Assembly: GCA_019163375.1 (NCBI GenBank)
Contig: JAFLKK010000007.1
Coordinates: 469,813-533,812, forward strand
Length of the DNA: 64,000 nt
Source: Paludibacter sp.
GTDB lineage: Bacteria > Bacteroidota > Bacteroidia > Bacteroidales > Paludibacteraceae
Direction of reading: 5' to 3'
In this document: positions 1 through 64,000 of the stretch, in pieces
Layout: each line of letters starts with the position of its first letter
Numbering within the stretch: position 1 is the first letter of the stretch
The notes under the pieces: model-generated
The model's database searches: none
What the model saw: only the letters and a program-made list of their open reading frames with translations
What the model was told of the DNA's origin: nothing
Made by a program: the position numbers and the translations under genes

Positions 1-554
1 AATCGTCCGAAATAATACCCCGTTGCGCTAAATTCTTTTACCGTTTCCGGTGAAGCTTCCTGCCATTGTCCTGTCACATCGGTTTGCGCTTGAATAGTAG
101 AATTACGTTTTACGGTGAACAATCGCAAGTTAGCATTCGTACTTTTCAGAATATCCATGTTGGCTCCCTCCACACCTTGATTTTTGAAGCCCTTCATGGG
201 CATTTCCATATTGCTCTGACCGGAGCAAAGCCACAATTCACCCAAAATAAGATTATTTAGCGTCAATGATTTTCCATCATTCAAAGTCAATGTGTATTTC
301 TTGCCATCGGCTTTTGGCGTGCTTATAGATACTTTCCAGTTTCCATTGGCATCAGCTGTAGTTTTGATACCAGTTTTGCTCCACGAGGCTTTAATGGTAA
401 CAGTTTTATTGGCCTCAGCTTTTCCCCATAGATTCACCTTCGTATTTTGCTGCAAGAGCATATTGTCGGAGAAAATAGCAGGAAGTTTGACTTCGGCATG
501 AACGACTGAAATCGAAAATAGGAATATGAATAGTACCTTTGAAATGCGTTTCAT
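1..554 (-). CDS. Sialate O-acetylesterase-like (SGNH) esterase, C-terminus outside window
   Basis: Partial gene: only the first ~184 codons are present and the rest lies beyond position 1. The reading frame starts at the ATG at 552-554 and opens with a Sec signal peptide (MKRISKVLFIFLFSISVVHA). A short beta-rich region follows, then GELWLCSGQSNMEMP, which carries the GQSNM block with the nucleophilic Ser of the SASA/SGNH esterase family (PF03629). Members deacetylate sialic acids or plant polysaccharides. Within an RG-II locus the likely job is removing O-acetyl groups, known to occur on aceric acid and 2-O-methyl-fucose; that is inference. It starts 12 bp after the GH106 gene ends, so it is probably the last visible gene of the GH2-GH106-esterase operon. 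Confidence 0.85.
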   Translation of the reverse strand, partial: MKRISKVLFIFLFSISVVHAEVKLPAIFSDNMLLQQNTKVNLWGKAEANKTVTIKASWSKTGIKTTADANGNWKVSISTPKADGKKYTLTLNDGKSLTLNNLILGELWLCSGQSNMEMPMKGFKNQGVEGANMDILKSTNANLRLFTVKRNSTIQAQTDVTGQWQEASPETVKEFSATGYYFGR

Positions 555-566
555 ATAATATTGTTT

Positions 567-3500
567 TTATTTTTGAAAAATCGTTACCGGACCTATCAAG
601 CCAGACTCCATAAGCTTATCTTCACTCATGCGATATTTGCCGTTCGTCCATATTCCCGGGAATGGCGGTGTACCTTTATCGGAACCGTTTATGGCATTTG
701 CCCAGGTATTGCAGACTTCTATCTCGAGCGTATTAAAGCCTTTTTTCAATGCTTTTGTAATATCCACTTCGTAAGGTGCAGTCCAAGCTGTTCCGCAATC
801 AATGCCGTTTACACGAACGGTGGCAAGACTTGATAGCTTTCCAAGATTCAAACAAGCCGATTTACTCTTGCTGACATTGTTGAAATTGGTTTTGTAAATA
901 GCTGTTCCCGAATAATACTTTATCAATAAATTTTCGCCTTTGCTCCAGTCGAAAAGTTTGTCGGTAACAACCGATTGATGGTTACTTACAAAAGTAATAT
1001 TCCAGCTGGCTTTTAATTCAGCTGCTGTTGGAGCTTCAGAAGTCAGCTCTGTTTTTGCAGTGCTATTCCCATTCTCAATCACCACGAAAACCGATTCGAA
1101 TGCCGATAAATTCAGTTTCATCTGCGTTCTTCCTTTCTCTGATTTCCATTCTGTCGGAGTACTTATCTGTCCGGTCACAGCATTCCAAAGTTGAGGATTT
1201 TTCCCCTCGACGCGGAATGAAGCAACAATATTTTTATCAGTATTTTCCTGATTAGATATAAAATAAACATCAGCGTTTTCTCCTCTTCGGTGCGTCCAAG
1301 CTATATTTTTCGGTACAATTACGTCCGGTTCAATGGCTAAATTTGTTTGAACTGGCAATACCGGGATAGCTACACCTGCTTGTCTCAACTGATCCACTTT
1401 AGCAAGAGTTTCTTCGGAGTATTTATCTCCATTTGGGAAAATAACAACTTTATACTCTGCCCCATCCGACAATTTCATTTGTCCGTTCTCCCCTTTTGCC
1501 AACCGCAGCAAAGCATCTTTGTTGAACGAATCGTAAGCATACCCATTCAATGGATTGATCCAGTCTTCGGCTTTCAAGATATTGGCAGAATGGTTCACTC
1601 CGGCTGGCATTTCACGCATCGGTTGACCGATATTAGCCAAGCGTTTTTGTTCGCTTTCCACACGTTCTTTACCTACAATTCCGGGTAAAAGCGGGACTAA
1701 TTTATCGGGCGTCAATGCACGTCGGGGAAATTCTTCGCCTGTAAACACAGCAATATCTGTAACGGGATGACCGTATTGCAACAATGTCTGGCAGCGTGCA
1801 ACATAATCGACGAAAGCTTTGCCCTGTTTCCACCAGGTCTGGTCGCGCTGAAAGTACAGTCCGATACCGTCGAGGGTCATTCCGGGAGCTTTATCCAGAT
1901 ATGGATTATGCACAAAAATATGAAAGAAAACTTTGTTGATGCCGAGGGCAAAATTACGGTCAAGAACCGGTTTCAACATTGCCGGATCTTCGTTCCAGTT
2001 GGTGCGTAGCTGTGTAAAACTTTCGGACTGGATAATATTTTTGCCATAGATATGTCCACCACTAATGGCATCGAGCATATCGTTGGGTTTATCGTGTGTT
2101 GGACTCTTTAGCCAAAATTCGCCCATTGGTCGATCTACTTCCTTGAAATGCAACATGCCATCGCTCACCATGGTGGGTGCCACACTTTCAGCCGACGTTT
2201 CACAACCATAGGCTTTAGCATTCTTCACCATAATTTTAAAAAATACATCGTTCACAAGCTCGGCAATAGTAGCACGCACATCCCGTAAAACCTGTTCTGA
2301 TTTTTCGGCACTGTCGATAGAATAGCCTGCCAACAATGGTAAATATGGCATCAAGTCATACCCACGACGCGTACGGAATTCTGCAGCAAAACTATCACTC
2401 CAATTCTGACTGCCACATTCCCAACTGTCGATATGCATAAATTTCAACACGCGATGCGCTAGCGCCGAATCAGTCTTGGCAAAAGCTGCCCCGAACCAGT
2501 TATCGAATTGTTTTTGAACAGCTTTTTCAGAGAATTTATCGCACTCCAGACCTTTTCCACCACCGGCGGTAGCATTAGTCAAACCAGTAGAAGTGTGTCC
2601 CATGCGCAAAATACGCCAGTTACCTTTTGGTAATTTACAGCTAAGCTGACCGTTTTTGAAATAGGGCGTAAGGTTGATAATTTGATTTATCGGCGTACAA
2701 GCAGCCACAGGAATTTCCTGCGCTGTTGTTTCATCAGCAATTCGCCACACCAAACCCGCTTTTCCTTCCCACTGATTGATTCGCGGTTCGGAACTTAGCT
2801 TAATCGCTTTTATTTTCAGGGTTGGTTTCCATTTGGCAGCATCCAACTCTTCACTGCCGGGTTCGCTACCAACGGGTGTCCACGAAAGTCGGAAATACTT
2901 TGCTGTGGTTGGTGGAACTGAAAACGTGCTATTAAAACCAGTATTTTGCCAACCCTGACGAGCCGGAACTAACTGCTTCATCAACCGGAAATTCACACCA
3001 TCATCACTTGCCGAAACGGGCAGGCGTTGCGATTGGATATTGTTTCCCGTAGGAGTAATCTCAATCGTTCGAAGCGTGAAGGCTTTGTTGTAAACATATT
3101 GGATGTAGCAAGGATTCGTTGCCTTAAAGTCTTTATCGGGAATGGAAAAAGGAATCGTATCGTCAGGATTGTTGGACCTCACCCTAAATCCCTCTCCCAA
3201 GGAGAGGGACTTTAAGACCGGTAGCGCATAAACAGCAATATCTTCGTAATAATTCTGAATCGTTTCAGGTTGACGAAGTGAGAAGTTCTTGATGCTACCA
3301 CCTTTGACAATGGTATCCGTAAAAACCACTTTTTGCATTGATTCGGCTGGGTTAATCCATGGTCCTCCGGCAAGAGCAAAACCATCGGAAATATGCATCC
3401 CCATTTTCAAATCTAAACTATCGGCTATCTGAAAACTATAGCGCACCATCTCCCACCATTGTGGGGTAAGTTGAGAAACCGGATGCGGATAATCAGTTCC

Positions 3501-3728
3501 TTCCACACCACGAATCGGCATCAGATACGCACCACCTAACCCGATTTCCTGCATGGCTTTGAGATCAGCCCGAATACCTTCTTTCGAAACAGCTCCGTGC
3601 ATCCAATACCAGAAAGTCCAGGGCTTGGCTTCGGCAGGTGGATTAGTAAATTGTTTGTAGAGTGAAGATTGGGCTGCCACCCATCCAACTACTGAAACTA
3701 GCAAAAATAGGAGTTTGAGTTTTTTCAT
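567..3728 (-). CDS. GH106-type alpha-L-rhamnosidase
   Basis: A 1053-residue secreted protein with signal peptide (residues 1-19). The N-terminus after the signal (NPPAEAKPWTFWYWMHGAVS) and the stretch KMGMHISDGFALAGGPWINP are typical of GH106. A HIDSWECGSQNW block near residue 425 supplies a conserved acidic residue. The C-terminus is a beta-sandwich (LATVRVNGIDCGTAWTAPYEV). GH106 enzymes are calcium-dependent inverting alpha-L-rhamnosidases; the B. thetaiotaomicron RG-II locus uses one on a side-chain rhamnose. Substrate here is inferred from the locus. Oddity: residues ~172-185 (LSLGEGFRVRS) are encoded by a palindromic dispersed repeat (3175-3212), nearly identical to an intergenic copy at 45692-45728. 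The frame is intact through it. Confidence 0.9.
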   Translation of the reverse strand: MKKLKLLFLLVSVVGWVAAQSSLYKQFTNPPAEAKPWTFWYWMHGAVSKEGIRADLKAMQEIGLGGAYLMPIRGVEGTDYPHPVSQLTPQWWEMVRYSFQIADSLDLKMGMHISDGFALAGGPWINPAESMQKVVFTDTIVKGGSIKNFSLRQPETIQNYYEDIAVYALPVLKSLSLGEGFRVRSNNPDDTIPFSIPDKDFKATNPCYIQYVYNKAFTLRTIEITPTGNNIQSQRLPVSASDDGVNFRLMKQLVPARQGWQNTGFNSTFSVPPTTAKYFRLSWTPVGSEPGSEELDAAKWKPTLKIKAIKLSSEPRINQWEGKAGLVWRIADETTAQEIPVAACTPINQIINLTPYFKNGQLSCKLPKGNWRILRMGHTSTGLTNATAGGGKGLECDKFSEKAVQKQFDNWFGAAFAKTDSALAHRVLKFMHIDSWECGSQNWSDSFAAEFRTRRGYDLMPYLPLLAGYSIDSAEKSEQVLRDVRATIAELVNDVFFKIMVKNAKAYGCETSAESVAPTMVSDGMLHFKEVDRPMGEFWLKSPTHDKPNDMLDAISGGHIYGKNIIQSESFTQLRTNWNEDPAMLKPVLDRNFALGINKVFFHIFVHNPYLDKAPGMTLDGIGLYFQRDQTWWKQGKAFVDYVARCQTLLQYGHPVTDIAVFTGEEFPRRALTPDKLVPLLPGIVGKERVESEQKRLANIGQPMREMPAGVNHSANILKAEDWINPLNGYAYDSFNKDALLRLAKGENGQMKLSDGAEYKVVIFPNGDKYSEETLAKVDQLRQAGVAIPVLPVQTNLAIEPDVIVPKNIAWTHRRGENADVYFISNQENTDKNIVASFRVEGKNPQLWNAVTGQISTPTEWKSEKGRTQMKLNLSAFESVFVVIENGNSTAKTELTSEAPTAAELKASWNITFVSNHQSVVTDKLFDWSKGENLLIKYYSGTAIYKTNFNNVSKSKSACLNLGKLSSLATVRVNGIDCGTAWTAPYEVDITKALKKGFNTLEIEVCNTWANAINGSDKGTPPFPGIWTNGKYRMSEDKLMESGLIGPVTIFQK
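3175..3212. repeat. Dispersed palindromic repeat (family A) inside the GH106 gene
   Basis: Contains TCCCTCTCC / GGAGAGGGA inverted arms followed by a TTTAGGG-GAGG tail, read on the minus strand. The same sequence with only a few differences occurs between genes at 45692-45728, so this is a dispersed element sitting in frame in a coding region. Confidence 0.8.
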
Positions 3729-3795
3729 TTCTTTTTGTTTATAAACAAACGCTGACAGAGTCTTCGACTGCTGTCAGGTTTGGAATATTCTAAAG

Positions 3796-3823
3796 ACCTG
3801 TCAGTGTGCTTGCACCTGACAGT
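3796..3823. repeat. Imperfect palindrome between GH2 and GH106 genes
   Basis: Arms CTGTCAG / CTGACAG with an inner GTGC / GCAC pairing form a hairpin in the 105-bp gap. A partial copy (ctgtcaggtt) lies ~25 bp away at 3772. It could be a REP-like element or weaken read-through between the two genes; there is no T tract for a classical terminator. Confidence 0.55.
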
Positions 3824-3833
3824 GTCGGCAATC

Positions 3834-6689
3834 TTATTTAAACTTCAATACAATTCGTCCATTATACACACCATCCACCCATTTCGGTTGAGATGAAGAA
3901 CCAATCAAATCGGTTGCATTGACTTTGTTGCGTACAGCAGGAATGACATTGAGTATGGAAATTCCACTTTTTGGCAAGGTATAAAGCAATTTATCGCGTC
4001 CATCGCGGGGTTCGTAAATACCCACATACGAATTTGGGGTTTCGTTGGTTATGCTGATTTCACCTTCTGAAGTTTTCAGATTCATCCAACTCACATTTGC
4101 AAAATAGCCTTTGAATTCCGGATAAGTGAACGACTCACCCGGAATAGGATCGTTGTAATCGTTACCCCAAACATTATAAACTGTTCCGTGTAACCGGTTT
4201 TGCCAAACGCGATACGGACCGTCGCCCAACCAACGCTTACTTTGCACCTTGTCCTCCGGATAATCAAATTTCACCCCCATCAAATCAACCACTGCGCTAA
4301 AATTGTAGCTGTAATCCAGTGTTAATGTTCCTTCGGGAGAGATGATCCATTGCGCTTTATCAAGATTCCCCAATTTATAATTAGCCGTAACTATCAGATT
4401 TTTACCGCCCTCTTTCACTTCGAAACCATTGAAAACAGCCGCTTCGGGGAATTCGGTATAAGTACGATCTTTCGATTTGGCGCTTTCATCGTCATGATTA
4501 TAGAACTGATCCAATGAGCGATCGGCACGGCGAGCAGCAATAAAACGTGGTCCATTGGCAAAACTCATCACTTTTCCATCAAGAGCTACAGCTTTCAACT
4601 CACCATCTTTTTGACTGAAGGTATATTTATGATTACCGGCTGTGATTATCAATGACTCTGCTGTTGCTTCCTTTGTTGGAACAGTGCCGGAAACCGTTGG
4701 ATTCGGAGCTGCTTTCTGAGTTGGTATTTTGAATGACCAGGTCCAAAGTTCTTCGCCCCGATAGTCGATAGCGGTCAGATAAAGTGCTTCAGCTTGCGAG
4801 TCAATCCCAGTGTTCAGATTCAATTTTCCGATGCCATGAGCCGCAATGTCAACAACTTTTGTTTCGCCTTGCTTCAATACTTTTACCGTTCCTTTTTCGT
4901 CGCCAGCTGTTGGAAACTTCACTTGCCTCCACATAAAGCGGCAGGTAGTTGTGTTCAGAAAATCATACCGGTTTTCGATGGTAAATATTCCATTAAAATT
5001 AGCATCAATACTCTTCTCAACAACCTGCACCGGACACCAGATTTGTTTTATCGTGTAATAACTTCCTTCCTTTTCGTGGTGCGGACCTACAATTCCATCG
5101 GCACCCCAGTTACCCTGATTATCCACAAATCCGTTCATGTCCACACGCTTCACACCTTCGTCGGCCAATACCCAAAGGAAACCGCCGGCGCAACGGGGAT
5201 GTTTGCGCATCATTTCCCAATAATCGTACAAACCGGCACCGTGACCACCATCATACAATCCGTGCAAAAATTCGGTAGGCATAAAAATTTCAGGTTTGCG
5301 AAGATGATCTTGCGACTCTCCATACGAACGATAATGCATCGTTTCAAAACCTCCAAAATTGCCTTGTGGATGAATAACCGGACGTAATTGAACATCATAT
5401 TTATGAAACTCTCCGTTCAACTCATCGTTCCAACCCTTTTCATTGCCATTGCTCCACCAAATAATCGATGGATGATTTACATCACGCTCCACCATTTCTT
5501 TCACTAGCTTTACACCTGTTGGCGTATCATATTTTCCATGCCAGCCGCCAAACTCATTCTCCACATACAACCCAAGTGAGTCGCAGGCATCCAAAAATTC
5601 TGGATCGGCAGGATAGTGCGACAAACGAACCGCATTCATGTTCATGCTTTTGATAAGCAAAACATCTTCTATATTTTTTGCTTTAGAAAGTGTACGACCT
5701 GTTTCGGGGCGGAAACTATGACGATTGACACCGCGGATATTCACTTTTACACCGTTGATATACAGTCCATCGCTTAAGCGAACCTCAATGGTACGAAAAC
5801 CGAATTTTTCAGAAACTTGATGAAGAACAACGCCATCGTTTGCAATCAGCGAAACTTGCGCGGTATAACGGTTGGGAGTTTCGGCAGTCCATAGCTTTGG
5901 GCTTTTGGTAGATAATTCAATAGTAGCCCAGTCGCCGGCAGCTTTCACCGGAGTTGATGTTTCAGCCACTCTATTTCCTTTAGAGTCGAATAAAACGGTT
6001 TTGAGAGAGGCTTCTTCAATGGCTTTATTGAGTTGGCAATTGGCTTTGAAAGTTCCATCTGCTTTGGCATCGATGGAAAGTTGAGCAATATGAATAGCCG
6101 GTTTCACTTCCAAAAAAACCGGACGAAAAATGCCGCCAAAATTCCAGTAGTCGGCACGACGCTCTGCCAGATTCACGCCCGCATTCGTACTTTCTTTGCT
6201 TACCGTAACTTCGAGCAGGTTCTTTTTTCCAAATTTTAATCGACGGGCAATATCATACGAAAAACGGTAAAAAGCACCCTGATGCATTTCACCCGCCTTC
6301 TGACCATTTATTTTCACTTCGGTATCGGTCATCGAAGCTTCGAAAACAATAGATATCTGTTTTCCTCTCCAGCTTTCGGGCACGTCAAACTCGTATTTGT
6401 ACATTCCTTTTTCTTTGGCAGCACCATCCGGAAAGGCTTTTCCGTACCAACGCATCCCGTACTGATATTCACCGAAACCCTGTAATTCCCAGCACGATGG
6501 CACCCCGATTTTCGTCCATTTGCCCGAATTCATTCCATCGGTACAGAAAAAATCCCATTGCACCATATCGTCCGCACCATGACCGGAGAGATAAGTGCGT
6601 TGGGTAAAAGGTATGGATTTTTGAGCAAAGGAGGAAGTAAAAAACAGAATGGCAATTACGCTAAAGAACAATGATATTGTATTTCTCAT
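3834..6689 (-). CDS. Glycoside hydrolase family 2 (beta-galactosidase/beta-glucuronidase-like)
   Basis: 951 residues with a signal peptide ending near FTSSFA. Architecture is the GH2 order: N-terminal sugar-binding sandwich (~30-200), Ig-like domain (~200-310), TIM barrel (~310-600) and C-terminal sandwich domains. The acid/base Glu is in IIWWSNGNEKGW and the probable nucleophile Glu in FMPTEFLHG. It lacks the SEYAHxMGN context of LacZ proper, so specificity is open: beta-galactosidase, beta-glucuronidase or alpha-L-arabinopyranosidase are all GH2 activities used on RG-II. It is the first gene of a probable operon with GH106 and the acetylesterase. A GACGTAAA octamer lies 35 bp upstream of the start. 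Confidence 0.88.
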   Translation of the reverse strand: MRNTISLFFSVIAILFFTSSFAQKSIPFTQRTYLSGHGADDMVQWDFFCTDGMNSGKWTKIGVPSCWELQGFGEYQYGMRWYGKAFPDGAAKEKGMYKYEFDVPESWRGKQISIVFEASMTDTEVKINGQKAGEMHQGAFYRFSYDIARRLKFGKKNLLEVTVSKESTNAGVNLAERRADYWNFGGIFRPVFLEVKPAIHIAQLSIDAKADGTFKANCQLNKAIEEASLKTVLFDSKGNRVAETSTPVKAAGDWATIELSTKSPKLWTAETPNRYTAQVSLIANDGVVLHQVSEKFGFRTIEVRLSDGLYINGVKVNIRGVNRHSFRPETGRTLSKAKNIEDVLLIKSMNMNAVRLSHYPADPEFLDACDSLGLYVENEFGGWHGKYDTPTGVKLVKEMVERDVNHPSIIWWSNGNEKGWNDELNGEFHKYDVQLRPVIHPQGNFGGFETMHYRSYGESQDHLRKPEIFMPTEFLHGLYDGGHGAGLYDYWEMMRKHPRCAGGFLWVLADEGVKRVDMNGFVDNQGNWGADGIVGPHHEKEGSYYTIKQIWCPVQVVEKSIDANFNGIFTIENRYDFLNTTTCRFMWRQVKFPTAGDEKGTVKVLKQGETKVVDIAAHGIGKLNLNTGIDSQAEALYLTAIDYRGEELWTWSFKIPTQKAAPNPTVSGTVPTKEATAESLIITAGNHKYTFSQKDGELKAVALDGKVMSFANGPRFIAARRADRSLDQFYNHDDESAKSKDRTYTEFPEAAVFNGFEVKEGGKNLIVTANYKLGNLDKAQWIISPEGTLTLDYSYNFSAVVDLMGVKFDYPEDKVQSKRWLGDGPYRVWQNRLHGTVYNVWGNDYNDPIPGESFTYPEFKGYFANVSWMNLKTSEGEISITNETPNSYVGIYEPRDGRDKLLYTLPKSGISILNVIPAVRNKVNATDLIGSSSQPKWVDGVYNGRIVLKFK

Positions 6690-7264
6690 TTTATCAAAAT
6701 TGGGCTTGTTTACAATAAAAAGAGACGTAAAAATAAGAATTTCGTACCCGGTGTAAACCGAAAATAAGATGCTGACTGAAACAGTCCTGAATTAAATATT
6801 ATTTCTGACACATTTTATTGAATAGATTCAATAGATTTCAAAAATGAAAATTTTCAAGACTAAAAACAGCAAAAATAATGTTCTGGTAAAGGCTTATATG
6901 CTGATAAAGATTTGTTTTATAACAAAATATAGTTGAATCCGGTTTCTGGAGCAACTACATTTAACTTACGAACATCTCAACGACAAAGTGAACCTTTCCA
7001 ACTTCTTCTTAATTATCCAAAATTCAAAGCAAATAATTATTATTGATATGTTATAGCGCATCGTTTACACAGGCTCTGAATAGAAGATTAAAGATACATA
7101 GCATTATCACGAATACTTGGCTAATCGCAAACATAGCAAAAGTATCTGACGACACTTTTACTATGTAAACTAAGTCTTTTCTCTCATTATTCCGATGCGC
7201 GATATTGTAGAAAAATAACTCATTAAATAATGGGAACTACTTATATTATTTCCAGCTGTTTTAA
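6690..7264. other. 575-bp AT-rich intergenic region upstream of the GH2 gene
   Basis: No ORF or RNA gene recognised. It holds a GACGTAAA octamer at 6724-6731, found before three other PUL genes, and a perfect 7-bp inverted repeat ATTGAAT-AG-ATTCAAT at 6817-6832, ~130 bp upstream of the GH2 start, which could be a regulator site. The rest looks like AT-rich spacer separating the GH2 unit from the sugar-acid dehydrogenase/dehydratase unit. Confidence 0.5.
6724..6731 (-). promoter_or_regulatory. GACGTAAA octamer upstream of GH2
   Basis: On the coding (minus) strand this reads TTTACGTC, preceded by TAT. Perfect copies also lie at 12387-12394, 20706-20713 and 24770-24777, each upstream of a minus-strand CAZyme start. 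Candidate promoter or operator element. Confidence 0.4.
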
Positions 7265-8029
7265 TCAATATCCGAATGCTAAGGCTCCACCATCAACACT
7301 AAAATCCTGCCCGGTAATGTAAGTTGCTGCCGGCGACGCCAGAAAACAAATCATAGCGGCCAGTTCTTCCGGTCTTCCAAACCGGTGCAAAGGCATACGA
7401 TTTAGGATTTTAGATTTGCGGTCATCATCCATCACTTGTTGCGACATTTCGGACGGAAACCATCCAGGCGATACGGAGTTAACCAATATATTATCAGCAC
7501 TCCATTCTACCGCCAAGCCACGCGTAAGACCTAATACGGCAGCTTTGCTTGACGAATAAGGTACCACTTCCGAGAATCCCAGATACGAAGCCATAGATGA
7601 TATGCTAATAATACGTCCGATGTGCGCCGATTTTTTCAGGTACGGATAAGCTTGTTTACAACACAATAAAACTCCGGTTACATTTACGTTGTGAATAGAC
7701 TCCCAAAGCTCCTTACTTATTTCTTCAGCTCTGACCCGTTGCGTAATTCCAGCATTGTTTACCAACACATCTATGCCTCCACTTTCACCTATTTCGGTTA
7801 TTTTTTGCCGGATACTTTCTTCGTTACTCACGTCAATAGTATCAAAAATCACGTTGTCAGGAATAGCTTGATTGATATCAACCTTTGGTTTTCCTGAGCG
7901 ACTCAATGCGAAAACAGTGGCACCACATTGAGCCAAACTAATAGCCTGTTGCAATCCCAAGCCACTCGAAGCGCCTGTGACAATAATCCGAAGCCCTTCG
8001 AGTGAATATAATTGTTGTAGTTTATCCAT
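7265..8029 (-). CDS. SDR-family sugar/sugar-acid dehydrogenase
   Basis: 254-residue cytoplasmic short-chain dehydrogenase of classical length. TGASSGLG near residue 18 is the NAD(P)-binding glycine motif, VLVNNAG the NNAG motif, and IISISSMAS with YSSSK supplies the Ser, Tyr and Lys of the active site; the C-terminal SVDGGALAF is typical. Closest in feel to gluconate 5-dehydrogenase or KduD-type enzymes. It starts 1 bp after the stop of the enolase-superfamily gene, so the two are translationally coupled and should act in one pathway. In a pectin locus this suggests oxidation or reduction of a released L-sugar, aldonate or 2-keto-3-deoxy-aldonate. The exact substrate cannot be told. Confidence 0.85.
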   Translation of the reverse strand: MDKLQQLYSLEGLRIIVTGASSGLGLQQAISLAQCGATVFALSRSGKPKVDINQAIPDNVIFDTIDVSNEESIRQKITEIGESGGIDVLVNNAGITQRVRAEEISKELWESIHNVNVTGVLLCCKQAYPYLKKSAHIGRIISISSMASYLGFSEVVPYSSSKAAVLGLTRGLAVEWSADNILVNSVSPGWFPSEMSQQVMDDDRKSKILNRMPLHRFGRPEELAAMICFLASPAATYITGQDFSVDGGALAFGY

Positions 8030-8030
8030 A

Positions 8031-9104
8031 TCAAATTTCAGTTAACGAAGCATCTTTAAATGAAAATCCCCATCCCGGACGATCGTGAGGGAGTGTATAG
8101 CCGTTTTTAATTTCGAGCGGATAATCAATGAGCGGATCAATCCAGTCGAAAGATTCTGCACCTACACCATTACTTACAGTACAAAGCAAAGGTATATCGT
8201 AATCTTTATAATAGTGAGGAAGTATCGGAATATTAAAGCTTTTTGCTAATGCAGCACTATCGCGCCAAGCTTCTACACCACCCAAACGAAGGATGTCAGG
8301 TTGCCAAATATCCAGTGCATTACGTGTAAGAAGTTCACGCAGTGGCAAAGTAGAATACTCGCGTTCGCCCATAGCCAAAGAGATTCCAGCCTGATTGCGC
8401 AGCAGTGCATATCCTTCAAAATCGGAGTGATCAATTGGTTCTTCAAACCATTGTATATTAAGATCCCGGGCTGCCCGTGCCAATGCCAATGCATTTGGAA
8501 CTGTCATTCCCTGATTGGCATCCATCATAATTCCTATTTCATTTCCTACGGCTGCACGAACTTGTTGAAGACGATCAAAATCTTCTTTCCAGTTAGGCTT
8601 ACCAACTTTGATCTTTACAGCACGAAATCCACGTGACTTATAATCGGTTACTTCGGCAATCAATTCTTCGGGAGTGTATGAACTCCAACCACCGCTTCCG
8701 TAAATTGAAATTGGCTTACGGGATCCACCTAGCACTTTCCAGATAGGCTGACCGAGTTTTTTACACCATGCATCCCACATGGCCATATTATATGCAGCCT
8801 GTGCCCAACGGTTTATACCTTCCAATCCGAAATATTCATTTGCATGATTCAGGTCTTCGAAGCATTTCACCGTTTCATTCACTTCACGTCCAATAACCAT
8901 TTCACCAACATCCTTCATTGCTCCTGCAATTGCTCCCGGACTATACTGAAAGCTCAAAAGATATGATTCACCTACAATACCACTTTCGGTAGTAATACGC
9001 AACACCAGAAAAGAGATTTCTGTCAGTGTGTGTGTAGCATCTGCAATTGGTTTCTTCAGCTGAGCTGTAGCTTTGAAAACCGCATAATTTTTAATTTTAG
9101 TCAT
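8031..9104 (-). CDS. Mandelate racemase/muconate lactonizing enzyme-family sugar-acid dehydratase
   Basis: 357-residue cytoplasmic enolase-superfamily protein. The visible active-site pattern is that of the mandelate racemase subgroup: KIKVG (KxK base) near residue 165, metal ligands in MMDANQG, WFEEP and MGERE, an Asp in IWQPD and a His in ILPHYYKD. Such enzymes dehydrate aldonates such as rhamnonate, fuconate, galactonate or gluconate to 2-keto-3-deoxy acids. Paired with the adjacent SDR it forms a small sugar-acid pathway, plausibly for L-galactose, L-fucose, L-rhamnose or another RG-II sugar (inference). A gap of only 14 bp separates it from the upstream LacZ-type GH2 gene, so the three probably share one transcript. 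Confidence 0.87.
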   Translation of the reverse strand: MTKIKNYAVFKATAQLKKPIADATHTLTEISFLVLRITTESGIVGESYLLSFQYSPGAIAGAMKDVGEMVIGREVNETVKCFEDLNHANEYFGLEGINRWAQAAYNMAMWDAWCKKLGQPIWKVLGGSRKPISIYGSGGWSSYTPEELIAEVTDYKSRGFRAVKIKVGKPNWKEDFDRLQQVRAAVGNEIGIMMDANQGMTVPNALALARAARDLNIQWFEEPIDHSDFEGYALLRNQAGISLAMGEREYSTLPLRELLTRNALDIWQPDILRLGGVEAWRDSAALAKSFNIPILPHYYKDYDIPLLCTVSNGVGAESFDWIDPLIDYPLEIKNGYTLPHDRPGWGFSFKDASLTEI

Positions 9105-9118
9105 TACTATGTATTTAA

Positions 9119-12100
9119 TTATTTAAAACTGCATATTCTAATCTGCAGCACATGTTCCTTTTTTTCAATGGCATATTTCTTCAACACACCCGGACCACAA
9201 CTGCTATTTCCGAGTCCCAATACCGCACAGTCCAGGCTCAAAATTGTCTCCTTACGGGGTACGAGGTTACACTCATGCGCTTTGTTAGCTAAGTCATTTG
9301 CCGAATAATTCAATGCCGAAGCCGAAAAGGTGTTTTCGACGGCTTCTACTTTTATTCCCTGACCTTTAGCATTCGTCAATCGCAGAAAGCGCACATCTTC
9401 TTTGTTGCCTGTGTCTTGCGGACGAGGGTACCTCTCGGCCTGCTCGCTTACTTTTCCACTCCACAAACCAACAAGCGCAGCACCTTTACGATCGGGATAA
9501 TTTTCCTGCGGACCGCGACCGTACCAGGTAAAATTGCTGTAATCCGACTGCAGAGCCAATGCAATTCCCATTCGGGGTAATTCGGGCAAATTACCTATCG
9601 GATTGAACCGACATTCCAAATCCATTCGACCATCGGCAGTAACTGTATACGTGAGTTTTGTTACTACTTTTCCGTCTTTATACTGATTTGTTTTCTGAAT
9701 TTCTAGCAATAATGCACCATCTTTTCGAATGGAATGACGAACCAAATCTACACTCACCTTGGGCAAATCAAGGCCTTGCAATTTCCAATCTTTGGCCAGC
9801 CAGTTTCCGAAGCTTTTGTCATTGTCGGTTGGTGCGCGGAAAGCCTGAACGAGCGGTTGATTTTCGAATTCCTTAGCATTTTGAGACAGCACTTCCTTTC
9901 CATTGTACAGCAGGGAAGTCAGACTACCCGACTTCATGTTCCAGTTGGCAGAGAAACCATTGCCCGAGGCTTTGATATTTTCACCCAACTCTTCAACTTT
10001 CAACTTTCCTTTGTTTATCATTTCGGCTGAAGCTAATTTTCCTTTTTGAAGTTCAAATTGCTCATAAGCGACTTCATAACCTGCTTTTGCCCAAAATGAC
10101 GTTTCGCGAAGCACAAAGGAGATTTTTAATTGTACATCCCCCATCGATAATTGACCTGAAATTGGTAAATTGATAAAAGTACTGTCGCCCGGGTAAACAT
10201 CAGGTAAGTTGATTTCACCTTTTTTCATCTCCTTTCCATCAACATTCATTGTCCATAAACAACGATACTGCGAAAGCGATGTATGATGATTCCGATTTAT
10301 TATCAATAATTTGTCATTCCTTTTGAAAATGCCAACCGGTTGATACACCTTCTTTACTTCCTGATACTTTGGTGTTGTTTCACGGTTGCTGGTCACCACA
10401 CCTTTGATACAGAAAGTTTTCAAATTCGGGTAATCGCCAAAATCACCACCGTACGCGACCTGCGTTTTGCCATTCGGGAGGGTTTTGAAAATACCTTCGT
10501 CAGCCCATTCCCAAATAAATCCACCCAACATGCGCCTGTTCGAATACATTTCATCCCAATATTCCTGTAGGTTTCCTCCTGCATTACCCATTACATGTGC
10601 ATACTCGCTAGTCATTACCGGACGGGTATCGTTGGTGCGCTGCGCAATGCTCAGTAACCTTTCCCAACGTGCATTTTCTGGGCGTTCGGCATCGCTGCCC
10701 TCAGTCATTCCGGGATTGAGATAGTCCTGCTGAACGCGTGGATAAAAACGGCTGATCACATCCACTGTCGATGGATCCGGTTCACCATTTAAGCCTTGTG
10801 CCCCCTCGTAATGAATCGGGCGGGTAGGATCAAAATCTTTCAACCAAGCTGAGTTTGCCGCAAAGTTAGGGCCGTAACCTGCTTCATTGCCCAAGCTCCA
10901 CATCACCACCGAAGCATGATTTTTATCCCGTTCTGCCATACGAATAGCACGATCGAGAAAGGCTCCTGCCCAATCCGGATCGGAAGCTAGTCCGCCGCGC
11001 AAGCCATGTTCCTCAATATCTGCTTCGTCCATAACATACATTCCCAACGAGTCGCACAATTCGTACCAACGGGTCACATTGGGATAATGACAAGTGCGCA
11101 CCGCATTGATATTGGCACGTTTCATTAATAAAATATCTTTCAGCATTAAGGCTTCGGTCATTACCTTTCCCAATCGCGGGTCATGTTCATGACGATTCAC
11201 ACCGCGCAATCTGACCGGCTTTCCATTGACCAACATCTCACCACCGACAATTTCCACAGATCGGAACCCAATACGTTGACGAACACGCTCAACAATCTTA
11301 CCGGTACTATCTTCCAGGGTTACCAACAAAGTATAGAGATGAGGCGTTTCGGCAGTCCATTTTAGCGGATTGACAATTTCAGCTTTCAGGCGACCTGTTT
11401 TACGAGGCCCACGTTGAGGATTCCACTCGTTCATCAAGGCTGCTTTGTGGTCGAGATTAAGAATGGAAGCAGCATCAGCCGCAACATTCACCATATTTTC
11501 TATCGTTGCCCTGACTTTATACCCATTACCCGTTTCGTTTCCAAAAACCGCCAACTTAGGATCCACTTCCAGTGTTGCATTTTCATAGCGTTTATCCAAC
11601 AATGTGCGAACAGGAATATCGACCAACCTGATTTGCGGGGTATGATAGAGCGTTACGCTGCGTTGGATGCCTCCAAACCGCCACATATCCTGATCCTCCA
11701 GGTACGAACCGTCGCAGTACTTGTATACTTCAACGGCAATTCTGTTTTGACCTTCCACCAAATAAGAAGTCACATTAAACTCACTCGGTTCCATACTTCC
11801 TTGACTATACCCCACCCGTTTGCCATTGATCCACACGTAGAACGCGCTTTGAACGCCATCGAAACGCAGAAAAACCTGCCCGTTAGATTTCCAGTTGGCA
11901 GGCAGTGTGAACGAACGGCGGTATTGACCCGTCGGGTTTCGCTCCTTGAAAGCAGTATATTTTTCGTTGGGGGTTGAAGTTACCCGCGGAGGGTCGATTT
12001 TAAAAGGATAACCCGATGACACATAAATGGGCGTTCCGAAACCATTCACTTCCCAGTTGGCAGGCACAGGAAAATCTTTCCATGAGGAATCATCAAATTT

Positions 12101-12364
12101 AGGAGTAAAAAAGTCTGCGATTCGTCCTTCAGGAGTTGGCGACCAGTGGAATTTCCAGTTTCCATTCAATGTCAACGAGCAGTCGCCCGGTTGTTGAGCA
12201 AAAGCTATAAAAGCAGCACGAGCAGGCTCGCGGTTGATCTGAAGAACATGATGGTTTTCCCAGTCGGGTGCATTAACACCCGGAGTGCGATTTTCATTAG
12301 CACTCCGGGCTGTATGAGAAACAAGTATATAGAGTAAAAGTAGCGGTGTGAATCTCTTTTTCAT
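9119..12364 (-). CDS. LacZ-type GH2 beta-galactosidase
   Basis: 1081 residues with a signal peptide (~1-21). Full LacZ architecture: sugar-binding sandwich, Ig-like, TIM barrel, Ig-like and the C-terminal Bgal_small_N domain (FRAPTDNDKSFGNW onwards). Acid/base Glu in VVMWSLGNEAGYG, nucleophile Glu in MTSEYAHVMGN, substrate-site motif GVNRHEHDP, all canonical. The signal peptide puts it in the periplasm or on the surface. It would remove terminal beta-galactose, or a related unit, from pectin side chains; in an RG-II locus GH2 enzymes also attack arabinopyranose and glucuronic acid, so the sugar is not certain. A GACGTAAA octamer lies 23 bp upstream. Likely head of a transcript continuing into the dehydratase and SDR genes. 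Confidence 0.93.
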   Translation of the reverse strand: MKKRFTPLLLLYILVSHTARSANENRTPGVNAPDWENHHVLQINREPARAAFIAFAQQPGDCSLTLNGNWKFHWSPTPEGRIADFFTPKFDDSSWKDFPVPANWEVNGFGTPIYVSSGYPFKIDPPRVTSTPNEKYTAFKERNPTGQYRRSFTLPANWKSNGQVFLRFDGVQSAFYVWINGKRVGYSQGSMEPSEFNVTSYLVEGQNRIAVEVYKYCDGSYLEDQDMWRFGGIQRSVTLYHTPQIRLVDIPVRTLLDKRYENATLEVDPKLAVFGNETGNGYKVRATIENMVNVAADAASILNLDHKAALMNEWNPQRGPRKTGRLKAEIVNPLKWTAETPHLYTLLVTLEDSTGKIVERVRQRIGFRSVEIVGGEMLVNGKPVRLRGVNRHEHDPRLGKVMTEALMLKDILLMKRANINAVRTCHYPNVTRWYELCDSLGMYVMDEADIEEHGLRGGLASDPDWAGAFLDRAIRMAERDKNHASVVMWSLGNEAGYGPNFAANSAWLKDFDPTRPIHYEGAQGLNGEPDPSTVDVISRFYPRVQQDYLNPGMTEGSDAERPENARWERLLSIAQRTNDTRPVMTSEYAHVMGNAGGNLQEYWDEMYSNRRMLGGFIWEWADEGIFKTLPNGKTQVAYGGDFGDYPNLKTFCIKGVVTSNRETTPKYQEVKKVYQPVGIFKRNDKLLIINRNHHTSLSQYRCLWTMNVDGKEMKKGEINLPDVYPGDSTFINLPISGQLSMGDVQLKISFVLRETSFWAKAGYEVAYEQFELQKGKLASAEMINKGKLKVEELGENIKASGNGFSANWNMKSGSLTSLLYNGKEVLSQNAKEFENQPLVQAFRAPTDNDKSFGNWLAKDWKLQGLDLPKVSVDLVRHSIRKDGALLLEIQKTNQYKDGKVVTKLTYTVTADGRMDLECRFNPIGNLPELPRMGIALALQSDYSNFTWYGRGPQENYPDRKGAALVGLWSGKVSEQAERYPRPQDTGNKEDVRFLRLTNAKGQGIKVEAVENTFSASALNYSANDLANKAHECNLVPRKETILSLDCAVLGLGNSSCGPGVLKKYAIEKKEHVLQIRICSFK

Positions 12365-12386
12365 ATTGGATAATTATATCAAAAGA

Positions 12387-12394
12387 GACGTAAA
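12387..12394 (-). promoter_or_regulatory. GACGTAAA octamer upstream of LacZ-type GH2
   Basis: Perfect copy within agagacgtaaaa, the same flanking bases as the copy at 6724. It lies 23 bp before the start codon, so if it is part of a promoter the leader is very short. Confidence 0.4.
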
Positions 12395-12613
12395 ACTGAG
12401 GGGAAATGTACTCAGGAATAATTGCATAGCAAGTTATTGCATAAATACTCATCAGGCAAACAACATACAGATAGGATATAGAGAAGATATAGGCAGGATA
12501 TAGCTAAGCTTGAAATTAAATGAAAAAATATACATGCGCAAATTTATAAATATGCAAAATGTTTAATTCATTTAAAGATCCGCCAGAAACCAAAGTTATC
12601 CTATCAATAAACC

Positions 12614-15600
12614 CTACTGCACTTCCAACGAGTCAAAACCCAGTCCGTTCAGATTTTCACCTGAAATGATGACCCGATACGTTCCGGCATTGATAAAAGT
12701 TCCGGTGGTGGTGCTGATTTGTTTCCATTTTTCAGCCGTTTCGGGAAAAGTGATATCATCGTTTTTCAACACGGTGCCGTTAGCAGCTATCATCTGTAAA
12801 CGCGCTTTTACAGGTTTTCCGCTTGTGTTCATGTAGTTGAAACGCAAGGCATAAATCTGTGCCAATCCGGTAGAAACCGTCCACTGAACGGAACTTCCGA
12901 GTCCTTTTCCAAATCTAATTCCGGCTTTCGTTTTTACACTTATCTTTTCAAACTTGCCCTTCAAAATGGCTTTTTCGGATTCGCAAGCTGTACTTATACG
13001 CACGTTTTTATCTTCGGGAAGCATTTCTTTCGGTGTTTTTTCCAGTACATTCTTATCGGCTGCCGACCATGACCACGTTGTTTCAGTTGGAACAACCGGC
13101 TTCAAACTCATGTTTGCTGACGCAATGGCAATAGCTGAAATCACGGCTTGTCCTGCCTTCACTTCAGGGAATGAGATATCGAGTTTACCTCCTTTTATGG
13201 TCGCATAAACTACTTTTTTCAATGCGCCATCATGACCGCTCTCTGCCCAAATATCCAGATTGTTCAATACCACTGAATCATTTACCGCCACATCGAAAAT
13301 CCGCAGCCCTTCGCAATCGGCACCCACGTCACCGCCGGTTCCATGCCACGGTTCGGTAAAATAAAGTTCTACCCGATAGATTCCGTCCGGAACGGCAAAA
13401 TGATAATTCAGTTTATGTCGACCAAAACGGAAATGACCAAACAATGACCAGTCGCGTGTTCCATGAATTGGGTCGTTGGTGATTCCCTGACTAGCCAGGT
13501 ATGGATTCAAACCGTTGAAATCAGCCGCCCACGAACGGGAAATGGTGCTATCATCTTTCGCCCATTGCTGATTGAATTCGTCGGTATAATTATCGCCACC
13601 ACAATTGATGCGGTAGAGGTAGTTGTAGTTGGGCTCAGCTTTGATTAAAGAATTCTTTGAACGCAAATTTCGCAAATTTTCGCAAATATCTGGTTCATTT
13701 TCCTTTTGAGCTAATTTAGTACTATTCTTAATTTGCGTTGATTTGCGTTGATTTGCGTTCAACTCTCTCTCTTCAATATCGTAAAGCGCTTCAAAATGTG
13801 GTGCTCTTTCCAATCCCGGATTAGTGAGAGTGCGACTTGAAGTCGCGCCCTCACTATTGAGCACAATCACATCCTCAGCAACAGCTTTTCCTCCAAAATA
13901 ACCCACGGCTCGCAGCACATTGTAACGCACATCACGATTTTCCCACATGAAGTGAGAACCACGTCCGTTATTTTTCTTTTTGCCCAAATAAACAGAATCA
14001 ACAGCATCATTGTACAGTTTTACGCTGTCGCAATTGCTGTAGACTTCCACAGTAGCACGAGTACGTTTTGTGAATCTATCCGGCCAGGTATGCGAAACGA
14101 TATACACCATCGGATCCTTTTTTGCCGAAACATAATTGGCTCGATACATGTAATAAGCATCAGTCGGTTCTTCCCAGGGTGTGAGCAGTCCTTTGTAATT
14201 GAATGGTCCTACTTTGTCAATGGCACGAAAAGCTTCGTCGGGTTGACGACGACCCGGATTATCGTGCGAACTGAATACCCACTGAAACTGTCCGCAAATA
14301 CTATCTTTGGCTTGTTCGGCAAGTTTAATTTTGGTTTCCAGCAACTGGCAGGCACGGTCTTCGCTCCATTTTCCATTCATATCAAAAACGGCCGGCTCGG
14401 TATGAAAACCAAGGCTACGCCATGCTCCGTATTCACCGTTCAGCAGTTGATCTTTCTTTGAAAGTTCGTGTGCATAATTTTCAAGATTGGGACTATACGT
14501 TCCGCTCCAGTTTTGTACCACATTCCAGTCGGTTCCTTCACCACCGTTGCAGGTGGTAATCACGCGCATGGTGCGGGCTGTAGGATCCATATCGCGAATA
14601 ATAGCACTACACTCTTCAGCAAAATCCTTGGGCAGCACACTTTCGTTTTGCAAACCCCACATCACCACCGAAGGCGAGTTGCGATGCTCTTTTACCCATT
14701 GACGAAGTAAGGTTTTGAAATTATTCCGAAATTCCGGGGTATCGTACCACACATGTGCCGAGAACTGAGTCCAGAGAAGTAGTCCTTTTTCGTCGAGTAG
14801 TCTCTGGTATTCGAGGTTATGCGGTTGGTGCGCATCGCGAAAAGCATTGAACCCTGCCGATTGAATTTGTTTTACGCGCGATGCAATCTGCTCTTCCGAA
14901 AATGCATGCGATTGACCAAACTGATGTTCGTATTCGCAGGTTCCGTTGATAAGTATTGGTTGGCCGTTCAAGTAAAAACGTCCATCACCATCATTGCGTT
15001 TCACCGGCCAGCTAATGGTGCGTATGCCGTAAGGTGTTGTTATCTCATCGGTAGTTACATTATTTCCCCGTTTAATCATCGAAGCCATTTTGTACAGATA
15101 AGGCCTTTCGATGCTCCAGCGAATTGGATTTGTAATGGGCGAAGATTGGCGAATGATTTTTGTTTCACCGGCTTTCAGCGTTACTTTTTCTGCAACACGA
15201 AACACTGCAATACCGTCTTCATTATTCAGTTTATTCACCACTTCAATGTCTGCAGCTTGCGCTGAATAATTCTTTACTTCAGTTTCAATAAACAACGAAT
15301 CGGCTTTATCATTGTGCCAGATATGAATACCAAAAGGCTCGATGCGCACATTATCCGTCACCTCAAGCACCACCGGACGGAAAATGCCCAGGGGTTGCGA
15401 ACCTTCACTAAAACCCCATTCCGACGAGCAGCCACCGCACACCCACGGCATGTCCGAAATCATCTCAGGATGTTCGGCCAGCACTTTCAACTGATTAGTT
15501 TGTCCCGGCTTGATGTTGTTAGTCACATCAAGTGTAAAAGTGGTGCGTCCGCTCAGAAATCGTCCGAGATTTTTACCGTTAAGGGTTATTGTAGCATACG

Positions 15601-17032
15601 TTCCAACGCCTTCGAAGCGCAGAAAATAGTGTTTTCCATCACCTGCATTCGGAGCTGTAAAAGTCTTGGTGTAAGTAGCAGTGCCGTGTAAATTACCATG
15701 TGTAAGTTGGCGATAACCGAAGTAATCGTCCCAATTATGTGGCACATTTATGGTCAATGTATCATTGCCCATCCATGTTTTCCAACCTTCGTTGAGGCTT
15801 ATCTTAGTACGACGACCTTTGACTTCCTGTGTAGTAAAATTCACTTCTGAGCGTCCCATGGGTTTACTGGTTGCCACGCAAATACCACGTTGATCGAACT
15901 TATTTACACCACAGTAGAAATGATACACCACCCCTTTGTAGTTAATCACATAACTTTTGTGAGCAAAAAGATCATCGTAGCTTTTCGACGGAATAATCAA
16001 ATCATCGCCTTGCCAGTCGGACCAATGAATCAGGTCGTAACTGCACGCAAAGGTATTATAAGCTTTGTAAGGCTTAATGGTATTGAACGCCGAAAAATAA
16101 AACATGACATACACATCTCCAAACTGCTGAATTTGGGCATCGCCGGTAATCATCCCCTGAATTTCATGTGCAAAAACAGGATTTCCCAAATAACGTTTCC
16201 AGGTTTTCATATCGTTGGATAGTGCAATACCAATGCGTTCGCCTTTCAATTTGGTTTCGGGATGCACACCACCGGCATTGTAATACATCACAAAAGGCGC
16301 TCCAAGGGCTTTCTTCTTGTCCCAATAAATAGTACTTTTATATTGAATCAGGTTCTCAAACCACTGTGCATCTTTATCTTTATTAGAAAGAAGCGGCTTT
16401 TCGGCCGACTGCCATTCTACGACTTTTCCTAAATTCTTAGCATCTGTCCAGGCCAGTCCGATGCTCAACGGACCTGCTTCATAACCGGCAGTAGGACCAC
16501 CGATATAGGTCATCCAGTAGTTGCCTTTGTAGGGTTGCAGCTCGTAACTTCCGCCCCAGGTCATATCGGACAAAGCCGGAAAGCCGCCCCGCTGATTGCA
16601 ATCCCACATGCCATCGCGGTACGATAACAAACGGCCTTTGATTGTCCATTTGAGCAAATCGTCACTTTCGGCCATCCATGTTTCGTAGCCACGCCCATCA
16701 GTACCCGTTTTGCCATTATAAATCACAAAAGTCATATACCATTTGTCACCTTTGCGGAACACAGTGGGACAGTCCATTTTGTGGTTATTGTCGGTTGGAG
16801 CAAGTGCCAAGCCATATTTATACGGCGTTTTTACCTGCTCATAAATTTCGACCATGCGGGATTGAGTCACCTCACCCCCAACCCCTCTTGACCTCACCCG
16901 TCCTTCGGACACCTTCTCCACAAGGAGAGGGAAAACGGAATTATTCATTTTGGAGATGGGCGAAGAACTATATACCATCAGTGAGAAAAACATGAGAATA
17001 TAAAAAGTCGTTATTTTTATTTTTTGAGGCAT
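12614..17032 (-). CDS. GH137-GH2-malectin fusion (beta-L-arabinofuranosidase / beta-glucuronidase type)
   Basis: A 1472-residue secreted protein, unusually long. Order: signal peptide; an N-terminal beta-propeller hydrolase (~60-400) with KMDCPTVFRKGDKWYMTFV and the WQGDDLIIP region, resembling GH137; a GH2 unit (~410-1075) with acid/base Glu in VVMWGLQNES and nucleophile Glu in LLNGEYGAW; a malectin-like domain (~1132-1270, YRINCGGDNY); and a C-terminal carbohydrate-binding-type sandwich. The B. thetaiotaomicron RG-II enzyme BT0996, as I recall it, is a GH137-GH2 fusion removing beta-L-arabinofuranose (chain B) and beta-glucuronate (chain A). Oddities: residues ~33-56 and ~1091-1125 come from palindromic repeats inserted in frame, the second forming the GH2-malectin linker. 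Confidence 0.85.
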   Translation of the reverse strand: MPQKIKITTFYILMFFSLMVYSSSPISKMNNSVFPLLVEKVSEGRVRSRGVGGEVTQSRMVEIYEQVKTPYKYGLALAPTDNNHKMDCPTVFRKGDKWYMTFVIYNGKTGTDGRGYETWMAESDDLLKWTIKGRLLSYRDGMWDCNQRGGFPALSDMTWGGSYELQPYKGNYWMTYIGGPTAGYEAGPLSIGLAWTDAKNLGKVVEWQSAEKPLLSNKDKDAQWFENLIQYKSTIYWDKKKALGAPFVMYYNAGGVHPETKLKGERIGIALSNDMKTWKRYLGNPVFAHEIQGMITGDAQIQQFGDVYVMFYFSAFNTIKPYKAYNTFACSYDLIHWSDWQGDDLIIPSKSYDDLFAHKSYVINYKGVVYHFYCGVNKFDQRGICVATSKPMGRSEVNFTTQEVKGRRTKISLNEGWKTWMGNDTLTINVPHNWDDYFGYRQLTHGNLHGTATYTKTFTAPNAGDGKHYFLRFEGVGTYATITLNGKNLGRFLSGRTTFTLDVTNNIKPGQTNQLKVLAEHPEMISDMPWVCGGCSSEWGFSEGSQPLGIFRPVVLEVTDNVRIEPFGIHIWHNDKADSLFIETEVKNYSAQAADIEVVNKLNNEDGIAVFRVAEKVTLKAGETKIIRQSSPITNPIRWSIERPYLYKMASMIKRGNNVTTDEITTPYGIRTISWPVKRNDGDGRFYLNGQPILINGTCEYEHQFGQSHAFSEEQIASRVKQIQSAGFNAFRDAHQPHNLEYQRLLDEKGLLLWTQFSAHVWYDTPEFRNNFKTLLRQWVKEHRNSPSVVMWGLQNESVLPKDFAEECSAIIRDMDPTARTMRVITTCNGGEGTDWNVVQNWSGTYSPNLENYAHELSKKDQLLNGEYGAWRSLGFHTEPAVFDMNGKWSEDRACQLLETKIKLAEQAKDSICGQFQWVFSSHDNPGRRQPDEAFRAIDKVGPFNYKGLLTPWEEPTDAYYMYRANYVSAKKDPMVYIVSHTWPDRFTKRTRATVEVYSNCDSVKLYNDAVDSVYLGKKKNNGRGSHFMWENRDVRYNVLRAVGYFGGKAVAEDVIVLNSEGATSSRTLTNPGLERAPHFEALYDIEERELNANQRKSTQIKNSTKLAQKENEPDICENLRNLRSKNSLIKAEPNYNYLYRINCGGDNYTDEFNQQWAKDDSTISRSWAADFNGLNPYLASQGITNDPIHGTRDWSLFGHFRFGRHKLNYHFAVPDGIYRVELYFTEPWHGTGGDVGADCEGLRIFDVAVNDSVVLNNLDIWAESGHDGALKKVVYATIKGGKLDISFPEVKAGQAVISAIAIASANMSLKPVVPTETTWSWSAADKNVLEKTPKEMLPEDKNVRISTACESEKAILKGKFEKISVKTKAGIRFGKGLGSSVQWTVSTGLAQIYALRFNYMNTSGKPVKARLQMIAANGTVLKNDDITFPETAEKWKQISTTTGTFINAGTYRVIISGENLNGLGFDSLEVQ
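13659..13760. repeat. 102-bp inverted-repeat element inserted in frame (34 codons)
   Basis: The left arm (13659-13687) and right arm (13731-13760) are built of GCAAAT and ATTTGC blocks and are near complements of each other. At 102 bp it is a multiple of three, and its translation (rich in N, K, Q, R) joins the GH2 and malectin domains. No domain-like character is visible in the peptide. Confidence 0.75.
16868..16932. repeat. Dispersed palindromic repeat (family A, longer form) in the GH137-GH2 N-terminus
   Basis: Read on the minus strand it holds TCCCTCTCC followed by GAGAAGGTGTCCGAAGGACG and GTGAGGTC, a common dispersed bacterial repeat type. It encodes a linker (FPLLVEKVSEGRVRSRGVGG) between the signal peptide and the propeller. 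Confidence 0.75.
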
Positions 17033-17097
17033 CTTAAGCTGTATAGGTATTAATACGAAATTACTTTATGAAGATATTTACATTTATAAATTCAGGT

Positions 17098-17787
17098 CTA
17101 ATCCTTCACACATCGCACCGACCAAGCGTTCTGAGGATCGGAAGAACCTAAATGATTTTTATAACAGGCCTCGTTATACGAGAGAAACATTCTGAATGCA
17201 TACTCCTCCGTTTGGCGGTTTGAACACCACCAATGACCGTACTTCCCTAATGCACCGTAACTTCCTTTAGCAGCACGCCATCCGGCCGGTAATCCATTGA
17301 ATCCACTTTCGTTGGTAGCTTCAGCATTCGGACCTATCCAGTGTTCAGTTCCTGCTTCTTTTAATTTTCCAATCGCTTTCAATTTTCCACCCAATGAATC
17401 ATCGAGCAATTTAAATTCTTCTATTGTAGGAACATACCAACCTGTCGGACAGATATTTCTTCTATCCGTGACAGCATACCATGTATAAAGTCTTCCGTAA
17501 ATCGTTACATTTTTCATATCACCATCGTACATAAACTGATATTTTGGTTCTGCTTCTGCTCTATAGTCAAGCGTGTCGGGAATAGTAGTCAGAATTGGGT
17601 CTCCATTTCGGTAATGAGTAGTTCGCAGGTTTTCGTCCATCCAAATCTGATTCCCAATTGTTATGGTTTTATAAACATTGCCATCAATATCGGTAACTGC
17701 ACTGTCAGTTGTAATACTTTGCGCCTGAAGTTTTAAAAAGAAAAAACTTAGCAAAAATAGCAATCCAATGGTTTGATAACTTTTCAT
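17098..17787 (-). CDS. FISUMP-domain secreted protein
   Basis: 229 residues with a signal peptide (~1-22). Residues ~31-229 form a Fibrobacter succinogenes major paralogous domain: DIDGNVYKTITIGNQIWMDE near the start, then YGRLYTWYAV, CPTGWYVPT and the ending WSVRCVKD. These proteins are common in Bacteroidota and Fibrobacteres and are thought to sit on the cell surface; no biochemical role is established that I know of. It lies between the GH138 and GH137-GH2 genes in the same orientation, with gaps of 68 and 65 bp, so it is probably co-expressed with RG-II enzymes. Confidence 0.85.
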   Translation of the reverse strand: MKSYQTIGLLFLLSFFFLKLQAQSITTDSAVTDIDGNVYKTITIGNQIWMDENLRTTHYRNGDPILTTIPDTLDYRAEAEPKYQFMYDGDMKNVTIYGRLYTWYAVTDRRNICPTGWYVPTIEEFKLLDDSLGGKLKAIGKLKEAGTEHWIGPNAEATNESGFNGLPAGWRAAKGSYGALGKYGHWWCSNRQTEEYAFRMFLSYNEACYKNHLGSSDPQNAWSVRCVKD

Positions 17788-17855
17788 ATACTACATTATT
17801 ACTTCTCCCCTCCCCCGCAAACGGGAAATGTATCCGAGGATCGGGGATGAGGTTG

Positions 17856-20591
17856 TTAATAAAACATCCAATCCATGGTTTCTTCCACACCGCTTGCCGA
17901 TAATCCGGCATTGCGTTGTTTAATGGCAGTATCGGTAAAGCCAAGCACCAGACAAACGCCTTTGGGCAATAACAATTTATGATGCCCTGCCCTAAAACTG
18001 TAGGCATGCACATTCACCGCCGGCATACCGGCTATGCTTAACGCATTTATCAACACCGGTTCAGCCTGTCCGTACAGATTGGCCGAGGCATCGGTTTCGA
18101 GCATCGGAGGATGGGCATAGCGCTTGTGGTCATCGCGGAAATAACCTATCAGCAATTTTACCGGACCAGCCGTTTCAAATTCTATTTCCGTTCCGTCAGC
18201 ACGTTGCTTGGCCACATTTTGAAACCAGGCTGTCATCTTCACTAACTCGGGTGCTACCTCTTTAATTTTTGAAGGGAAATCATTGTAAAGGGAATCACCG
18301 ACCTGTAATTTCACTGCCGGATTCTTGCTTAATAATTTTACATCTCCCACATGAAGCGCCGGAATAACTGCTTTCGTTTTAGGCGCATTTTGTTGCGACT
18401 TTAGGAATGCCAGATTATTTTTATAGTTTTCAAGTTCCTTTTGGTAATGAATGTACAGCTCCGCCCAGGTTTTATTTTTTCCATCCAACCCACTGATCGG
18501 CACTGCACGTTGAGACGTTTGCATGCTGTTGGCATACCAGTACGCGTCTTTTGTCAACTCCACCAATTTGCCATAATGCTCCAGACTTTGTTCCAAAAAC
18601 GGAATCGCAGCATCCAGATTTTTGATATCTTTTCCCCATTGATAATCGAGGACTAGTTTGGCAGCTTTCACTTTATTGTTGAAAAAATAGGCAAACTCGC
18701 GGTAGCAATGCATATCGTTTCGCAGGCGTTCAAACTCGGCTTTATTCTTCGTCACTTTCCCTTCCACCTGATCGATAGCAGTAATGGCTTTATCGCCATG
18801 AGCAATGACTTGCGCAATAATGTCAAGCGGCATTTCACCTACGTGCGGTTGCATTTTCCATTCTTTTTCGACGTATTCAATCAGCTTTTCGCCTTCCGGA
18901 CCGCAACTTTCGTAAAATCCGGGCCAGATGGAATATTTATAGGGATTCACCAACTGGCTCATAAACATACCGAGCAACAGCGTTTGGCGATTGCCTTCAG
19001 TAATACCAAACCGACGCAATAACTTCGGAGCAATTTCGCCTGATTCATCGTAAGCCATTTGAATTCTTCGTGCATCAGTATCATTTATTCCATAATAATT
19101 GTCCAGTTGACCATTCCAGTAACTAATCTCGTCGGTGCGGTCGCGATGGCAGTTCCACGCATAACGCGCCCATGTTTTATACCACATCCAGTCGCGGTCT
19201 ATTTGTTTCAGGCGAGTGCCATCAGCTAGTTTATCAGCCGTGTAAGGATAATCCCAAAAGGATGCCTGCGGATAAAGATGAAGTCCGTTGGCACCATGAA
19301 TAGTATGCATGGCATTTACTGTTTTCTGAACAAAATCAGGCGAACTCCAACGCCATGGTTCCAGATTGGCCAATATATGCACATTATCGATATGCACATC
19401 CACCAGTTTACTCAAATCCTGATGCGTTTGAGCCCACGGTCCCCGTGGCTCATAGGTGGTCAGGCTTTCGCCCGTGTATTTGTTCATCGTGTACAAATTC
19501 TTGTAAATGCCACGAGCAGCCTCAATATCCATTTTAGCGTTCGTATCGTGTCCACGCAAAATGATAGGCGGTTCATCCGTACGTCCAAGGGCTTTCAGTC
19601 CGTCTTTTACACCCGGCAGAATCGTTTCGGTAAACCATTTCACGTCATCATCATAGGTATCCATGGCCTCGCCAAGTGTAATCAAAAAACCAATATTTGG
19701 ATATTTCTCTACAAATGCAGCAATGCTCTTGCGGGTATAATCGCTGATAAGCGGCGTGATGGGGCGATTACGATCCTGAGTTGCAATGCCATAATGCTCG
19801 GCAAAAGGTTTGGAAACAATGATGTTGTAGAACATCTGAATCACAAAAATACCGCGTTTATCAGCTTCTTTGGTAAGGAAAGTATAGATCTCCTCGTTCT
19901 TTTTAAAGGTAGCATCGTCCACTTCCACTGCAAAAGGATATTCCTTCAATTTTACCAACGAAGCAAAGGGGTGTCCGTTCCACAAATACAGCGAGTTCAT
20001 CCGATTAGCCACCAACATATCGAGGTATTCAATCCATTGTTTTTTATCGTAAAACCAGGGGAAACTCTCGGGAGTATACGGATATTCGTACACCGTGCGA
20101 CCCGGCAAATAAGTGGTCTTCTGAACGCCAATGCACGTCCCACGCATCACCATTTCGGGTGCATCGGTTAGATGTACAGGCAAGTCAAGCTTTTTTCCAT
20201 CTTTCAACCGATCGGCTATTTCCTGACAACCGTAGATAGCTCCATTGCCATCCGTACCACAAATTAATGTCGTATTTTTCTTTGTAGCAATAAAAAAGCC
20301 TTCCTTTTTCATCCCACCCGGCAACTGAATACCGAGCTTTTTCAGCACCTTCTTCAACTCCGGACTACTCTTTTCGAGCACAACAATACTCTTCTCCTTT
20401 TTTGATCCAAACTTTGACGTTTTACTTTCAACATCATACCCCCCGGCCTTCAACGACTTCACCAATATCCCGGTTCCAAAAACAACACGATTAGTAGCGC
20501 CGGGATAACTGTAAACATTGATAACTTCGCCGAATGCCCGAGAGGCAATCAACAACACAAAAACAACAACAACTAAACTTTTCAATCTCAT
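17856..20591 (-). CDS. GH138-type alpha-D-galacturonidase
   Basis: 911 residues from the ATG at 20589-20591; an ATG 13 codons upstream would spoil the signal peptide MRLKSLVVVVFVLLIASRAF. An N-terminal alpha/beta domain like the GH20 'b' domain (~25-140, ICGTDGNGAIYGCQEIADRL) precedes a TIM-barrel-like region (~140-500) with acidic loops GFLITLGEAMDTYDDD and NLEPWRW, and then a helical plus beta C-terminus. I place it in GH138, the RG-II chain A alpha-galacturonidase family; the same protein type stands next to the GH137-GH2 gene in B. thetaiotaomicron. The main alternative is another uronidase with a GH20b-like N-terminus. Two possible regulatory motifs lie upstream. Confidence 0.72.
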   Translation of the reverse strand: MRLKSLVVVVFVLLIASRAFGEVINVYSYPGATNRVVFGTGILVKSLKAGGYDVESKTSKFGSKKEKSIVVLEKSSPELKKVLKKLGIQLPGGMKKEGFFIATKKNTTLICGTDGNGAIYGCQEIADRLKDGKKLDLPVHLTDAPEMVMRGTCIGVQKTTYLPGRTVYEYPYTPESFPWFYDKKQWIEYLDMLVANRMNSLYLWNGHPFASLVKLKEYPFAVEVDDATFKKNEEIYTFLTKEADKRGIFVIQMFYNIIVSKPFAEHYGIATQDRNRPITPLISDYTRKSIAAFVEKYPNIGFLITLGEAMDTYDDDVKWFTETILPGVKDGLKALGRTDEPPIILRGHDTNAKMDIEAARGIYKNLYTMNKYTGESLTTYEPRGPWAQTHQDLSKLVDVHIDNVHILANLEPWRWSSPDFVQKTVNAMHTIHGANGLHLYPQASFWDYPYTADKLADGTRLKQIDRDWMWYKTWARYAWNCHRDRTDEISYWNGQLDNYYGINDTDARRIQMAYDESGEIAPKLLRRFGITEGNRQTLLLGMFMSQLVNPYKYSIWPGFYESCGPEGEKLIEYVEKEWKMQPHVGEMPLDIIAQVIAHGDKAITAIDQVEGKVTKNKAEFERLRNDMHCYREFAYFFNNKVKAAKLVLDYQWGKDIKNLDAAIPFLEQSLEHYGKLVELTKDAYWYANSMQTSQRAVPISGLDGKNKTWAELYIHYQKELENYKNNLAFLKSQQNAPKTKAVIPALHVGDVKLLSKNPAVKLQVGDSLYNDFPSKIKEVAPELVKMTAWFQNVAKQRADGTEIEFETAGPVKLLIGYFRDDHKRYAHPPMLETDASANLYGQAEPVLINALSIAGMPAVNVHAYSFRAGHHKLLLPKGVCLVLGFTDTAIKQRNAGLSASGVEETMDWMFY

Positions 20592-20705
20592 ACCTAAAAA
20601 AACTAATATTCCAACTTTTAATCTCAACAAAAAGACGCTAAAAACATCCGCTTGTACTCAATTTCACCTATCCTTAAACTTTATAAATACAGATATAAAT
20701 CAGGG

Positions 20706-20713
20706 GACGTAAA
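20706..20713 (-). promoter_or_regulatory. GACGTAAA octamer upstream of GH138
   Basis: Perfect copy 114 bp before the GH138 start; a related AAAGACGCTAAAA lies nearer the gene at 20631-20643. Position relative to the gene is more distant than for the other copies. Confidence 0.35.
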
Positions 20714-20767
20714 TAATCTCCTTTTCTGATTTTAGCACTAAAATGTATTTATTCAACAGCTGTTCTT

Positions 20768-20955
20768 ACATCAGCAGCAATGAAATAATTTGTAGAATTG
20801 CCGTGCATACATCAACGGCAATTAAATAATTTGTAGAATGGCCGTTCATACATCATCGGCAATCAAATAATTTTTAGAATTGCCGTGTATACATCAACAG
20901 CAATTAAATAATTTGTAGAATGGCTTCTCGTATATCATCAGCAATTAAATTCTAT
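20768..20955. repeat. 41-bp tandem repeat array, about 4.6 copies
   Basis: Units begin at 20768, 20809, 20850 and 20891, with a partial fifth unit to ~20955. Each contains acatca-n-gcaat followed by aaataatttgtagaa. Across unit junctions TTGCCGT and ACGGCAA pair as a 7-bp stem with a ~10-nt loop; the pairing is perfect at the first junction and weakens towards the end. It lies between the divergent GH138 and aminotransferase genes. Confidence 0.85.
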
Positions 20956-21030
20956 TGAGATGAAAGCTTCAAAATACACTATTTTTTATATAAATTCCCC
21001 ATATCACCATCCTGTCTGCATCAAAATGCT

Positions 21031-21038
21031 TATCTTTG
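21031..21038 (+). promoter_or_regulatory. Bacteroidota -7 promoter element before leader peptide
   Basis: TATCTTTG matches the TAnnTTTG consensus. Transcription would begin near 21045, giving a ~185-nt leader before the aminotransferase start. No clear -33 TTG is seen. Confidence 0.6.
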
Positions 21039-21062
21039 CAGCGTAAATACAAACACATAGAA

Positions 21063-21134
21063 ATGAAATTGTTCAACCAACTGATTATCGTCATTCTTAT
21101 CGTCATCGGAATCCAACGGATTTGCCGAAGGTAG
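21063..21134 (+). CDS. Branched-chain amino acid-rich leader peptide (attenuator)
   Basis: A 23-codon ORF with ATG at 21063 and TAG at 21132, about 18 nt downstream of the predicted transcription start. Residues 7-17 are LIIVILIVIGI; overall 7 Ile, 2 Val and 3 Leu make up 12 of 23 residues. It is followed by a strong hairpin terminator and then the aminotransferase gene. Codons 20-23 and the stop overlap a segment (21122-21131) that can pair with the terminator's 5' arm. This is the layout of ribosome-mediated attenuation: stalling at Ile codons would free the antiterminator segment, while a ribosome reaching the stop would cover it. It could also be a chance hydrophobic micro-ORF, but composition, position and alternative pairing argue against that. 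Confidence 0.78.
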   Translation: MKLFNQLIIVILIVIGIQRICRR

Positions 21135-21179
21135 GACGTACGTAATCATATACGATATTTTCCAATCCCCTTCAGGCAA
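21122..21179 (+). promoter_or_regulatory. Predicted antiterminator pairing
   Basis: TTGCC (21122-21126) pairs with GGCAA (21175-21179) and GAAGG (21127-21131) with CCTTC (21169-21173), leaving A21174 bulged. This 10-bp structure uses the 5' arm of the terminator and so excludes it. Confidence 0.65.
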
Positions 21180-21204
21180 TGCCTGGAGGGGATTTTTTAT
21201 TTTA
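21164..21204 (+). terminator. Intrinsic terminator (attenuator hairpin) between leader peptide and aminotransferase
   Basis: Arms 21164-21177 and 21181-21194 pair over 14 positions with one G-U, closing a 3-nt loop, and are followed by a T-rich run (TTTTTTATTTT). It sits upstream of the coding gene rather than after one, with only ~25 nt to the start codon, as expected of an attenuator. Confidence 0.88.
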
Positions 21205-21229
21205 TTCAATTCAAAAAAACTTTTCAATT

Positions 21230-22435
21230 ATGAATGCAAGCACTCACATCCCGTTTGCCCGTCGTATGGACGGAGTTCCCCGATCGTTTATCCGCGAAAT
21301 ACTAAAGGTCGCTATTTCGCCCGACATTATTTCCTTTGCAGGTGGTCTGCCCAACAAAGACCTGTTCCCACTCGAAGAACTGCACGAATGCGCCGACCTG
21401 CTTCTGTCCGGTTCCGATCGCAACATTTTGCAATACGCCAACACCGAAGGCTATCTTCCTTTGCGCGAACAAATAGCAGAACGTTATGCACGCAAAGGCA
21501 TGGTGATAAACCCCAACAATATCCTTATCACCAACGGTTCGCAACAGGGATTGGACTTGCTGGGCAAAGTATTTATCAACGAAGGCGATGCCGTGCTGAT
21601 TGAAGAACCGGGATATCTGGGTGCTATACAAGCTTTCTCCATTTTCAAACCGGAATTTTGTACCGTACCACTTACTCCCGACGGCATCGATACAGAAAAA
21701 ATGAAGCAAGTGGTGGAGGCTACTCATCCGATTCTAGCTTATCTGATTCCAAATTTTCAGAACCCATCGGGTATCAGTTATACCGAAGATACCCGCCGGA
21801 AAGTAGCCGATATTTGCCGTGGAAAATCCATGTTTGTAGTAGAAGATGACCCTTACGGCGATATTCGTTTCAGCGGTGAACCGAAACATTCGCTGCATCA
21901 CTACCTTCCGGAACAAACCATCCTGCTCGGAACATTCTCGAAAACCGTGGTACCGGCTTTCCGCATGGGTTGGATAGTGGCTCCCGATGAAGTGATGGAA
22001 CGCCTTGTGATAGCCAAACAAGCCGCCGACCTGCACACCGACTATTTTACACAACGCCTGCTGCATCTGTATCTTGCCAACTATGACATAGATAAACATA
22101 TCGCCAGCATCAGCAAGTTATATGGCGAGCAAGCAGAGGCTATGATAGCTGCCATCGAACGGCATTTCCCAGCCGAAGTACAGTTTACACGCCCCGAAGG
22201 CGGCATGTTTCTGTGGCTCACCCTACCCGAAGGACAAAGCGCCATGCGTCTTTTCGATTTGGCAATACGCGAAAATGTGGCGTTTGTTCCCGGCAATCCG
22301 TTCTACTTCGGAAAAACCGACGTGAATACCTGTCGCCTCAACTTTTCCTGTTCCAATGTTCAGGATATTGAAATTGGCATTCGAAAGTTGGGAAAAGCCA
22401 TTGAGCAGCTACAGCATAAGCACATCACTATATGA
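21230..22435 (+). CDS. PLP-dependent class I/II aminotransferase (LysN/MocR-domain-like)
   Basis: 401 residues from the ATG at 21230; an in-frame codon at 21179 would lie inside the terminator stem, so this start is preferred. Fold-type I aminotransferase: FAGGLPNKDLFP near the N-terminus, NFQNPSG (substrate Asn), VEDDPYG, and FSKTVVPAFRMGW with the PLP Lys. The family includes 2-aminoadipate/leucine-type and aromatic aminotransferases with broad range. The upstream Ile/Val/Leu-rich attenuator suggests expression answers to branched-chain aminoacyl-tRNA supply, hence perhaps branched-chain amino acid transamination (inference). It is an isolated plus-strand housekeeping-type gene lodged between PUL genes. 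Confidence 0.9.
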   Translation: MNASTHIPFARRMDGVPRSFIREILKVAISPDIISFAGGLPNKDLFPLEELHECADLLLSGSDRNILQYANTEGYLPLREQIAERYARKGMVINPNNILITNGSQQGLDLLGKVFINEGDAVLIEEPGYLGAIQAFSIFKPEFCTVPLTPDGIDTEKMKQVVEATHPILAYLIPNFQNPSGISYTEDTRRKVADICRGKSMFVVEDDPYGDIRFSGEPKHSLHHYLPEQTILLGTFSKTVVPAFRMGWIVAPDEVMERLVIAKQAADLHTDYFTQRLLHLYLANYDIDKHIASISKLYGEQAEAMIAAIERHFPAEVQFTRPEGGMFLWLTLPEGQSAMRLFDLAIRENVAFVPGNPFYFGKTDVNTCRLNFSCSNVQDIEIGIRKLGKAIEQLQHKHITI

Positions 22436-22459
22436 TGTTGGCAAATACTATAGAAACAA

Positions 22460-22494
22460 AACCGCCGATAAAGCATTCAACTTTATGGGCGGTT
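22460..22494. terminator. Bidirectional terminator between convergent genes
   Basis: Arms 22460-22473 and 22481-22494 pair over 14 positions with one mismatch around a 7-nt loop. A T-rich tail follows on the plus strand (ggttttattt) and, on the minus strand, TTTGTTTC, so it can serve both the aminotransferase and the GH78 gene. Confidence 0.8.
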
Positions 22495-22518
22495 CTGGTT
22501 TTATTTCAATCAGGATAA

Positions 22519-24708
22519 TCACTTGTAACTGACCACTACCTCCTCTTTTCCTTCAATCAGCAGACGGTACTTGTTACCTTCTAACTTTTCAACAAGTCCT
22601 TTGCTGGCTTTGGGTTTCGATTTACTTACGAAGGTCAGATAACCTTTTCCTTCAGTGGCGGTAACTTTGATGTTTTTTTCGTTCATGTACAGTTTGATCT
22701 CCCCCTTTGGTGTTGGCACGGTTCCTTCCATCCATTTCATTCCGCCAAGGTTGGGAGCAATGGCAAATTCGCTATAACCGGCTTTCACTGGTTGAATGCC
22801 GAGATAATACTTGCCTAATAAATAGATCGGACTGGCTCCCCAGGCGTGGCAAAGACTTTTGCCGTAAGGGCGACCGTACATGGCCAGATGTTGTGTGCCT
22901 TTGTCGATAGTGTTATATTTTTCCCAAAAGGATGTTGCTCCTTCGCGAATCATGCCGCCCCAGTAATCTTTCATCTCTTTCATCACCGCTTTTTGCTCTC
23001 CCATGGCGCACAGGGCTTCCAACTCGTAGAAACGCATATAGGGTGTTGAGATTTTCATTACCGAGTCGTTCATCAGTACCGATTTTTTAATTAATTGTTG
23101 CTTTTCGGGCGAAAGGTAATTGAAGAAAACGGCAAACATATTGGAGTAGCGGGTAATCTGTTCTTGCTGTTTTCCATCAAAACGATTATGTACCAATGCT
23201 TTCTTCGTTTCGTTCCAAAAGGCGGGCTCCAGTTTGCTGCGCAAGGCCGTTGCCAGATCATCGTATTTCGCTTTATCGGCCGAATTCTTAGCCAAATCAG
23301 CACAAAGTGCCATCGTCTCGAGACTTTTGCAGAACAGCACCTGCTCGTACGACAATTCGCCGTGCTTGTCCATATAGCCATCGGCCCAGTCCACAAACAC
23401 CCAATCGCCGGTTTGTCCTTCTACCATGCCATTTTTATTGGTACGGCCGAGTACATAATCCATCATGCTTTGCATGCGGGGATACACTTGTTGGATAAAA
23501 TGCGTGTCGCCGGTGAATTTATAGTAGTCGTAAATGGACAGAAACCAGTAAAAAGTATAGTCCATAATGGTGTTGGTATGACTCGTTACCGGATCTTTGC
23601 CACGCAACAACCAAATGGTTTTCTTTACCGTTTCGGCATCGAAAAACAAATAATAATTCATCAAATAACTTTGAATAGCATCGCCACTCCAGGTCCAGCG
23701 ATCGCGTTTGATGCCATCAATAAAAAATTCGCGCGTGGTGAGTTGCATGGTGTATGCTCCCACTTCCCACATGCGGTTCACCTCTTCGTCGTTACAGCGG
23801 AACGAACCTTTTTGCACTTCGGGTTTATACTCGTACAACATGCTTACATCCGCATAACTCACGCCGGCATCTTTGGTAATGTAAACATAACGGAAAGCTT
23901 TATTATTTCCCAAGGTATAATTGTCCTCCGATTTCGAAGTCACGTTGCGGGCTTCATCAGTCACCGACGAGGCGTCCAACGACAGTCGGTCCAAGGTTTC
24001 GCAGAACTTAGTATCCAGTGCTTCTTCGGGGCTCTCTCCGTAGTACATATGTACTTTCCCGGTACCTTTCAGTCCTTGCAATTTGATAAATCCAAAGGTC
24101 TCTTTGCCAAAATCAATCAGTTCACCATCGTTTTTCTTCTCACGCTTTACGGCTGCCATAGGTTCGGTGGGTAATTTATATTTCGACGGGGACGTGTCAG
24201 CCGATTTAAAACTGTCAGAAGTAGCCGCATCCATATAAATAGTGGCTGAAGTGTCGCTGGCCTTCCCGCTTTCGTCAATCCATTCTTTGTCCTCGTAGGT
24301 TACTTTCCAACTAGCATCAGTGTTTACAGTTTTGCCTTTTACAAAAATTGTGGGCGGCGTAGCCTGATTCCATACTTTAATGTTCAGACTGTGCTTGCCG
24401 GCAGGTAATGTGAACTTTGTTGGCATACCAAATTGAAGTTTGCCATCCAACTTGATATTGAACTTTCCTTCCACGGATATTTCAATTTCTTCGGCTGCTG
24501 CCAAATCAATCTTTTTGCTGAACTCCACCAACACATAATGACTGTCCATTTTCCAAAAATGAGGAAAAAAGGCACCTCGTTCAGTGCGACGGTTGTTCAT
24601 CTCGTTGCCGAGCCAAATCTCGTAATCGCCCGGATACCAAATCCACGACTGGGCAGAGGAAAACAGCGTCATTGCTGTAAATGTAAGAAGAAAAAGGGTA
24701 CGTTTCAT
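22519..24708 (-). CDS. GH78 alpha-L-rhamnosidase
   Basis: 729 residues from the ATG at 24706-24708, chosen because it begins the signal peptide MKRTLFLLTFTAMTLFSSAQ; the longer reading adds 31 polar residues. Beta-sandwich N-terminal domains (~25-290) precede an (alpha/alpha)6 barrel (~300-640) with the GH78 blocks REFFIDGIKRDRWTWSGD and GATSFWEKY (general base Glu), then a C-terminal beta domain. Inverting alpha-L-rhamnosidase. The trio GH78, GH141, GH127 in the same order occurs in the B. thetaiotaomicron RG-II locus (BT1001-BT1003, from memory), supporting an RG-II side-chain rhamnose as target. A GACGTAAA octamer lies 62 bp upstream. Confidence 0.88.
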   Translation of the reverse strand: MKRTLFLLTFTAMTLFSSAQSWIWYPGDYEIWLGNEMNNRRTERGAFFPHFWKMDSHYVLVEFSKKIDLAAAEEIEISVEGKFNIKLDGKLQFGMPTKFTLPAGKHSLNIKVWNQATPPTIFVKGKTVNTDASWKVTYEDKEWIDESGKASDTSATIYMDAATSDSFKSADTSPSKYKLPTEPMAAVKREKKNDGELIDFGKETFGFIKLQGLKGTGKVHMYYGESPEEALDTKFCETLDRLSLDASSVTDEARNVTSKSEDNYTLGNNKAFRYVYITKDAGVSYADVSMLYEYKPEVQKGSFRCNDEEVNRMWEVGAYTMQLTTREFFIDGIKRDRWTWSGDAIQSYLMNYYLFFDAETVKKTIWLLRGKDPVTSHTNTIMDYTFYWFLSIYDYYKFTGDTHFIQQVYPRMQSMMDYVLGRTNKNGMVEGQTGDWVFVDWADGYMDKHGELSYEQVLFCKSLETMALCADLAKNSADKAKYDDLATALRSKLEPAFWNETKKALVHNRFDGKQQEQITRYSNMFAVFFNYLSPEKQQLIKKSVLMNDSVMKISTPYMRFYELEALCAMGEQKAVMKEMKDYWGGMIREGATSFWEKYNTIDKGTQHLAMYGRPYGKSLCHAWGASPIYLLGKYYLGIQPVKAGYSEFAIAPNLGGMKWMEGTVPTPKGEIKLYMNEKNIKVTATEGKGYLTFVSKSKPKASKGLVEKLEGNKYRLLIEGKEEVVVSYK

Positions 24709-24769
24709 TTTATTCAGATAGTTGAGCCTGGAATAAGAATTCAATTCAAGACGATTTTTACTTATTATG

Positions 24770-24777
24770 GACGTAAA
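24770..24777 (-). promoter_or_regulatory. GACGTAAA octamer upstream of GH78
   Basis: Perfect copy; on the coding strand TATTTTACGTC, so it overlaps a TAnnTTT-like -7 box. It lies 62 bp before the start codon. Confidence 0.4.
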
Positions 24778-24852
24778 ATACTTGTTTTTGTAACGTGTCA
24801 TCGGCCTTGCTAAAAATAAAACTACAAATATGCTACTTACAGATGTTTTTTT

Positions 24853-24860
24853 TATTTTTG
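24853..24860 (+). promoter_or_regulatory. Candidate -7 promoter element for the ORF6N gene
   Basis: TATTTTTG fits TAnnTTTG, 35 bp before the ORF6N start. The surrounding run of T makes chance matching easy. Confidence 0.4.
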
Positions 24861-24895
24861 TGTTTACAGAAATTTATCCTTAATCCTTTTATTCT

Positions 24896-25456
24896 ATGGA
24901 ATTACAACAAATTCATACTAAAATTCATGAAATTCGAGGTCAGAAAGTGATGATAGACCGTGATTTAGCAGAAGTATATGGTGTTGAGACTCGGGTTTTA
25001 AACCAAGCTGTCAAACGGAATATTGAAAGATTTCCAACTGACTTTATGTTTCAATTAACAGACATCGAATATGAAATCTTGATATCACAAAATGTGACAT
25101 CAAGTTGGGGTGGCGTAAGAAAACTTCCATATGCATTTACCGAATTAGGAGTAGCTATGCTTAGTAGTGTGCTTAACTCGAAAACGGCCATTCAGATAAA
25201 TATGGGAATTATGCGCGCATTTGTCGCCATTCGTCAACATTTAATATTAAAACCTGCCGATAATATCGCCGAACTTCACACCGAGTTGAAAGAACTGAAA
25301 GCTTACATCGAAGATATTTTCACCGACCAAAACGATATAAACGAAGACACCCGCATGCAATTGGAGCTTATCAATCAATCGTTAGCCGAAATGCAAACAG
25401 ATAAAAAACTATCAAACAAACCAATAAGGCGGATTGGGTTTAACACCGAACAATAA
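24896..25456 (+). CDS. ORF6N-domain DNA-binding protein
   Basis: 186 residues, no signal peptide. Residues ~5-95 form an ORF6N domain ([54 protein letters not shown]), found in phage antirepressor-type proteins and widespread as single chromosomal genes in Bacteroidota. The C-terminal half is a helical, coiled-coil-like segment ([19 protein letters not shown]). It is divergent from GH78 and convergent with GH141, interrupting an otherwise co-oriented RG-II enzyme trio, so it looks like an accessory insertion. Function in the cell is unknown; a regulatory role on this locus has no support in the sequence. Confidence 0.88.
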
Positions 25457-25547
25457 CAGCTTACCCAATAATTACAACTTAAGGTATCAACCGATTACAA
25501 TAAGAAGATCAACAGCAAATATCACGAAGTCATATCATAAAATAATA

Positions 25548-27386
25548 TCAGCGAAGCAAATATCTGTATTCCTTTTCAATTCCCGCCCTCATCTTTATAC
25601 TGTCATTCACCATCGCCCCGTTATTTTCCCATGTATTGCCGGGACCATTGGCGTTTTTCAGGAATTTATCTCCATCGGTACGGTTATCTTTCAGGGTGAT
25701 AAACGATGAACCTTCGTCGGTATACAAATAGAACCACCAGGTAGGATCGTGTACATATCCGGGCTTGTAAATGTCGTGAATATAGTTTTCGGATATCACC
25801 GTTTTAGGCTGTGAACCCAGCGTGTAAATGCCCGCAACATCGTACATATGTTTAGCATAATGATGAATATTGTTGGCATGCACGCGATTGTTGCGCATGC
25901 AATTCACAGTCTGATTCCAACCCCATCCAAGGTTAATACCCGTATACGAAACCTCACTGATTTCGTTGTGCTCGATATTAATGTTACTCACATAGCCGGC
26001 ACAAATAGCCACACAGCCCCAGTCTTCATTCGTCACATCGGTAAACAAATTGTTTTTGATCTGCTGACCGTTACAGACTTCACGCTTATCAGCAGGATCG
26101 TAGGGCAAATGCGTTTCGAGTGAAGCGGGCGAGAAACTTCCCACCACCAAACCATTACCCACAATATCGCGGAACGTACAGCCTTCCACTTTACCACCTC
26201 TTGCTCCAGAGATATAATCCAAACCTGAATAACCCAAATGCTCGAAACGGCAATTTTCAAAGTCGATATTATTAGCTCCGGTCACAGTAACTGCTGCCGC
26301 CGGGCGACCCAACCAACCCTGATTATCGAGTTTGTGATTGTTATCCGTACGAATAATTTTGGGACTGACCTTGTATGCTTCGGTCAGATACATACCGGCC
26401 TGCAAAGGCACATGTCCTTTTTCCGATGGGCGCATCCATGTGCTGTAATTAAAACTGATATTTTTGAAAATAACGTTCTCCACCGGACGATCAGAAGTTC
26501 CCTCTACTTGTACTAATGTTTCAACAGCCGGAGCAATTATCTCCACCCGATTGGGATTCTCGCCGGCAAGTGGATAATAATAAAGTTTATTTGTTTTAAT
26601 ATCATGATACCATTCACCGGGCTGGTCGAGCAACTCGATGGCATTAGTGAGATAAAATGGTGAATTTACTCCTTTGCCAATCATGGGTCGTGGCCACGGA
26701 TGCTCAAACTGAAGACGACTCTCGGGATTATGAAAACGTACAGCTGCCAAGTCTCCATAAACTTCGATAGATTTGATGCGCAGGTTGGCCACACACCACA
26801 TTTCGTGTAATACCATTTCGACATAAGGTGCTTTCAGAATGGATTTCACCGCAGCAGCAGGTACCCAAAGTATCTCGTTGGCGGCAGCATTACTGCGAAT
26901 GCGATACATCTTTTCGAAATCAACCACATCGCGGGCACGAACCGCCTTGCGACCGTTTACCCACAGTTGTCGAAAATCAAGCGGACGCCCATTAAAATCA
27001 GGAACATCAGCCACCCAATATTTTCCGGACTTTTTCCAGTCTGCGATTTTTACGCCACCACTCAACACTACATTCTCATTTGCAGCTCCGCAAATAATGG
27101 TTGGCGATTGAGCTGTACCACTATCTTCAGGACGAATAAAAACCGACTCATATTGAGTATAAGTTCCACCTTTCATGACTATCTGAATCCCGTTTTCGGT
27201 TCCAACAGCATTTAGTCGACGCAACTCACGTGCCTGGCGCAAAGCAGCCGAAAGTGTTGCTTTTGGAGCTGAAACTGAACCAACATTCTTATCATTTCCC
27301 GAAGGGGAAACATAAATATTGGTGGCATTGACACACTGCCCTGTAGATAAAAAAATGAGAACTATGTATTTGACTAATTGATTCAT
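25548..27386 (-). CDS. Parallel beta-helix glycosidase, probably GH141 alpha-L-fucosidase
   Basis: 612 residues with signal peptide (~1-21). After TNIYVSPSGNDKNVGSVSAPKATLSAAL comes a right-handed parallel beta-helix with repeated short N-x-I/F-rungs (NVIFKNISFNYS, NIDFENCRFEHLGYSGLDYI, NNIHHYAKHMYDVAGIYTLG). GH141, founded by an RG-II alpha-L-fucosidase (BT1002 as I recall), has this fold and length and stands between GH78 and GH127 genes just as here. The alternative is a generic pectate-lyase-like beta-helix protein; no lyase motif was seen. The gap to GH127 holds a perfect 32-bp palindrome. Confidence 0.72.
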   Translation of the reverse strand: MNQLVKYIVLIFLSTGQCVNATNIYVSPSGNDKNVGSVSAPKATLSAALRQARELRRLNAVGTENGIQIVMKGGTYTQYESVFIRPEDSGTAQSPTIICGAANENVVLSGGVKIADWKKSGKYWVADVPDFNGRPLDFRQLWVNGRKAVRARDVVDFEKMYRIRSNAAANEILWVPAAAVKSILKAPYVEMVLHEMWCVANLRIKSIEVYGDLAAVRFHNPESRLQFEHPWPRPMIGKGVNSPFYLTNAIELLDQPGEWYHDIKTNKLYYYPLAGENPNRVEIIAPAVETLVQVEGTSDRPVENVIFKNISFNYSTWMRPSEKGHVPLQAGMYLTEAYKVSPKIIRTDNNHKLDNQGWLGRPAAAVTVTGANNIDFENCRFEHLGYSGLDYISGARGGKVEGCTFRDIVGNGLVVGSFSPASLETHLPYDPADKREVCNGQQIKNNLFTDVTNEDWGCVAICAGYVSNINIEHNEISEVSYTGINLGWGWNQTVNCMRNNRVHANNIHHYAKHMYDVAGIYTLGSQPKTVISENYIHDIYKPGYVHDPTWWFYLYTDEGSSFITLKDNRTDGDKFLKNANGPGNTWENNGAMVNDSIKMRAGIEKEYRYLLR

Positions 27387-27404
27387 TTTATGATTTTTTT
27401 TTGT

Positions 27405-27436
27405 GTGTAGAGACGCACGGCCGTGCGTCTCTACAC
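27405..27436. repeat. Perfect 32-bp palindrome (GTAGAGACGCACGG half-site)
   Basis: Each 16-nt half is the exact complement of the other; a related gtgcgtctttac follows at ~27455. This is a dispersed-repeat type known from many bacterial genomes. It lies between the 3' end of GH127 and the start of GH141 and could affect coupling between them. A poly-T run precedes it on the plus strand. Confidence 0.85.
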
Positions 27437-27477
27437 TGCTGTTATCACACTTCCGTGCGTCTTTACGTGATACGTCA

Positions 27478-29565
27478 TCATTTTACCAACGGCATCCATA
27501 CCGTCATATCCATTTTGCCACGGTTACCCCATGCATAGTAGGGGATAAGAGTAATATTGACCGTTTTATCCGTTCTTCCAACCGGACGATACAAAGTATT
27601 TTTCCACGAATCCTCGTTTGTTAGTCGGGCAGTACCATCCAAAACAACCACCGGACTTCCGGCAATAGTTGTTTTGCGCGGACTGAATTTCATATCAGTC
27701 GGAATCAACACGTTATCAATCGATTTTCCTCCGATAACATCAACACCTTCGAGACAATACACCAACGGTCCGCGCTTCACAACGGTCTGGTTACGGGTTT
27801 CTTCCACCAAAGGATTCGATTCAATTAATTTTACCGGCATATCCAATACCAATTCAACCACATCCCCTTTTTTCCACACACGGTTAATCTGTGTATACGA
27901 ATTGGCTTTATTATCAGCCGCAAAAGATTGTCCATTTACGGTTACAGTTGCTTTTTCGCACCACTCCGGAATTCGAAGATACAGTGAAAATGCTTTTTTG
28001 GGAGCTTTTTCTACCGATATTTTTATGGCACCATCCCATGGGTAATCAGTGGTTTGCGATAGCTTAATTTTACCGGTTGAATTAATAGCCGTTTCCAACT
28101 GGCTTCCACCGTAGAGATTGCACCAAACGGCATTTTCGCTCAGCGTGTAGGCATAATCTTGTACTTGTGTGAGCGTGCGCACGGTATTGGGCGGACAACA
28201 GTTACACAGTTTAATGTACAGCTCACGCTCTTTCGACCATCGCAAAGTGTATGGAAATTCATGCGAGATGCGCAAAGGATTGGTATAAAAGAATTTTGTT
28301 CCGTCTAAACTGATGCCACTCAACACGCTGTTATAAAGAGCCGTTTCCACAACATCGGCATATTTAGCTTCGCCGGTAACCTGCAACATTCGCCAGTTGA
28401 AAAGCATATTGCCAATGTTAGCACAGGTTTCGTTATGCGCCGTGCTATTGGGTAGCTGATACGCTCTTCCGTAACTTTGATGCACTTTTTGAATGCTATC
28501 GGGGGTATAAAAAATGCCATCGGGCGAAGTGCCATCGTACAAAGCTCCACATGCACCGGTAACATACATTTTACGGTTAACGATATCATTCCAGATGCTC
28601 GTGAGGTTTTTCATTAGCTGTTCTTCGCCGGTTTCGGCATACACATCGGCCACGCCTGCGTATAAATAATTGGCACGCACGGCATGACCCATGGCATTGT
28701 ATTGTTTCCGAAAAGGAATGCGATCCTGATTATCGTCCGTACCGCTTTGCACCATTCCGCGTATATCAATCAGATTTTTCGATAACTCCAGATAGCGTGG
28801 ATTCTTAGTTTCGCGATACATTTCCACCACACCCATGTAGTGCGAAGGGCAAATCGCATTGCGGGCCAGTTCGGCCGAAGCTGTTTCGTAAAAATGACAT
28901 AGAAAATCGGTAGCTTTGATAGCAATGTTCAACAAGGTGGTTTTGCCAGTAGCCCGGTGATGAATAACGCCTGCCATCATCAGATGTCCTAAATTGTAAG
29001 TCTCAAAATTTAGTCGGTTCTCGAACGCTTTATCATCTTTCTTGCCAACACTCGTTCCGGTTACAATATTATCGTGTTTGTGCGAATCGACCCCTTTATT
29101 CATTTCAGAAATGATTACCGGCGTATGAATATATCCGTCCTGACGTTGCACTTTAGCTATGACAGCAATAATCTCATCCATCATTTTATCAAGTTTTGGA
29201 TCTTTCGTTTGTGCATAAACAGAAGCAACTCCTTCGAAAAACTTATAAAAATCACCATCGTGAAAAGGAGGACCACTGTGAGTTCCATCACATTGACCCG
29301 CAGCAATTTCAAAATTGCGATACGCATGACTCAGATCAGCATCTTTGAGCGTATGCCACATCGATTGTATCATTGTATCTTTAATAATTGCATACCGTTC
29401 GTTCCAAAAACCATTGGTCCAGTGAACAGCATCGATGTCGGTACTGTTCATTTTAGCATATTTACTCACAGAAGTGTTCGTGAGTCCCCGGTTTTGTGCA
29501 TTCACCGAAAAACAAAAAATTAAAAGAAAAAGGAAGAAGTGTTTTTTTGCGTAGTGCATTTGCAT
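27478..29565 (-). CDS. GH127-family beta-L-arabinofuranosidase-type glycosidase
   Basis: 695 residues with signal peptide (~1-23). (alpha/alpha)6 barrel (~45-470) plus C-terminal beta-sandwiches. HNETCANIG holds the Glu and Cys metal ligands and KLCNCCPPN the catalytic and zinc-binding cysteines of GH127, a cysteine-nucleophile glycosidase family. Family members release beta-L-arabinofuranose; in the RG-II locus of B. thetaiotaomicron the GH127 next to GH141 is, from memory, assigned to aceric acid, so that sugar is the likeliest target but not provable here. Divergent from the GH43-like gene across a 172-bp gap. Confidence 0.88.
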   Translation of the reverse strand: MQMHYAKKHFFLFLLIFCFSVNAQNRGLTNTSVSKYAKMNSTDIDAVHWTNGFWNERYAIIKDTMIQSMWHTLKDADLSHAYRNFEIAAGQCDGTHSGPPFHDGDFYKFFEGVASVYAQTKDPKLDKMMDEIIAVIAKVQRQDGYIHTPVIISEMNKGVDSHKHDNIVTGTSVGKKDDKAFENRLNFETYNLGHLMMAGVIHHRATGKTTLLNIAIKATDFLCHFYETASAELARNAICPSHYMGVVEMYRETKNPRYLELSKNLIDIRGMVQSGTDDNQDRIPFRKQYNAMGHAVRANYLYAGVADVYAETGEEQLMKNLTSIWNDIVNRKMYVTGACGALYDGTSPDGIFYTPDSIQKVHQSYGRAYQLPNSTAHNETCANIGNMLFNWRMLQVTGEAKYADVVETALYNSVLSGISLDGTKFFYTNPLRISHEFPYTLRWSKERELYIKLCNCCPPNTVRTLTQVQDYAYTLSENAVWCNLYGGSQLETAINSTGKIKLSQTTDYPWDGAIKISVEKAPKKAFSLYLRIPEWCEKATVTVNGQSFAADNKANSYTQINRVWKKGDVVELVLDMPVKLIESNPLVEETRNQTVVKRGPLVYCLEGVDVIGGKSIDNVLIPTDMKFSPRKTTIAGSPVVVLDGTARLTNEDSWKNTLYRPVGRTDKTVNITLIPYYAWGNRGKMDMTVWMPLVK

Positions 29566-29737
29566 ATCGTTAATAGTGTGACATTATTTCTCTATTGACG
29601 AAACAAAAAGCCTTTTTGTACTGCTGAAAACAAGATGAAATACTACATGGCTCTATTCTTCAATTTTTAGTTTCATTGAGTACTATTCCAACCTTTCTTC
29701 GTCTAAATAATAGTTTTCACGAGATAAAAAAAGATTT

Positions 29738-30736
29738 ATGTTTAGAATTTGTACGTTAAAAATAAGATTGAAACCTTTAATATTAATCACTTTACTGTTT
29801 GCACTTCAGTGCAGTTATGCAGAGAAGAACATTTTCGTTTCCACCTCATTTCACGAACCTGCCAACGAAGGATTACGGTTTATTTACAGTAGAGATGGTA
29901 TGCACTGGGACAGTATTCCCGGCACTTGGTTGAAACCGACAATTGGAAATCAAAAGGTGTTGCGTGACCCATCTATCACTCAAACTCCTGATGGCACTTT
30001 CCATTTAGTATGGACCAGCAGTTGGAAAGGGGATCTGGGATTTGGCTATGCTTATTCGAAAGACCTCATTCATTGGTCGAAACAACAATTGATACCGGTT
30101 ATGAAAAGTGAACCGACGACAGTAAACGTATGGGCCCCTGAAATTTTTTACAACAATGAAAAAGCAGAGTTTGTAGTTGTTTGGGCATCGTGCGTCCCAA
30201 ATCGATATAAATGCGGTATTGAAGATGAGAAAAACAATCATCGGTTGTTTTATATGACAACTAAAAATTTTAAAACCTTATCACCAACGAAGCTTCTTTA
30301 CGATCCGGGCTTCAGTTCAATAGATGGTACCATTGTAAAACGAGCTAAAAACGATTATGTGTTGGTATTTAAAGACAACACCCGCCCCAACCGGAATTTG
30401 AAAGTGGCCTTTGCAAAATCACCCACGGGTCCTTACTCGAAAGCAAGCTCTACATTTTCCGAAAATTTTGTAGAAGGACCTACTGTTGAAAAGCTTGGTG
30501 ATAGATACCTCATCTATTTTGACGAGTACAAGAAATTTTCATTCGGAGCTGTTGCAACGAAAGATTTTATTCATTATTCCAACATATCAAAAGAAGTTTC
30601 AGTTCCAAAAGATCATAAGCACGGTACCATTTTCCAAGCATCTGCTTCGACTGTCGACAATCTATTAAGAATCAGTCATTTGAGTCTTAATCAAAAAACA
30701 GACACTACTACTACCATTCTTTCAGCAGTTAAGTAA
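29738..30736 (+). CDS. GH43-like five-bladed beta-propeller glycosidase
   Basis: 332 residues, signal peptide (~1-28, LKPLILITLLFALQCSYA). Propeller motifs follow the GH43 order: VLRDPSITQT (general base Asp), NVWAPEIFY, a pKa-modulating Asp in FSSIDGTIV, and NFVEGPTVEK with the general acid Glu. GH43 members act on arabinofuranose, xylose or galactose. It stands directly before the GH143-GH142 gene; one candidate role is an arabinose unit of an RG-II side chain. Sub-family could not be decided. First gene of the plus-strand half of the locus; the next gene has its own promoter 38 bp downstream of its stop. Confidence 0.8.
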   Translation: MFRICTLKIRLKPLILITLLFALQCSYAEKNIFVSTSFHEPANEGLRFIYSRDGMHWDSIPGTWLKPTIGNQKVLRDPSITQTPDGTFHLVWTSSWKGDLGFGYAYSKDLIHWSKQQLIPVMKSEPTTVNVWAPEIFYNNEKAEFVVVWASCVPNRYKCGIEDEKNNHRLFYMTTKNFKTLSPTKLLYDPGFSSIDGTIVKRAKNDYVLVFKDNTRPNRNLKVAFAKSPTGPYSKASSTFSENFVEGPTVEKLGDRYLIYFDEYKKFSFGAVATKDFIHYSNISKEVSVPKDHKHGTIFQASASTVDNLLRISHLSLNQKTDTTTTILSAVK

Positions 30737-30744
30737 AACTTCAT

Positions 30745-30752
30745 TATCTTTG
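30745..30752 (+). promoter_or_regulatory. Bacteroidota -7 promoter element before GH143-GH142
   Basis: TATCTTTG, a perfect TAnnTTTG, 22 bp before the start codon, in a 38-bp intergenic gap. Predicts a separate transcript with a very short leader. Confidence 0.6.
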
Positions 30753-30774
30753 CATTCAAGCTCTTACAGTCAAG

Positions 30775-33700
30775 ATGAAAAAAACAAACTTTATATTTTT
30801 TGTCTGGATATTGTTTTGCGTATCGACAAATCAGCTCCAGGCACAAAACAAAATCCATTTTACAGGCACCACACTAGCCAATCCTGCTTACCACGATGGA
30901 CAACTATCGCCGGTGGTTGGGGTTCATAATATTCAGGTGATGCGCGCCAATCGCCAACATCCTGATGCGTCAAACTGCAACGGCTGGACGTACAATCACC
31001 AACCCATGTTGGCTTATTGGAATGGTGTTTTTTACCTTCAATACCTCAGCGGTGAGGTGGGCGAACATATTCCACCATCGCAAACTTTTCTCCAAACGTC
31101 TACCGATGGTTATACTTGGACAAATCCGCAGGTTTTGTTCCCCATTTACAAAGTACCCGATGGTTTTACAAAACCTGAATATCCGGGTGTTGCGAAAGAT
31201 TTGACTGCCATTATGCATCAGCGTGTGGGTTTTTATGTTTCCAAAGCTGGAAAATTAATTACCATGGCTAATTATGGCGTGGCGTTGGACAAAAAAGATG
31301 ACCCGAACGATGGTAATGGCATCGGGCGTGTGGTGCGTGAAATTAAAAAAGATGGTTCTTTAGGCGCGATATATTTCATTTATTACAATCATGGTTTTAA
31401 TGCTAAAAATACGGCCTATCCCCATTTTTCAAAAAGCAAAGACAAAGCTTTCCGACTTGCCTGTCAGGAGATTTTGGATAATCCGTTGTATATGATGCAG
31501 TGGGTGGAAGAGGCGGACCGAGGCGATAAATTAATTCCGCTCGACAAAGGCTACAAAGCGTTTTGCTACTATCATTTACCCGGTGGGAAAGTGGCTTCGC
31601 TGTGGAAACACGCGCTCACATCTATCAGCGAAGATGGCGGACGCACCTGGGTGCAACCCGTGGAACGTGCCAAAGGATTCGTAAATAGCAATGCCAAAAT
31701 ATGGGGACAACGACTCACTGACGGAAGCTACGCAACGGTTTACAATCCCTCGGAATTTCGCTGGCCGCTGGCCATTTCCACATCGGCCGATGGACTGAAT
31801 TACACAACGTTGAATCTGGTTCATGGCGAAATTACACCTATGCGTTACGGTGGAAATTACAAATCGTACGGTCCACAATATACCCGTGGTATTCAGGAAG
31901 GTAACGGTATTCCTGCCGATAAAAATATGTGGGTGACCTACAGCGTAAACAAAGAAGATATGTGGGTGTCGCGCATTCCGGTACCGATAAAAATTACGCC
32001 TACAACTCACGCCAATGACAATTTTGAAAATTATACCAAAGTAGCTGAACTTACCGATTGGAATATCTATTCTCCACTTTGGGCACCCGTTTCGATCCAA
32101 AAAGTAAATGGCAAAAACTGGTTGACTTTGTCGGACAAAGATCCTTTTGATTACGCTAAAATTGAACGTAAAATTCCGGCTTCGAAAGAATTAAAAGTAG
32201 CATTCGAAGTGCAGGCTGAACAAATGGATAAAGGTGTTTTGCGTATCGAGTTTCTGGATGAAAAAGGCATTGCCTGTTCACGTTTGGAAATGACCAACGA
32301 AGGTGTATTTCGTGCAAAAGGTGGTTCACGTTTTTCAAACTTTATGAAATACGAAGCCGGAAAAATCTACCGCGTGGAAGCCAAGCTTTCGGTGGCAAAT
32401 CGCAGCATAACGCTGTCGGTTGATGGAAAGCAGGTGGGAGTTCGTATATTTTACGCTCCGGTGGCCAGCATCGAACGCATAACGTTTTGTACAGGCGCTC
32501 CACGTACTTTCCCAACACCCGAAACTCCTGCCGATCAGGATTATGACGTATCGAATGCCGGTGAACAAGAGCCATTAGCAGTTTTCCGAATCGCTAATTT
32601 TAAAACCGAATCGTTGGATGCAGATGCAAGTGCCTCGGTACTGAAGTTTAATGATTTCAGACATTATGTGGATTATTTTAATAAAATGGAAAATGAAAAT
32701 ATTGTACAAGCCATACCAAATGCAAAAGCAGCCGACTGGATGGAGCAAAATATTCCATTGTTCGAATGTCCGCAGAAGAATTTCGAAGAACTGTATTATT
32801 ATCGCTGGTGGACATTGCGTAAGCACATCAAAGAAACTCCGGTTGGCTATGGCATGACTGAATTTTTGGTCAACAGAACCTATGCCGATAAATACAATTT
32901 AATATCGTGTGCATTCGGACATCATACCTACGAGAGTCGCTGGTTGCGCGATACTACTTTTCTGAATCAAATTACGCGCACCTGGTACCGTGGCAACGAA
33001 GGCGCACCCATGAAAAAAATGATGAACTTCAGTTCATGGAACATCGATGCGCAACTGAATCGTTATTTTGTAACCGGCGATAAGGCTTTTTTACTTGATA
33101 TGCTGAACGATTTGGAAGCAGAATACCAGCGTTGGGAAAGCACACACCGCTTGAAAAACGGACTTTTTTGGCAGGGCGATGTGCAGGACGGCATGGAAGA
33201 AACCATCAGTGGCGGACGCAAAAAACAATTTGCCCGTCCCACCATCAACAGTTATATGTATGGCAATGCCAAAGCGCTGTCAACCATATTTACATTGGCA
33301 GGAAAAGATGAGAAATCAAAACTTTACAGCCAAAAAGCGGATACCATTAAAACCCTTATTCAAAACAAACTTTGGGGTGAAAAATTAGGATTCTTCGAAA
33401 CCTTGCGAAAAGACTCACTGGCCAATGTGCGTGAGTTTATTGGTTATTTGCCCTGGTATTTCAATATGCCAACACCCACAAAATGCGATAGCACTTGGTT
33501 GCAATTAGCCGACGAAAAAGGCTTTTCGGCTCCATTCGGCATGACAACAGCCGAACGCCGGCACCCGGAATTCCGAACCCGTGGCGTGGGAAAATGTGAA
33601 TGGGATGGTTCGGTATGGCCGTTTGCAACTTCGCAGGTACTTACGGCTATGGCTAATTTCATAAACAATTATAATCAAAAAACAGCTACCGACAGTTTGT

Positions 33701-34107
33701 ATTTCAATGTTTTTGAAAAGTTAGTCGAATCACAATCGTATCGTGGTCGTCCGTACATTGGCGAATACCTCGACGAAGTTACCGGTTACTGGCTCAAAGG
33801 CGATCAGGAACGCAGTCGATACTACAATCATTCCACTTTCAACGATTTAATTATTACCGGACTGGTGGGTCTTCGTCCACGGATGGATAATACAATTGAA
33901 GTAAATCCTTTATTACCCGATGGAAAATGGGACTGGTTTTGTCTGGACAATGTACTGTATCACGGTCATAACCTAACCATTATCTGGGATAAAAACGGCC
34001 AAAAATATCATTTAGGAAAAGGATTAAGAATATTGGTGGATGGAAAAGAAGTGGACTCTGCTCCAACTTTATCAAAATTAATTATTAAAGATATTCTGAA
34101 ATATTAG
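30775..34107 (+). CDS. GH143-GH142 bifunctional RG-II glycosidase
   Basis: 1110 residues with signal peptide (~1-24). The N-terminal ~25-420 is a beta-propeller with Asp-box-like turns (TDGYTWTNP, SEDGGRTWVQP); ~430-610 is a concanavalin-like sandwich; ~650-1060 is an (alpha/alpha)6 barrel (FGHHTYESRWLRD, GKCEWDGSVWPFATSQVL). This size and order match the RG-II enzyme BT1020 as I recall it: GH143 releases 2-keto-3-deoxy-lyxo-heptulosarate (Dha) and GH142 the beta-L-arabinofuranose attached to it (chain D), so one polypeptide would take down a whole side chain. Downstream GH78 follows after 7 bp and GH28 after a further 68 bp: one operon. Confidence 0.82.
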   Translation: MKKTNFIFFVWILFCVSTNQLQAQNKIHFTGTTLANPAYHDGQLSPVVGVHNIQVMRANRQHPDASNCNGWTYNHQPMLAYWNGVFYLQYLSGEVGEHIPPSQTFLQTSTDGYTWTNPQVLFPIYKVPDGFTKPEYPGVAKDLTAIMHQRVGFYVSKAGKLITMANYGVALDKKDDPNDGNGIGRVVREIKKDGSLGAIYFIYYNHGFNAKNTAYPHFSKSKDKAFRLACQEILDNPLYMMQWVEEADRGDKLIPLDKGYKAFCYYHLPGGKVASLWKHALTSISEDGGRTWVQPVERAKGFVNSNAKIWGQRLTDGSYATVYNPSEFRWPLAISTSADGLNYTTLNLVHGEITPMRYGGNYKSYGPQYTRGIQEGNGIPADKNMWVTYSVNKEDMWVSRIPVPIKITPTTHANDNFENYTKVAELTDWNIYSPLWAPVSIQKVNGKNWLTLSDKDPFDYAKIERKIPASKELKVAFEVQAEQMDKGVLRIEFLDEKGIACSRLEMTNEGVFRAKGGSRFSNFMKYEAGKIYRVEAKLSVANRSITLSVDGKQVGVRIFYAPVASIERITFCTGAPRTFPTPETPADQDYDVSNAGEQEPLAVFRIANFKTESLDADASASVLKFNDFRHYVDYFNKMENENIVQAIPNAKAADWMEQNIPLFECPQKNFEELYYYRWWTLRKHIKETPVGYGMTEFLVNRTYADKYNLISCAFGHHTYESRWLRDTTFLNQITRTWYRGNEGAPMKKMMNFSSWNIDAQLNRYFVTGDKAFLLDMLNDLEAEYQRWESTHRLKNGLFWQGDVQDGMEETISGGRKKQFARPTINSYMYGNAKALSTIFTLAGKDEKSKLYSQKADTIKTLIQNKLWGEKLGFFETLRKDSLANVREFIGYLPWYFNMPTPTKCDSTWLQLADEKGFSAPFGMTTAERRHPEFRTRGVGKCEWDGSVWPFATSQVLTAMANFINNYNQKTATDSLYFNVFEKLVESQSYRGRPYIGEYLDEVTGYWLKGDQERSRYYNHSTFNDLIITGLVGLRPRMDNTIEVNPLLPDGKWDWFCLDNVLYHGHNLTIIWDKNGQKYHLGKGLRILVDGKEVDSAPTLSKLIIKDILKY

Positions 34108-34114
34108 ATAGGAT

Positions 34115-36607
34115 ATGAAAAAGTTATTTCTTGCTACTATTATTTTATGTTTATCAATAGCATCTCAAGCCATTGAAATCACAAAATCTGTCAGCGAATT
34201 ACGCACAGATCTTTTCTTGAATTCCCCTTTAGGGGATAAAGGGGTCTGGATTGGTGCCATTCGTGCTGATTCAGCTCATATTCCTGCCGGAAAGCGTTTC
34301 CTGAGTTGGGAAATGGGAACACCCGAATACAAGGCTATTTGGAAAAACATCGACCCAATTTCACGTAAAAGTATAATTCTCCGAAAATCTTTTGTTGTAA
34401 AAAAAGAAATAAAAGAAGCGGTCACATCTATATGTGGTTTAGGGCATTACGAGTTTAGTATTAATGGCAAAAAAGTGGGCGACGGCGAGTTCGCACCCTA
34501 TTGGAGCGATTACGACAAAACCGTTTATTACAATACTTTTGACATAACTTCTTACCTGAAAAAAGGCGAAAATATTTTTGGAGTTTTGCTGGGCAATGGT
34601 TTTTATAATGCACAAGGCGGTAGATATAATAAACTGAAAGTTTCGTTTGGTGCTCCAACGCTGCTTTTCAAAACCATTATTCGATATACTGATAATTCTA
34701 CTGAAGAAATTGTTTCGGACGGAAAATGGAAATATACCTTTAGCCCGATAACTTACAATGACATTTACGGGGGCGAAGATTACGATGCCCGATTGGAACA
34801 AAAAGGTTGGGATAAAGCGGGATTTAATGATGATAGCTGGAAAGCTGTTGTTATTCAGGATGCTCCGAAAGGCAAACTGATAGCGCAGAAGGGTTATCCA
34901 ATCAAAATAATGGAGCGAATTGGCATGAAGTCGGTGAAACATTTGAATAAGGCTGAATGCGACAGCGCTTCAATTCGTTCAAAACGGAAAGTCGATTATT
35001 CTGTCATGGTTTTTGATATGTACCAGAATTTAGCCGGTTTTCCAAAAATAATTGTGAATGGTAAAAAAGGCGATTCGATTATCCTTTTTGTGGGCGAATC
35101 AGTTTTCCCGGAAGGTGTTGTAGATCAACGCCAAACAGGCCGACCGCATTTTTATACTTATATTCTGAAAGGAGAAAAAGATGAAACCTGGCATCCACGC
35201 TTTTCGTATTACGGATTCAAATATATTCAGGTAGAAGGTGCAGTGCTGAAAGGTGATAAAAATCCACGAAAATTGCCTGTTTTAAAAGATATAAAATCGT
35301 GCTTTGTGTTCAATTCAGCACCGCAAATATCCACCTTCGAATGCTCGAATGAACTATTTAACAAAACACATGTATTAATTCAGAAAGCGATTCAGAGCAA
35401 TATGCAGGGCGTTTTTACCGATTGTCCGCAACGCGAAAAACTGGGCTGGATAGAACAATTGCATCTCAACGGACCGGTGTTGCTGTATAATTATGATTTG
35501 GTGAATTTTTTACCCAAAATAATGCAGGATATGGTTGATGCTCAACAACCTGATGGTGCGGTGTCTTCCATCGCCCCCATGTATAATTTTTTTGGCAATA
35601 AAAATGGATTTGACGAATTTGGCGTTTCGCCCGAATGGGGAAGTTCCATTTTAATTATGCCGTGGATGTATTACGAATTTTATGGCGATTCGTCGCTAAT
35701 CGTAAATAATTACCAACCAATGCGCCGCTGGGTGGATTACATGGCAAGTCGTGCCGATAATCATGTTTTGTCGTTCGGGCTGGGTGATTGGTACGATTAC
35801 GGAAACTTCAAAGCCGGATATTCGCGCAATACGCCTGTGCCTTTTGTGGCTACTGCTTATTATTTTTATGCGTTGAAATATTTAGTAAAATCGGCTGAAT
35901 TAGTAGGCAATAAATATGATGCTGCGCATTATGCTTCGTTGGCCGAAAAAGTCCGAAAAGTACTGAATACCAAATTTTTTAATGCCGAAACCAAACAATA
36001 TGCTACCGGCAGTCAAACAGCGAATTCGATGGCCGTTTACATGGAAATTGTAGTGCCCGAAAATCGCCAGGCTGTGCTTGATAATCTGGTAAAAGATATA
36101 AAAACACACGGAAATCGGCTTACAACGGGCGATATTGGCAACCGATATTTATTCCAAACATTGGCTACCAATGGATTAAATGAATTAATGTACACCCTAT
36201 TCAATCACGATGAAGCTCCGGGCTACGGTTTTCAGTTGAAATTTGGCGCTACCACACTTACCGAACAATGGGATCCGCGGCAAGGAGCTTCGTGGAATCA
36301 TTTTATGCTGGGGCAAATTGATGAATGGTTTTTTGCTTCGCTGGCCGGCATTCAGATTGACCCGGCAAATCCCGGGATGCAGCATTTTATCATCCGACCG
36401 GAGATTGTTGGTGACTTAAAATTTGTAAAAGCTTCTACAAAAACTTTATATGGAAAACTTTCGGTTGACTGGAAATTGGAAGGAAAGAACTTTTCAATGA
36501 CTGTGAATATACCTGAAAATTGCTCAGCAGCTATTTATTTGCCGGGAGAAACTAAATCCGAAACTGTAAAAAGTGGTATTTATCACTTTTCTACGGCGAT
36601 GAAATAG
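34115..36607 (+). CDS. GH78 alpha-L-rhamnosidase (second copy)
   Basis: 830 residues with signal peptide (~1-19). N-terminal beta domains include VTSICGLGHYEFSINGKKVG; the (alpha/alpha)6 barrel has FTDCPQREKLGWIEQ and GATTLTEQWDPRQGASWNHF with the catalytic acidic residues of GH78. It follows GH143-GH142 by 7 bp and precedes GH28, the order found in B. thetaiotaomicron (BT1020, BT1019, BT1018, from memory). Residues ~36-45 (NSPLGDKGVW) are encoded by a palindromic repeat (34219-34246) that recurs twice near 51.2 kb. The frame is intact, so the element forms a loop just after the mature N-terminus. Confidence 0.88.
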   Translation: MKKLFLATIILCLSIASQAIEITKSVSELRTDLFLNSPLGDKGVWIGAIRADSAHIPAGKRFLSWEMGTPEYKAIWKNIDPISRKSIILRKSFVVKKEIKEAVTSICGLGHYEFSINGKKVGDGEFAPYWSDYDKTVYYNTFDITSYLKKGENIFGVLLGNGFYNAQGGRYNKLKVSFGAPTLLFKTIIRYTDNSTEEIVSDGKWKYTFSPITYNDIYGGEDYDARLEQKGWDKAGFNDDSWKAVVIQDAPKGKLIAQKGYPIKIMERIGMKSVKHLNKAECDSASIRSKRKVDYSVMVFDMYQNLAGFPKIIVNGKKGDSIILFVGESVFPEGVVDQRQTGRPHFYTYILKGEKDETWHPRFSYYGFKYIQVEGAVLKGDKNPRKLPVLKDIKSCFVFNSAPQISTFECSNELFNKTHVLIQKAIQSNMQGVFTDCPQREKLGWIEQLHLNGPVLLYNYDLVNFLPKIMQDMVDAQQPDGAVSSIAPMYNFFGNKNGFDEFGVSPEWGSSILIMPWMYYEFYGDSSLIVNNYQPMRRWVDYMASRADNHVLSFGLGDWYDYGNFKAGYSRNTPVPFVATAYYFYALKYLVKSAELVGNKYDAAHYASLAEKVRKVLNTKFFNAETKQYATGSQTANSMAVYMEIVVPENRQAVLDNLVKDIKTHGNRLTTGDIGNRYLFQTLATNGLNELMYTLFNHDEAPGYGFQLKFGATTLTEQWDPRQGASWNHFMLGQIDEWFFASLAGIQIDPANPGMQHFIIRPEIVGDLKFVKASTKTLYGKLSVDWKLEGKNFSMTVNIPENCSAAIYLPGETKSETVKSGIYHFSTAMK
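34219..34246. repeat. Dispersed palindromic repeat (family B) inside GH78 gene
   Basis: CCCCTTTAGGGG core followed by ATAAAGGGG. Related copies at 51151-51180 (inside the DUF3826 gene) and 51246-51270 (intergenic). Confidence 0.75.
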
Positions 36608-36675
36608 TTTTTTTAATACTTTAAAATATCGATACTAACTATTTGTGTTCCTTTTGTATAAAAAATCAACAACAT

Positions 36676-38019
36676 ATGAATAATAAACTTCTATTCGTAA
36701 TAGCATTTTTGCTTTCTTCTTTAATAAATGTATCGGCTGCTTTGGTAGATATGCGCAAAGCAGGAGCTAATGTATCAGGTAAAAAGCTTAATACAGTGCT
36801 AATCAACAAAACCATTGATAAACTCAATGCCAACGGTGGAGGAACGCTATTTTTTCCTGCCGGAACTTATCTGACAGGTGCCATTAAAATGAAAAGTAAT
36901 ATCACCATCGAACTCGAAGCCGGTGCAACTTTGCTGTTTTCGGATAATTTCGACGATTATTTGCCTTATGTTGAAATGCGTCACGAAGGCATTATGATGA
37001 AAAGCTTTTCGCCACTGATTTATGCCGTAGATGCCGAAAATATTACCATCAAAGGCGAAGGAAAAATTGATGGACAGGGCAAAAAATGGTGGGACGAATT
37101 TTTCAAAGTTATCATCGATTTGAAGAACAATGGAAAACGAGATATCAATAAATATCAAACGCTGTGGGATCAGGTGAATGATGCAAAGGTAATCGGTTCC
37201 GAAATTAATCAGGATTATTCCGAATCATTGCAACGTCGTTTTTTCCGCCCGCCCTTTATACAGCCTGTACGCTGTAAAAACGTTCGTATTGAAGGAATTA
37301 CCATTATCAACTCACCGTTTTGGACAGTGAATCCGGAGTTTTGTGAAAACGTGACCGTAGATCGTGTAACGATCAACAATCCGCTTTCACCGAATACCGA
37401 CGGAATAAACCCTGAATCGTGCCGGTACGTGCATATTTCGAACTGCCATATTTCAGTGGGCGACGATTGCATCACGCTCAAAAGTGGTCGGGATTTGCAA
37501 GCCCGCAAATTAGGCTGGGCAAACGAGAACATCACCATTACCAATTGTACTATGTTGGCGGGTCATGGTGGTGTGGTTATTGGCAGCGAAATGAGCGGTG
37601 GAGTAAAAAAAGTAGTTATCAGCAACTGTGTTTTCGACGGCACCGATCGTGGTATCCGCATTAAATCGACCCGTGGACGCGGTGGTGTGGTGGAAGATAT
37701 ACAAATCAGCAATATTGTGATGAAAAATATTCAGGAGGAAGCCATTATCTTGGACATGCTTTATACTAAAATGCCTGCAGAACCACTGAGCGAACGCACA
37801 CCTATATTCAGGAATATAAATATCAGCAATGTAACAGGCTCTGATGTATTGATTCCAATAAAAATCAGAGGGTTGGAAGAGTCACCCATCAGCAATATCA
37901 CGTTTACAAACATCAATATTGATGGAAAACAAAAATCCATTTTCCAAAATTGCACAAATATCAAAATGAAAGATGTTTTTGTAAATGGTGAAGAATTGAA
38001 GCTGGTTCTTAAGCCATAA
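36676..38019 (+). CDS. GH28 polygalacturonase / exo-galacturonidase
   Basis: 447 residues from ATG 36676, which begins the signal peptide MNNKLLFVIAFLLSSLINVSA; a start 11 codons earlier spoils it. Right-handed beta-helix with all four GH28 blocks: SPNTDGINPE (NTD), VGDDCITLKSG (DD), MLAGHGGVVIGSE (GHG) and RGIRIKSTRGRGG (RIK). Cleaves alpha-1,4 galacturonic acid linkages, here most likely the RG-II backbone after side-chain removal. Downstream DNA holds a 21-bp-periodic array and no obvious hairpin terminator. Confidence 0.93.
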   Translation: MNNKLLFVIAFLLSSLINVSAALVDMRKAGANVSGKKLNTVLINKTIDKLNANGGGTLFFPAGTYLTGAIKMKSNITIELEAGATLLFSDNFDDYLPYVEMRHEGIMMKSFSPLIYAVDAENITIKGEGKIDGQGKKWWDEFFKVIIDLKNNGKRDINKYQTLWDQVNDAKVIGSEINQDYSESLQRRFFRPPFIQPVRCKNVRIEGITIINSPFWTVNPEFCENVTVDRVTINNPLSPNTDGINPESCRYVHISNCHISVGDDCITLKSGRDLQARKLGWANENITITNCTMLAGHGGVVIGSEMSGGVKKVVISNCVFDGTDRGIRIKSTRGRGGVVEDIQISNIVMKNIQEEAIILDMLYTKMPAEPLSERTPIFRNINISNVTGSDVLIPIKIRGLEESPISNITFTNINIDGKQKSIFQNCTNIKMKDVFVNGEELKLVLKP

Positions 38020-38052
38020 AACATCCGGCAAGCAATCTTTTACATCCTCTAT

Positions 38053-38236
38053 TGAGTGTTTTTAGGAGGTCATCCTATCTTTTAGGAGGTATATCGGATG
38101 TTTTAGAGCGTTCATCCTATCTAAAAGATACGATTTCGAATGTTTTAAAGGGTATGCCGAATGTTTTATAGAGTAACCCGAATGTTTTAGAGGGTATAAC
38201 CCCTGAAAAGTTAGGATGGAGGATGTTTTAAAGCCT
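38053..38236. repeat. Degenerate array with a 21-bp period (355-bp intergenic gap 38020-38374)
   Basis: Lines of 21 nt starting at 38095, 38137, 38158 and 38179 read CGGATGTTTTAGAG, CGAATGTTTTAAAG, CGAATGTTTTATAG and CGAATGTTTTAGAG followed by short variable tails. The frames at 38053, 38074, 38116 and 38200 keep the period but are more diverged, and a further AGGATGTTTTAAAG begins near 38220. No ORF or hairpin terminator is seen in the gap; the rest (38240-38374) is AT-rich leader of the esterase gene. Confidence 0.75.
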
Positions 38237-38374
38237 TAGGTTCTGCTAACAGATTCGCTCTCCATTTTTCGGGACTCCCTTTAAGAGGTTTTAGAGAAGG
38301 AAATATTACGAATAATTTATCAATACAAAGATACTTACTCTATATCTCAAGTCTTTGTTTTTAAAAATAGAATC

Positions 38375-40348
38375 ATGAAAAAAATAGGATTATTTATTCT
38401 TTTTACTTGTTTTTTGGTGACCACCAATGCCCAATCCTACGAAACCCAATTTTCAAAACCACTTGGGCAGGTTTTACAGGAAATAGGCACACGCTTCAAT
38501 ATAAAACTGAAATACGATGCCGATACAACCGGCAAAGTGGTTACGTTTGCCGACTTTCGCATTCGTCCGTATTCAGTAGAAGAATCGTTGACCAATGTGC
38601 TATCACTTTTCGACTATAAATTTGCCAAACAGGACGAAAAAACCTACAAGATAAAAGCATACGAATATCCTCGACGTACACCCGAAGATGGGAAAAAAAT
38701 GTTGGCTTATCTCAATACGCTTTACAAAAATTCTGCTGAATGGAACACCCGAAGAGAAGCTCTGAGAAGAGAAGTGCGCGAGAAGTTACAAATTGATTCG
38801 GCACTTGCTAAGCGAGTCCAATCAAAACCAATTCTATCAAAGATCAGAAAATTTGACAGCTATTCGGTTCAGAATTTTGCGTTGGAAACTTTACCGGGAT
38901 TGTACGTAAACGGTTCTATTTACACTCCTTCGAGCAATGGAAAACATGCCCTGATACTTTGTCCGAACGGACATTGGGCAGATGGGCGTTATAATAAAGA
39001 TGAACAAACCCGCTTTGGAACACTCGCCCGCATGGGTGCTACTTGCGTGAGCTATGATTTGTTCGGCTGGGGTGAATCGGAATTGCAGGTAACTTACACA
39101 GCTCACCGCACTTCGGAAGCGCATATCATTCAAATAATGAATGGATTGACTATTCTCGATTATATGCTTACCCGCAAAGATATTGACCCGAAACGCATTG
39201 GTGCAAATGGTGGTTCGGGCGGAGGTTCGCAGGTGGTGTTACTTTCCGTACTCGACGACCGTTTTATAGCGGCTTGTCCAACAGTTAGTTTGGCTTCGCA
39301 TTTCGATGGCGGTTGTCCGTGCGAAAGTGGTATGCCTGTTTCACTGTCGTGCGGTGGAACAAATAATGCTGAGCTAATGGCTGCTTTTGCTCCGAAACCG
39401 CTTTGCGTCATTTCCGACGGTAAAGACTGGACAGCTTCTGTTCCTGAGTTGGAATATCCTTATTTGCAACGCATTTATGGATTCTTCAATGCCGCTCAAC
39501 ATGTTTCGAACGTACATATACCAACCGAAGGACATGATTTTGGTATCAACAAACGCAAAGCTGTATACGATTTCTTTATTCCAACTTTTGGTCTCGATCG
39601 TAGTAAACTGGACGAAACAAAAGTAACCATCGAACAGAAAGAAGCCATGTACAGCTTTGGGGCGAAAGGCGAAAAGATACCCGCCAATGCCATTCGCGAG
39701 TTTGGGCAAGTGGAGAAATTCTTCAATAAAAAAGCAGATGCAAAAATTCACTCGGACATAGATTTGGAAAAACGTGCTCAAAGCTTTGTGGATTCTCTTA
39801 AACTGAACGACAAAATGAAAGAAACACGCGTTTATGCAGTTATTCGTACGCACATGCGTGCAGTTCGCGATTGGCACAATGAACACCCATACACAACTGT
39901 TCCTGCAGGAATTAATCCACGAAACAGTGAAAAAATGACTGACGTTCACCGCGATGTAATTGCTTGTTCGGCAAAGCCAAAATCGGTTCACGAAAATTTA
40001 ATGACAGGACTTCGTAAAGATCTGACAGAAGAACAAGTGGAAAAAGTATTGGATCTGTATACCATTGGTAAATATCAGTTTACGCTGAAAGGATTCAAAG
40101 CTATTGTTCCAAACATGACGGAAAAAGAAGAAGCATACGTTGTGAGTCAGTTACGACTTGCTCGAGAGGAAGCTGTAGATTATAAAACAATGAAAGGTGA
40201 AATCTCTTCTGTTTTCGAAATTTACAAAGACAAATGCGAAAAATACTTCAACGAAAATGGTCGTAGCTGGAAACTGATGTACAAAGAATTCACCAACAAA
40301 CTGAAAGCGGAGAAAGAAGCGAAAAAGAAAGCGGAAGAACAGAAATAG
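38375..40348 (+). CDS. CE19-type pectin (RG-II) methylesterase with STN-like and DUF3826-like domains
   Basis: 657 residues with signal peptide (~1-19). Residues ~25-95 resemble an STN/secretin-N domain (FSKPLGQVLQEIGTRFNIKL, then KVVTF and SVEESLTNVLSLF). An alpha/beta hydrolase fold follows (~150-430): nucleophile Ser near 280 in GANGGSGGGSQ, acid region CVISDGKDW, His near 386 in PTEGHDFG. The C-terminal ~480-640 resembles DUF3826 and ends in a Lys/Glu-rich helix. BT1017, an RG-II backbone methylesterase and founder of CE19 from memory, lies next to GH28 in B. thetaiotaomicron as here. Acetylesterase is the alternative. A strong terminator follows at 40368. Confidence 0.78.
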   Translation: MKKIGLFILFTCFLVTTNAQSYETQFSKPLGQVLQEIGTRFNIKLKYDADTTGKVVTFADFRIRPYSVEESLTNVLSLFDYKFAKQDEKTYKIKAYEYPRRTPEDGKKMLAYLNTLYKNSAEWNTRREALRREVREKLQIDSALAKRVQSKPILSKIRKFDSYSVQNFALETLPGLYVNGSIYTPSSNGKHALILCPNGHWADGRYNKDEQTRFGTLARMGATCVSYDLFGWGESELQVTYTAHRTSEAHIIQIMNGLTILDYMLTRKDIDPKRIGANGGSGGGSQVVLLSVLDDRFIAACPTVSLASHFDGGCPCESGMPVSLSCGGTNNAELMAAFAPKPLCVISDGKDWTASVPELEYPYLQRIYGFFNAAQHVSNVHIPTEGHDFGINKRKAVYDFFIPTFGLDRSKLDETKVTIEQKEAMYSFGAKGEKIPANAIREFGQVEKFFNKKADAKIHSDIDLEKRAQSFVDSLKLNDKMKETRVYAVIRTHMRAVRDWHNEHPYTTVPAGINPRNSEKMTDVHRDVIACSAKPKSVHENLMTGLRKDLTEEQVEKVLDLYTIGKYQFTLKGFKAIVPNMTEKEEAYVVSQLRLAREEAVDYKTMKGEISSVFEIYKDKCEKYFNENGRSWKLMYKEFTNKLKAEKEAKKKAEEQK

Positions 40349-40367
40349 TTTTTTTCGAACAGATAGA

Positions 40368-40411
40368 AAATGGCGGTAGGGAGTAAATTCATACTGCCAT
40401 TTTTATTTTAG
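40368..40411 (+). terminator. Intrinsic terminator after esterase gene
   Basis: AAATGGCGGTA (40368-40378) pairs with TACTGCCATTT (40392-40402) including one G-U, followed by a T-rich tail (TTTATTTTA). It ends the transcript begun at GH143-GH142 or at the esterase. Confidence 0.82.
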
Positions 40412-40443
40412 ATGAAGCACTCACTTTAATGGGTACAAAACCC

Positions 40444-40472
40444 TTGTTTTCACGTCATTTATAGTACTTTTG
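40444..40472 (+). promoter_or_regulatory. Bacteroidota promoter (TTG-N18-TACTTTTG) before GH95
   Basis: TTG at 40444-40446 and TACTTTTG at 40465-40472, 18 bp apart, fit the -33/-7 arrangement; the start codon is 20 bp downstream. Together with the terminator just before, it marks a new transcript GH95-GH105-GH140. Confidence 0.65.
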
Positions 40473-40492
40473 AAAAGTAAAAAAACAACTAA

Positions 40493-42949
40493 ATGAGATA
40501 TTCAATCTGGAAAACATGCTCTCTTATTGTACTGCTTAACTGCAGTATCTGCTCATTATCAGCGCAAACCAACGCCTACAAACTGTGGTACAATAAACCT
40601 GCACAGGTTTGGACGGAAGCTTTACCATTAGGTAATGGGAGATTAGGCGCTATGGTTTTCGGAAATCCGGCAACGGAGCAAATTCAACTCAACGAAGCCA
40701 CCATCTGGGCCGGTAGTCCAAACAACAACCCTAATCCGGAAGCGCTGACTAATATCCCCAAAATTCGCGAACTGGTTTTTGCCGGAAAATACTTCGAAGC
40801 GCAAACGCTGGCCACTCAAAAAGTAATGTCTCCCACTAATCAGGGTATGCCTTATCAGCCTTTTGGCGATTTGCGTATTTCATTCCCCGGACACAGCCGA
40901 TATACAGATTATTATCGCGATTTAAATCTTGATTCGGCGACTACATCTGTTCGTTACAAAGTAGATGGTGTAACCTACAAACGTGAAACATTTACTTCGT
41001 TTACAGATCAGGTAGTAATTATCCGATTAACAGCTTCAAAAAAGAAGAAAATCACGTTCAATGCTGTGTTTACTTCGCCACATCAGGATGTTTTTATTGC
41101 TTCGGACGGCAACTGTGTAACGCTGGATGGCGTTACGGCAAACCATGAAGGGCAAAAGGGAAAAGTAAAATTTCAGGGACGAGTAACAGCCAAAACGCAG
41201 GGAGGAACCATCACCTGCAAAGACGGTGTACTTTCGGTAGAAAATGCCAATGAAGCCACTCTATACGTTTCTATTGCCACCAATTTCAACAACTACAAGG
41301 ATATAACAGGAGATGCACAGGAACGGGCTAAAACCTACCTGACCAAAGCATTGGAACACTCGTACGCCGAAACAAAAAAAGCACATATCGCTTATTTCAA
41401 AACGTTTATGGATAAATCGTCTCTGGATTTAGGGGACAATACATCAACCGAAACCACAGACAAACGCGTTGAAAATTTTGCCAAAACGAACGATGCCCAT
41501 CTGGTAGCAACGTACTACAAATATGGACGTTACTTGCTCATTTGTGCTTCGCAACCCGGTGGACAACCGGCGAATTTACAAGGTATTTGGAACGATAAGA
41601 TGTTGCCTTCGTGGGACAGCAAGTACACGACCAACATCAATCTGGAAATGAATTACTGGCCGGCAGAGGTCACCAACCTGACAGAACTGAACGAACCGCT
41701 GTTTCGCCTGACCAAAGAAGTAAGTGAGACAGGAAAAGATGCTGCTAAAATTATGTATGGAGCCGAAGGTTGGGTGCTTCATCACAACACAGACATCTGG
41801 CGCGTAACGGGCTCCATCGACAAAGCACCCTCAGGCATGTGGTTAGCCGGCGGTGCATGGTTAAGTTTGCATTTATGGGAACATTATCTCTATACCGGCG
41901 ATATTGCTTTTCTGAAATCAGTATATCCGTTGATGAAAAATGCTGCCTTGTTTTTCGATCAGGTAATGGTAAAAGAGCCTACGCATAATTGGTTGGTACT
42001 GTGTCCGAGTAATTCTCCCGAGAATGTTCACCCGGGACTGGATGGTCAAGCTACCACGGCCGGTGGGGTAACCATGGACAATGAATTGATTTCAAGCCTT
42101 TGGAACATTATTATTGCTAGTTCAAAAACACTCAATACAGATGCTGATTTTGCTAATCATTTGCAAAACCGATTAAAAGAAATGGCCCCCTTTCAGATTG
42201 GTCGCTGGGGACAATTACAGGAATGGATGAACGATTGGGATGATCCGGCGGATATTCACCGCCACGTTTCGCATCTGTGGGGATTGTATCCGGGCAGTCA
42301 GATTTCACCTTATCGCACGCCTGAGTTGTTTGATGCAGCACGCACCTCACTAATTCATCGTGGCGACCCGTCTACCGGTTGGAGCATGGCATGGAAAGTT
42401 TGTTACTGGGCACGATTGCTCGATGGTGATCATGCCTACAAACTCATTACCGATCAACTGTCGTTAGTGCGCAATGAATTGAAGAAAGGTGGTACCTATC
42501 CGAACTTATTAGATGCGCATCCACCTTTTCAAATTGATGGAAACTTTGGCTGCACAGCCGGAATTGCAGAGATGTTGATGCAAAGTTATGATGGTTTTAT
42601 TTACGTATTGCCCGCTTTGCCAACCATTTGGGGTAAAGGTGAAATCAAAGGATTAGTGGCTCGTGGTGGTTTCGAAATGGATATTAAATGGAGCCAGAAC
42701 AAAGTAGAAAAAGTCACTATCAAATCACAAAACAGCGGAAATTGCCGCTTACGTTCATTGACCCCACTTACCGCCAAAGGACTGGTAGACGCAAAAGGCG
42801 ATAATCCGAATCCGCTCTATGCTTTGCCAACTACTTCAACGCCATTGATCAATGAAAAGGCCAAACTAAATCCGGTGGAACTGAAAAAGACTTATCTTTA
42901 CGACTTGGAAACTGTAGCCGGAGCAAGTTATGAAATCAGTGCATTATAA
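40493..42949 (+). CDS. GH95 alpha-L-galactosidase/alpha-L-fucosidase
   Basis: 818 residues with signal peptide (~1-25). N-terminal beta-sandwich opens with the family hallmark LWYNKPAQVWTEALPLGNGRLGAM (shown in parts: LWYNKPA, LPLGNGRLGAM), followed by an (alpha/alpha)6 barrel with LHHNTDIWR, PENVHPG and FQIDGNFGCTAGIAEML carrying active-site Asn and Asp residues. GH95 enzymes cleave alpha-1,2-linked L-fucose or L-galactose; the RG-II member removes the L-galactose that caps chain A. Leads an operon with GH105 (21 bp) and GH140 (5 bp). Confidence 0.93.
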   Translation: MRYSIWKTCSLIVLLNCSICSLSAQTNAYKLWYNKPAQVWTEALPLGNGRLGAMVFGNPATEQIQLNEATIWAGSPNNNPNPEALTNIPKIRELVFAGKYFEAQTLATQKVMSPTNQGMPYQPFGDLRISFPGHSRYTDYYRDLNLDSATTSVRYKVDGVTYKRETFTSFTDQVVIIRLTASKKKKITFNAVFTSPHQDVFIASDGNCVTLDGVTANHEGQKGKVKFQGRVTAKTQGGTITCKDGVLSVENANEATLYVSIATNFNNYKDITGDAQERAKTYLTKALEHSYAETKKAHIAYFKTFMDKSSLDLGDNTSTETTDKRVENFAKTNDAHLVATYYKYGRYLLICASQPGGQPANLQGIWNDKMLPSWDSKYTTNINLEMNYWPAEVTNLTELNEPLFRLTKEVSETGKDAAKIMYGAEGWVLHHNTDIWRVTGSIDKAPSGMWLAGGAWLSLHLWEHYLYTGDIAFLKSVYPLMKNAALFFDQVMVKEPTHNWLVLCPSNSPENVHPGLDGQATTAGGVTMDNELISSLWNIIIASSKTLNTDADFANHLQNRLKEMAPFQIGRWGQLQEWMNDWDDPADIHRHVSHLWGLYPGSQISPYRTPELFDAARTSLIHRGDPSTGWSMAWKVCYWARLLDGDHAYKLITDQLSLVRNELKKGGTYPNLLDAHPPFQIDGNFGCTAGIAEMLMQSYDGFIYVLPALPTIWGKGEIKGLVARGGFEMDIKWSQNKVEKVTIKSQNSGNCRLRSLTPLTAKGLVDAKGDNPNPLYALPTTSTPLINEKAKLNPVELKKTYLYDLETVAGASYEISAL

Positions 42950-42970
42950 TCAGAATAAAGAATACTGAAA

Positions 42971-44176
42971 ATGAAAAAAATAGATTCAAGAAGCTTCAAA
43001 TACATTGTCTTGCTAATGCTTTTTATAGCCACATCGATGAGTGCCGCCACAAAGAAAAGCAACTCAGCAAAATGGAGCGAACGCATGGCCCGCTCGGAAA
43101 TGAAACGCTTTGCCGAACCATGGATGATTGAAAACGCAACTAAACCGCGTTGGGGATATACCCATGGGTTAGTCGTAAAAGCAATGTTAGAAACATGGAA
43201 ATCGTCAGGCGAAAAAGCTTACTACAACTACGCCAAAATCTACGCCGACAGTCTTATCGATGCCAGAGGTAAGATAAAAATGGATTACTTATCTTTCAAT
43301 CTCGACAATGTAAACCCCGGTAAAATTCTGTTCTACTTTTACGCACTGACCAAAGACCAACGCTACAAAATAGCTATGGATACTCTCCGCAAGCAGCTGA
43401 AAGAGCAACCCCGCACATCGGAAGGAGGCTACTGGCATAAATTGAAGTACACCCATCAAATGTGGTTGGACGGCTTGTTTATGGCAACACCCTTTTTAGC
43501 ACAATATGGAGCAACTTTTGAAGACAAAGCGGCTTTTGCAGATGCATTGAATCAGATATCGCTCATCAACAAAAAAACATACGATCCTAAAACAGGATTA
43601 TATTATCACGGTTGGGACGAGAGCAAAGAACAAGCCTGGGCCAACAAAGTAACCGGTTGCTCGCCCAACTTCTGGAGTAGAAGCATCGGTTGGTATGCCG
43701 CCTCGTTGGTGGATGTTTTGGATTATCTGCCTAAAGAAACCAAAGGGCGCGAGAAAGTGTTGGCTATTGTCAGAAATCTAGCAGCAACACTTATCAGGTA
43801 TCAGGACCCTGCATCGGGCGTTTGGTATCAAGTAACCGATCAGGGAAATCGCAAAGGCAATTACCTCGAATCATCAGCCAGTTCGATGTTTGTTTATTTC
43901 CTGAGCAAATCTATCAACAAAGGCTATATTGCTAAATCATACGTAGCACCAACTACCAAAGCTTTCAACGGATTAATCAAGACCTTTATCAAAAATGAAG
44001 CCGACGGGACCATCACTATTACAAATTGTTGCTCTGTTGCCGGATTGGGTGGCGATAAGGTGTACCGCGACGGAAGCTTTGAGTATTATATCGGCGAACC
44101 GGTGATCGAAAATGACCCTAAATCGGTTGGTCCGTTTATACTTGCATCTATTCAATTTGAAAAATTAAAGAGATAA
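42971..44176 (+). CDS. GH105 unsaturated galacturonyl/rhamnogalacturonyl hydrolase
   Basis: 401 residues with a signal peptide (~1-25). (alpha/alpha)6 barrel of normal family length with WGYTHGLVVKAML, KYTHQMWLDGLFMATPF (catalytic Asp), and WSRSIGWYAASLVDVLDYLP. GH105 hydrates the 4,5-unsaturated galacturonate left at non-reducing ends by pectate lyases, so it should act after the locus PL1. Located between GH95 and GH140 in a tight operon. Confidence 0.93.
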   Translation: MKKIDSRSFKYIVLLMLFIATSMSAATKKSNSAKWSERMARSEMKRFAEPWMIENATKPRWGYTHGLVVKAMLETWKSSGEKAYYNYAKIYADSLIDARGKIKMDYLSFNLDNVNPGKILFYFYALTKDQRYKIAMDTLRKQLKEQPRTSEGGYWHKLKYTHQMWLDGLFMATPFLAQYGATFEDKAAFADALNQISLINKKTYDPKTGLYYHGWDESKEQAWANKVTGCSPNFWSRSIGWYAASLVDVLDYLPKETKGREKVLAIVRNLAATLIRYQDPASGVWYQVTDQGNRKGNYLESSASSMFVYFLSKSINKGYIAKSYVAPTTKAFNGLIKTFIKNEADGTITITNCCSVAGLGGDKVYRDGSFEYYIGEPVIENDPKSVGPFILASIQFEKLKR

Positions 44177-44181
44177 ACTTT

Positions 44182-45615
44182 ATGAAAAAGAATTTCATTG
44201 CACTATTAGTGCTTTTATTTGCCACCACAACCATTTACGCACAAACTAAAAAAGAAGGAGCCAAACATCCATGGGATAATGGGAAGTTGAAAGTAACCGA
44301 AAACGGTCGTTATTTACAGCACGAGAACGGTGCGCCTTTCTTTTGGTTAGGAGATACCGGCTGGTTATTGCCCGAACGATTAAACCGCGACGAAGCCGAT
44401 TTCTATCTGAGCGAATGCAGCAAACGTGGATTCAACGTAGTCCAAATTCAAACAATCGACAAAGTTCCATCGATTAATGCCTACGGACAATCATCAATGC
44501 CCGATGGATTCAATTTCAAAGACATCAACAAGAAAGGTGTTTATGGCTATTGGGATCACATGGATTTTATCATCAAATCAGCTGAGAAAAGGGGTATCTA
44601 CATCGGGATGGACTGTATCTGGGGTGGATTGGTTGGATCCGGTCAAATGTCGGTAAAAGAGGCACAAGCCTACGGAAAATTCCTCGGTGAGCGTTATAAA
44701 AACAGTCCGAATATTATCTGGTTTATAGGCGGTGATATCCGTGGCGATGTAAAAACTGACGTTTGGGAAGCACTGGCTACCAGTATAAAAGCGGTGGATA
44801 AAAACCACCTAATGACCTACCACCCACGCGGAAGAACATCATCGGCAACATGGTTTAATGATGCACAATGGTTAGACTTCAACATGTTCCAAAGCGGACA
44901 TCGGCGTTACGGACAACGCAAAGGCGACGGCGACTATACTATTGCCGAAAATACTGAAGAGGACAATTGGATGTACGTCGAAAAAAGTCAATCGTTGAAA
45001 ACACTAAAGCCTGTCATTGATGGAGAACCATCGTACGAGGATATTCCACAAGGACTGCACGAAGAAAATGAAGCGCGTTGGAATGCAAATGATGTGCGCC
45101 GCTATGCTTACTGGTCGGTATTTGCTGGGTCATTTGGACATACTTACGGACACAACTCTATCATGCAGTTTTACAAACCGGGGGTGAGCGGTTCATTCTT
45201 CCCAAGCAGATATTGGTACGACTGCCTGAAAGATCCGGGCTACAACCAAATGAAATACCTGAAAGCCTTGATGCTTGCCGTCCCATTTGTGGAACGTGTT
45301 CCCGACCAAAGCGTGATAGCCGGACAAAATGGTGAACGTTACGACCGAGCCATTGCTACTCGCGGAAACGATTATCTATTGGTATATAACTACACGGCTC
45401 GTCCGATGCAAATCGACTTATCGAAAATAAGCGGTGCGAAGAAAAACTGCTGGTGGTTTAATCCCCGAAACGGCGAACTACAATTTATCGGCGAGCTTGA
45501 TGGATCTAAAGTGACAAACTTTGCGATAGATGTTGCGTACAATGCCGGAAACGACCGTGTATTGATAGCAGTAGACAGCGCAAAGGACTATGTAAAAAAT
45601 CTGCAAGCTAAATAA
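44182..45615 (+). CDS. GH140 apiosidase
   Basis: 477 residues with signal peptide (~1-20). DUF4038-type TIM barrel: LQHENGAPFFWLGDTGWLLP near the start, catalytic Asp candidate in IIWFIGGDIRGD and Glu in VIDGEPSYED, then a C-terminal beta-sandwich (YDRAIATRGNDYLLVYNYTA). Family GH140 was founded by the RG-II endo-apiosidase BT1012 (from memory), which cuts the beta-linkage of apiose to the galacturonan backbone and so releases chains A and B. Five bp after GH105. No terminator recognised before the 184-bp gap to the GH78 fusion. Confidence 0.88.
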   Translation: MKKNFIALLVLLFATTTIYAQTKKEGAKHPWDNGKLKVTENGRYLQHENGAPFFWLGDTGWLLPERLNRDEADFYLSECSKRGFNVVQIQTIDKVPSINAYGQSSMPDGFNFKDINKKGVYGYWDHMDFIIKSAEKRGIYIGMDCIWGGLVGSGQMSVKEAQAYGKFLGERYKNSPNIIWFIGGDIRGDVKTDVWEALATSIKAVDKNHLMTYHPRGRTSSATWFNDAQWLDFNMFQSGHRRYGQRKGDGDYTIAENTEEDNWMYVEKSQSLKTLKPVIDGEPSYEDIPQGLHEENEARWNANDVRRYAYWSVFAGSFGHTYGHNSIMQFYKPGVSGSFFPSRYWYDCLKDPGYNQMKYLKALMLAVPFVERVPDQSVIAGQNGERYDRAIATRGNDYLLVYNYTARPMQIDLSKISGAKKNCWWFNPRNGELQFIGELDGSKVTNFAIDVAYNAGNDRVLIAVDSAKDYVKNLQAK

Positions 45616-45691
45616 CATCACCACCAAAAAGAATAACTAAGTAGGTAAGTGCAACTAAACAGTGTGCAAAGCTTGTACCTTTTGCTCGTCA

Positions 45692-45728
45692 AAGTCCCTC
45701 TCCTCGGGAGAGGGATTTAGGGAGAGGC
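45692..45728. repeat. Dispersed palindromic repeat (family A), intergenic copy
   Basis: TCCCTCTCC / GGAGAGGGA arms plus a TTTAGGGAGAGG tail; nearly the same sequence, including the AAAG before it, lies in frame within the GH106 gene at 3175-3212. Confidence 0.8.
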
Positions 45729-45799
45729 CAAAACTTTAAACACAACATTAGACCTTTCTTACTACTTACTATCTCCTTTGGTACTATATTTCAAAAACA

Positions 45800-48700
45800 A
45801 TGAAATCAAAACTAATCATCTTCCTTACCCTTCTATCATTTGGGGCTGCACTGAATGCCACCATCACCGTCACCGCTTTACGCACCGAAGGGATGACCAA
45901 TCCCTTGGGCATAGATGCAGCTAAACCCCGCTTTAGTTGGAAAACAGAAGCCACTACCGAGCGTAACGTTCTACAGAAAGCCTATCAGATTCTGGTAGCT
46001 TCATCAGCAGAGAACCTGAAGAAGGATAACGGTGACATCTGGAACAGCGGCAAAGTATCCTCGGACGCTTCGCTGTGGATTCCGTTTGCCGGCAAAGACC
46101 TGCAAAGCAATGGTGCCTACTACTGGAAAGTAAAGGTGTGGACCAACAAAGGTGAGGCTGCATGGAGCTCAACTGCCAACTGGAGCATGGGATTATTCGA
46201 AGAAACCGACTGGAAATCGGCACAATGGATAGGCTTAGACAAGGCCATGCCGTGGGACGATGAAAGTTACTACAGCCGTTTGTCAGCACGCTATGTACGC
46301 AAAGAATTTGCAGCTAAGAAAGAAATCAAACGTGCATCGGTTCATATCTGTGGACTGGGCGTGTATGAGCTGTTTATCAACGGACAGAAAGTGGGCGATC
46401 AGGTATTAGCACCTGCCTCTACAGGATATGATAAAGCGGTATTGTATAATACCTTTGATGTAAGCTCATTACTTCAAAAAGGACAAAATGCCGTGGGGAT
46501 TGCATTGGGGAACGGACGATTTTACAACATGCGCCAAACCTACAAACCGTGGAAAGTACCGACCTATGGATATCCTAAGGTGCGCATGGTGCTAACGTTA
46601 GAATATAGCGATGGTACAACAGAAAATATTACGACGAAAGACAACTGGAAACTAAACGCCGACGGACCTATCCGCAGCAACAACGAATACAACGGCGAAG
46701 AATACGACGCGCGCAGAGAATTGACCGGTTGGAACAAAACCGGCTACGACGATAGCAAATGGCAGGAAGCACAACGCGTACGATTTCCGGGAGGAGAGTT
46801 ACGTGCACAGATGATGCCCGGCATGAAAGTGTTGGACAAAATCACTCCGCTAACGATGAAACAAATAGGGAATAAATACATTCTCGATTTGGGACAAAAC
46901 ATAGCCGGTTGGTTGCGCATCCGGGTACATGGCAATGCGGGCGACTCTGTAAAACTACGCTTTGCAGAAACCTTGCAAAAAGATGGTGAACTCTACACCG
47001 AAAATCTCCGCAGTGCCCGATGCACCGATGTGTATATTATGAAAGGCGATAAAGCCGGTGAAGAATGGGCACCTTGCTTTGTGTATCACGGCTTCCGTTA
47101 CGTGGAAGTAAGCGGACTAAACTACACACCATCCATAACCGATTTCTCGGCTGAAGTGGTGAGCGACGAAATGGAACAACTGGGAACATTTACCACTTCT
47201 AATAGCACCCTGAATCAGGTACTAAAAAATGCATGGTGGGGCATTCGCGACAATTACAAAGGCATGCCGGTGGATTGTCCGCAACGGGATGAACGTCAAC
47301 CCTGGTTGGGCGACCGCGCTATGGGTTGCTGGGGCGAGAGTTTCTTGTTTGACAATAACCTGATGTACGCTAAATGGGGCAATGATATCCGCGACGCACA
47401 ACGTCAGGATGGTTGCATTCCGGATGTGGCTCCTGTGTATCTGACCTATTATACTGATAATGTGACATGGCCGGCTACATTGCCCTTTTTGTGCGACATG
47501 ACTTACACGCAGTTTGGAAACAAGAAACCGATCGAAGATAATTATGCCGCCATCAAAAAATGGATGGCACACATGGAGAAAAACTACATGAATGCCGATT
47601 ATCTGATGACCAAAGACGAGTATGGCGACTGGTGCATGCCGCCCGAAGATCTGAAAATGATTCATAGCGAAGATCCCAAACTCATTACCGACGGAACGCT
47701 TATCTCAACGGCCTATTATTATAAAATACTAAAGGTAATGGCCCGCTTTGCTAATGTGCAGGGATTAAAAGAAGAAGCAAAACAATTCACAGCCTTGAGC
47801 GAAAAAGTAAAAGTGGGCTTTAATCAAAAGTTTTTCCATGCTGATTCGCTTTATTATGGCAACAATACCGTAACATCTAACCTGTTGCCACTGGCTTTTG
47901 GTATGATGCCACAGCAATATGCCGACACAGTATCCAAACAGGTTTTGTTCAAAACCGTTCCCGCCAATACCAAATCGCAAATAGGAACAGCCGAGCTTAA
48001 TATTACCTGTGGTGTAGTGGGTATTCAGTGGTTGATGCGCGAATTGAGCCGCATGGGACGTGCCGACGTAGCATTTGCATTGGCTAGTAACGAAAAATAT
48101 CCATCGTGGGGCTATATGGCTGCCAATGGTGCCACCACCATCTGGGAATTGTGGAACGGTAACACTGCCAGTCCGAAAATGAACTCGGCTAACCACGTGA
48201 TGCTGCTTGGCGACCTCGTGACATGGGCATACGAAAACCTCGGAGGAATAAAATCGAACACCGAAGCCGTGGCATTCAAAAACATTGTGTTGAAACCTAA
48301 CTTCGAAATACCCGATTTGGAACATGTAGATGCTTCCTACATTACCCCTTACGGAAAAGTGATTAGCAAATGGAAGAAATCCACCATGCACCTCCACTGG
48401 GAAGTTACGATACCAACCAATAGCACTGCCGAATTACACTTCCCGAACGGAAAAGTGGAGAACGTAGGCTCGGGTAGTTATACTTACAACATAGATATTC
48501 CGCAAAAGAAAGGCATTGTAACCAATGAGTTTTTGTACGAGAAAGCTGATTTTCCACAATGTCATTCGGCCACGATAGTGGAGACCACAGCCGGCGATTT
48601 GGTGACCGCATTTTTCGGAGGCACGCGCGAAGGTGCACCCGATGTCTGCATTTACACCTGCCGCAAGGACAAAGGCAGCAAAACGTGGACCGCTCCCGCA

Positions 48701-49555
48701 TTGGCTGCCGATGGAGTATTTAGCCCCACGCTGCGCAAAGCCTGTTACAATCCCGTTTTGTACCAAATGCCAAACGGTCCGCTGTACCTGTTCTACAAAA
48801 TAGGCAACCGCGTGTCCGACTGGGTGGGATATCTAAAAATGAGTAATGACGGGGGTCGCTCCTGGAGCAAAGCATACCAGCTACCTGAAGGCTATCTTGG
48901 ACCTATCAAAAACAAAATAGTAGATGTGGATGGTAAATCCATTGCACCGTCGAGCACCGAAGGCAATGGTTGGAAAGTGCATTTCGAAATAGCCGAAGAA
49001 GGTGGACGCAAAACTCATATTGTAGGACCTATTGCCGCTTCTAAAGCCATTCTTACGCAAGACATGGACAACAACGAGACAAATACCAACAACGACATAG
49101 AAGGAGGCGAAAACATAAAGGCAAGCACCATACAGGCCATTCAGCCAAGCATCCTTACGCACAAAGATGGTCGCCTGCAAATTCTTTGTCGCACACGCAA
49201 CGGTAAAGTGGCTACTTCGTGGAGTTCGGACAAAGGCGAAACATGGACACCACTTACGCTCACCAACTTGCCAAACAATAACTCGGGGACCGATGCCGTA
49301 ACCTTGCAGGACGGGCGACAAGCCATTATCTACAATGCTGTGGCTACACCTCCGGGAGCAAAAAAAGGCGTTCGTACACCGCTCAATATTGCCGTGTCGA
49401 ACGACGGCATCAACTGGGAAATGAAACTCGTACTCGAAGATTCACCCATATCGCAATACTCCTACCCCAGCATCATTCAGGGCAAGGACGGACGTATTCA
49501 TGTGGTGTACACATGGCGTAGACAACGGGTAAAGTATATGGAGGTAAAATTGTAA
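45800..49555 (+). CDS. GH78 alpha-L-rhamnosidase fused to a sialidase-like (BNR) propeller
   Basis: 1251 residues with signal peptide (~1-20). GH78 part: beta domains (~20-440, including PLGIDAAKPRFSWKTEA and VHICGLGVYELFINGQKVGD), (alpha/alpha)6 barrel with DCPQRDERQPWLGD and GATTIWELWNG, and C-terminal beta domain to ~890. From ~900 to the end is a sialidase-superfamily propeller: FPQCHSATIVETTAGDLVTA, FFGGTREGAPDV, and Asp boxes SNDGGRSW and SSDKGETW. RG-II chain C is rhamnose linked to Kdo, a sialic-acid-like ulosonic acid; a rhamnosidase plus ulosonic-acid hydrolase in one chain would suit it (inference). Alone it follows GH140 by 184 bp and ends at a strong terminator. Confidence 0.85.
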   Translation: MKSKLIIFLTLLSFGAALNATITVTALRTEGMTNPLGIDAAKPRFSWKTEATTERNVLQKAYQILVASSAENLKKDNGDIWNSGKVSSDASLWIPFAGKDLQSNGAYYWKVKVWTNKGEAAWSSTANWSMGLFEETDWKSAQWIGLDKAMPWDDESYYSRLSARYVRKEFAAKKEIKRASVHICGLGVYELFINGQKVGDQVLAPASTGYDKAVLYNTFDVSSLLQKGQNAVGIALGNGRFYNMRQTYKPWKVPTYGYPKVRMVLTLEYSDGTTENITTKDNWKLNADGPIRSNNEYNGEEYDARRELTGWNKTGYDDSKWQEAQRVRFPGGELRAQMMPGMKVLDKITPLTMKQIGNKYILDLGQNIAGWLRIRVHGNAGDSVKLRFAETLQKDGELYTENLRSARCTDVYIMKGDKAGEEWAPCFVYHGFRYVEVSGLNYTPSITDFSAEVVSDEMEQLGTFTTSNSTLNQVLKNAWWGIRDNYKGMPVDCPQRDERQPWLGDRAMGCWGESFLFDNNLMYAKWGNDIRDAQRQDGCIPDVAPVYLTYYTDNVTWPATLPFLCDMTYTQFGNKKPIEDNYAAIKKWMAHMEKNYMNADYLMTKDEYGDWCMPPEDLKMIHSEDPKLITDGTLISTAYYYKILKVMARFANVQGLKEEAKQFTALSEKVKVGFNQKFFHADSLYYGNNTVTSNLLPLAFGMMPQQYADTVSKQVLFKTVPANTKSQIGTAELNITCGVVGIQWLMRELSRMGRADVAFALASNEKYPSWGYMAANGATTIWELWNGNTASPKMNSANHVMLLGDLVTWAYENLGGIKSNTEAVAFKNIVLKPNFEIPDLEHVDASYITPYGKVISKWKKSTMHLHWEVTIPTNSTAELHFPNGKVENVGSGSYTYNIDIPQKKGIVTNEFLYEKADFPQCHSATIVETTAGDLVTAFFGGTREGAPDVCIYTCRKDKGSKTWTAPALAADGVFSPTLRKACYNPVLYQMPNGPLYLFYKIGNRVSDWVGYLKMSNDGGRSWSKAYQLPEGYLGPIKNKIVDVDGKSIAPSSTEGNGWKVHFEIAEEGGRKTHIVGPIAASKAILTQDMDNNETNTNNDIEGGENIKASTIQAIQPSILTHKDGRLQILCRTRNGKVATSWSSDKGETWTPLTLTNLPNNNSGTDAVTLQDGRQAIIYNAVATPPGAKKGVRTPLNIAVSNDGINWEMKLVLEDSPISQYSYPSIIQGKDGRIHVVYTWRRQRVKYMEVKL

Positions 49556-49560
49556 CGGGT

Positions 49561-49614
49561 CTCGCGAGTTCCAACTCGCGAACGTATCAACCGCGAATTG
49601 GAATTCGCAAAACT
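49561..49614. repeat. Two adjacent short palindromes
   Basis: CGCGAGTT-cc-AACTCGCG and GCGAATT-gg-AATTCGC stand ~15 bp apart just after the GH78-fusion stop. They are similar to each other and look like two REP-type units. Confidence 0.7.
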
Positions 49615-49620
49615 CACAGT

Positions 49621-49652
49621 AAATGCTGCTCCATATCGGGCAGCATTTTTTT
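49621..49652 (+). terminator. Intrinsic terminator after GH78-sialidase fusion
   Basis: AAATGCTGC (49621-49629) pairs perfectly with GCAGCATTT (49640-49648) around a 10-nt loop and is followed by a run of T. Confidence 0.85.
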
Positions 49653-49702
49653 GTGGAATAATGGTATCTTCTATCGGATGCACATCAAATTGTAAAAAAA
49701 AA

Positions 49703-49885
49703 ACCCGTCCCAAATTGGGACAGGCCGCCGAAAATGATTTTGCCCTAGCCCAACTTGGGAAAGGGCTACGGAAATCCGATTGGTTAAAGCCCAGTTTGGG
49801 AAAGCTCAAACTGAAATTGGTTGGTTAAATCCCAAGTTGGGCTTTAACCAACCAGATTTCGGCGGGCTCAGCCCAATTTGGGCTG
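49703..49885. repeat. Cluster of nested GCCCAA/TTGGGC palindromes
   Basis: Five copies of a CCCAA-TTGGG type palindrome within 180 bp: GTCCCAAATTGGGAC, two imperfect ones, one nested inside GGTTGGTTAAA / TTTAACCAACC arms (49819-49853), and TCAGCCCAA-T-TTGGGCTGA. A larger arm (~49769-49793 with ~49840-49864) encloses part of the cluster. No convincing ORF spans it. Confidence 0.75.
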
Positions 49886-50108
49886 AGGCATAAAAAATGA
49901 CTCCTAACCAATCCCCGCAAACGAATGTAAACCGGAATATCCGCTTCCCACATCCATCTCAACACCTGCTATCTCAAATAATATTGGGGCGATAGAATCA
50001 AGACATTAATATCCGTTGAGATATGAATTAACCTTCTATTCACATTCAATCCTTTCAGGCGGGGTGTTAGAAATAGGATTAAAATAACTATTTTTTTTCT
50101 CCATTTTA

Positions 50109-50205
50109 TCAGGTTCGGTGCTACGCACCTTATAATTACCCTTTTTGATATCTCTACAAATAGTTCGCAACTACGTTGCTATAAGGTGTGTAGCACCGAA
50201 CCTGA
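50109..50205. mobile_element. 97-bp MITE/REPIN-like element with 26-bp terminal inverted repeats
   Basis: Left end 50109-50134 and right end 50180-50205 are complementary with a single mismatch (ends TCAGGTTCGGTGCTACGCAC and its complement). The middle holds a small GCAAC-TAC-GTTGC palindrome. No coding capacity; a non-autonomous or RNA-hairpin element. Remaining DNA of the 940-bp gap (49556-50495) shows no gene. Confidence 0.7.
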
Positions 50206-50437
50206 GAAAAGAGAGGGGATAAATATATTTGTAGCTATTTACTACAAGAACAAGCAAAGGTGCAACAGGAACATTCCGTTTTCGGAAGTACCGCAATATC
50301 ACGTGCAAAGAAATTGAGAGAATCATCGCTTAAACCTTGTACATTAAATACAAAATTTGATTGTATTGCTTATATCGAAATCACGTCATTTTAAGAACAA
50401 TTCAATAGACGAGAAATGTAAAAACACTAAACAAAAA

Positions 50438-50473
50438 AGCTCCCGCAATCGGTCATAACCAATTGCGGGAGCT
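50438..50473 (-). terminator. Intrinsic terminator after DUF3826 gene
   Basis: AGCTCCCGCAAT (50438-50449) pairs perfectly with ATTGCGGGAGCT (50462-50473), with an inner GGT/ACC pairing; on the minus strand a TTTTTTGTTT tail follows. It closes the SusC-SusD-PL1-DUF3826 unit. Confidence 0.9.
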
Positions 50474-50495
50474 CTCTTACCAAACATCAAAAACT

Positions 50496-51215
50496 CTATT
50501 TCTTTTTAGCTTCGTCGCGGGCTTTATTGCGTGCATACCAGCCTTCGCGCTCCTTTACAAGATTGTACCCGCGTGCCGAAAGATAGTTGTTTATACGGCC
50601 TTTATACTTGCCAAATTCGGCATGTTTTTTATCGGAGTTCTCGGCATCAATAGCAAACTCTCGAGCTTCTTTGAGCCATGCCAATATTTGCGCTTTCTCT
50701 TCGGCCTTAAGCGACGGAATCATCTCCAAAGTGGCATCGTAGGTTACCTTTACTACTCCGAAAGTGATGCCATCCTTAATAGCTTCAATTTGCGATTCGT
50801 CAATAAACAATGACAATTCTGCAGGGAAAGCAAAATGAGAACGGTACACTGCAGCTTCCTTCTCGTTCTGAGCAGCAGCCAAAGCATTATTTTTAGCTTC
50901 ACCGGTCAAAGCAGATCGCTTGATTTTTGCTATCGCGGTATCGCGTTTAGCATATATATCATTTAGCTTGAAATAACGATTGGCAACAATGTAGGTTACA
51001 TTTGTTGCAACAGTAGCATCTTTCAATTCCAACTTATCAACCGTTTTCTTCGAGCGAGCAATAATGGCTTCTACATATTTCGGATCACGGTTTTTGGAGT
51101 CCAGTTCAACAGCACTAACGGTAGTGGTCAACATTAATAACAGAAAAAGAAAACCCCTAACCCCTAAAGGGGAATTAAAGTTAGCTTTGTCTCTGAAAAT
51201 TCTTTTAATACTCAT
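50496..51215 (-). CDS. DUF3826-domain secreted protein
   Basis: 239 residues with a signal sequence whose hydrophobic core is GFLFLLLMLTTTVSA. Mature part is mostly helical and charged (KLELKDATVATNVTYIVANRYFKLNDIY, shown in parts as KLELKDATVATNV and VANRYFKLNDIY; LKAEEKAQILAWLKEAREFA; ending ARNKARDEAKKK). DUF3826 proteins often sit in pectin loci; function unknown. A similar domain forms the C-terminus of the esterase at 38375, which links the two. Residues ~12-22 (FNSPLGVRGF) are encoded by a family B palindrome, with an inverted copy upstream of the start, so the signal peptide's N-region appears reshaped by a repeat. Sixty bp follow PL1. Confidence 0.85.
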   Translation of the reverse strand: MSIKRIFRDKANFNSPLGVRGFLFLLLMLTTTVSAVELDSKNRDPKYVEAIIARSKKTVDKLELKDATVATNVTYIVANRYFKLNDIYAKRDTAIAKIKRSALTGEAKNNALAAAQNEKEAAVYRSHFAFPAELSLFIDESQIEAIKDGITFGVVKVTYDATLEMIPSLKAEEKAQILAWLKEAREFAIDAENSDKKHAEFGKYKGRINNYLSARGYNLVKEREGWYARNKARDEAKKK

Positions 51216-51270
51216 TTTTGATTATAATTAATAGTTGTAACTACCTTTTCCCCTTTAGGGGTTAGGGGTC
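51151..51270. repeat. Inverted pair of family B repeats spanning the DUF3826 start (REPIN-like)
   Basis: Arms 51151-51175 and 51246-51270 (both built on CCCCTTTAGGGGTTAGGGG) face each other over ~70 bp that contain the start codon. The transcript could fold into a hairpin hiding the translation start. Confidence 0.7.
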
Positions 51271-51274
51271 ATCC

Positions 51275-52963
51275 TTACATCAACTTTCCCTTTTTAGCCA
51301 GGGTATCGTAATTGTTCTTTGTATTCGTCCAGTCCACTTTTTTCTTGGTACTAATTGCATTGATGTATTTTTCAATATTGGTATAACCATCACCTGTGCA
51401 ATCTTCAATAGCATCAGATGCATCATTTGGATTTAAACCATTGGCTTTTTCCCATGCATCAGGCATACCATCTTTATCGGTGTCAATATAAGGAATTCCT
51501 TTGTACTCAGGGTAACCACCTACCTGACGAATATCGGTTATAATACCGTTTTTGTAAGAGTCTTTTGCTAAACGACGGTGTTTGAATTGATAAAAATCAA
51601 CAGAATCAAGACCTTCTTTGTAAAAAGCTTTGCCTGTACGAACCTGTTCGATGATATGTTGATCCACGATATCGCGTTTCGGAATATTAGCTCCAACATT
51701 ATTCAACACAAAGTTATAGGCCTCCTTGGCACTCATAATAGGGAATTCCGGTTTTGGGAAAGGAGTATTCCAACGCATAGAGTCCGTATATTGACCGGCG
51801 TTTTCCATCTCTTCCACTTGCACACCACCGTTCCAGTTATCTTTTGTTACCGCATCGTTGCCTTCCATAATGTTACCATTAGCATACACACGTCCAAACA
51901 CCAGGTACCCTAATTTACTACGACCCGATTCAGGTTTTAGAATACGGTGTCCGATAGGTGCATTCTTTGGAGTAAGCGCGCCCGGTTTATAATAGTTATT
52001 GATGATATTATAAAGAGCAGTATAATCACCACCATCTACCGAACGGTTTGCCCAGTTGTACACCACATTATTCACAAAATTGAAAATACCATTCCAACCG
52101 ATAGATGGGTTACGTCCGGCATTATTGGCCCAAAGATTGCGCATAAACGAGCAGTTCTCGCCCCCCAAAGTACTCCCAAAAGCATGGTTATACGTATCCA
52201 AAGCCTGTGCCGAAATAGTATTCTGAATTGTTACATTCACAGTCGGTAATTTCAGATCTTTATTACCATCTTGTGGGTTGAACATATGACGGTAGAACGA
52301 AATATTCTCGTCCAATCCCCACATACAGGTACAGTGATCAATCATAATATTCCCAACCGGATTTCCTCCAAAGGTATCATCACGGCGCTCTACTTTTGTT
52401 TCACCACGGCGGAAACGCATATGACGAACTACTACGTCGTGTGTATTTACCCAGAACGACTCACCTGCCACACAAATACCATCACCCGGAGCTGTTTGTC
52501 CGGCAATAGTAATATAAGGGGCATAAATAATGATGGGCGATTTCAACCGTATAATACCGGCCACATTAAATACAACGATACGTGCACCAACGGTTCCTTC
52601 GCAGGCCTCGCGCAGAGTACCCGGTCCACGATCGGCCAGACTGCTAACGGTAATTACTTTACCACCGCGACCACCAAAAGAAAATTGACCACCACCTTCA
52701 GCACCCGGGAAAGAAGGAATCCTGGCTTGAGGTAAATCTGTAGGACGGGCAGCCCATGGAATATACGGTTTACCATTAACCGCTTCAGCCCTCAGAATTG
52801 CTTTGTTAGCATTCATTACACTGTCAACGTAGGCATTTTCATCCAGAATCATTTTATCAGCCTGCGCCTTTACATCTTTCGGAACGTCGGGATATTGCGC
52901 AAACAACGCCATCGGCGCGAAAAGCAGCACAGTAAGTGTTTTCAGAAATGTTTTTTTGTTCAT
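51275..52963 (-). CDS. PL1-family pectate lyase
   Basis: 562 residues from the ATG at 52961-52963 (signal peptide MNKKTFLKTLTVLLFAPMAL); an upstream in-frame start adds 34 residues with no purpose seen. Beta-helix lyase: IPSFPGAEGGGQFSFGGRGG and VITVSSLADRGPGTLREACE start the domain, ITIAGQTAPGDGICVAGESF and DVVVRHMRFRRGE, IMIDHCTCMWGLDENISFY follow as in PL1. The C-terminus has a dockerin/thrombospondin-type calcium repeat (DTDKDGMPDAWEKANGLNPN). Cuts homogalacturonan by beta-elimination, freeing RG-II; its products suit the locus GH105. Downstream of SusD by ~200 bp. Confidence 0.9.
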   Translation of the reverse strand: MNKKTFLKTLTVLLFAPMALFAQYPDVPKDVKAQADKMILDENAYVDSVMNANKAILRAEAVNGKPYIPWAARPTDLPQARIPSFPGAEGGGQFSFGGRGGKVITVSSLADRGPGTLREACEGTVGARIVVFNVAGIIRLKSPIIIYAPYITIAGQTAPGDGICVAGESFWVNTHDVVVRHMRFRRGETKVERRDDTFGGNPVGNIMIDHCTCMWGLDENISFYRHMFNPQDGNKDLKLPTVNVTIQNTISAQALDTYNHAFGSTLGGENCSFMRNLWANNAGRNPSIGWNGIFNFVNNVVYNWANRSVDGGDYTALYNIINNYYKPGALTPKNAPIGHRILKPESGRSKLGYLVFGRVYANGNIMEGNDAVTKDNWNGGVQVEEMENAGQYTDSMRWNTPFPKPEFPIMSAKEAYNFVLNNVGANIPKRDIVDQHIIEQVRTGKAFYKEGLDSVDFYQFKHRRLAKDSYKNGIITDIRQVGGYPEYKGIPYIDTDKDGMPDAWEKANGLNPNDASDAIEDCTGDGYTNIEKYINAISTKKKVDWTNTKNNYDTLAKKGKLM

Positions 52964-53162
52964 TTTATTATTGTAATTAGTAATGTGTAGTAGTATCGAA
53001 CTCCACAAATAAAGACGCAAACCCGCTACAATTGTACTCAAAAAAACGCAGTTCCACAAATGCAAAATGGAGACTCCGGTTATTACACCAAAGTCTCCAT
53101 TCTTTTAATTGTAAAAAGAATTAAAAACAATCCTCTTATTTAATTAATCTTGTAATCATCTA

Positions 53163-55163
53163 TTATTGTTGATAATCATAAGTTCCTAAAGTACCATAAA
53201 TATCTTTCCAGCCTTTGGTTTGTACCAACCATGGGTTAGTGGATAATGTTTTATCATTCAATCCAAAAAGATAATAGTTTTGCTTCCACTCTATTTTCAC
53301 AGGAGTTTTCAGAATATTATCCATTGCAAAATCTACACCCGTTGTTCCCGTAGAACGAACTAAGTAAGTAGTGAATAGATTAGATAAAGCTGTCAATTGA
53401 GTTGCGAAATCAGATGCATCCGGATCGATAGCAATTGCTGCTTTCGTTGCTGCAGGAATAGGGTCAGAGCTTGTTACATTCTTACCTTGCCAGTAACCAC
53501 CTGTACGACAGGTACCATTAATAGGAGTCAATCCTAATTTAGCACAAGTATTATTGCCAGCGGTTGCATCATCATTGTAAAGCATCCAACGTTGAATATC
53601 CCAGAAGCGTTTTCCTTCATATGCCAACTCTACCTGACGTTCGTAAAGACATGCTGCAATAGCTGCATATTTGTCGGCCAATGTACCAATTCCATAACTA
53701 TTTGCAGAAGCAATTCCTACACGGGCACGAACTTTGCCAAGATACTCAACACACTTAGTTATATCATTTGTAGCTGCATAACATTCTGCAATATTCAACA
53801 ATAATTCAGCATAACGATATTCGAAAATATCGGTTCCAGAATATTCAAAAGCTGTATTGTCGGCAGCTGGATTAGACATTTTTCTAACTACAGCAGGACT
53901 ACCCACTTTATTAGCGGTTGCATCAGGATAAAGAACCGTTTTTCCATCAGCTGTTTTCAAATATCTATACAACCATATTGTTGCATTTGCATTTGCTTTT
54001 GTTCCCCATTTACACCCCGAAAAAGCAAAAGTGCGGTAGAAACGTGGATCGCGGTTCAGAAAGAATTTGGTATCATCATACCCATTTGTCACTGTGGGAC
54101 GTAAACCATTAGCCATTGGAAATAAATCAATCATTTCCTTTGGTGCAGAAATACCTCCGGAACCACCCTGACTTGATACACGAATAGTTTTTTCCCAACC
54201 ATTGTTAATTGCTAGCGTATTAGCAGAAGAAAGTAACCTGACAATAATTGCCTCTTTGCAAAAAGTATTATCTTTTACATAAAACATTTCCGACCAATCT
54301 TTAGCGGTAGTTCCATACAAACCATAACCATCAAGTGTCAATTTTGCTTCTGCAGCAAGTCCTGCGTTCAATGCGTCTGTCCAACGTTGATTTGAAGTCT
54401 CCCAGTCTTTATTAAACAATGGACTAGCATATGTCAAAAGAACTCTGCTTTTCACAGCAAGTGCAGCACCACTGGTAAAGCGACCATAATCTGTAGAGGA
54501 TGACCATTTCACATCTCCTGTATTTGTATTTGGCAATAGTACTGCTGCAGAATCCAAATCTTTTACAATCTGAGCAACCATTTCACTACTTGTTGCTCTA
54601 GGCAATTTAATTGTTTCATCCACTTCCGAGGCTGTTTGCACTTTTGTTACGATTGGAACTCCACCATAGGTTCTCCATAAATCAAAATACTGCAAGGCCC
54701 GAAGAAAATATACCTGACCTTTCGCTTTCTTACGGAAAGCCAATGTTAGGTTCTTGCCTACTGAATCTGTTTTTTCAAGAAGAAGATTACAATAACGAAT
54801 CCTGGTATATGGAACATTAGCAGCTGATGCGCCAAGAACTGTTCCAAAATATGCAGAACTCTTTGAGGCATCCTGTACATTTGTACTCGGGTTAATAAAA
54901 TCGGAAATAGTTCCACCTATTTCTTCGGTCATCTTTGTCTTTTCGTCCAGATAACTACCTACTAAAGTCTGTGTTGGAGATTTATGACCCGCAAAAAAAT
55001 CTGCATATAAACGGTCGATATACCAGCCCGTCTGCTGCTCATTCGCAAATACGGTTTCTTCATATTTGTCGTAACTCTTCTTATCTTGAAGAAATTGATC
55101 ACTACAGCCGGTTATAACAACGGCTAGAAGTGAAATCATGCTCATTAATATATTTTTATTCAT
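53163..55163 (-). CDS. SusD/RagB-family glycan-binding lipoprotein
   Basis: 666 residues with a lipoprotein signal ending TGCSDQ (Cys20). Tetratricopeptide-like helical pairs (FLRALQYFDLWRTYGGVPIV, FEYSGTDIFEYRYAELLLNI, YERQVELAYEGKRFWDIQRW) are typical of SusD. It forms the lid of the SusC channel at the outer membrane and binds the incoming glycan. It starts 39 bp after SusC ends. Because it is the only SusD in the window, it is the presumptive RG-II or pectic-fragment binder; specificity cannot be read from sequence. Confidence 0.95.
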   Translation of the reverse strand: MNKNILMSMISLLAVVITGCSDQFLQDKKSYDKYEETVFANEQQTGWYIDRLYADFFAGHKSPTQTLVGSYLDEKTKMTEEIGGTISDFINPSTNVQDASKSSAYFGTVLGASAANVPYTRIRYCNLLLEKTDSVGKNLTLAFRKKAKGQVYFLRALQYFDLWRTYGGVPIVTKVQTASEVDETIKLPRATSSEMVAQIVKDLDSAAVLLPNTNTGDVKWSSSTDYGRFTSGAALAVKSRVLLTYASPLFNKDWETSNQRWTDALNAGLAAEAKLTLDGYGLYGTTAKDWSEMFYVKDNTFCKEAIIVRLLSSANTLAINNGWEKTIRVSSQGGSGGISAPKEMIDLFPMANGLRPTVTNGYDDTKFFLNRDPRFYRTFAFSGCKWGTKANANATIWLYRYLKTADGKTVLYPDATANKVGSPAVVRKMSNPAADNTAFEYSGTDIFEYRYAELLLNIAECYAATNDITKCVEYLGKVRARVGIASANSYGIGTLADKYAAIAACLYERQVELAYEGKRFWDIQRWMLYNDDATAGNNTCAKLGLTPINGTCRTGGYWQGKNVTSSDPIPAATKAAIAIDPDASDFATQLTALSNLFTTYLVRSTGTTGVDFAMDNILKTPVKIEWKQNYYLFGLNDKTLSTNPWLVQTKGWKDIYGTLGTYDYQQ

Positions 55164-55202
55164 GATATAAGCATTTTATAATTGTTTATACAATTCTGAT
55201 GA

Positions 55203-58200
55203 TTAAAATGTTAGATTTACACCCAACGCCCAAGTTCTAAGTGTAGGATAAGAGCTGTTTGAATTATCATACATATTTCTATAGTGATCGGGATATGGAT
55301 TAAATAAATCCCACAAGTTATTGCCACTTAAACTAAGTTTAGCACTTTCAATTCCTGCCTTTGCGACCAACTTTTTAGGTAGAGCATATGCGAAGTTCAT
55401 ATTTCTAACAAAACATCTGAAAGAGGATACTTGCCAGTAATCAGACGCACTATAATTTTGACTGTAATACATATTAGCATATTTCCCATTTACGTTTGAG
55501 GTAGCGTTATACATATCTGTCCAAAAAGACTCGTGAGACCAAATAATATTTGAAGTTCCCTGACCTACTCTATCAATTGATGCATAACCACCCCACGAGG
55601 TAGAAATCTGTGTTGACCAACTAAAACTTTTCCAACTAAGGCTCATATTTGTAGAAATCCCGTAAGTAATATTTCTCTTTACTAATTTCGCATAATCCTC
55701 ACCATTTGTATTAATTTGTCCATTGGGCGCACCCACTGTTCCATCAGCTTGTAAGTTCCCTCCTAAATCTTGATAAGCTAGCATACCTTTCTTTAAGTCT
55801 GACTTTTTTGTAATACTAGTGAGGTATGTCGGAGTAGTACCTGCAGCAGTAGCTAATTCTGTCAAATAATTCCAATAAGCATCAATATCAGCATCAGTAC
55901 GAAGTAAACCATCTCCATATTCATTTCCTTTCCATGTTTTGAAACCCCACACTGGGAGTATCGTAGATTGTCCAACTATCGTAGAGTTAGCTGACGGGTA
56001 ATTAACCCCCGATGTTGGACATTTAGTTACCTTATTCCAACTTAAACTGGTGTTTACTCCAATAGAGTATTTTACTTCTCCAATTTTGTCTCTCCAGTTA
56101 ATCGACAATTCAGTTCCCCACATGTCTAAAGCACCATAATTTTGTTCGGCATAAGCACCACCTACAGAAAGGGGAACACCTACCATACCTGACATATCTG
56201 TCAAAAGATCTGTAGTTCTGTCAAAGTAACCATCCAATCCGAATGACAAACGATTATTCAATGTATTGAAGTCTAAGCCTAAATTGTATTTAATATCAGT
56301 TGACCAATGAATATTTCTGTTTGGAGTAGCATCAGGAGTAATTCCATACACCTGAGTTCCACCATTAGTACCAAATCCCAGTCCCTTATCGGCAGTCCAT
56401 GAATAAAGTTGTTTCCATTTCCAGGCCTTAATATCGTCATTACCAGTCTTCCCTACTGAAGCACGGATCTTCAAATAATCAATCCATTTTACATTGTTTT
56501 TAAACCATGATTCCTCTGAAGCTACCCAACCTAAAGATATTGTTGGAAATAAACCCCAGTAATTTTCAGGAGCAAATTTAGTTGAAGCATCAGCACGCAT
56601 GATAAACTGGGCAAGGTACTTACTTCCATAGTTATAGCTCACACGACCAAGATATGACAATGCGCCACTTTCACTACGGCTCATATAGCTGGTTCCTGGT
56701 ATCATAGTACCTGCAGAACTACTTGCACCATTATACGATGAAGTTGTATTCTCGTAATACTGACGCTTAAACTCACTCGAATTTTCTGCACGCTCTATCG
56801 ATGCCATTGCTGAGATCTCATGCAAGCCAAAAGTTCTGTCATAATTGATATAAATATTAGCTTGTTCTGATCTGTTAGTAGTTACATCGTAGAGAACACG
56901 TGCAGTCTTGTTATTCTCTCTTACAACCCATGTGGTAGTATCTCCATACAAGTGACGGTCTAACTTATCCGTATTAGTACCCAGAGCTAGTGAGAATGGT
57001 AATTGAGTTTGCTCTGAATTAATTGAAGATCGGGTCAGTGCATATGTAGCTTTAACCGATAATCCTTTTACGAAAGGTATATCATATTGTAAAGCAAAAT
57101 TTGCTCCATAATTAAAATCCTGATTTACCGATTTTGAACCGTTATTAGTCAATGCAAAATAGTTCCATCCTGCTATACTATTGTTTACAACTTGAGTGCT
57201 TGCAGCCATGTGAGGACCGAGTGCAGGTGAAACCCATTGATCAACACCATCAACCTTCGCACTGTAAGGAACATATCCTGGCATATGAAGCAAGTACATA
57301 TAATCCGCTTGCTCTCCACCACCTTTATTTCCAAAACTATTATCGTTCATACCACTAATTACTTTTGTGTACGATTTCTCTTGCGCTGAATTATTTGCTG
57401 TAAGGGTTGCACTTAACTTCAATCTGTTTGTCAACTTTACATCTGTGCCTGCACGGAAGTTATATCGCTTATAATCCTGGCTACCCAAGTTAGCTCCCTG
57501 ATCATAATATGATGCACCAGCAAAATAAGTAGCTTTTTTATCACCACCACTTACATTAATCGAATGCTGCATTGCACCTGCACCTGACCATGCTTTATCC
57601 AGCCAATTGTAATTAAGTGATTTCATTTTCTCTAATTCTGTATTGGAGAAAAGAAGAGATCCTGTTTTGCCAGCAGTTGTCAAAATACTGTTCGCATACA
57701 AACCATAATTGTAAGTATCCATTGTCTTTATATGACTCACTGCATCGTTCCATTCAAATTTGCCTGAGTACGTTACCTTAACCTGACCTTCCTTACCTCG
57801 TTTAGTTCTAACTATTATTGCCCCTTGAGCCGCTCTCGATCCATAAATGGCAGCACTTGCATCACGCAATACGGTGATACTTTCAACCTCAGAAGGATCC
57901 AATCTGTTAAACTGATCCATTGTTGAAAGGTTTGTAGCAGGATCCACCTGAATCACATCATCAATAACAATGAGAGGGAGCGAATTACCGCCATCTTTTG
58001 CAAGAGCATTAATTTGACGAATTGTAATTTTCGCATCAGTCGAGCCGGGACGACTGCCACCTGGATTGACAGACACACCCGCTATTTGTCCGGAAAGAGC
58101 TTGTGTAAGATTGGCCACCGGTAAACTCTCCATCCTTTGCATATCGACAGAAGCAATTGATCCGGTTACATTCTTTACTTTTTGAGTCCCGTATCCAACA

Positions 58201-58607
58201 ACTACCACCTCATTCAACTTTTCGACATCCGAGATCATTTGGATTGCTAATGACTGTTGCCCTGTATAGTCGATAAACTGACGGGTATATCCAATATATG
58301 ACACAACTAAAACACTCGGCTGACTAACTTCTAGTGAAAAATTACCATTTATGTCGGTAACCGTTCCGGTTGACTGTCCTTTGATGGCAATAGTAACACC
58401 GATTAAGGCTTCTCCATTTTCATCTTTTATATTTCCGACAACCTTTTTCTTTGTTTGTTGCGTTGATTGGGCTCCAGCCGGTGCTGCCGAAATAGTCTGC
58501 ATTGCACCTGCAAATACCAATAAAAAACAACATACACATTTTGCGTACGACAAGAAACCAATTTGATGGTTTCCTTGCCAAAAAAACTTTTTGTGTTGCT
58601 TTTCCAT
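55203..58607 (-). CDS. SusC/RagA-family TonB-dependent transporter
   Basis: 1134 residues. Long signal region (~1-45), a carboxypeptidase-regulatory-like domain (~53-140, VVGNIKDENGEALIGVTIAI), then LNEVVVVGYGTQKVKNVTGS, the plug (~145-260, with VESITVLRDASAAIYGSRAA) and a 22-strand barrel ending in WALGVNLTF. It imports the oligosaccharide held by SusD using TonB energy. No STN domain, so direct anti-sigma signalling through this protein is not expected. First gene of the susC-susD-PL1-DUF3826 unit; direct repeats lie ~300 bp upstream. Confidence 0.96.
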   Translation of the reverse strand: MEKQHKKFFWQGNHQIGFLSYAKCVCCFLLVFAGAMQTISAAPAGAQSTQQTKKKVVGNIKDENGEALIGVTIAIKGQSTGTVTDINGNFSLEVSQPSVLVVSYIGYTRQFIDYTGQQSLAIQMISDVEKLNEVVVVGYGTQKVKNVTGSIASVDMQRMESLPVANLTQALSGQIAGVSVNPGGSRPGSTDAKITIRQINALAKDGGNSLPLIVIDDVIQVDPATNLSTMDQFNRLDPSEVESITVLRDASAAIYGSRAAQGAIIVRTKRGKEGQVKVTYSGKFEWNDAVSHIKTMDTYNYGLYANSILTTAGKTGSLLFSNTELEKMKSLNYNWLDKAWSGAGAMQHSINVSGGDKKATYFAGASYYDQGANLGSQDYKRYNFRAGTDVKLTNRLKLSATLTANNSAQEKSYTKVISGMNDNSFGNKGGGEQADYMYLLHMPGYVPYSAKVDGVDQWVSPALGPHMAASTQVVNNSIAGWNYFALTNNGSKSVNQDFNYGANFALQYDIPFVKGLSVKATYALTRSSINSEQTQLPFSLALGTNTDKLDRHLYGDTTTWVVRENNKTARVLYDVTTNRSEQANIYINYDRTFGLHEISAMASIERAENSSEFKRQYYENTTSSYNGASSSAGTMIPGTSYMSRSESGALSYLGRVSYNYGSKYLAQFIMRADASTKFAPENYWGLFPTISLGWVASEESWFKNNVKWIDYLKIRASVGKTGNDDIKAWKWKQLYSWTADKGLGFGTNGGTQVYGITPDATPNRNIHWSTDIKYNLGLDFNTLNNRLSFGLDGYFDRTTDLLTDMSGMVGVPLSVGGAYAEQNYGALDMWGTELSINWRDKIGEVKYSIGVNTSLSWNKVTKCPTSGVNYPSANSTIVGQSTILPVWGFKTWKGNEYGDGLLRTDADIDAYWNYLTELATAAGTTPTYLTSITKKSDLKKGMLAYQDLGGNLQADGTVGAPNGQINTNGEDYAKLVKRNITYGISTNMSLSWKSFSWSTQISTSWGGYASIDRVGQGTSNIIWSHESFWTDMYNATSNVNGKYANMYYSQNYSASDYWQVSSFRCFVRNMNFAYALPKKLVAKAGIESAKLSLSGNNLWDLFNPYPDHYRNMYDNSNSSYPTLRTWALGVNLTF

Positions 58608-58903
58608 AAGGAATTAAATTTAATTTAACGATTTTAGAATTATAGGGTTTCTCATTTATCTCTTTTCATTTTTGAAGCATAAAATTCTTCAATACCATCT
58701 TGTACTTGTAATCAAATGATGTCTCATTTCTGATTTATCTTATGGTAAGACGCAGTGAATAAAAATATGTAATCAGCTAATCGAGATATTTATTTGGGAG
58801 TTATCACTAAACTTGACGAAATAATGCCAAATAAACCCCAAATAATGTTGATATTTCCTTCTCTTGAAGGAATCTACCCCTTAAAATCTATAAATATTGT
58901 AAT

Positions 58904-58930
58904 CGACATGTCGTAAATTTTCACATGTCG
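58904..58930. promoter_or_regulatory. ACATGTCG direct repeat, candidate operator
   Basis: Two copies 17 bp apart; the first is the core of a perfect 10-bp palindrome CGACATGTCG (58904-58913). About 300 bp upstream of SusC, within reach of a PUL activator. Confidence 0.35.
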
Positions 58931-58974
58931 TTCGCCATAACTTCGAAATCTGTAGGCTTACGTTTCTACAAAAA

Positions 58975-59003
58975 AAGACCTGCAGCTAAAAGCTACAAGT
59001 CTT
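58975..59003 (-). terminator. Intrinsic terminator after DUF1080 gene
   Basis: AAGACCTGCAGCT pairs with AGCTACAAGTCTT, two mismatches, 3-nt loop; on the minus strand a TTTTTTGTAG tail follows. Confidence 0.75.
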
Positions 59004-59030
59004 TGGATCGTGAAATATGTTTGTGAGTTA

Positions 59031-59666
59031 TTATTTTGAAACAATCGTCAGCTTTCGAAATTCCAAAGGAGTTCCTTCATTTTGAAAGCCGATATATCCT
59101 TTTTTTGCAGTCAATCCGGTAAGACTATTTTGGAGGATTCCGTTCACATACACTTTTATTGTATTCTTTTTGCATATTATCCGCATACAATTCCATTCGC
59201 CCAAGGGTTTTTCATTCGACGGAAGCAATTTTTTAATCGTAAACTTTACAGAGTCTGTACATTCTTTTGCCCACAAACCATTCATACAAATGATGTCGCC
59301 TGCCGCATCAGCTTTTTGTTGAACCTGGTAACATACCGGCCAGATACTGTCCTTTTGTTGAATATGAACCAACACGCCACTGTTACCCGGCTTCTTTGTC
59401 CAACGCCATTCCACGTTTAGTTCGTAGTTAGTATATGTTTTTTTTGTACGTAAATAACCGGTTGAAACTCCTGTAATTTGCAACAATCCATCGTTCATAA
59501 CAAAAACCTCTGATGCAGGGACTGCTTTATCCTTCATCACATATTCCCATTTTAATGCATTGGCTGTGGTAAATAGCGATATGTTTTTTGATGATTTCTG
59601 TGCGATACACGCACCCGACGAAATGAATAAAAATACTGATAAGAGTGCTACTAACTTAGATTTCAT
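59031..59666 (-). CDS. DUF1080 (3-keto-disaccharide hydrolase-like) secreted protein
   Basis: 211 residues with signal peptide (~1-22, ISSGACIAQ). One concanavalin-like sandwich of the DUF1080/PF06439 family: YTNYELNVEWRWTKKPGNSGVLVHI, shown here as ELNVEWRWTKKPGNSGVLVH, then NTIKVYVNGILQN and YIGFQNEGTPLEFRKLTI. Some members hydrolyse 3-keto-glycosides or bind glycans. It is 15 bp after the hypothetical gene upstream and outside the PUL core, ended by its own terminator; a role in RG-II use is not evident. Confidence 0.85.
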   Translation of the reverse strand: MKSKLVALLSVFLFISSGACIAQKSSKNISLFTTANALKWEYVMKDKAVPASEVFVMNDGLLQITGVSTGYLRTKKTYTNYELNVEWRWTKKPGNSGVLVHIQQKDSIWPVCYQVQQKADAAGDIICMNGLWAKECTDSVKFTIKKLLPSNEKPLGEWNCMRIICKKNTIKVYVNGILQNSLTGLTAKKGYIGFQNEGTPLEFRKLTIVSK

Positions 59667-59680
59667 TATATAACTTTTAA

Positions 59681-60610
59681 TTATTGGATCTCAATGGATC
59701 GCTCATCAACCTGCAACAAATTATCCATCGATACTTCTTTTGTTTGAATACTAAAAATCACCCATCCTGTGCTTGCCTGAATGCGCGATGCCGTATCAAT
59801 ATTATTGACTGCCAGTGGAAAATCAATCCGTTTTGTGTTGAAAGGCGCACCCATATTCTGTGCCATTTTCTTTACATATCCATAGGCCGCGTCAGTAAGT
59901 TGCTTGTTATTAACCGCTTGTGACGTTCGAAGAATAACATTGTCGTCATTAAAATTTATTTCATCCAAATATACATTTATCTCGGCGTCGAAGGGTTCGC
60001 CACCGTACACATTCGGACGTTTTATTGAACCTGGATATTCTTCGTTTAACTTGTACTTTGCTCCATGAAAAGTATAATACTGCTGAATCTCCTGAATAGC
60101 AGAATTTTCAATGGCCTCTCTGGTTGAAAAGGTATTTTGAATCTGTTCAAAAACCAGATCCAGACTGGGAACATCCTTGTATTCGGATTTTATCAGATTA
60201 ATTCCCTTACCGATATAATCACGCACATCCTCCCAGTTAACCACTTCCTGAAATACGCCCATCTCGGAAGTTTTTATAATCACCGGCAAATTATTACTCA
60301 CAGAAAGTAATTTCTCCATGATCGGATTCCAGGTGTGCTTCATATTAAAATTGCGGTACAACCACTTGATCGTGTAACTAGTTGCTGTTGAGTCAAGCAC
60401 TTCAACATCTACGTCGTAAGTGAAAAGTTGGCGTTTAATAGTGTCGGTTGCATTTTTAACCTGGTAACTCTCTTCGGTAATGGTATACCTCTGCTTATCA
60501 TGTTTATTCCAGTAACTAACTACCTGAACAGATGAATCCGATTTGTTTATTTGAGCAATAATCGGTGTAAAAAGCAAAGAAAGTGCAAAAAGAATAATTA
60601 GCTTCTTCAT
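59681..60610 (-). CDS. Hypothetical secreted protein
   Basis: 309 residues from ATG 60608-60610, which begins a signal peptide (MKKLIILFALSLLFTPIIA); the longer reading lacks a sensible N-terminus. The rest is a soluble alpha/beta protein without a motif I recognise; VQVVSYWNKHDKQRYTITEE and the many hydroxyl residues suggest beta structure in the first half. Similar unnamed proteins appear across Bacteroidota. Followed after 14 bp by the DUF1080 gene, so the two likely share a transcript. Confidence 0.7.
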   Translation of the reverse strand: MKKLIILFALSLLFTPIIAQINKSDSSVQVVSYWNKHDKQRYTITEESYQVKNATDTIKRQLFTYDVDVEVLDSTATSYTIKWLYRNFNMKHTWNPIMEKLLSVSNNLPVIIKTSEMGVFQEVVNWEDVRDYIGKGINLIKSEYKDVPSLDLVFEQIQNTFSTREAIENSAIQEIQQYYTFHGAKYKLNEEYPGSIKRPNVYGGEPFDAEINVYLDEINFNDDNVILRTSQAVNNKQLTDAAYGYVKKMAQNMGAPFNTKRIDFPLAVNNIDTASRIQASTGWVIFSIQTKEVSMDNLLQVDERSIEIQ

Positions 60611-60717
60611 TTTAGCAATGTTTTGACGATCATAAATCGGCCTCAAAATTAAAGATAAAGTTTTATATACCAGCACAAAACGGGAAAAATACTTTAGCGT
60701 TTGTTATTTCCAGGCAT

Positions 60718-61263
60718 TTATTTGAAAATAAACAAGCAAAAAGAGAGAAGGAGAAATGGCAAAAAAAAGAGAAGTTGACTTATTAAGATCCAAGTAATCA
60801 GCCGGATATAAAACACATAAGGAGAACGCGAAGTTCCATTAGGCTCCATTAACCCGCGCAATTGATCCAAGTCTAAACTAAGTAGTTTATCTTTTTCAAT
60901 TTCCAGATTGGCAATTCCACGCTGTGAGTTTCCTGCCCGAAAACCGCGGATCACTGACGTCGGATGCTTCCAAAGCCCCCAGCCCATAGTCCAAAGAGGA
61001 AAGATGATAACCGGCAGATTTTTCCAAAAGCCGGTGGAAATTTCCCACGAGGCAATAAACATTTCGCCGCTCCATGACGTATCCTGCTCGTTGAGTATAT
61101 GTTCTAAATCATGCACATACAGCGCTCTTCTTCGCCACGAGAAATTTGGCAAAGTCAGTGTAAAATAAGGGAACGGAACTTCAAATGTCTTATCATTCAC
61201 ACCACCATTGGCAGGAATGTTGTATTTTTTATAAAACTCGTCTAAATGTTCGCCTAAAGTCAT
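60718..61263 (-). CDS. Small membrane protein with Coq4-type HDxxH(x)11E motif
   Basis: 181 residues from ATG 61261-61263 (a TTG two codons upstream is the other choice). The sequence ALYVHDLEHILNEQDTSWSG followed by E gives exactly HDxxH-11-E, the metal-binding signature of the Coq4 family. A hydrophobic stretch (VIIFPLWTMGWGLW) and a strongly hydrophobic C-terminal anchor (WILISQLLFFLPFLLLSF) make it membrane-bound. Coq4 itself works in ubiquinone synthesis, and Bacteroidota use menaquinone, so function here is open. It lies 14 bp after pgl in the same orientation. Confidence 0.7.
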   Translation of the reverse strand: MTLGEHLDEFYKKYNIPANGGVNDKTFEVPFPYFTLTLPNFSWRRRALYVHDLEHILNEQDTSWSGEMFIASWEISTGFWKNLPVIIFPLWTMGWGLWKHPTSVIRGFRAGNSQRGIANLEIEKDKLLSLDLDQLRGLMEPNGTSRSPYVFYIRLITWILISQLLFFLPFLLLSFCLFIFK

Positions 61264-61277
61264 GCTCAAGAAATTAG

Positions 61278-61997
61278 TTATAAAAGAGCCGCAGCTGCCT
61301 TGTCGAGATAGAAATCGGCCGCTTTTGCATTTTTCGCAATATAAAAAGCCGGATAACGTTCGCCTTTAGCTTCGTGCTTAATGATTTCCCTCAATACAGT
61401 GGTTTTAGAGCTACCGGTAATAAGGAAAACAACTTGCTTCGCTTCAAGTATTGCTTTTCCGGTAAGTGTAATGCGCTCCTGACCGCTAACCGGATGAATA
61501 CCTACTGCCACTGCCTGATCCGATTGCAACAGATCCATATTATCAGGAAAGATAGAAGCCGTATGACCATCATCACCCATTCCCAACAGTACTAGATCGA
61601 ATATTGGAAATCCATCTTGTAGAGGTAATTCCTTTTCTAGCATTTTTTGATAGCGTGCAGCTTCTTTGATTGGATTATCTTCTCCCTGCATCCGGAAAAT
61701 ATTGCTATCATGAATCGGAACATGAGTCAACAAGCTATCGTAAGTCATTCCAAAATTACTCTCGGGATGAGTAGGCGGCACACAGCGTTCGTCCACCCAA
61801 AACAAGCGGAGAAAATGCCATGGGATACTATTGACATACTCATTGGCAAGCAATGTAAACAGCAATTTTGGAGTACTGCCACCCGACAAGGCAATATTAA
61901 ACGGTAGCGATTGCTTTGTTTTCTCCTTTGCTTTGGCAAGAATTAATTCAGCCACAGCACGCGCTGTTTCTTCCGGAGTTTCGTAAATGTGGTTCAT
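61278..61997 (-). CDS. pgl: 6-phosphogluconolactonase
   Basis: 239 residues, cytoplasmic, DevB/Pgl type. NIALSGGSTPKLLF near the N-terminus, FWVDERCVPPTHPESNFGM and LVLLGMGDDGHTASIFP are the family blocks; VFLITGSSKTTVLREI near the end. Hydrolyses 6-phosphogluconolactone in the oxidative pentose phosphate pathway. Stands directly after zwf (55 bp), its metabolic partner. Confidence 0.95.
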   Translation of the reverse strand: MNHIYETPEETARAVAELILAKAKEKTKQSLPFNIALSGGSTPKLLFTLLANEYVNSIPWHFLRLFWVDERCVPPTHPESNFGMTYDSLLTHVPIHDSNIFRMQGEDNPIKEAARYQKMLEKELPLQDGFPIFDLVLLGMGDDGHTASIFPDNMDLLQSDQAVAVGIHPVSGQERITLTGKAILEAKQVVFLITGSSKTTVLREIIKHEAKGERYPAFYIAKNAKAADFYLDKAAAALL

Positions 61998-62052
61998 TTT
62001 GTCAGTTAGTAAAGTTGCGTTAAAATTAAAACGAGAAACTATATAAGTTTGA

Positions 62053-63594
62053 TTAGTCTGTTTTAAATTTTTTAAACGGTACTCTCCATTTCAATTGTTT
62101 ATCGCCAAACAGTGCATTCGATTCATTAGGACCCCAGGTATTACATTCGTAGAAATACAATGGAATTTTAGGATTTGTTTTCCAGGCCTGAAGTATCGGA
62201 TCAACAAATTTCCAACTTGCCTTCACAGCATCCGCACGTGCATAAAGGGTCGAATCTCCTATCATACAATCCAATAGTAATCGTTCATAAGCTTCCGAAA
62301 TTTTATTTTCCGCCAAATCGGAATAATGAAAAGCCATGTTTACGTTTTGCACTTTGTAACCTGCACCGGGTATTTTCATGCCAAAATCCACCGCCACACC
62401 GGCATCGGGATGAATGCGAAGAATAATCATATTGGTCGATTGCGCCACGCAACGCTGTTTGAACAACTGATGTGGAGCCGGTTTAAGGTGTATAATCACC
62501 TCGGTAACACGTTCCGGAAGTTGCTTTCCGGTACGGATATAGAACGGCACATCGCCCCAACGCCAGTTATCCACGAAAAGCTTCATAGCTACAAAGGTTT
62601 CGGTCTTTGAGTTGGACACCACATTCGTTTCTTGTCGATACCCTTTCTGCAATTCGCCATCCACGTCAGTGGCAATATATTGCCCACGAACAACATAGTC
62701 TTGAATTTCAGATGTTTTTATTGGTCGCAAAGCTTGTAACACTTTTACCGTTTCATTTCGGATAGATTCCGAGTCAAAAATAGAAGGTGGCTCCATGGCT
62801 ATTACCGCGAGTACCTGCATCAAGTGGTTCTGAATCATATCGCGCATGGCACCCGAAGTATCGTAATATCCGCCGCGACTGCCTACCCCAATTTTTTCGG
62901 CCGCAGTAATTTCTATTCTATCCACATATTTGCGATTCCAGATGGGTTCGAAAAAACCATTCGAAAAACGGGTAACCATAATATTCTGAACCGTTTCTTT
63001 TCCCAGATAATGGTCGATACGGTAAATCTGATCTTCATTGAAACCGCTCCGCAGTTTTTTGTCTAAATCAATAGCCGTATCATAACTGTAACCGAAAGGT
63101 TTTTCAACAATTATTCGTTTCCAACCATCATCTTCGGTATTCAAACCATATTTTACTAAATGAGCAGCCACCACTTCGTACAAAAATGGAGGTATGGAGA
63201 AATAATAAATAATATTCTTAGGGATATTCAACCTTGCCGAGAGCGTATCGATATATTCTTTCAACTCCCCAAAATCTTCCTCGGTTTGGTTATGTACTTT
63301 TTTGTAATATAATCGTTGAAGAAACAACTCTAATTTTTCCGGAAAAGCAGTTACATCTCCTTTGGCAAACTTAAGTAACGCTTCTTTCACCTCAACTCTA
63401 TTTGACTCTTCATCCTTTTCCTGACTACCTGCACCTATAAGTATAAAATTATCCGGCAATAGATCATCGAGGTACAATTGAAAAATTGCGGGCAGTAACT
63501 TACGTTTCGACAAATCGCCATTAGATCCGAAAATAACCAATATTTGGTTTTCAATAGTATTTTTCTTCGGCGCTTTCTTTGTTATTTCTTCCAT
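62053..63594 (-). CDS. zwf: Glucose-6-phosphate 1-dehydrogenase
   Basis: 513 residues from ATG 63592-63594 (an upstream TTG-type start adds 14). NADP-binding FGSNGDLSKRKLLPAI near residue 20, IVEKPFGYSYDTA, active-site RIDHYLGKETVQN, and the C-terminal DPILQAWKTNPKIPLYFYE. Oxidises glucose 6-phosphate to the lactone used by the next gene. Housekeeping; marks the end of the PUL. Confidence 0.97.
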   Translation of the reverse strand: MEEITKKAPKKNTIENQILVIFGSNGDLSKRKLLPAIFQLYLDDLLPDNFILIGAGSQEKDEESNRVEVKEALLKFAKGDVTAFPEKLELFLQRLYYKKVHNQTEEDFGELKEYIDTLSARLNIPKNIIYYFSIPPFLYEVVAAHLVKYGLNTEDDGWKRIIVEKPFGYSYDTAIDLDKKLRSGFNEDQIYRIDHYLGKETVQNIMVTRFSNGFFEPIWNRKYVDRIEITAAEKIGVGSRGGYYDTSGAMRDMIQNHLMQVLAVIAMEPPSIFDSESIRNETVKVLQALRPIKTSEIQDYVVRGQYIATDVDGELQKGYRQETNVVSNSKTETFVAMKLFVDNWRWGDVPFYIRTGKQLPERVTEVIIHLKPAPHQLFKQRCVAQSTNMIILRIHPDAGVAVDFGMKIPGAGYKVQNVNMAFHYSDLAENKISEAYERLLLDCMIGDSTLYARADAVKASWKFVDPILQAWKTNPKIPLYFYECNTWGPNESNALFGDKQLKWRVPFKKFKTD

Positions 63595-63686
63595 TTGTGT
63601 GTGTTTGTTGAACTCTAGACTTGATAAACAAATCAACCTTAAAATCGTTCAATTATCGGACTAGAAAAAGGGATACCAATTGTTAT

Positions 63687-64000
63687 TTACAACCATTTCT
63701 TCCGCCTGAAATACCAGAGCATAAAGAATGTGGTGATAATCATTCCTCCCCACATCATAAAATAGCCATTTGGCCAATGCAATTCGGGCAAATTATCAAA
63801 ATTGGTTCCATACACCCCCACAATAAAAGTAAGGGGAATGAATATAACCGAAAAAACGGTAAGTACCCGCATTATTTCGTTCAACCTGGTACTCATTGTT
63901 GAATGATAAATATTTAGTTGATCGTATAAAATTTCACGGTAACTATCCGAAAGTTCGTTGGCCTCGTTGATATTATCCTGCAATTCTTTAAAATGAATGC
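63687..64000 (-). CDS. corA: CorA-family Mg2+/Co2+ transporter, N-terminus outside window
   Basis: The C-terminal ~104 residues only; the frame continues past 64000 (IHFKELQDN is read before the first codon that could pass for a start). Long helix (NELSDSYREILYDQLNIYHS) followed by TM1 ending in VGVYGTNFDNLPE, then TM2 (YFMMWGGMIITTFFMLWYF) and a basic tail RRKKWL, as in CorA. The signature is GTN rather than the usual GMN. Confidence 0.92.
   Translation of the reverse strand, partial: IHFKELQDNINEANELSDSYREILYDQLNIYHSTMSTRLNEIMRVLTVFSVIFIPLTFIVGVYGTNFDNLPELHWPNGYFMMWGGMIITTFFMLWYFRRKKWL

Follow-up and report, generated by a model that had tools for sequence, protein, structure and literature searches.

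Ribosome-mediated transcription attenuation is textbook knowledge from the ilvGMEDA, ilvBN and leuABCD leaders of enterobacteria, and the Bacteroid-trp RNA is likewise an attenuator, with a Trp leader. Table 1 of PMC2864571 lists the latter (RF01692) as an RNA of Bacteroidetes. Passages retrieved from the open-access literature describe hints that leader peptides attenuate operons for amino acid biosynthesis in Flavobacterium psychrophilum (PMC9723704), short ORFs resembling leader peptides in B. thetaiotaomicron (PMC7366714), a leader ORF or attenuator hairpins before the branched-chain genes ilvBNC of Corynebacterium (PMC11857589, PMC10272879), and an ilvD motif in Veillonella (PMC8632094). 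Among the matches listed, no passage retrieved told of a Bacteroidota aminotransferase or ilvD gene preceded by an Ile/Val/Leu leader, and these passages yielded little on the control of amino acid synthesis in this phylum.

The window, by which we mean the whole stretch of 64,000 nucleotides of Paludibacter sp. DNA analysed here, holds at 21031-21235 a compact leader element that we regard, with high confidence, as a ribosome-mediated transcription attenuator sensing charged Ile/Val/Leu tRNA. Its parts and the gene that follows are listed below.

21031-21038, plus strand: putative promoter -7 element TATCTTTG, a match to the Bacteroidota-type motif TAnnTTTG
21063-21134, plus strand: leader-peptide ORF MKLFNQLIIVILIVIGIQRICRR with its stop, 23 codons, kept in 10 of 10 close loci
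21081-21107, plus strand: Ile/Val/Leu codons 7-15 of the leader ORF, read from the sequence
21107-21114 (CGGAATCC) with 21118-21127 (GGATTTGCCG), plus strand: protector (1:2) hairpin with a bulge of 2, from the minimum-energy fold, within the ORF
21122-21131, plus strand: antiterminator 5′ strand (region 2) TTGCCGAAGG, the last codons of the leader ORF
21132-21134, plus strand: leader stop codon, adjoining the antiterminator 5′ strand
21164-21194, plus strand: intrinsic terminator hairpin (3:4), 14 pairs with a loop of 3
21169-21179, plus strand: antiterminator 3′ strand (region 3) CCTTCAGGCAA, inside the terminator 5′ arm and loop
21195-21206, plus strand: T tract TTTTATTTTATT after the terminator, read from the sequence
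21230-22435, plus strand: putatively regulated gene for a class I/II PLP aminotransferase, LysN/KAT2-like, 401 aa, assigned from PF00155, PDB matches and the ilv context in relatives

TATCTTTG fits the TAnnTTTG motif of Bacteroidota promoters and is a putative -7 element; it lies only about 24 nt from the leader ORF. In that ORF, 12 of the 23 codons specify Ile, Val or Leu, and 10 of these fall within 11 residues (core LIIVILIVIGI). From the start of the ORF to the T tract, the leader measures about 145 nt; regions 1 and 2 both fall within the ORF, and the antiterminator joins 21122-21131 to 21169-21179 by 10 pairs with one bulged A. A sequence-only reading of the window had proposed a promoter, a 23-codon ORF with 12 branched-chain residues, a 14-bp terminator hairpin with T tract and an alternative pairing of 21122-21131 with 21169-21179 next to the stop codon, and each of these was recovered where it had been placed; the 1:2 protector hairpin is a part absent from that earlier list. 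The 600 bases ahead of the aminotransferase contain a single leader unit. At 20750-20945, a short way upstream of the promoter, roughly four tandem copies can be made out by eye; they are imperfect, some 57 bases long each, and have arms resembling TTGCCGT...ACGGCAA.

This layout is consistent with a switch of the following kind. RNA polymerase would start at about 21045, followed by a ribosome on the leader ORF. With charged Ile-, Val- and Leu-tRNAs available, the ribosome would run on to the stop codon at 21132-21134 and cover region 2 (21122-21131); with region 2 covered, region 3 would be free, the 3:4 terminator would form and transcription would end before the gene. When the tRNAs are uncharged, the ribosome would stall in codons 7-15 and cover the upstream strand of the 1:2 hairpin, leaving region 2 free to pair with the newly made region 3, so that the terminator would be blocked and the aminotransferase transcribed. 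Judged from the sequence, such a switch very probably limits production of the enzyme to times of branched-chain amino acid shortage.

We computed the mutually exclusive pairings for 18 loci, with the 3′ terminator arm (region 4) taken as unmade. For the window leader, the model gave region 3 a pairing with the leader of 1.00 with the ribosome stalled at codons 7-15, 0.41 with the ribosome at the stop codon and 0.95 with no ribosome. The no-ribosome value was below 0.5 in 12 of the 17 other loci, as expected for a protected leader, and above 0.9 in the remaining five (L037, L038, L090, L092 and L128), which the window resembles; at 0.95, an untranslated window leader might therefore read through. 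Masking at the stop codon was partial in several loci (L029, 0.86; L037, 0.72; L023, 0.71). The complementarity of the window stop region to the terminator arm was stronger than that of 99% of 200 stop-region shuffles. Of 17 aminotransferase leaders, 15 surpassed 95% of their composition shuffles on this measure; in L040, L089 and L164 the complementarity did not rise above 95% of shuffles.

Such an arrangement is seldom met by chance. The leader has a folding z of -4.43, with none of 200 shuffles equally stable. When 21043-21229 was dinucleotide-shuffled 3000 times, ORFs with at least seven Ile/Val/Leu in 11 residues arose 32 times and a terminator 11 times, and the ORF followed by the terminator never arose. 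In a loose scan of a background of 20 pieces of 20 kb (400 kb) taken at spaced positions from the genome of the window, nine leader-plus-terminator matches were found, with at most 7 Ile/Val/Leu in 11 residues versus 10 in 11 for the window.

Overlapping genome sets were searched with the aminotransferase protein at the levels of genus (48 genomes), family (358), order (393) and phylum (395), together with the families to which three relatives belong (4, 23 and 71 genomes), at cut-offs of 1e-60, 1e-100 and 1e-110. With distant genus-search matches left out, and with L009 and L011, which are one contig, counted once by omission of L011, this gave 28 distinct loci sharing at least about 48% identity. 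Few genomes carry a close copy of the gene (2 of the 48 genus genomes, 8 of the 358 family genomes), and a named-genome scan returned two loci, L009, which is a close orthologue, and a second of 35% identity. All 10 close loci (at least 67% identity: L001, L009 and L023-L030, window included) carry a leader of 21-24 codons and then a similar terminator just before the aminotransferase gene. Their leaders end in Ile-x-x-Ile-x-Arg-Arg or Val-x-x-Ile-x-Arg-Arg, and in eight of them, window included, a TAnnTTTG element stands no more than 75 nt ahead of the leader ATG, L029 and L030 having TTCCTTTG in its place.

Ten distinct leader sequences were aligned (alignment A4) by fitting to the model structure, towards which the alignment therefore leans. 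On A4, the terminator had 98.3% of cells paired, and the window sequence accounts for both of its two-sided changes (two pairs, two cells); controls slid out of register paired in 43-81% of cells, with one two-sided pair at +1. For the antiterminator, 90.8% of cells were paired and two pairs, in five cells, had changed on both sides, with 37-66% pairing and no two-sided change in the slid controls. The number of two-sided pairs in the antiterminator was reached by 134 of 500 shuffles, so the count alone is weak; its two-sided cells and its covariation score, each reached by 5 of 500, are stronger measures, though kinship inflates scores of this kind. The window departs from the common antiterminator register at 3 of its 12 pairs, by two mismatches and a gap, and pairs anew with the bulge displaced. 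The 1:2 hairpin was paired in 95.0% of cells over the 10 sequences with no two-sided change, and slides of +1 and +2 each gave one two-sided pair, the +1 slide with a higher covariation score than the true register.

The sequence-only reading had looked to orthologous leaders for compensatory changes in both alternative helices, and some are present, two pairs each in terminator and antiterminator. It had named the same hairpin without a conserved micro-ORF as the pattern that would speak against it; this pattern is absent, as micro-ORF, antiterminator and terminator are kept in all 10 close orthologues (window included). As to its second adverse pattern, transcript starts downstream of 21065, a promoter-like site is present ahead of the micro-ORF, although L029 and L030 have TTCCTTTG rather than TAnnTTTG.

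A covariance model built from the nine relatives without the window (R1) matched the window at 90.4 bits (E 1.2e-18), the best match in the background pieces being 30.7 bits. In the 358 family genomes, R1 exceeded 40 bits under strict filters only in the eight with the aminotransferase; seven of these eight were in the training set, so that the informative parts of this result are the window and the 350 negatives. Weak R1 matches of 28.7-31.8 bits occur in three family genomes that lack a close aminotransferase copy (G248:C63:22898-23003, G297:C4:919-1035 and G314:C24:10306-10419).

Beyond the close orthologues, leaders without obvious sequence likeness to the window type have the same layout in families f30, f42 and f19. 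A second leader type (L037, L038, L089, L090, L091 and L092; L040 more weakly) consists of an Ile/Val/Leu core followed by a segment that overlaps or adjoins the stop codon (for example, CCATAGGG or CCACAGGG) and can pair to the arm of the terminator (for example, CCCTGTGG); its poorest core, in L092, has 5 Ile/Val/Leu in 11 residues. A leader of its own precedes the gene in 17 of the 28 orthologues. Five more lie in clusters that begin with an Ile/Val/Leu leader and terminator: G361 and G479 have the same-strand order ilvD, aminotransferase, ilvB, ilvN, and in G398, G386 and G792 the aminotransferase comes after a gene that exceeds the TIGR00118 cut-off for the large subunit of biosynthetic-type acetolactate synthase. 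The ilvD terminators heading the G361 and G479 clusters have two mismatches and lie below the detection of the stricter scan. Taken together, 22 of the 28 orthologues stand behind an Ile/Val/Leu leader. In the stretches examined around the other six (L033, L034, L035, L094, L095 and L096), neither a leader nor an ilv neighbour was found, and three of these belong to one genus of another class. A scan of both strands detected no leader at homologues of 33-41% identity (L010 and L012-L022) or at the other aminotransferases of the window genome (L002-L008), a weak negative because the same scan missed the real leaders of L023, L037 and L038.

Two acetolactate synthase-aminotransferase pairs are preceded by two complete Val-rich leader-terminator units in series (L165, 8864-8632, minus strand; L166, 7753-7969), every unit with 9-11 Ile/Val/Leu in 11 residues and with complementarity that beats at least 98% of shuffles. 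An extra upstream terminator lies before L037, L038, L040, L089, L090, L092 and L164, where first units are possible and weaker: for first leaders before the aminotransferase itself, complementarity was found in none of the five tested, a count outside which the first units of L090 and L164 fall. Tandem attenuators are known elsewhere, for example, at mgtCBR of Salmonella in the passages retrieved (PMC3641672).

Leaders of the same kind head ilvD operons. The ilvD operon of the window genome (L081, 6998-7138) starts with a promoter element, MTFQRIYTILVLVVVLLVQNQR and a terminator, and an Ile/Val/Leu leader was found at 29 of 30 ilvD loci (L117-L146, one per genome, window genome included) from several families of the order, 24 by scan and five by eye and then measured. 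The exception, at which no leader was found, is L145, an incomplete match (profile 104-541). Complementarity exceeded 95% of shuffles in 14 of 23 ilvD leaders and in four of the five found by eye, the leader of L118 being present and left out of these statistics. The cores of the 10 close aminotransferase leaders hold 51 Ile, 22 Val and 15 Leu, whereas the 23 ilvD leaders hold 110 Val, 75 Leu and 33 Ile; as many of the leaders are close kin, this Ile dominance against Val/Leu dominance is a lead rather than a test.

The ends of these leaders raise the question of what is being sensed. An invariant Arg-Arg-stop in all 10 close leaders, a choice of AGG versus CGG in two of them that keeps Arg at the loss of a base pair, and six f30 and f42 leaders that end in Pro-stop or carry Pro just ahead of the stop would all fit a leader that senses translation generally, through an inhibitor or a slow ribosome, with Arg-Arg or Pro before the stop as the sensing site. 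However, the Arg and Pro codons sit within the antiterminator strand and are therefore explicable by pairing, and the Ile/Val/Leu enrichment recurs on branched-chain genes in leaders without evident kinship, which makes general sensing very unlikely. Endings of Pro-stop, Pro-Pro-Gln-Gly-stop or similar are seen in L037, L038, L089-L092 and L164-L166; Pro-rich ends might slow the release of the finishing ribosome, and the pairing segment explains them too.

The core LIIVILIVIGI is also as hydrophobic as a membrane helix, and among 315 membrane-like segments of the window genome, three reach 10 Ile/Val/Leu in 11 residues and 4.4% reach nine. The ORF could accordingly encode a short protein of the membrane, either hydrophobic or a type I toxin, that has a terminator to itself and merely happens to stand before the aminotransferase; we judge this reading highly improbable. 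The 110 core residues of the 10 close leaders contain no Phe and no Met, versus 313 Phe and 102 Met in 3465 membrane-like residues; leader and terminator precede the same gene in 10 close loci, strong R1 matches being confined to genomes with that gene; leaders of unlike sequence and the same layout stand before orthologues in other families and before ilvD operons; and a free peptide would need no complementarity between its stop region and the terminator. A terminator controlled by something other than a translating ribosome, as in a riboswitch, T-box or protein-binding leader, would equally account for a terminator with an alternative pairing and is extremely improbable, given that the conserved element is an in-frame ORF, that the roughly 24 nt between promoter element and ORF leave little room for an aptamer, and that an Rfam scan of the whole window gave no family at gathering score, Bacteroid-trp RNA (RF01692) and T-box included. 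A search of plasmid DNA found nothing.

The attenuation reading bears in turn on the role of the enzyme. The aminotransferase scores over the PF00155 cut-off, its closest solved structures are 1x0m, 3aov and 2egy (best PDB match, E 1.3e-93), and by sequence match it belongs to the LysN/KAT2-like class I subgroup; none of the 25 NCBIfam models among those listed reached its cut-off. By structure match the protein resembles LysN, multiple-substrate and kynurenine-aminoadipate aminotransferases (2egy, 1wst, 1x0m and 4gdy), and no PDB entry among the matches listed is named as a branched-chain transaminase. The ilv context comes from the present gene order: ilvD/ilvB/ilvN or acetolactate synthase genes are neighbours of 5 of the 28 orthologues, pointing to branched-chain metabolism. 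The link to Ile, Val and Leu that had been suggested from the leader peptide alone appears strengthened by this order with ilvD, ilvB and ilvN and by the same-kind leaders on ilvD operons. Gene order and leaders make a LysN/KAT2-like branched-chain aminotransferase the probable identity of the enzyme, most likely a second one beside IlvE. Replacement of a missing IlvE is ruled out, as an Aminotran_4 gene of IlvE size (at least 338 aa) was present in all 20 genomes tested, as was ilvC; the LysN/KAT2-like enzyme is therefore not the only possible transaminase.

More tentatively, Bacteroidales may possess a branched-chain regulon built from per-unit leaders without a shared regulator, the units weighing Ile, Val and Leu differently, some operons stacking two leaders (L165 and L166), the LysN/KAT2-like enzyme serving as a dedicated transaminase, and the Arg-Arg or Pro ends perhaps holding the finishing ribosome on the antiterminator; we hold this wider picture to be possible and somewhat doubtful. 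The window leader itself offers a compact, testable switch whose logic appears to be shared by ilvD operons in several families of the order, suggests a likely branched-chain role for an aminotransferase left unnamed by the curated family models listed, and could be used in Bacteroidota to report the charging of Ile/Val/Leu tRNAs.

No account of a leader for this gene was found in the literature searched; the mechanism is classical and had already been suggested in the phylum, and what appears to be new is the leader before this gene, its wide context and the two clear tandem-leader cases in relatives. Bacteroid-trp RNA is also a cis-regulatory RNA candidate of the phylum, but its amino acid and genes differ and it has no match in the window. 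The leaders of F. psychrophilum come from the same phylum, but the passages retrieved name no Ile/Val/Leu case and no such gene (PMC9723704). The ilvBNC leader of Corynebacterium belongs to another phylum and to other genes than the window element, and the likeness is by description only. The enterobacterial ilv and leu attenuators, with which we know of no sequence kinship, differ from the window leader in that the latter is short, has regions 1 and 2 inside the ORF and is followed by a Bacteroidota class I LysN/KAT2-like aminotransferase; the two are alike in their Ile/Val/Leu-rich leader peptide, in their 2:3 and 3:4 pairings, with a candidate 1:2 pairing here, in a leader that a ribosome reads, as it would in the window, and in a terminator set before a branched-chain gene, as the downstream gene here probably is.
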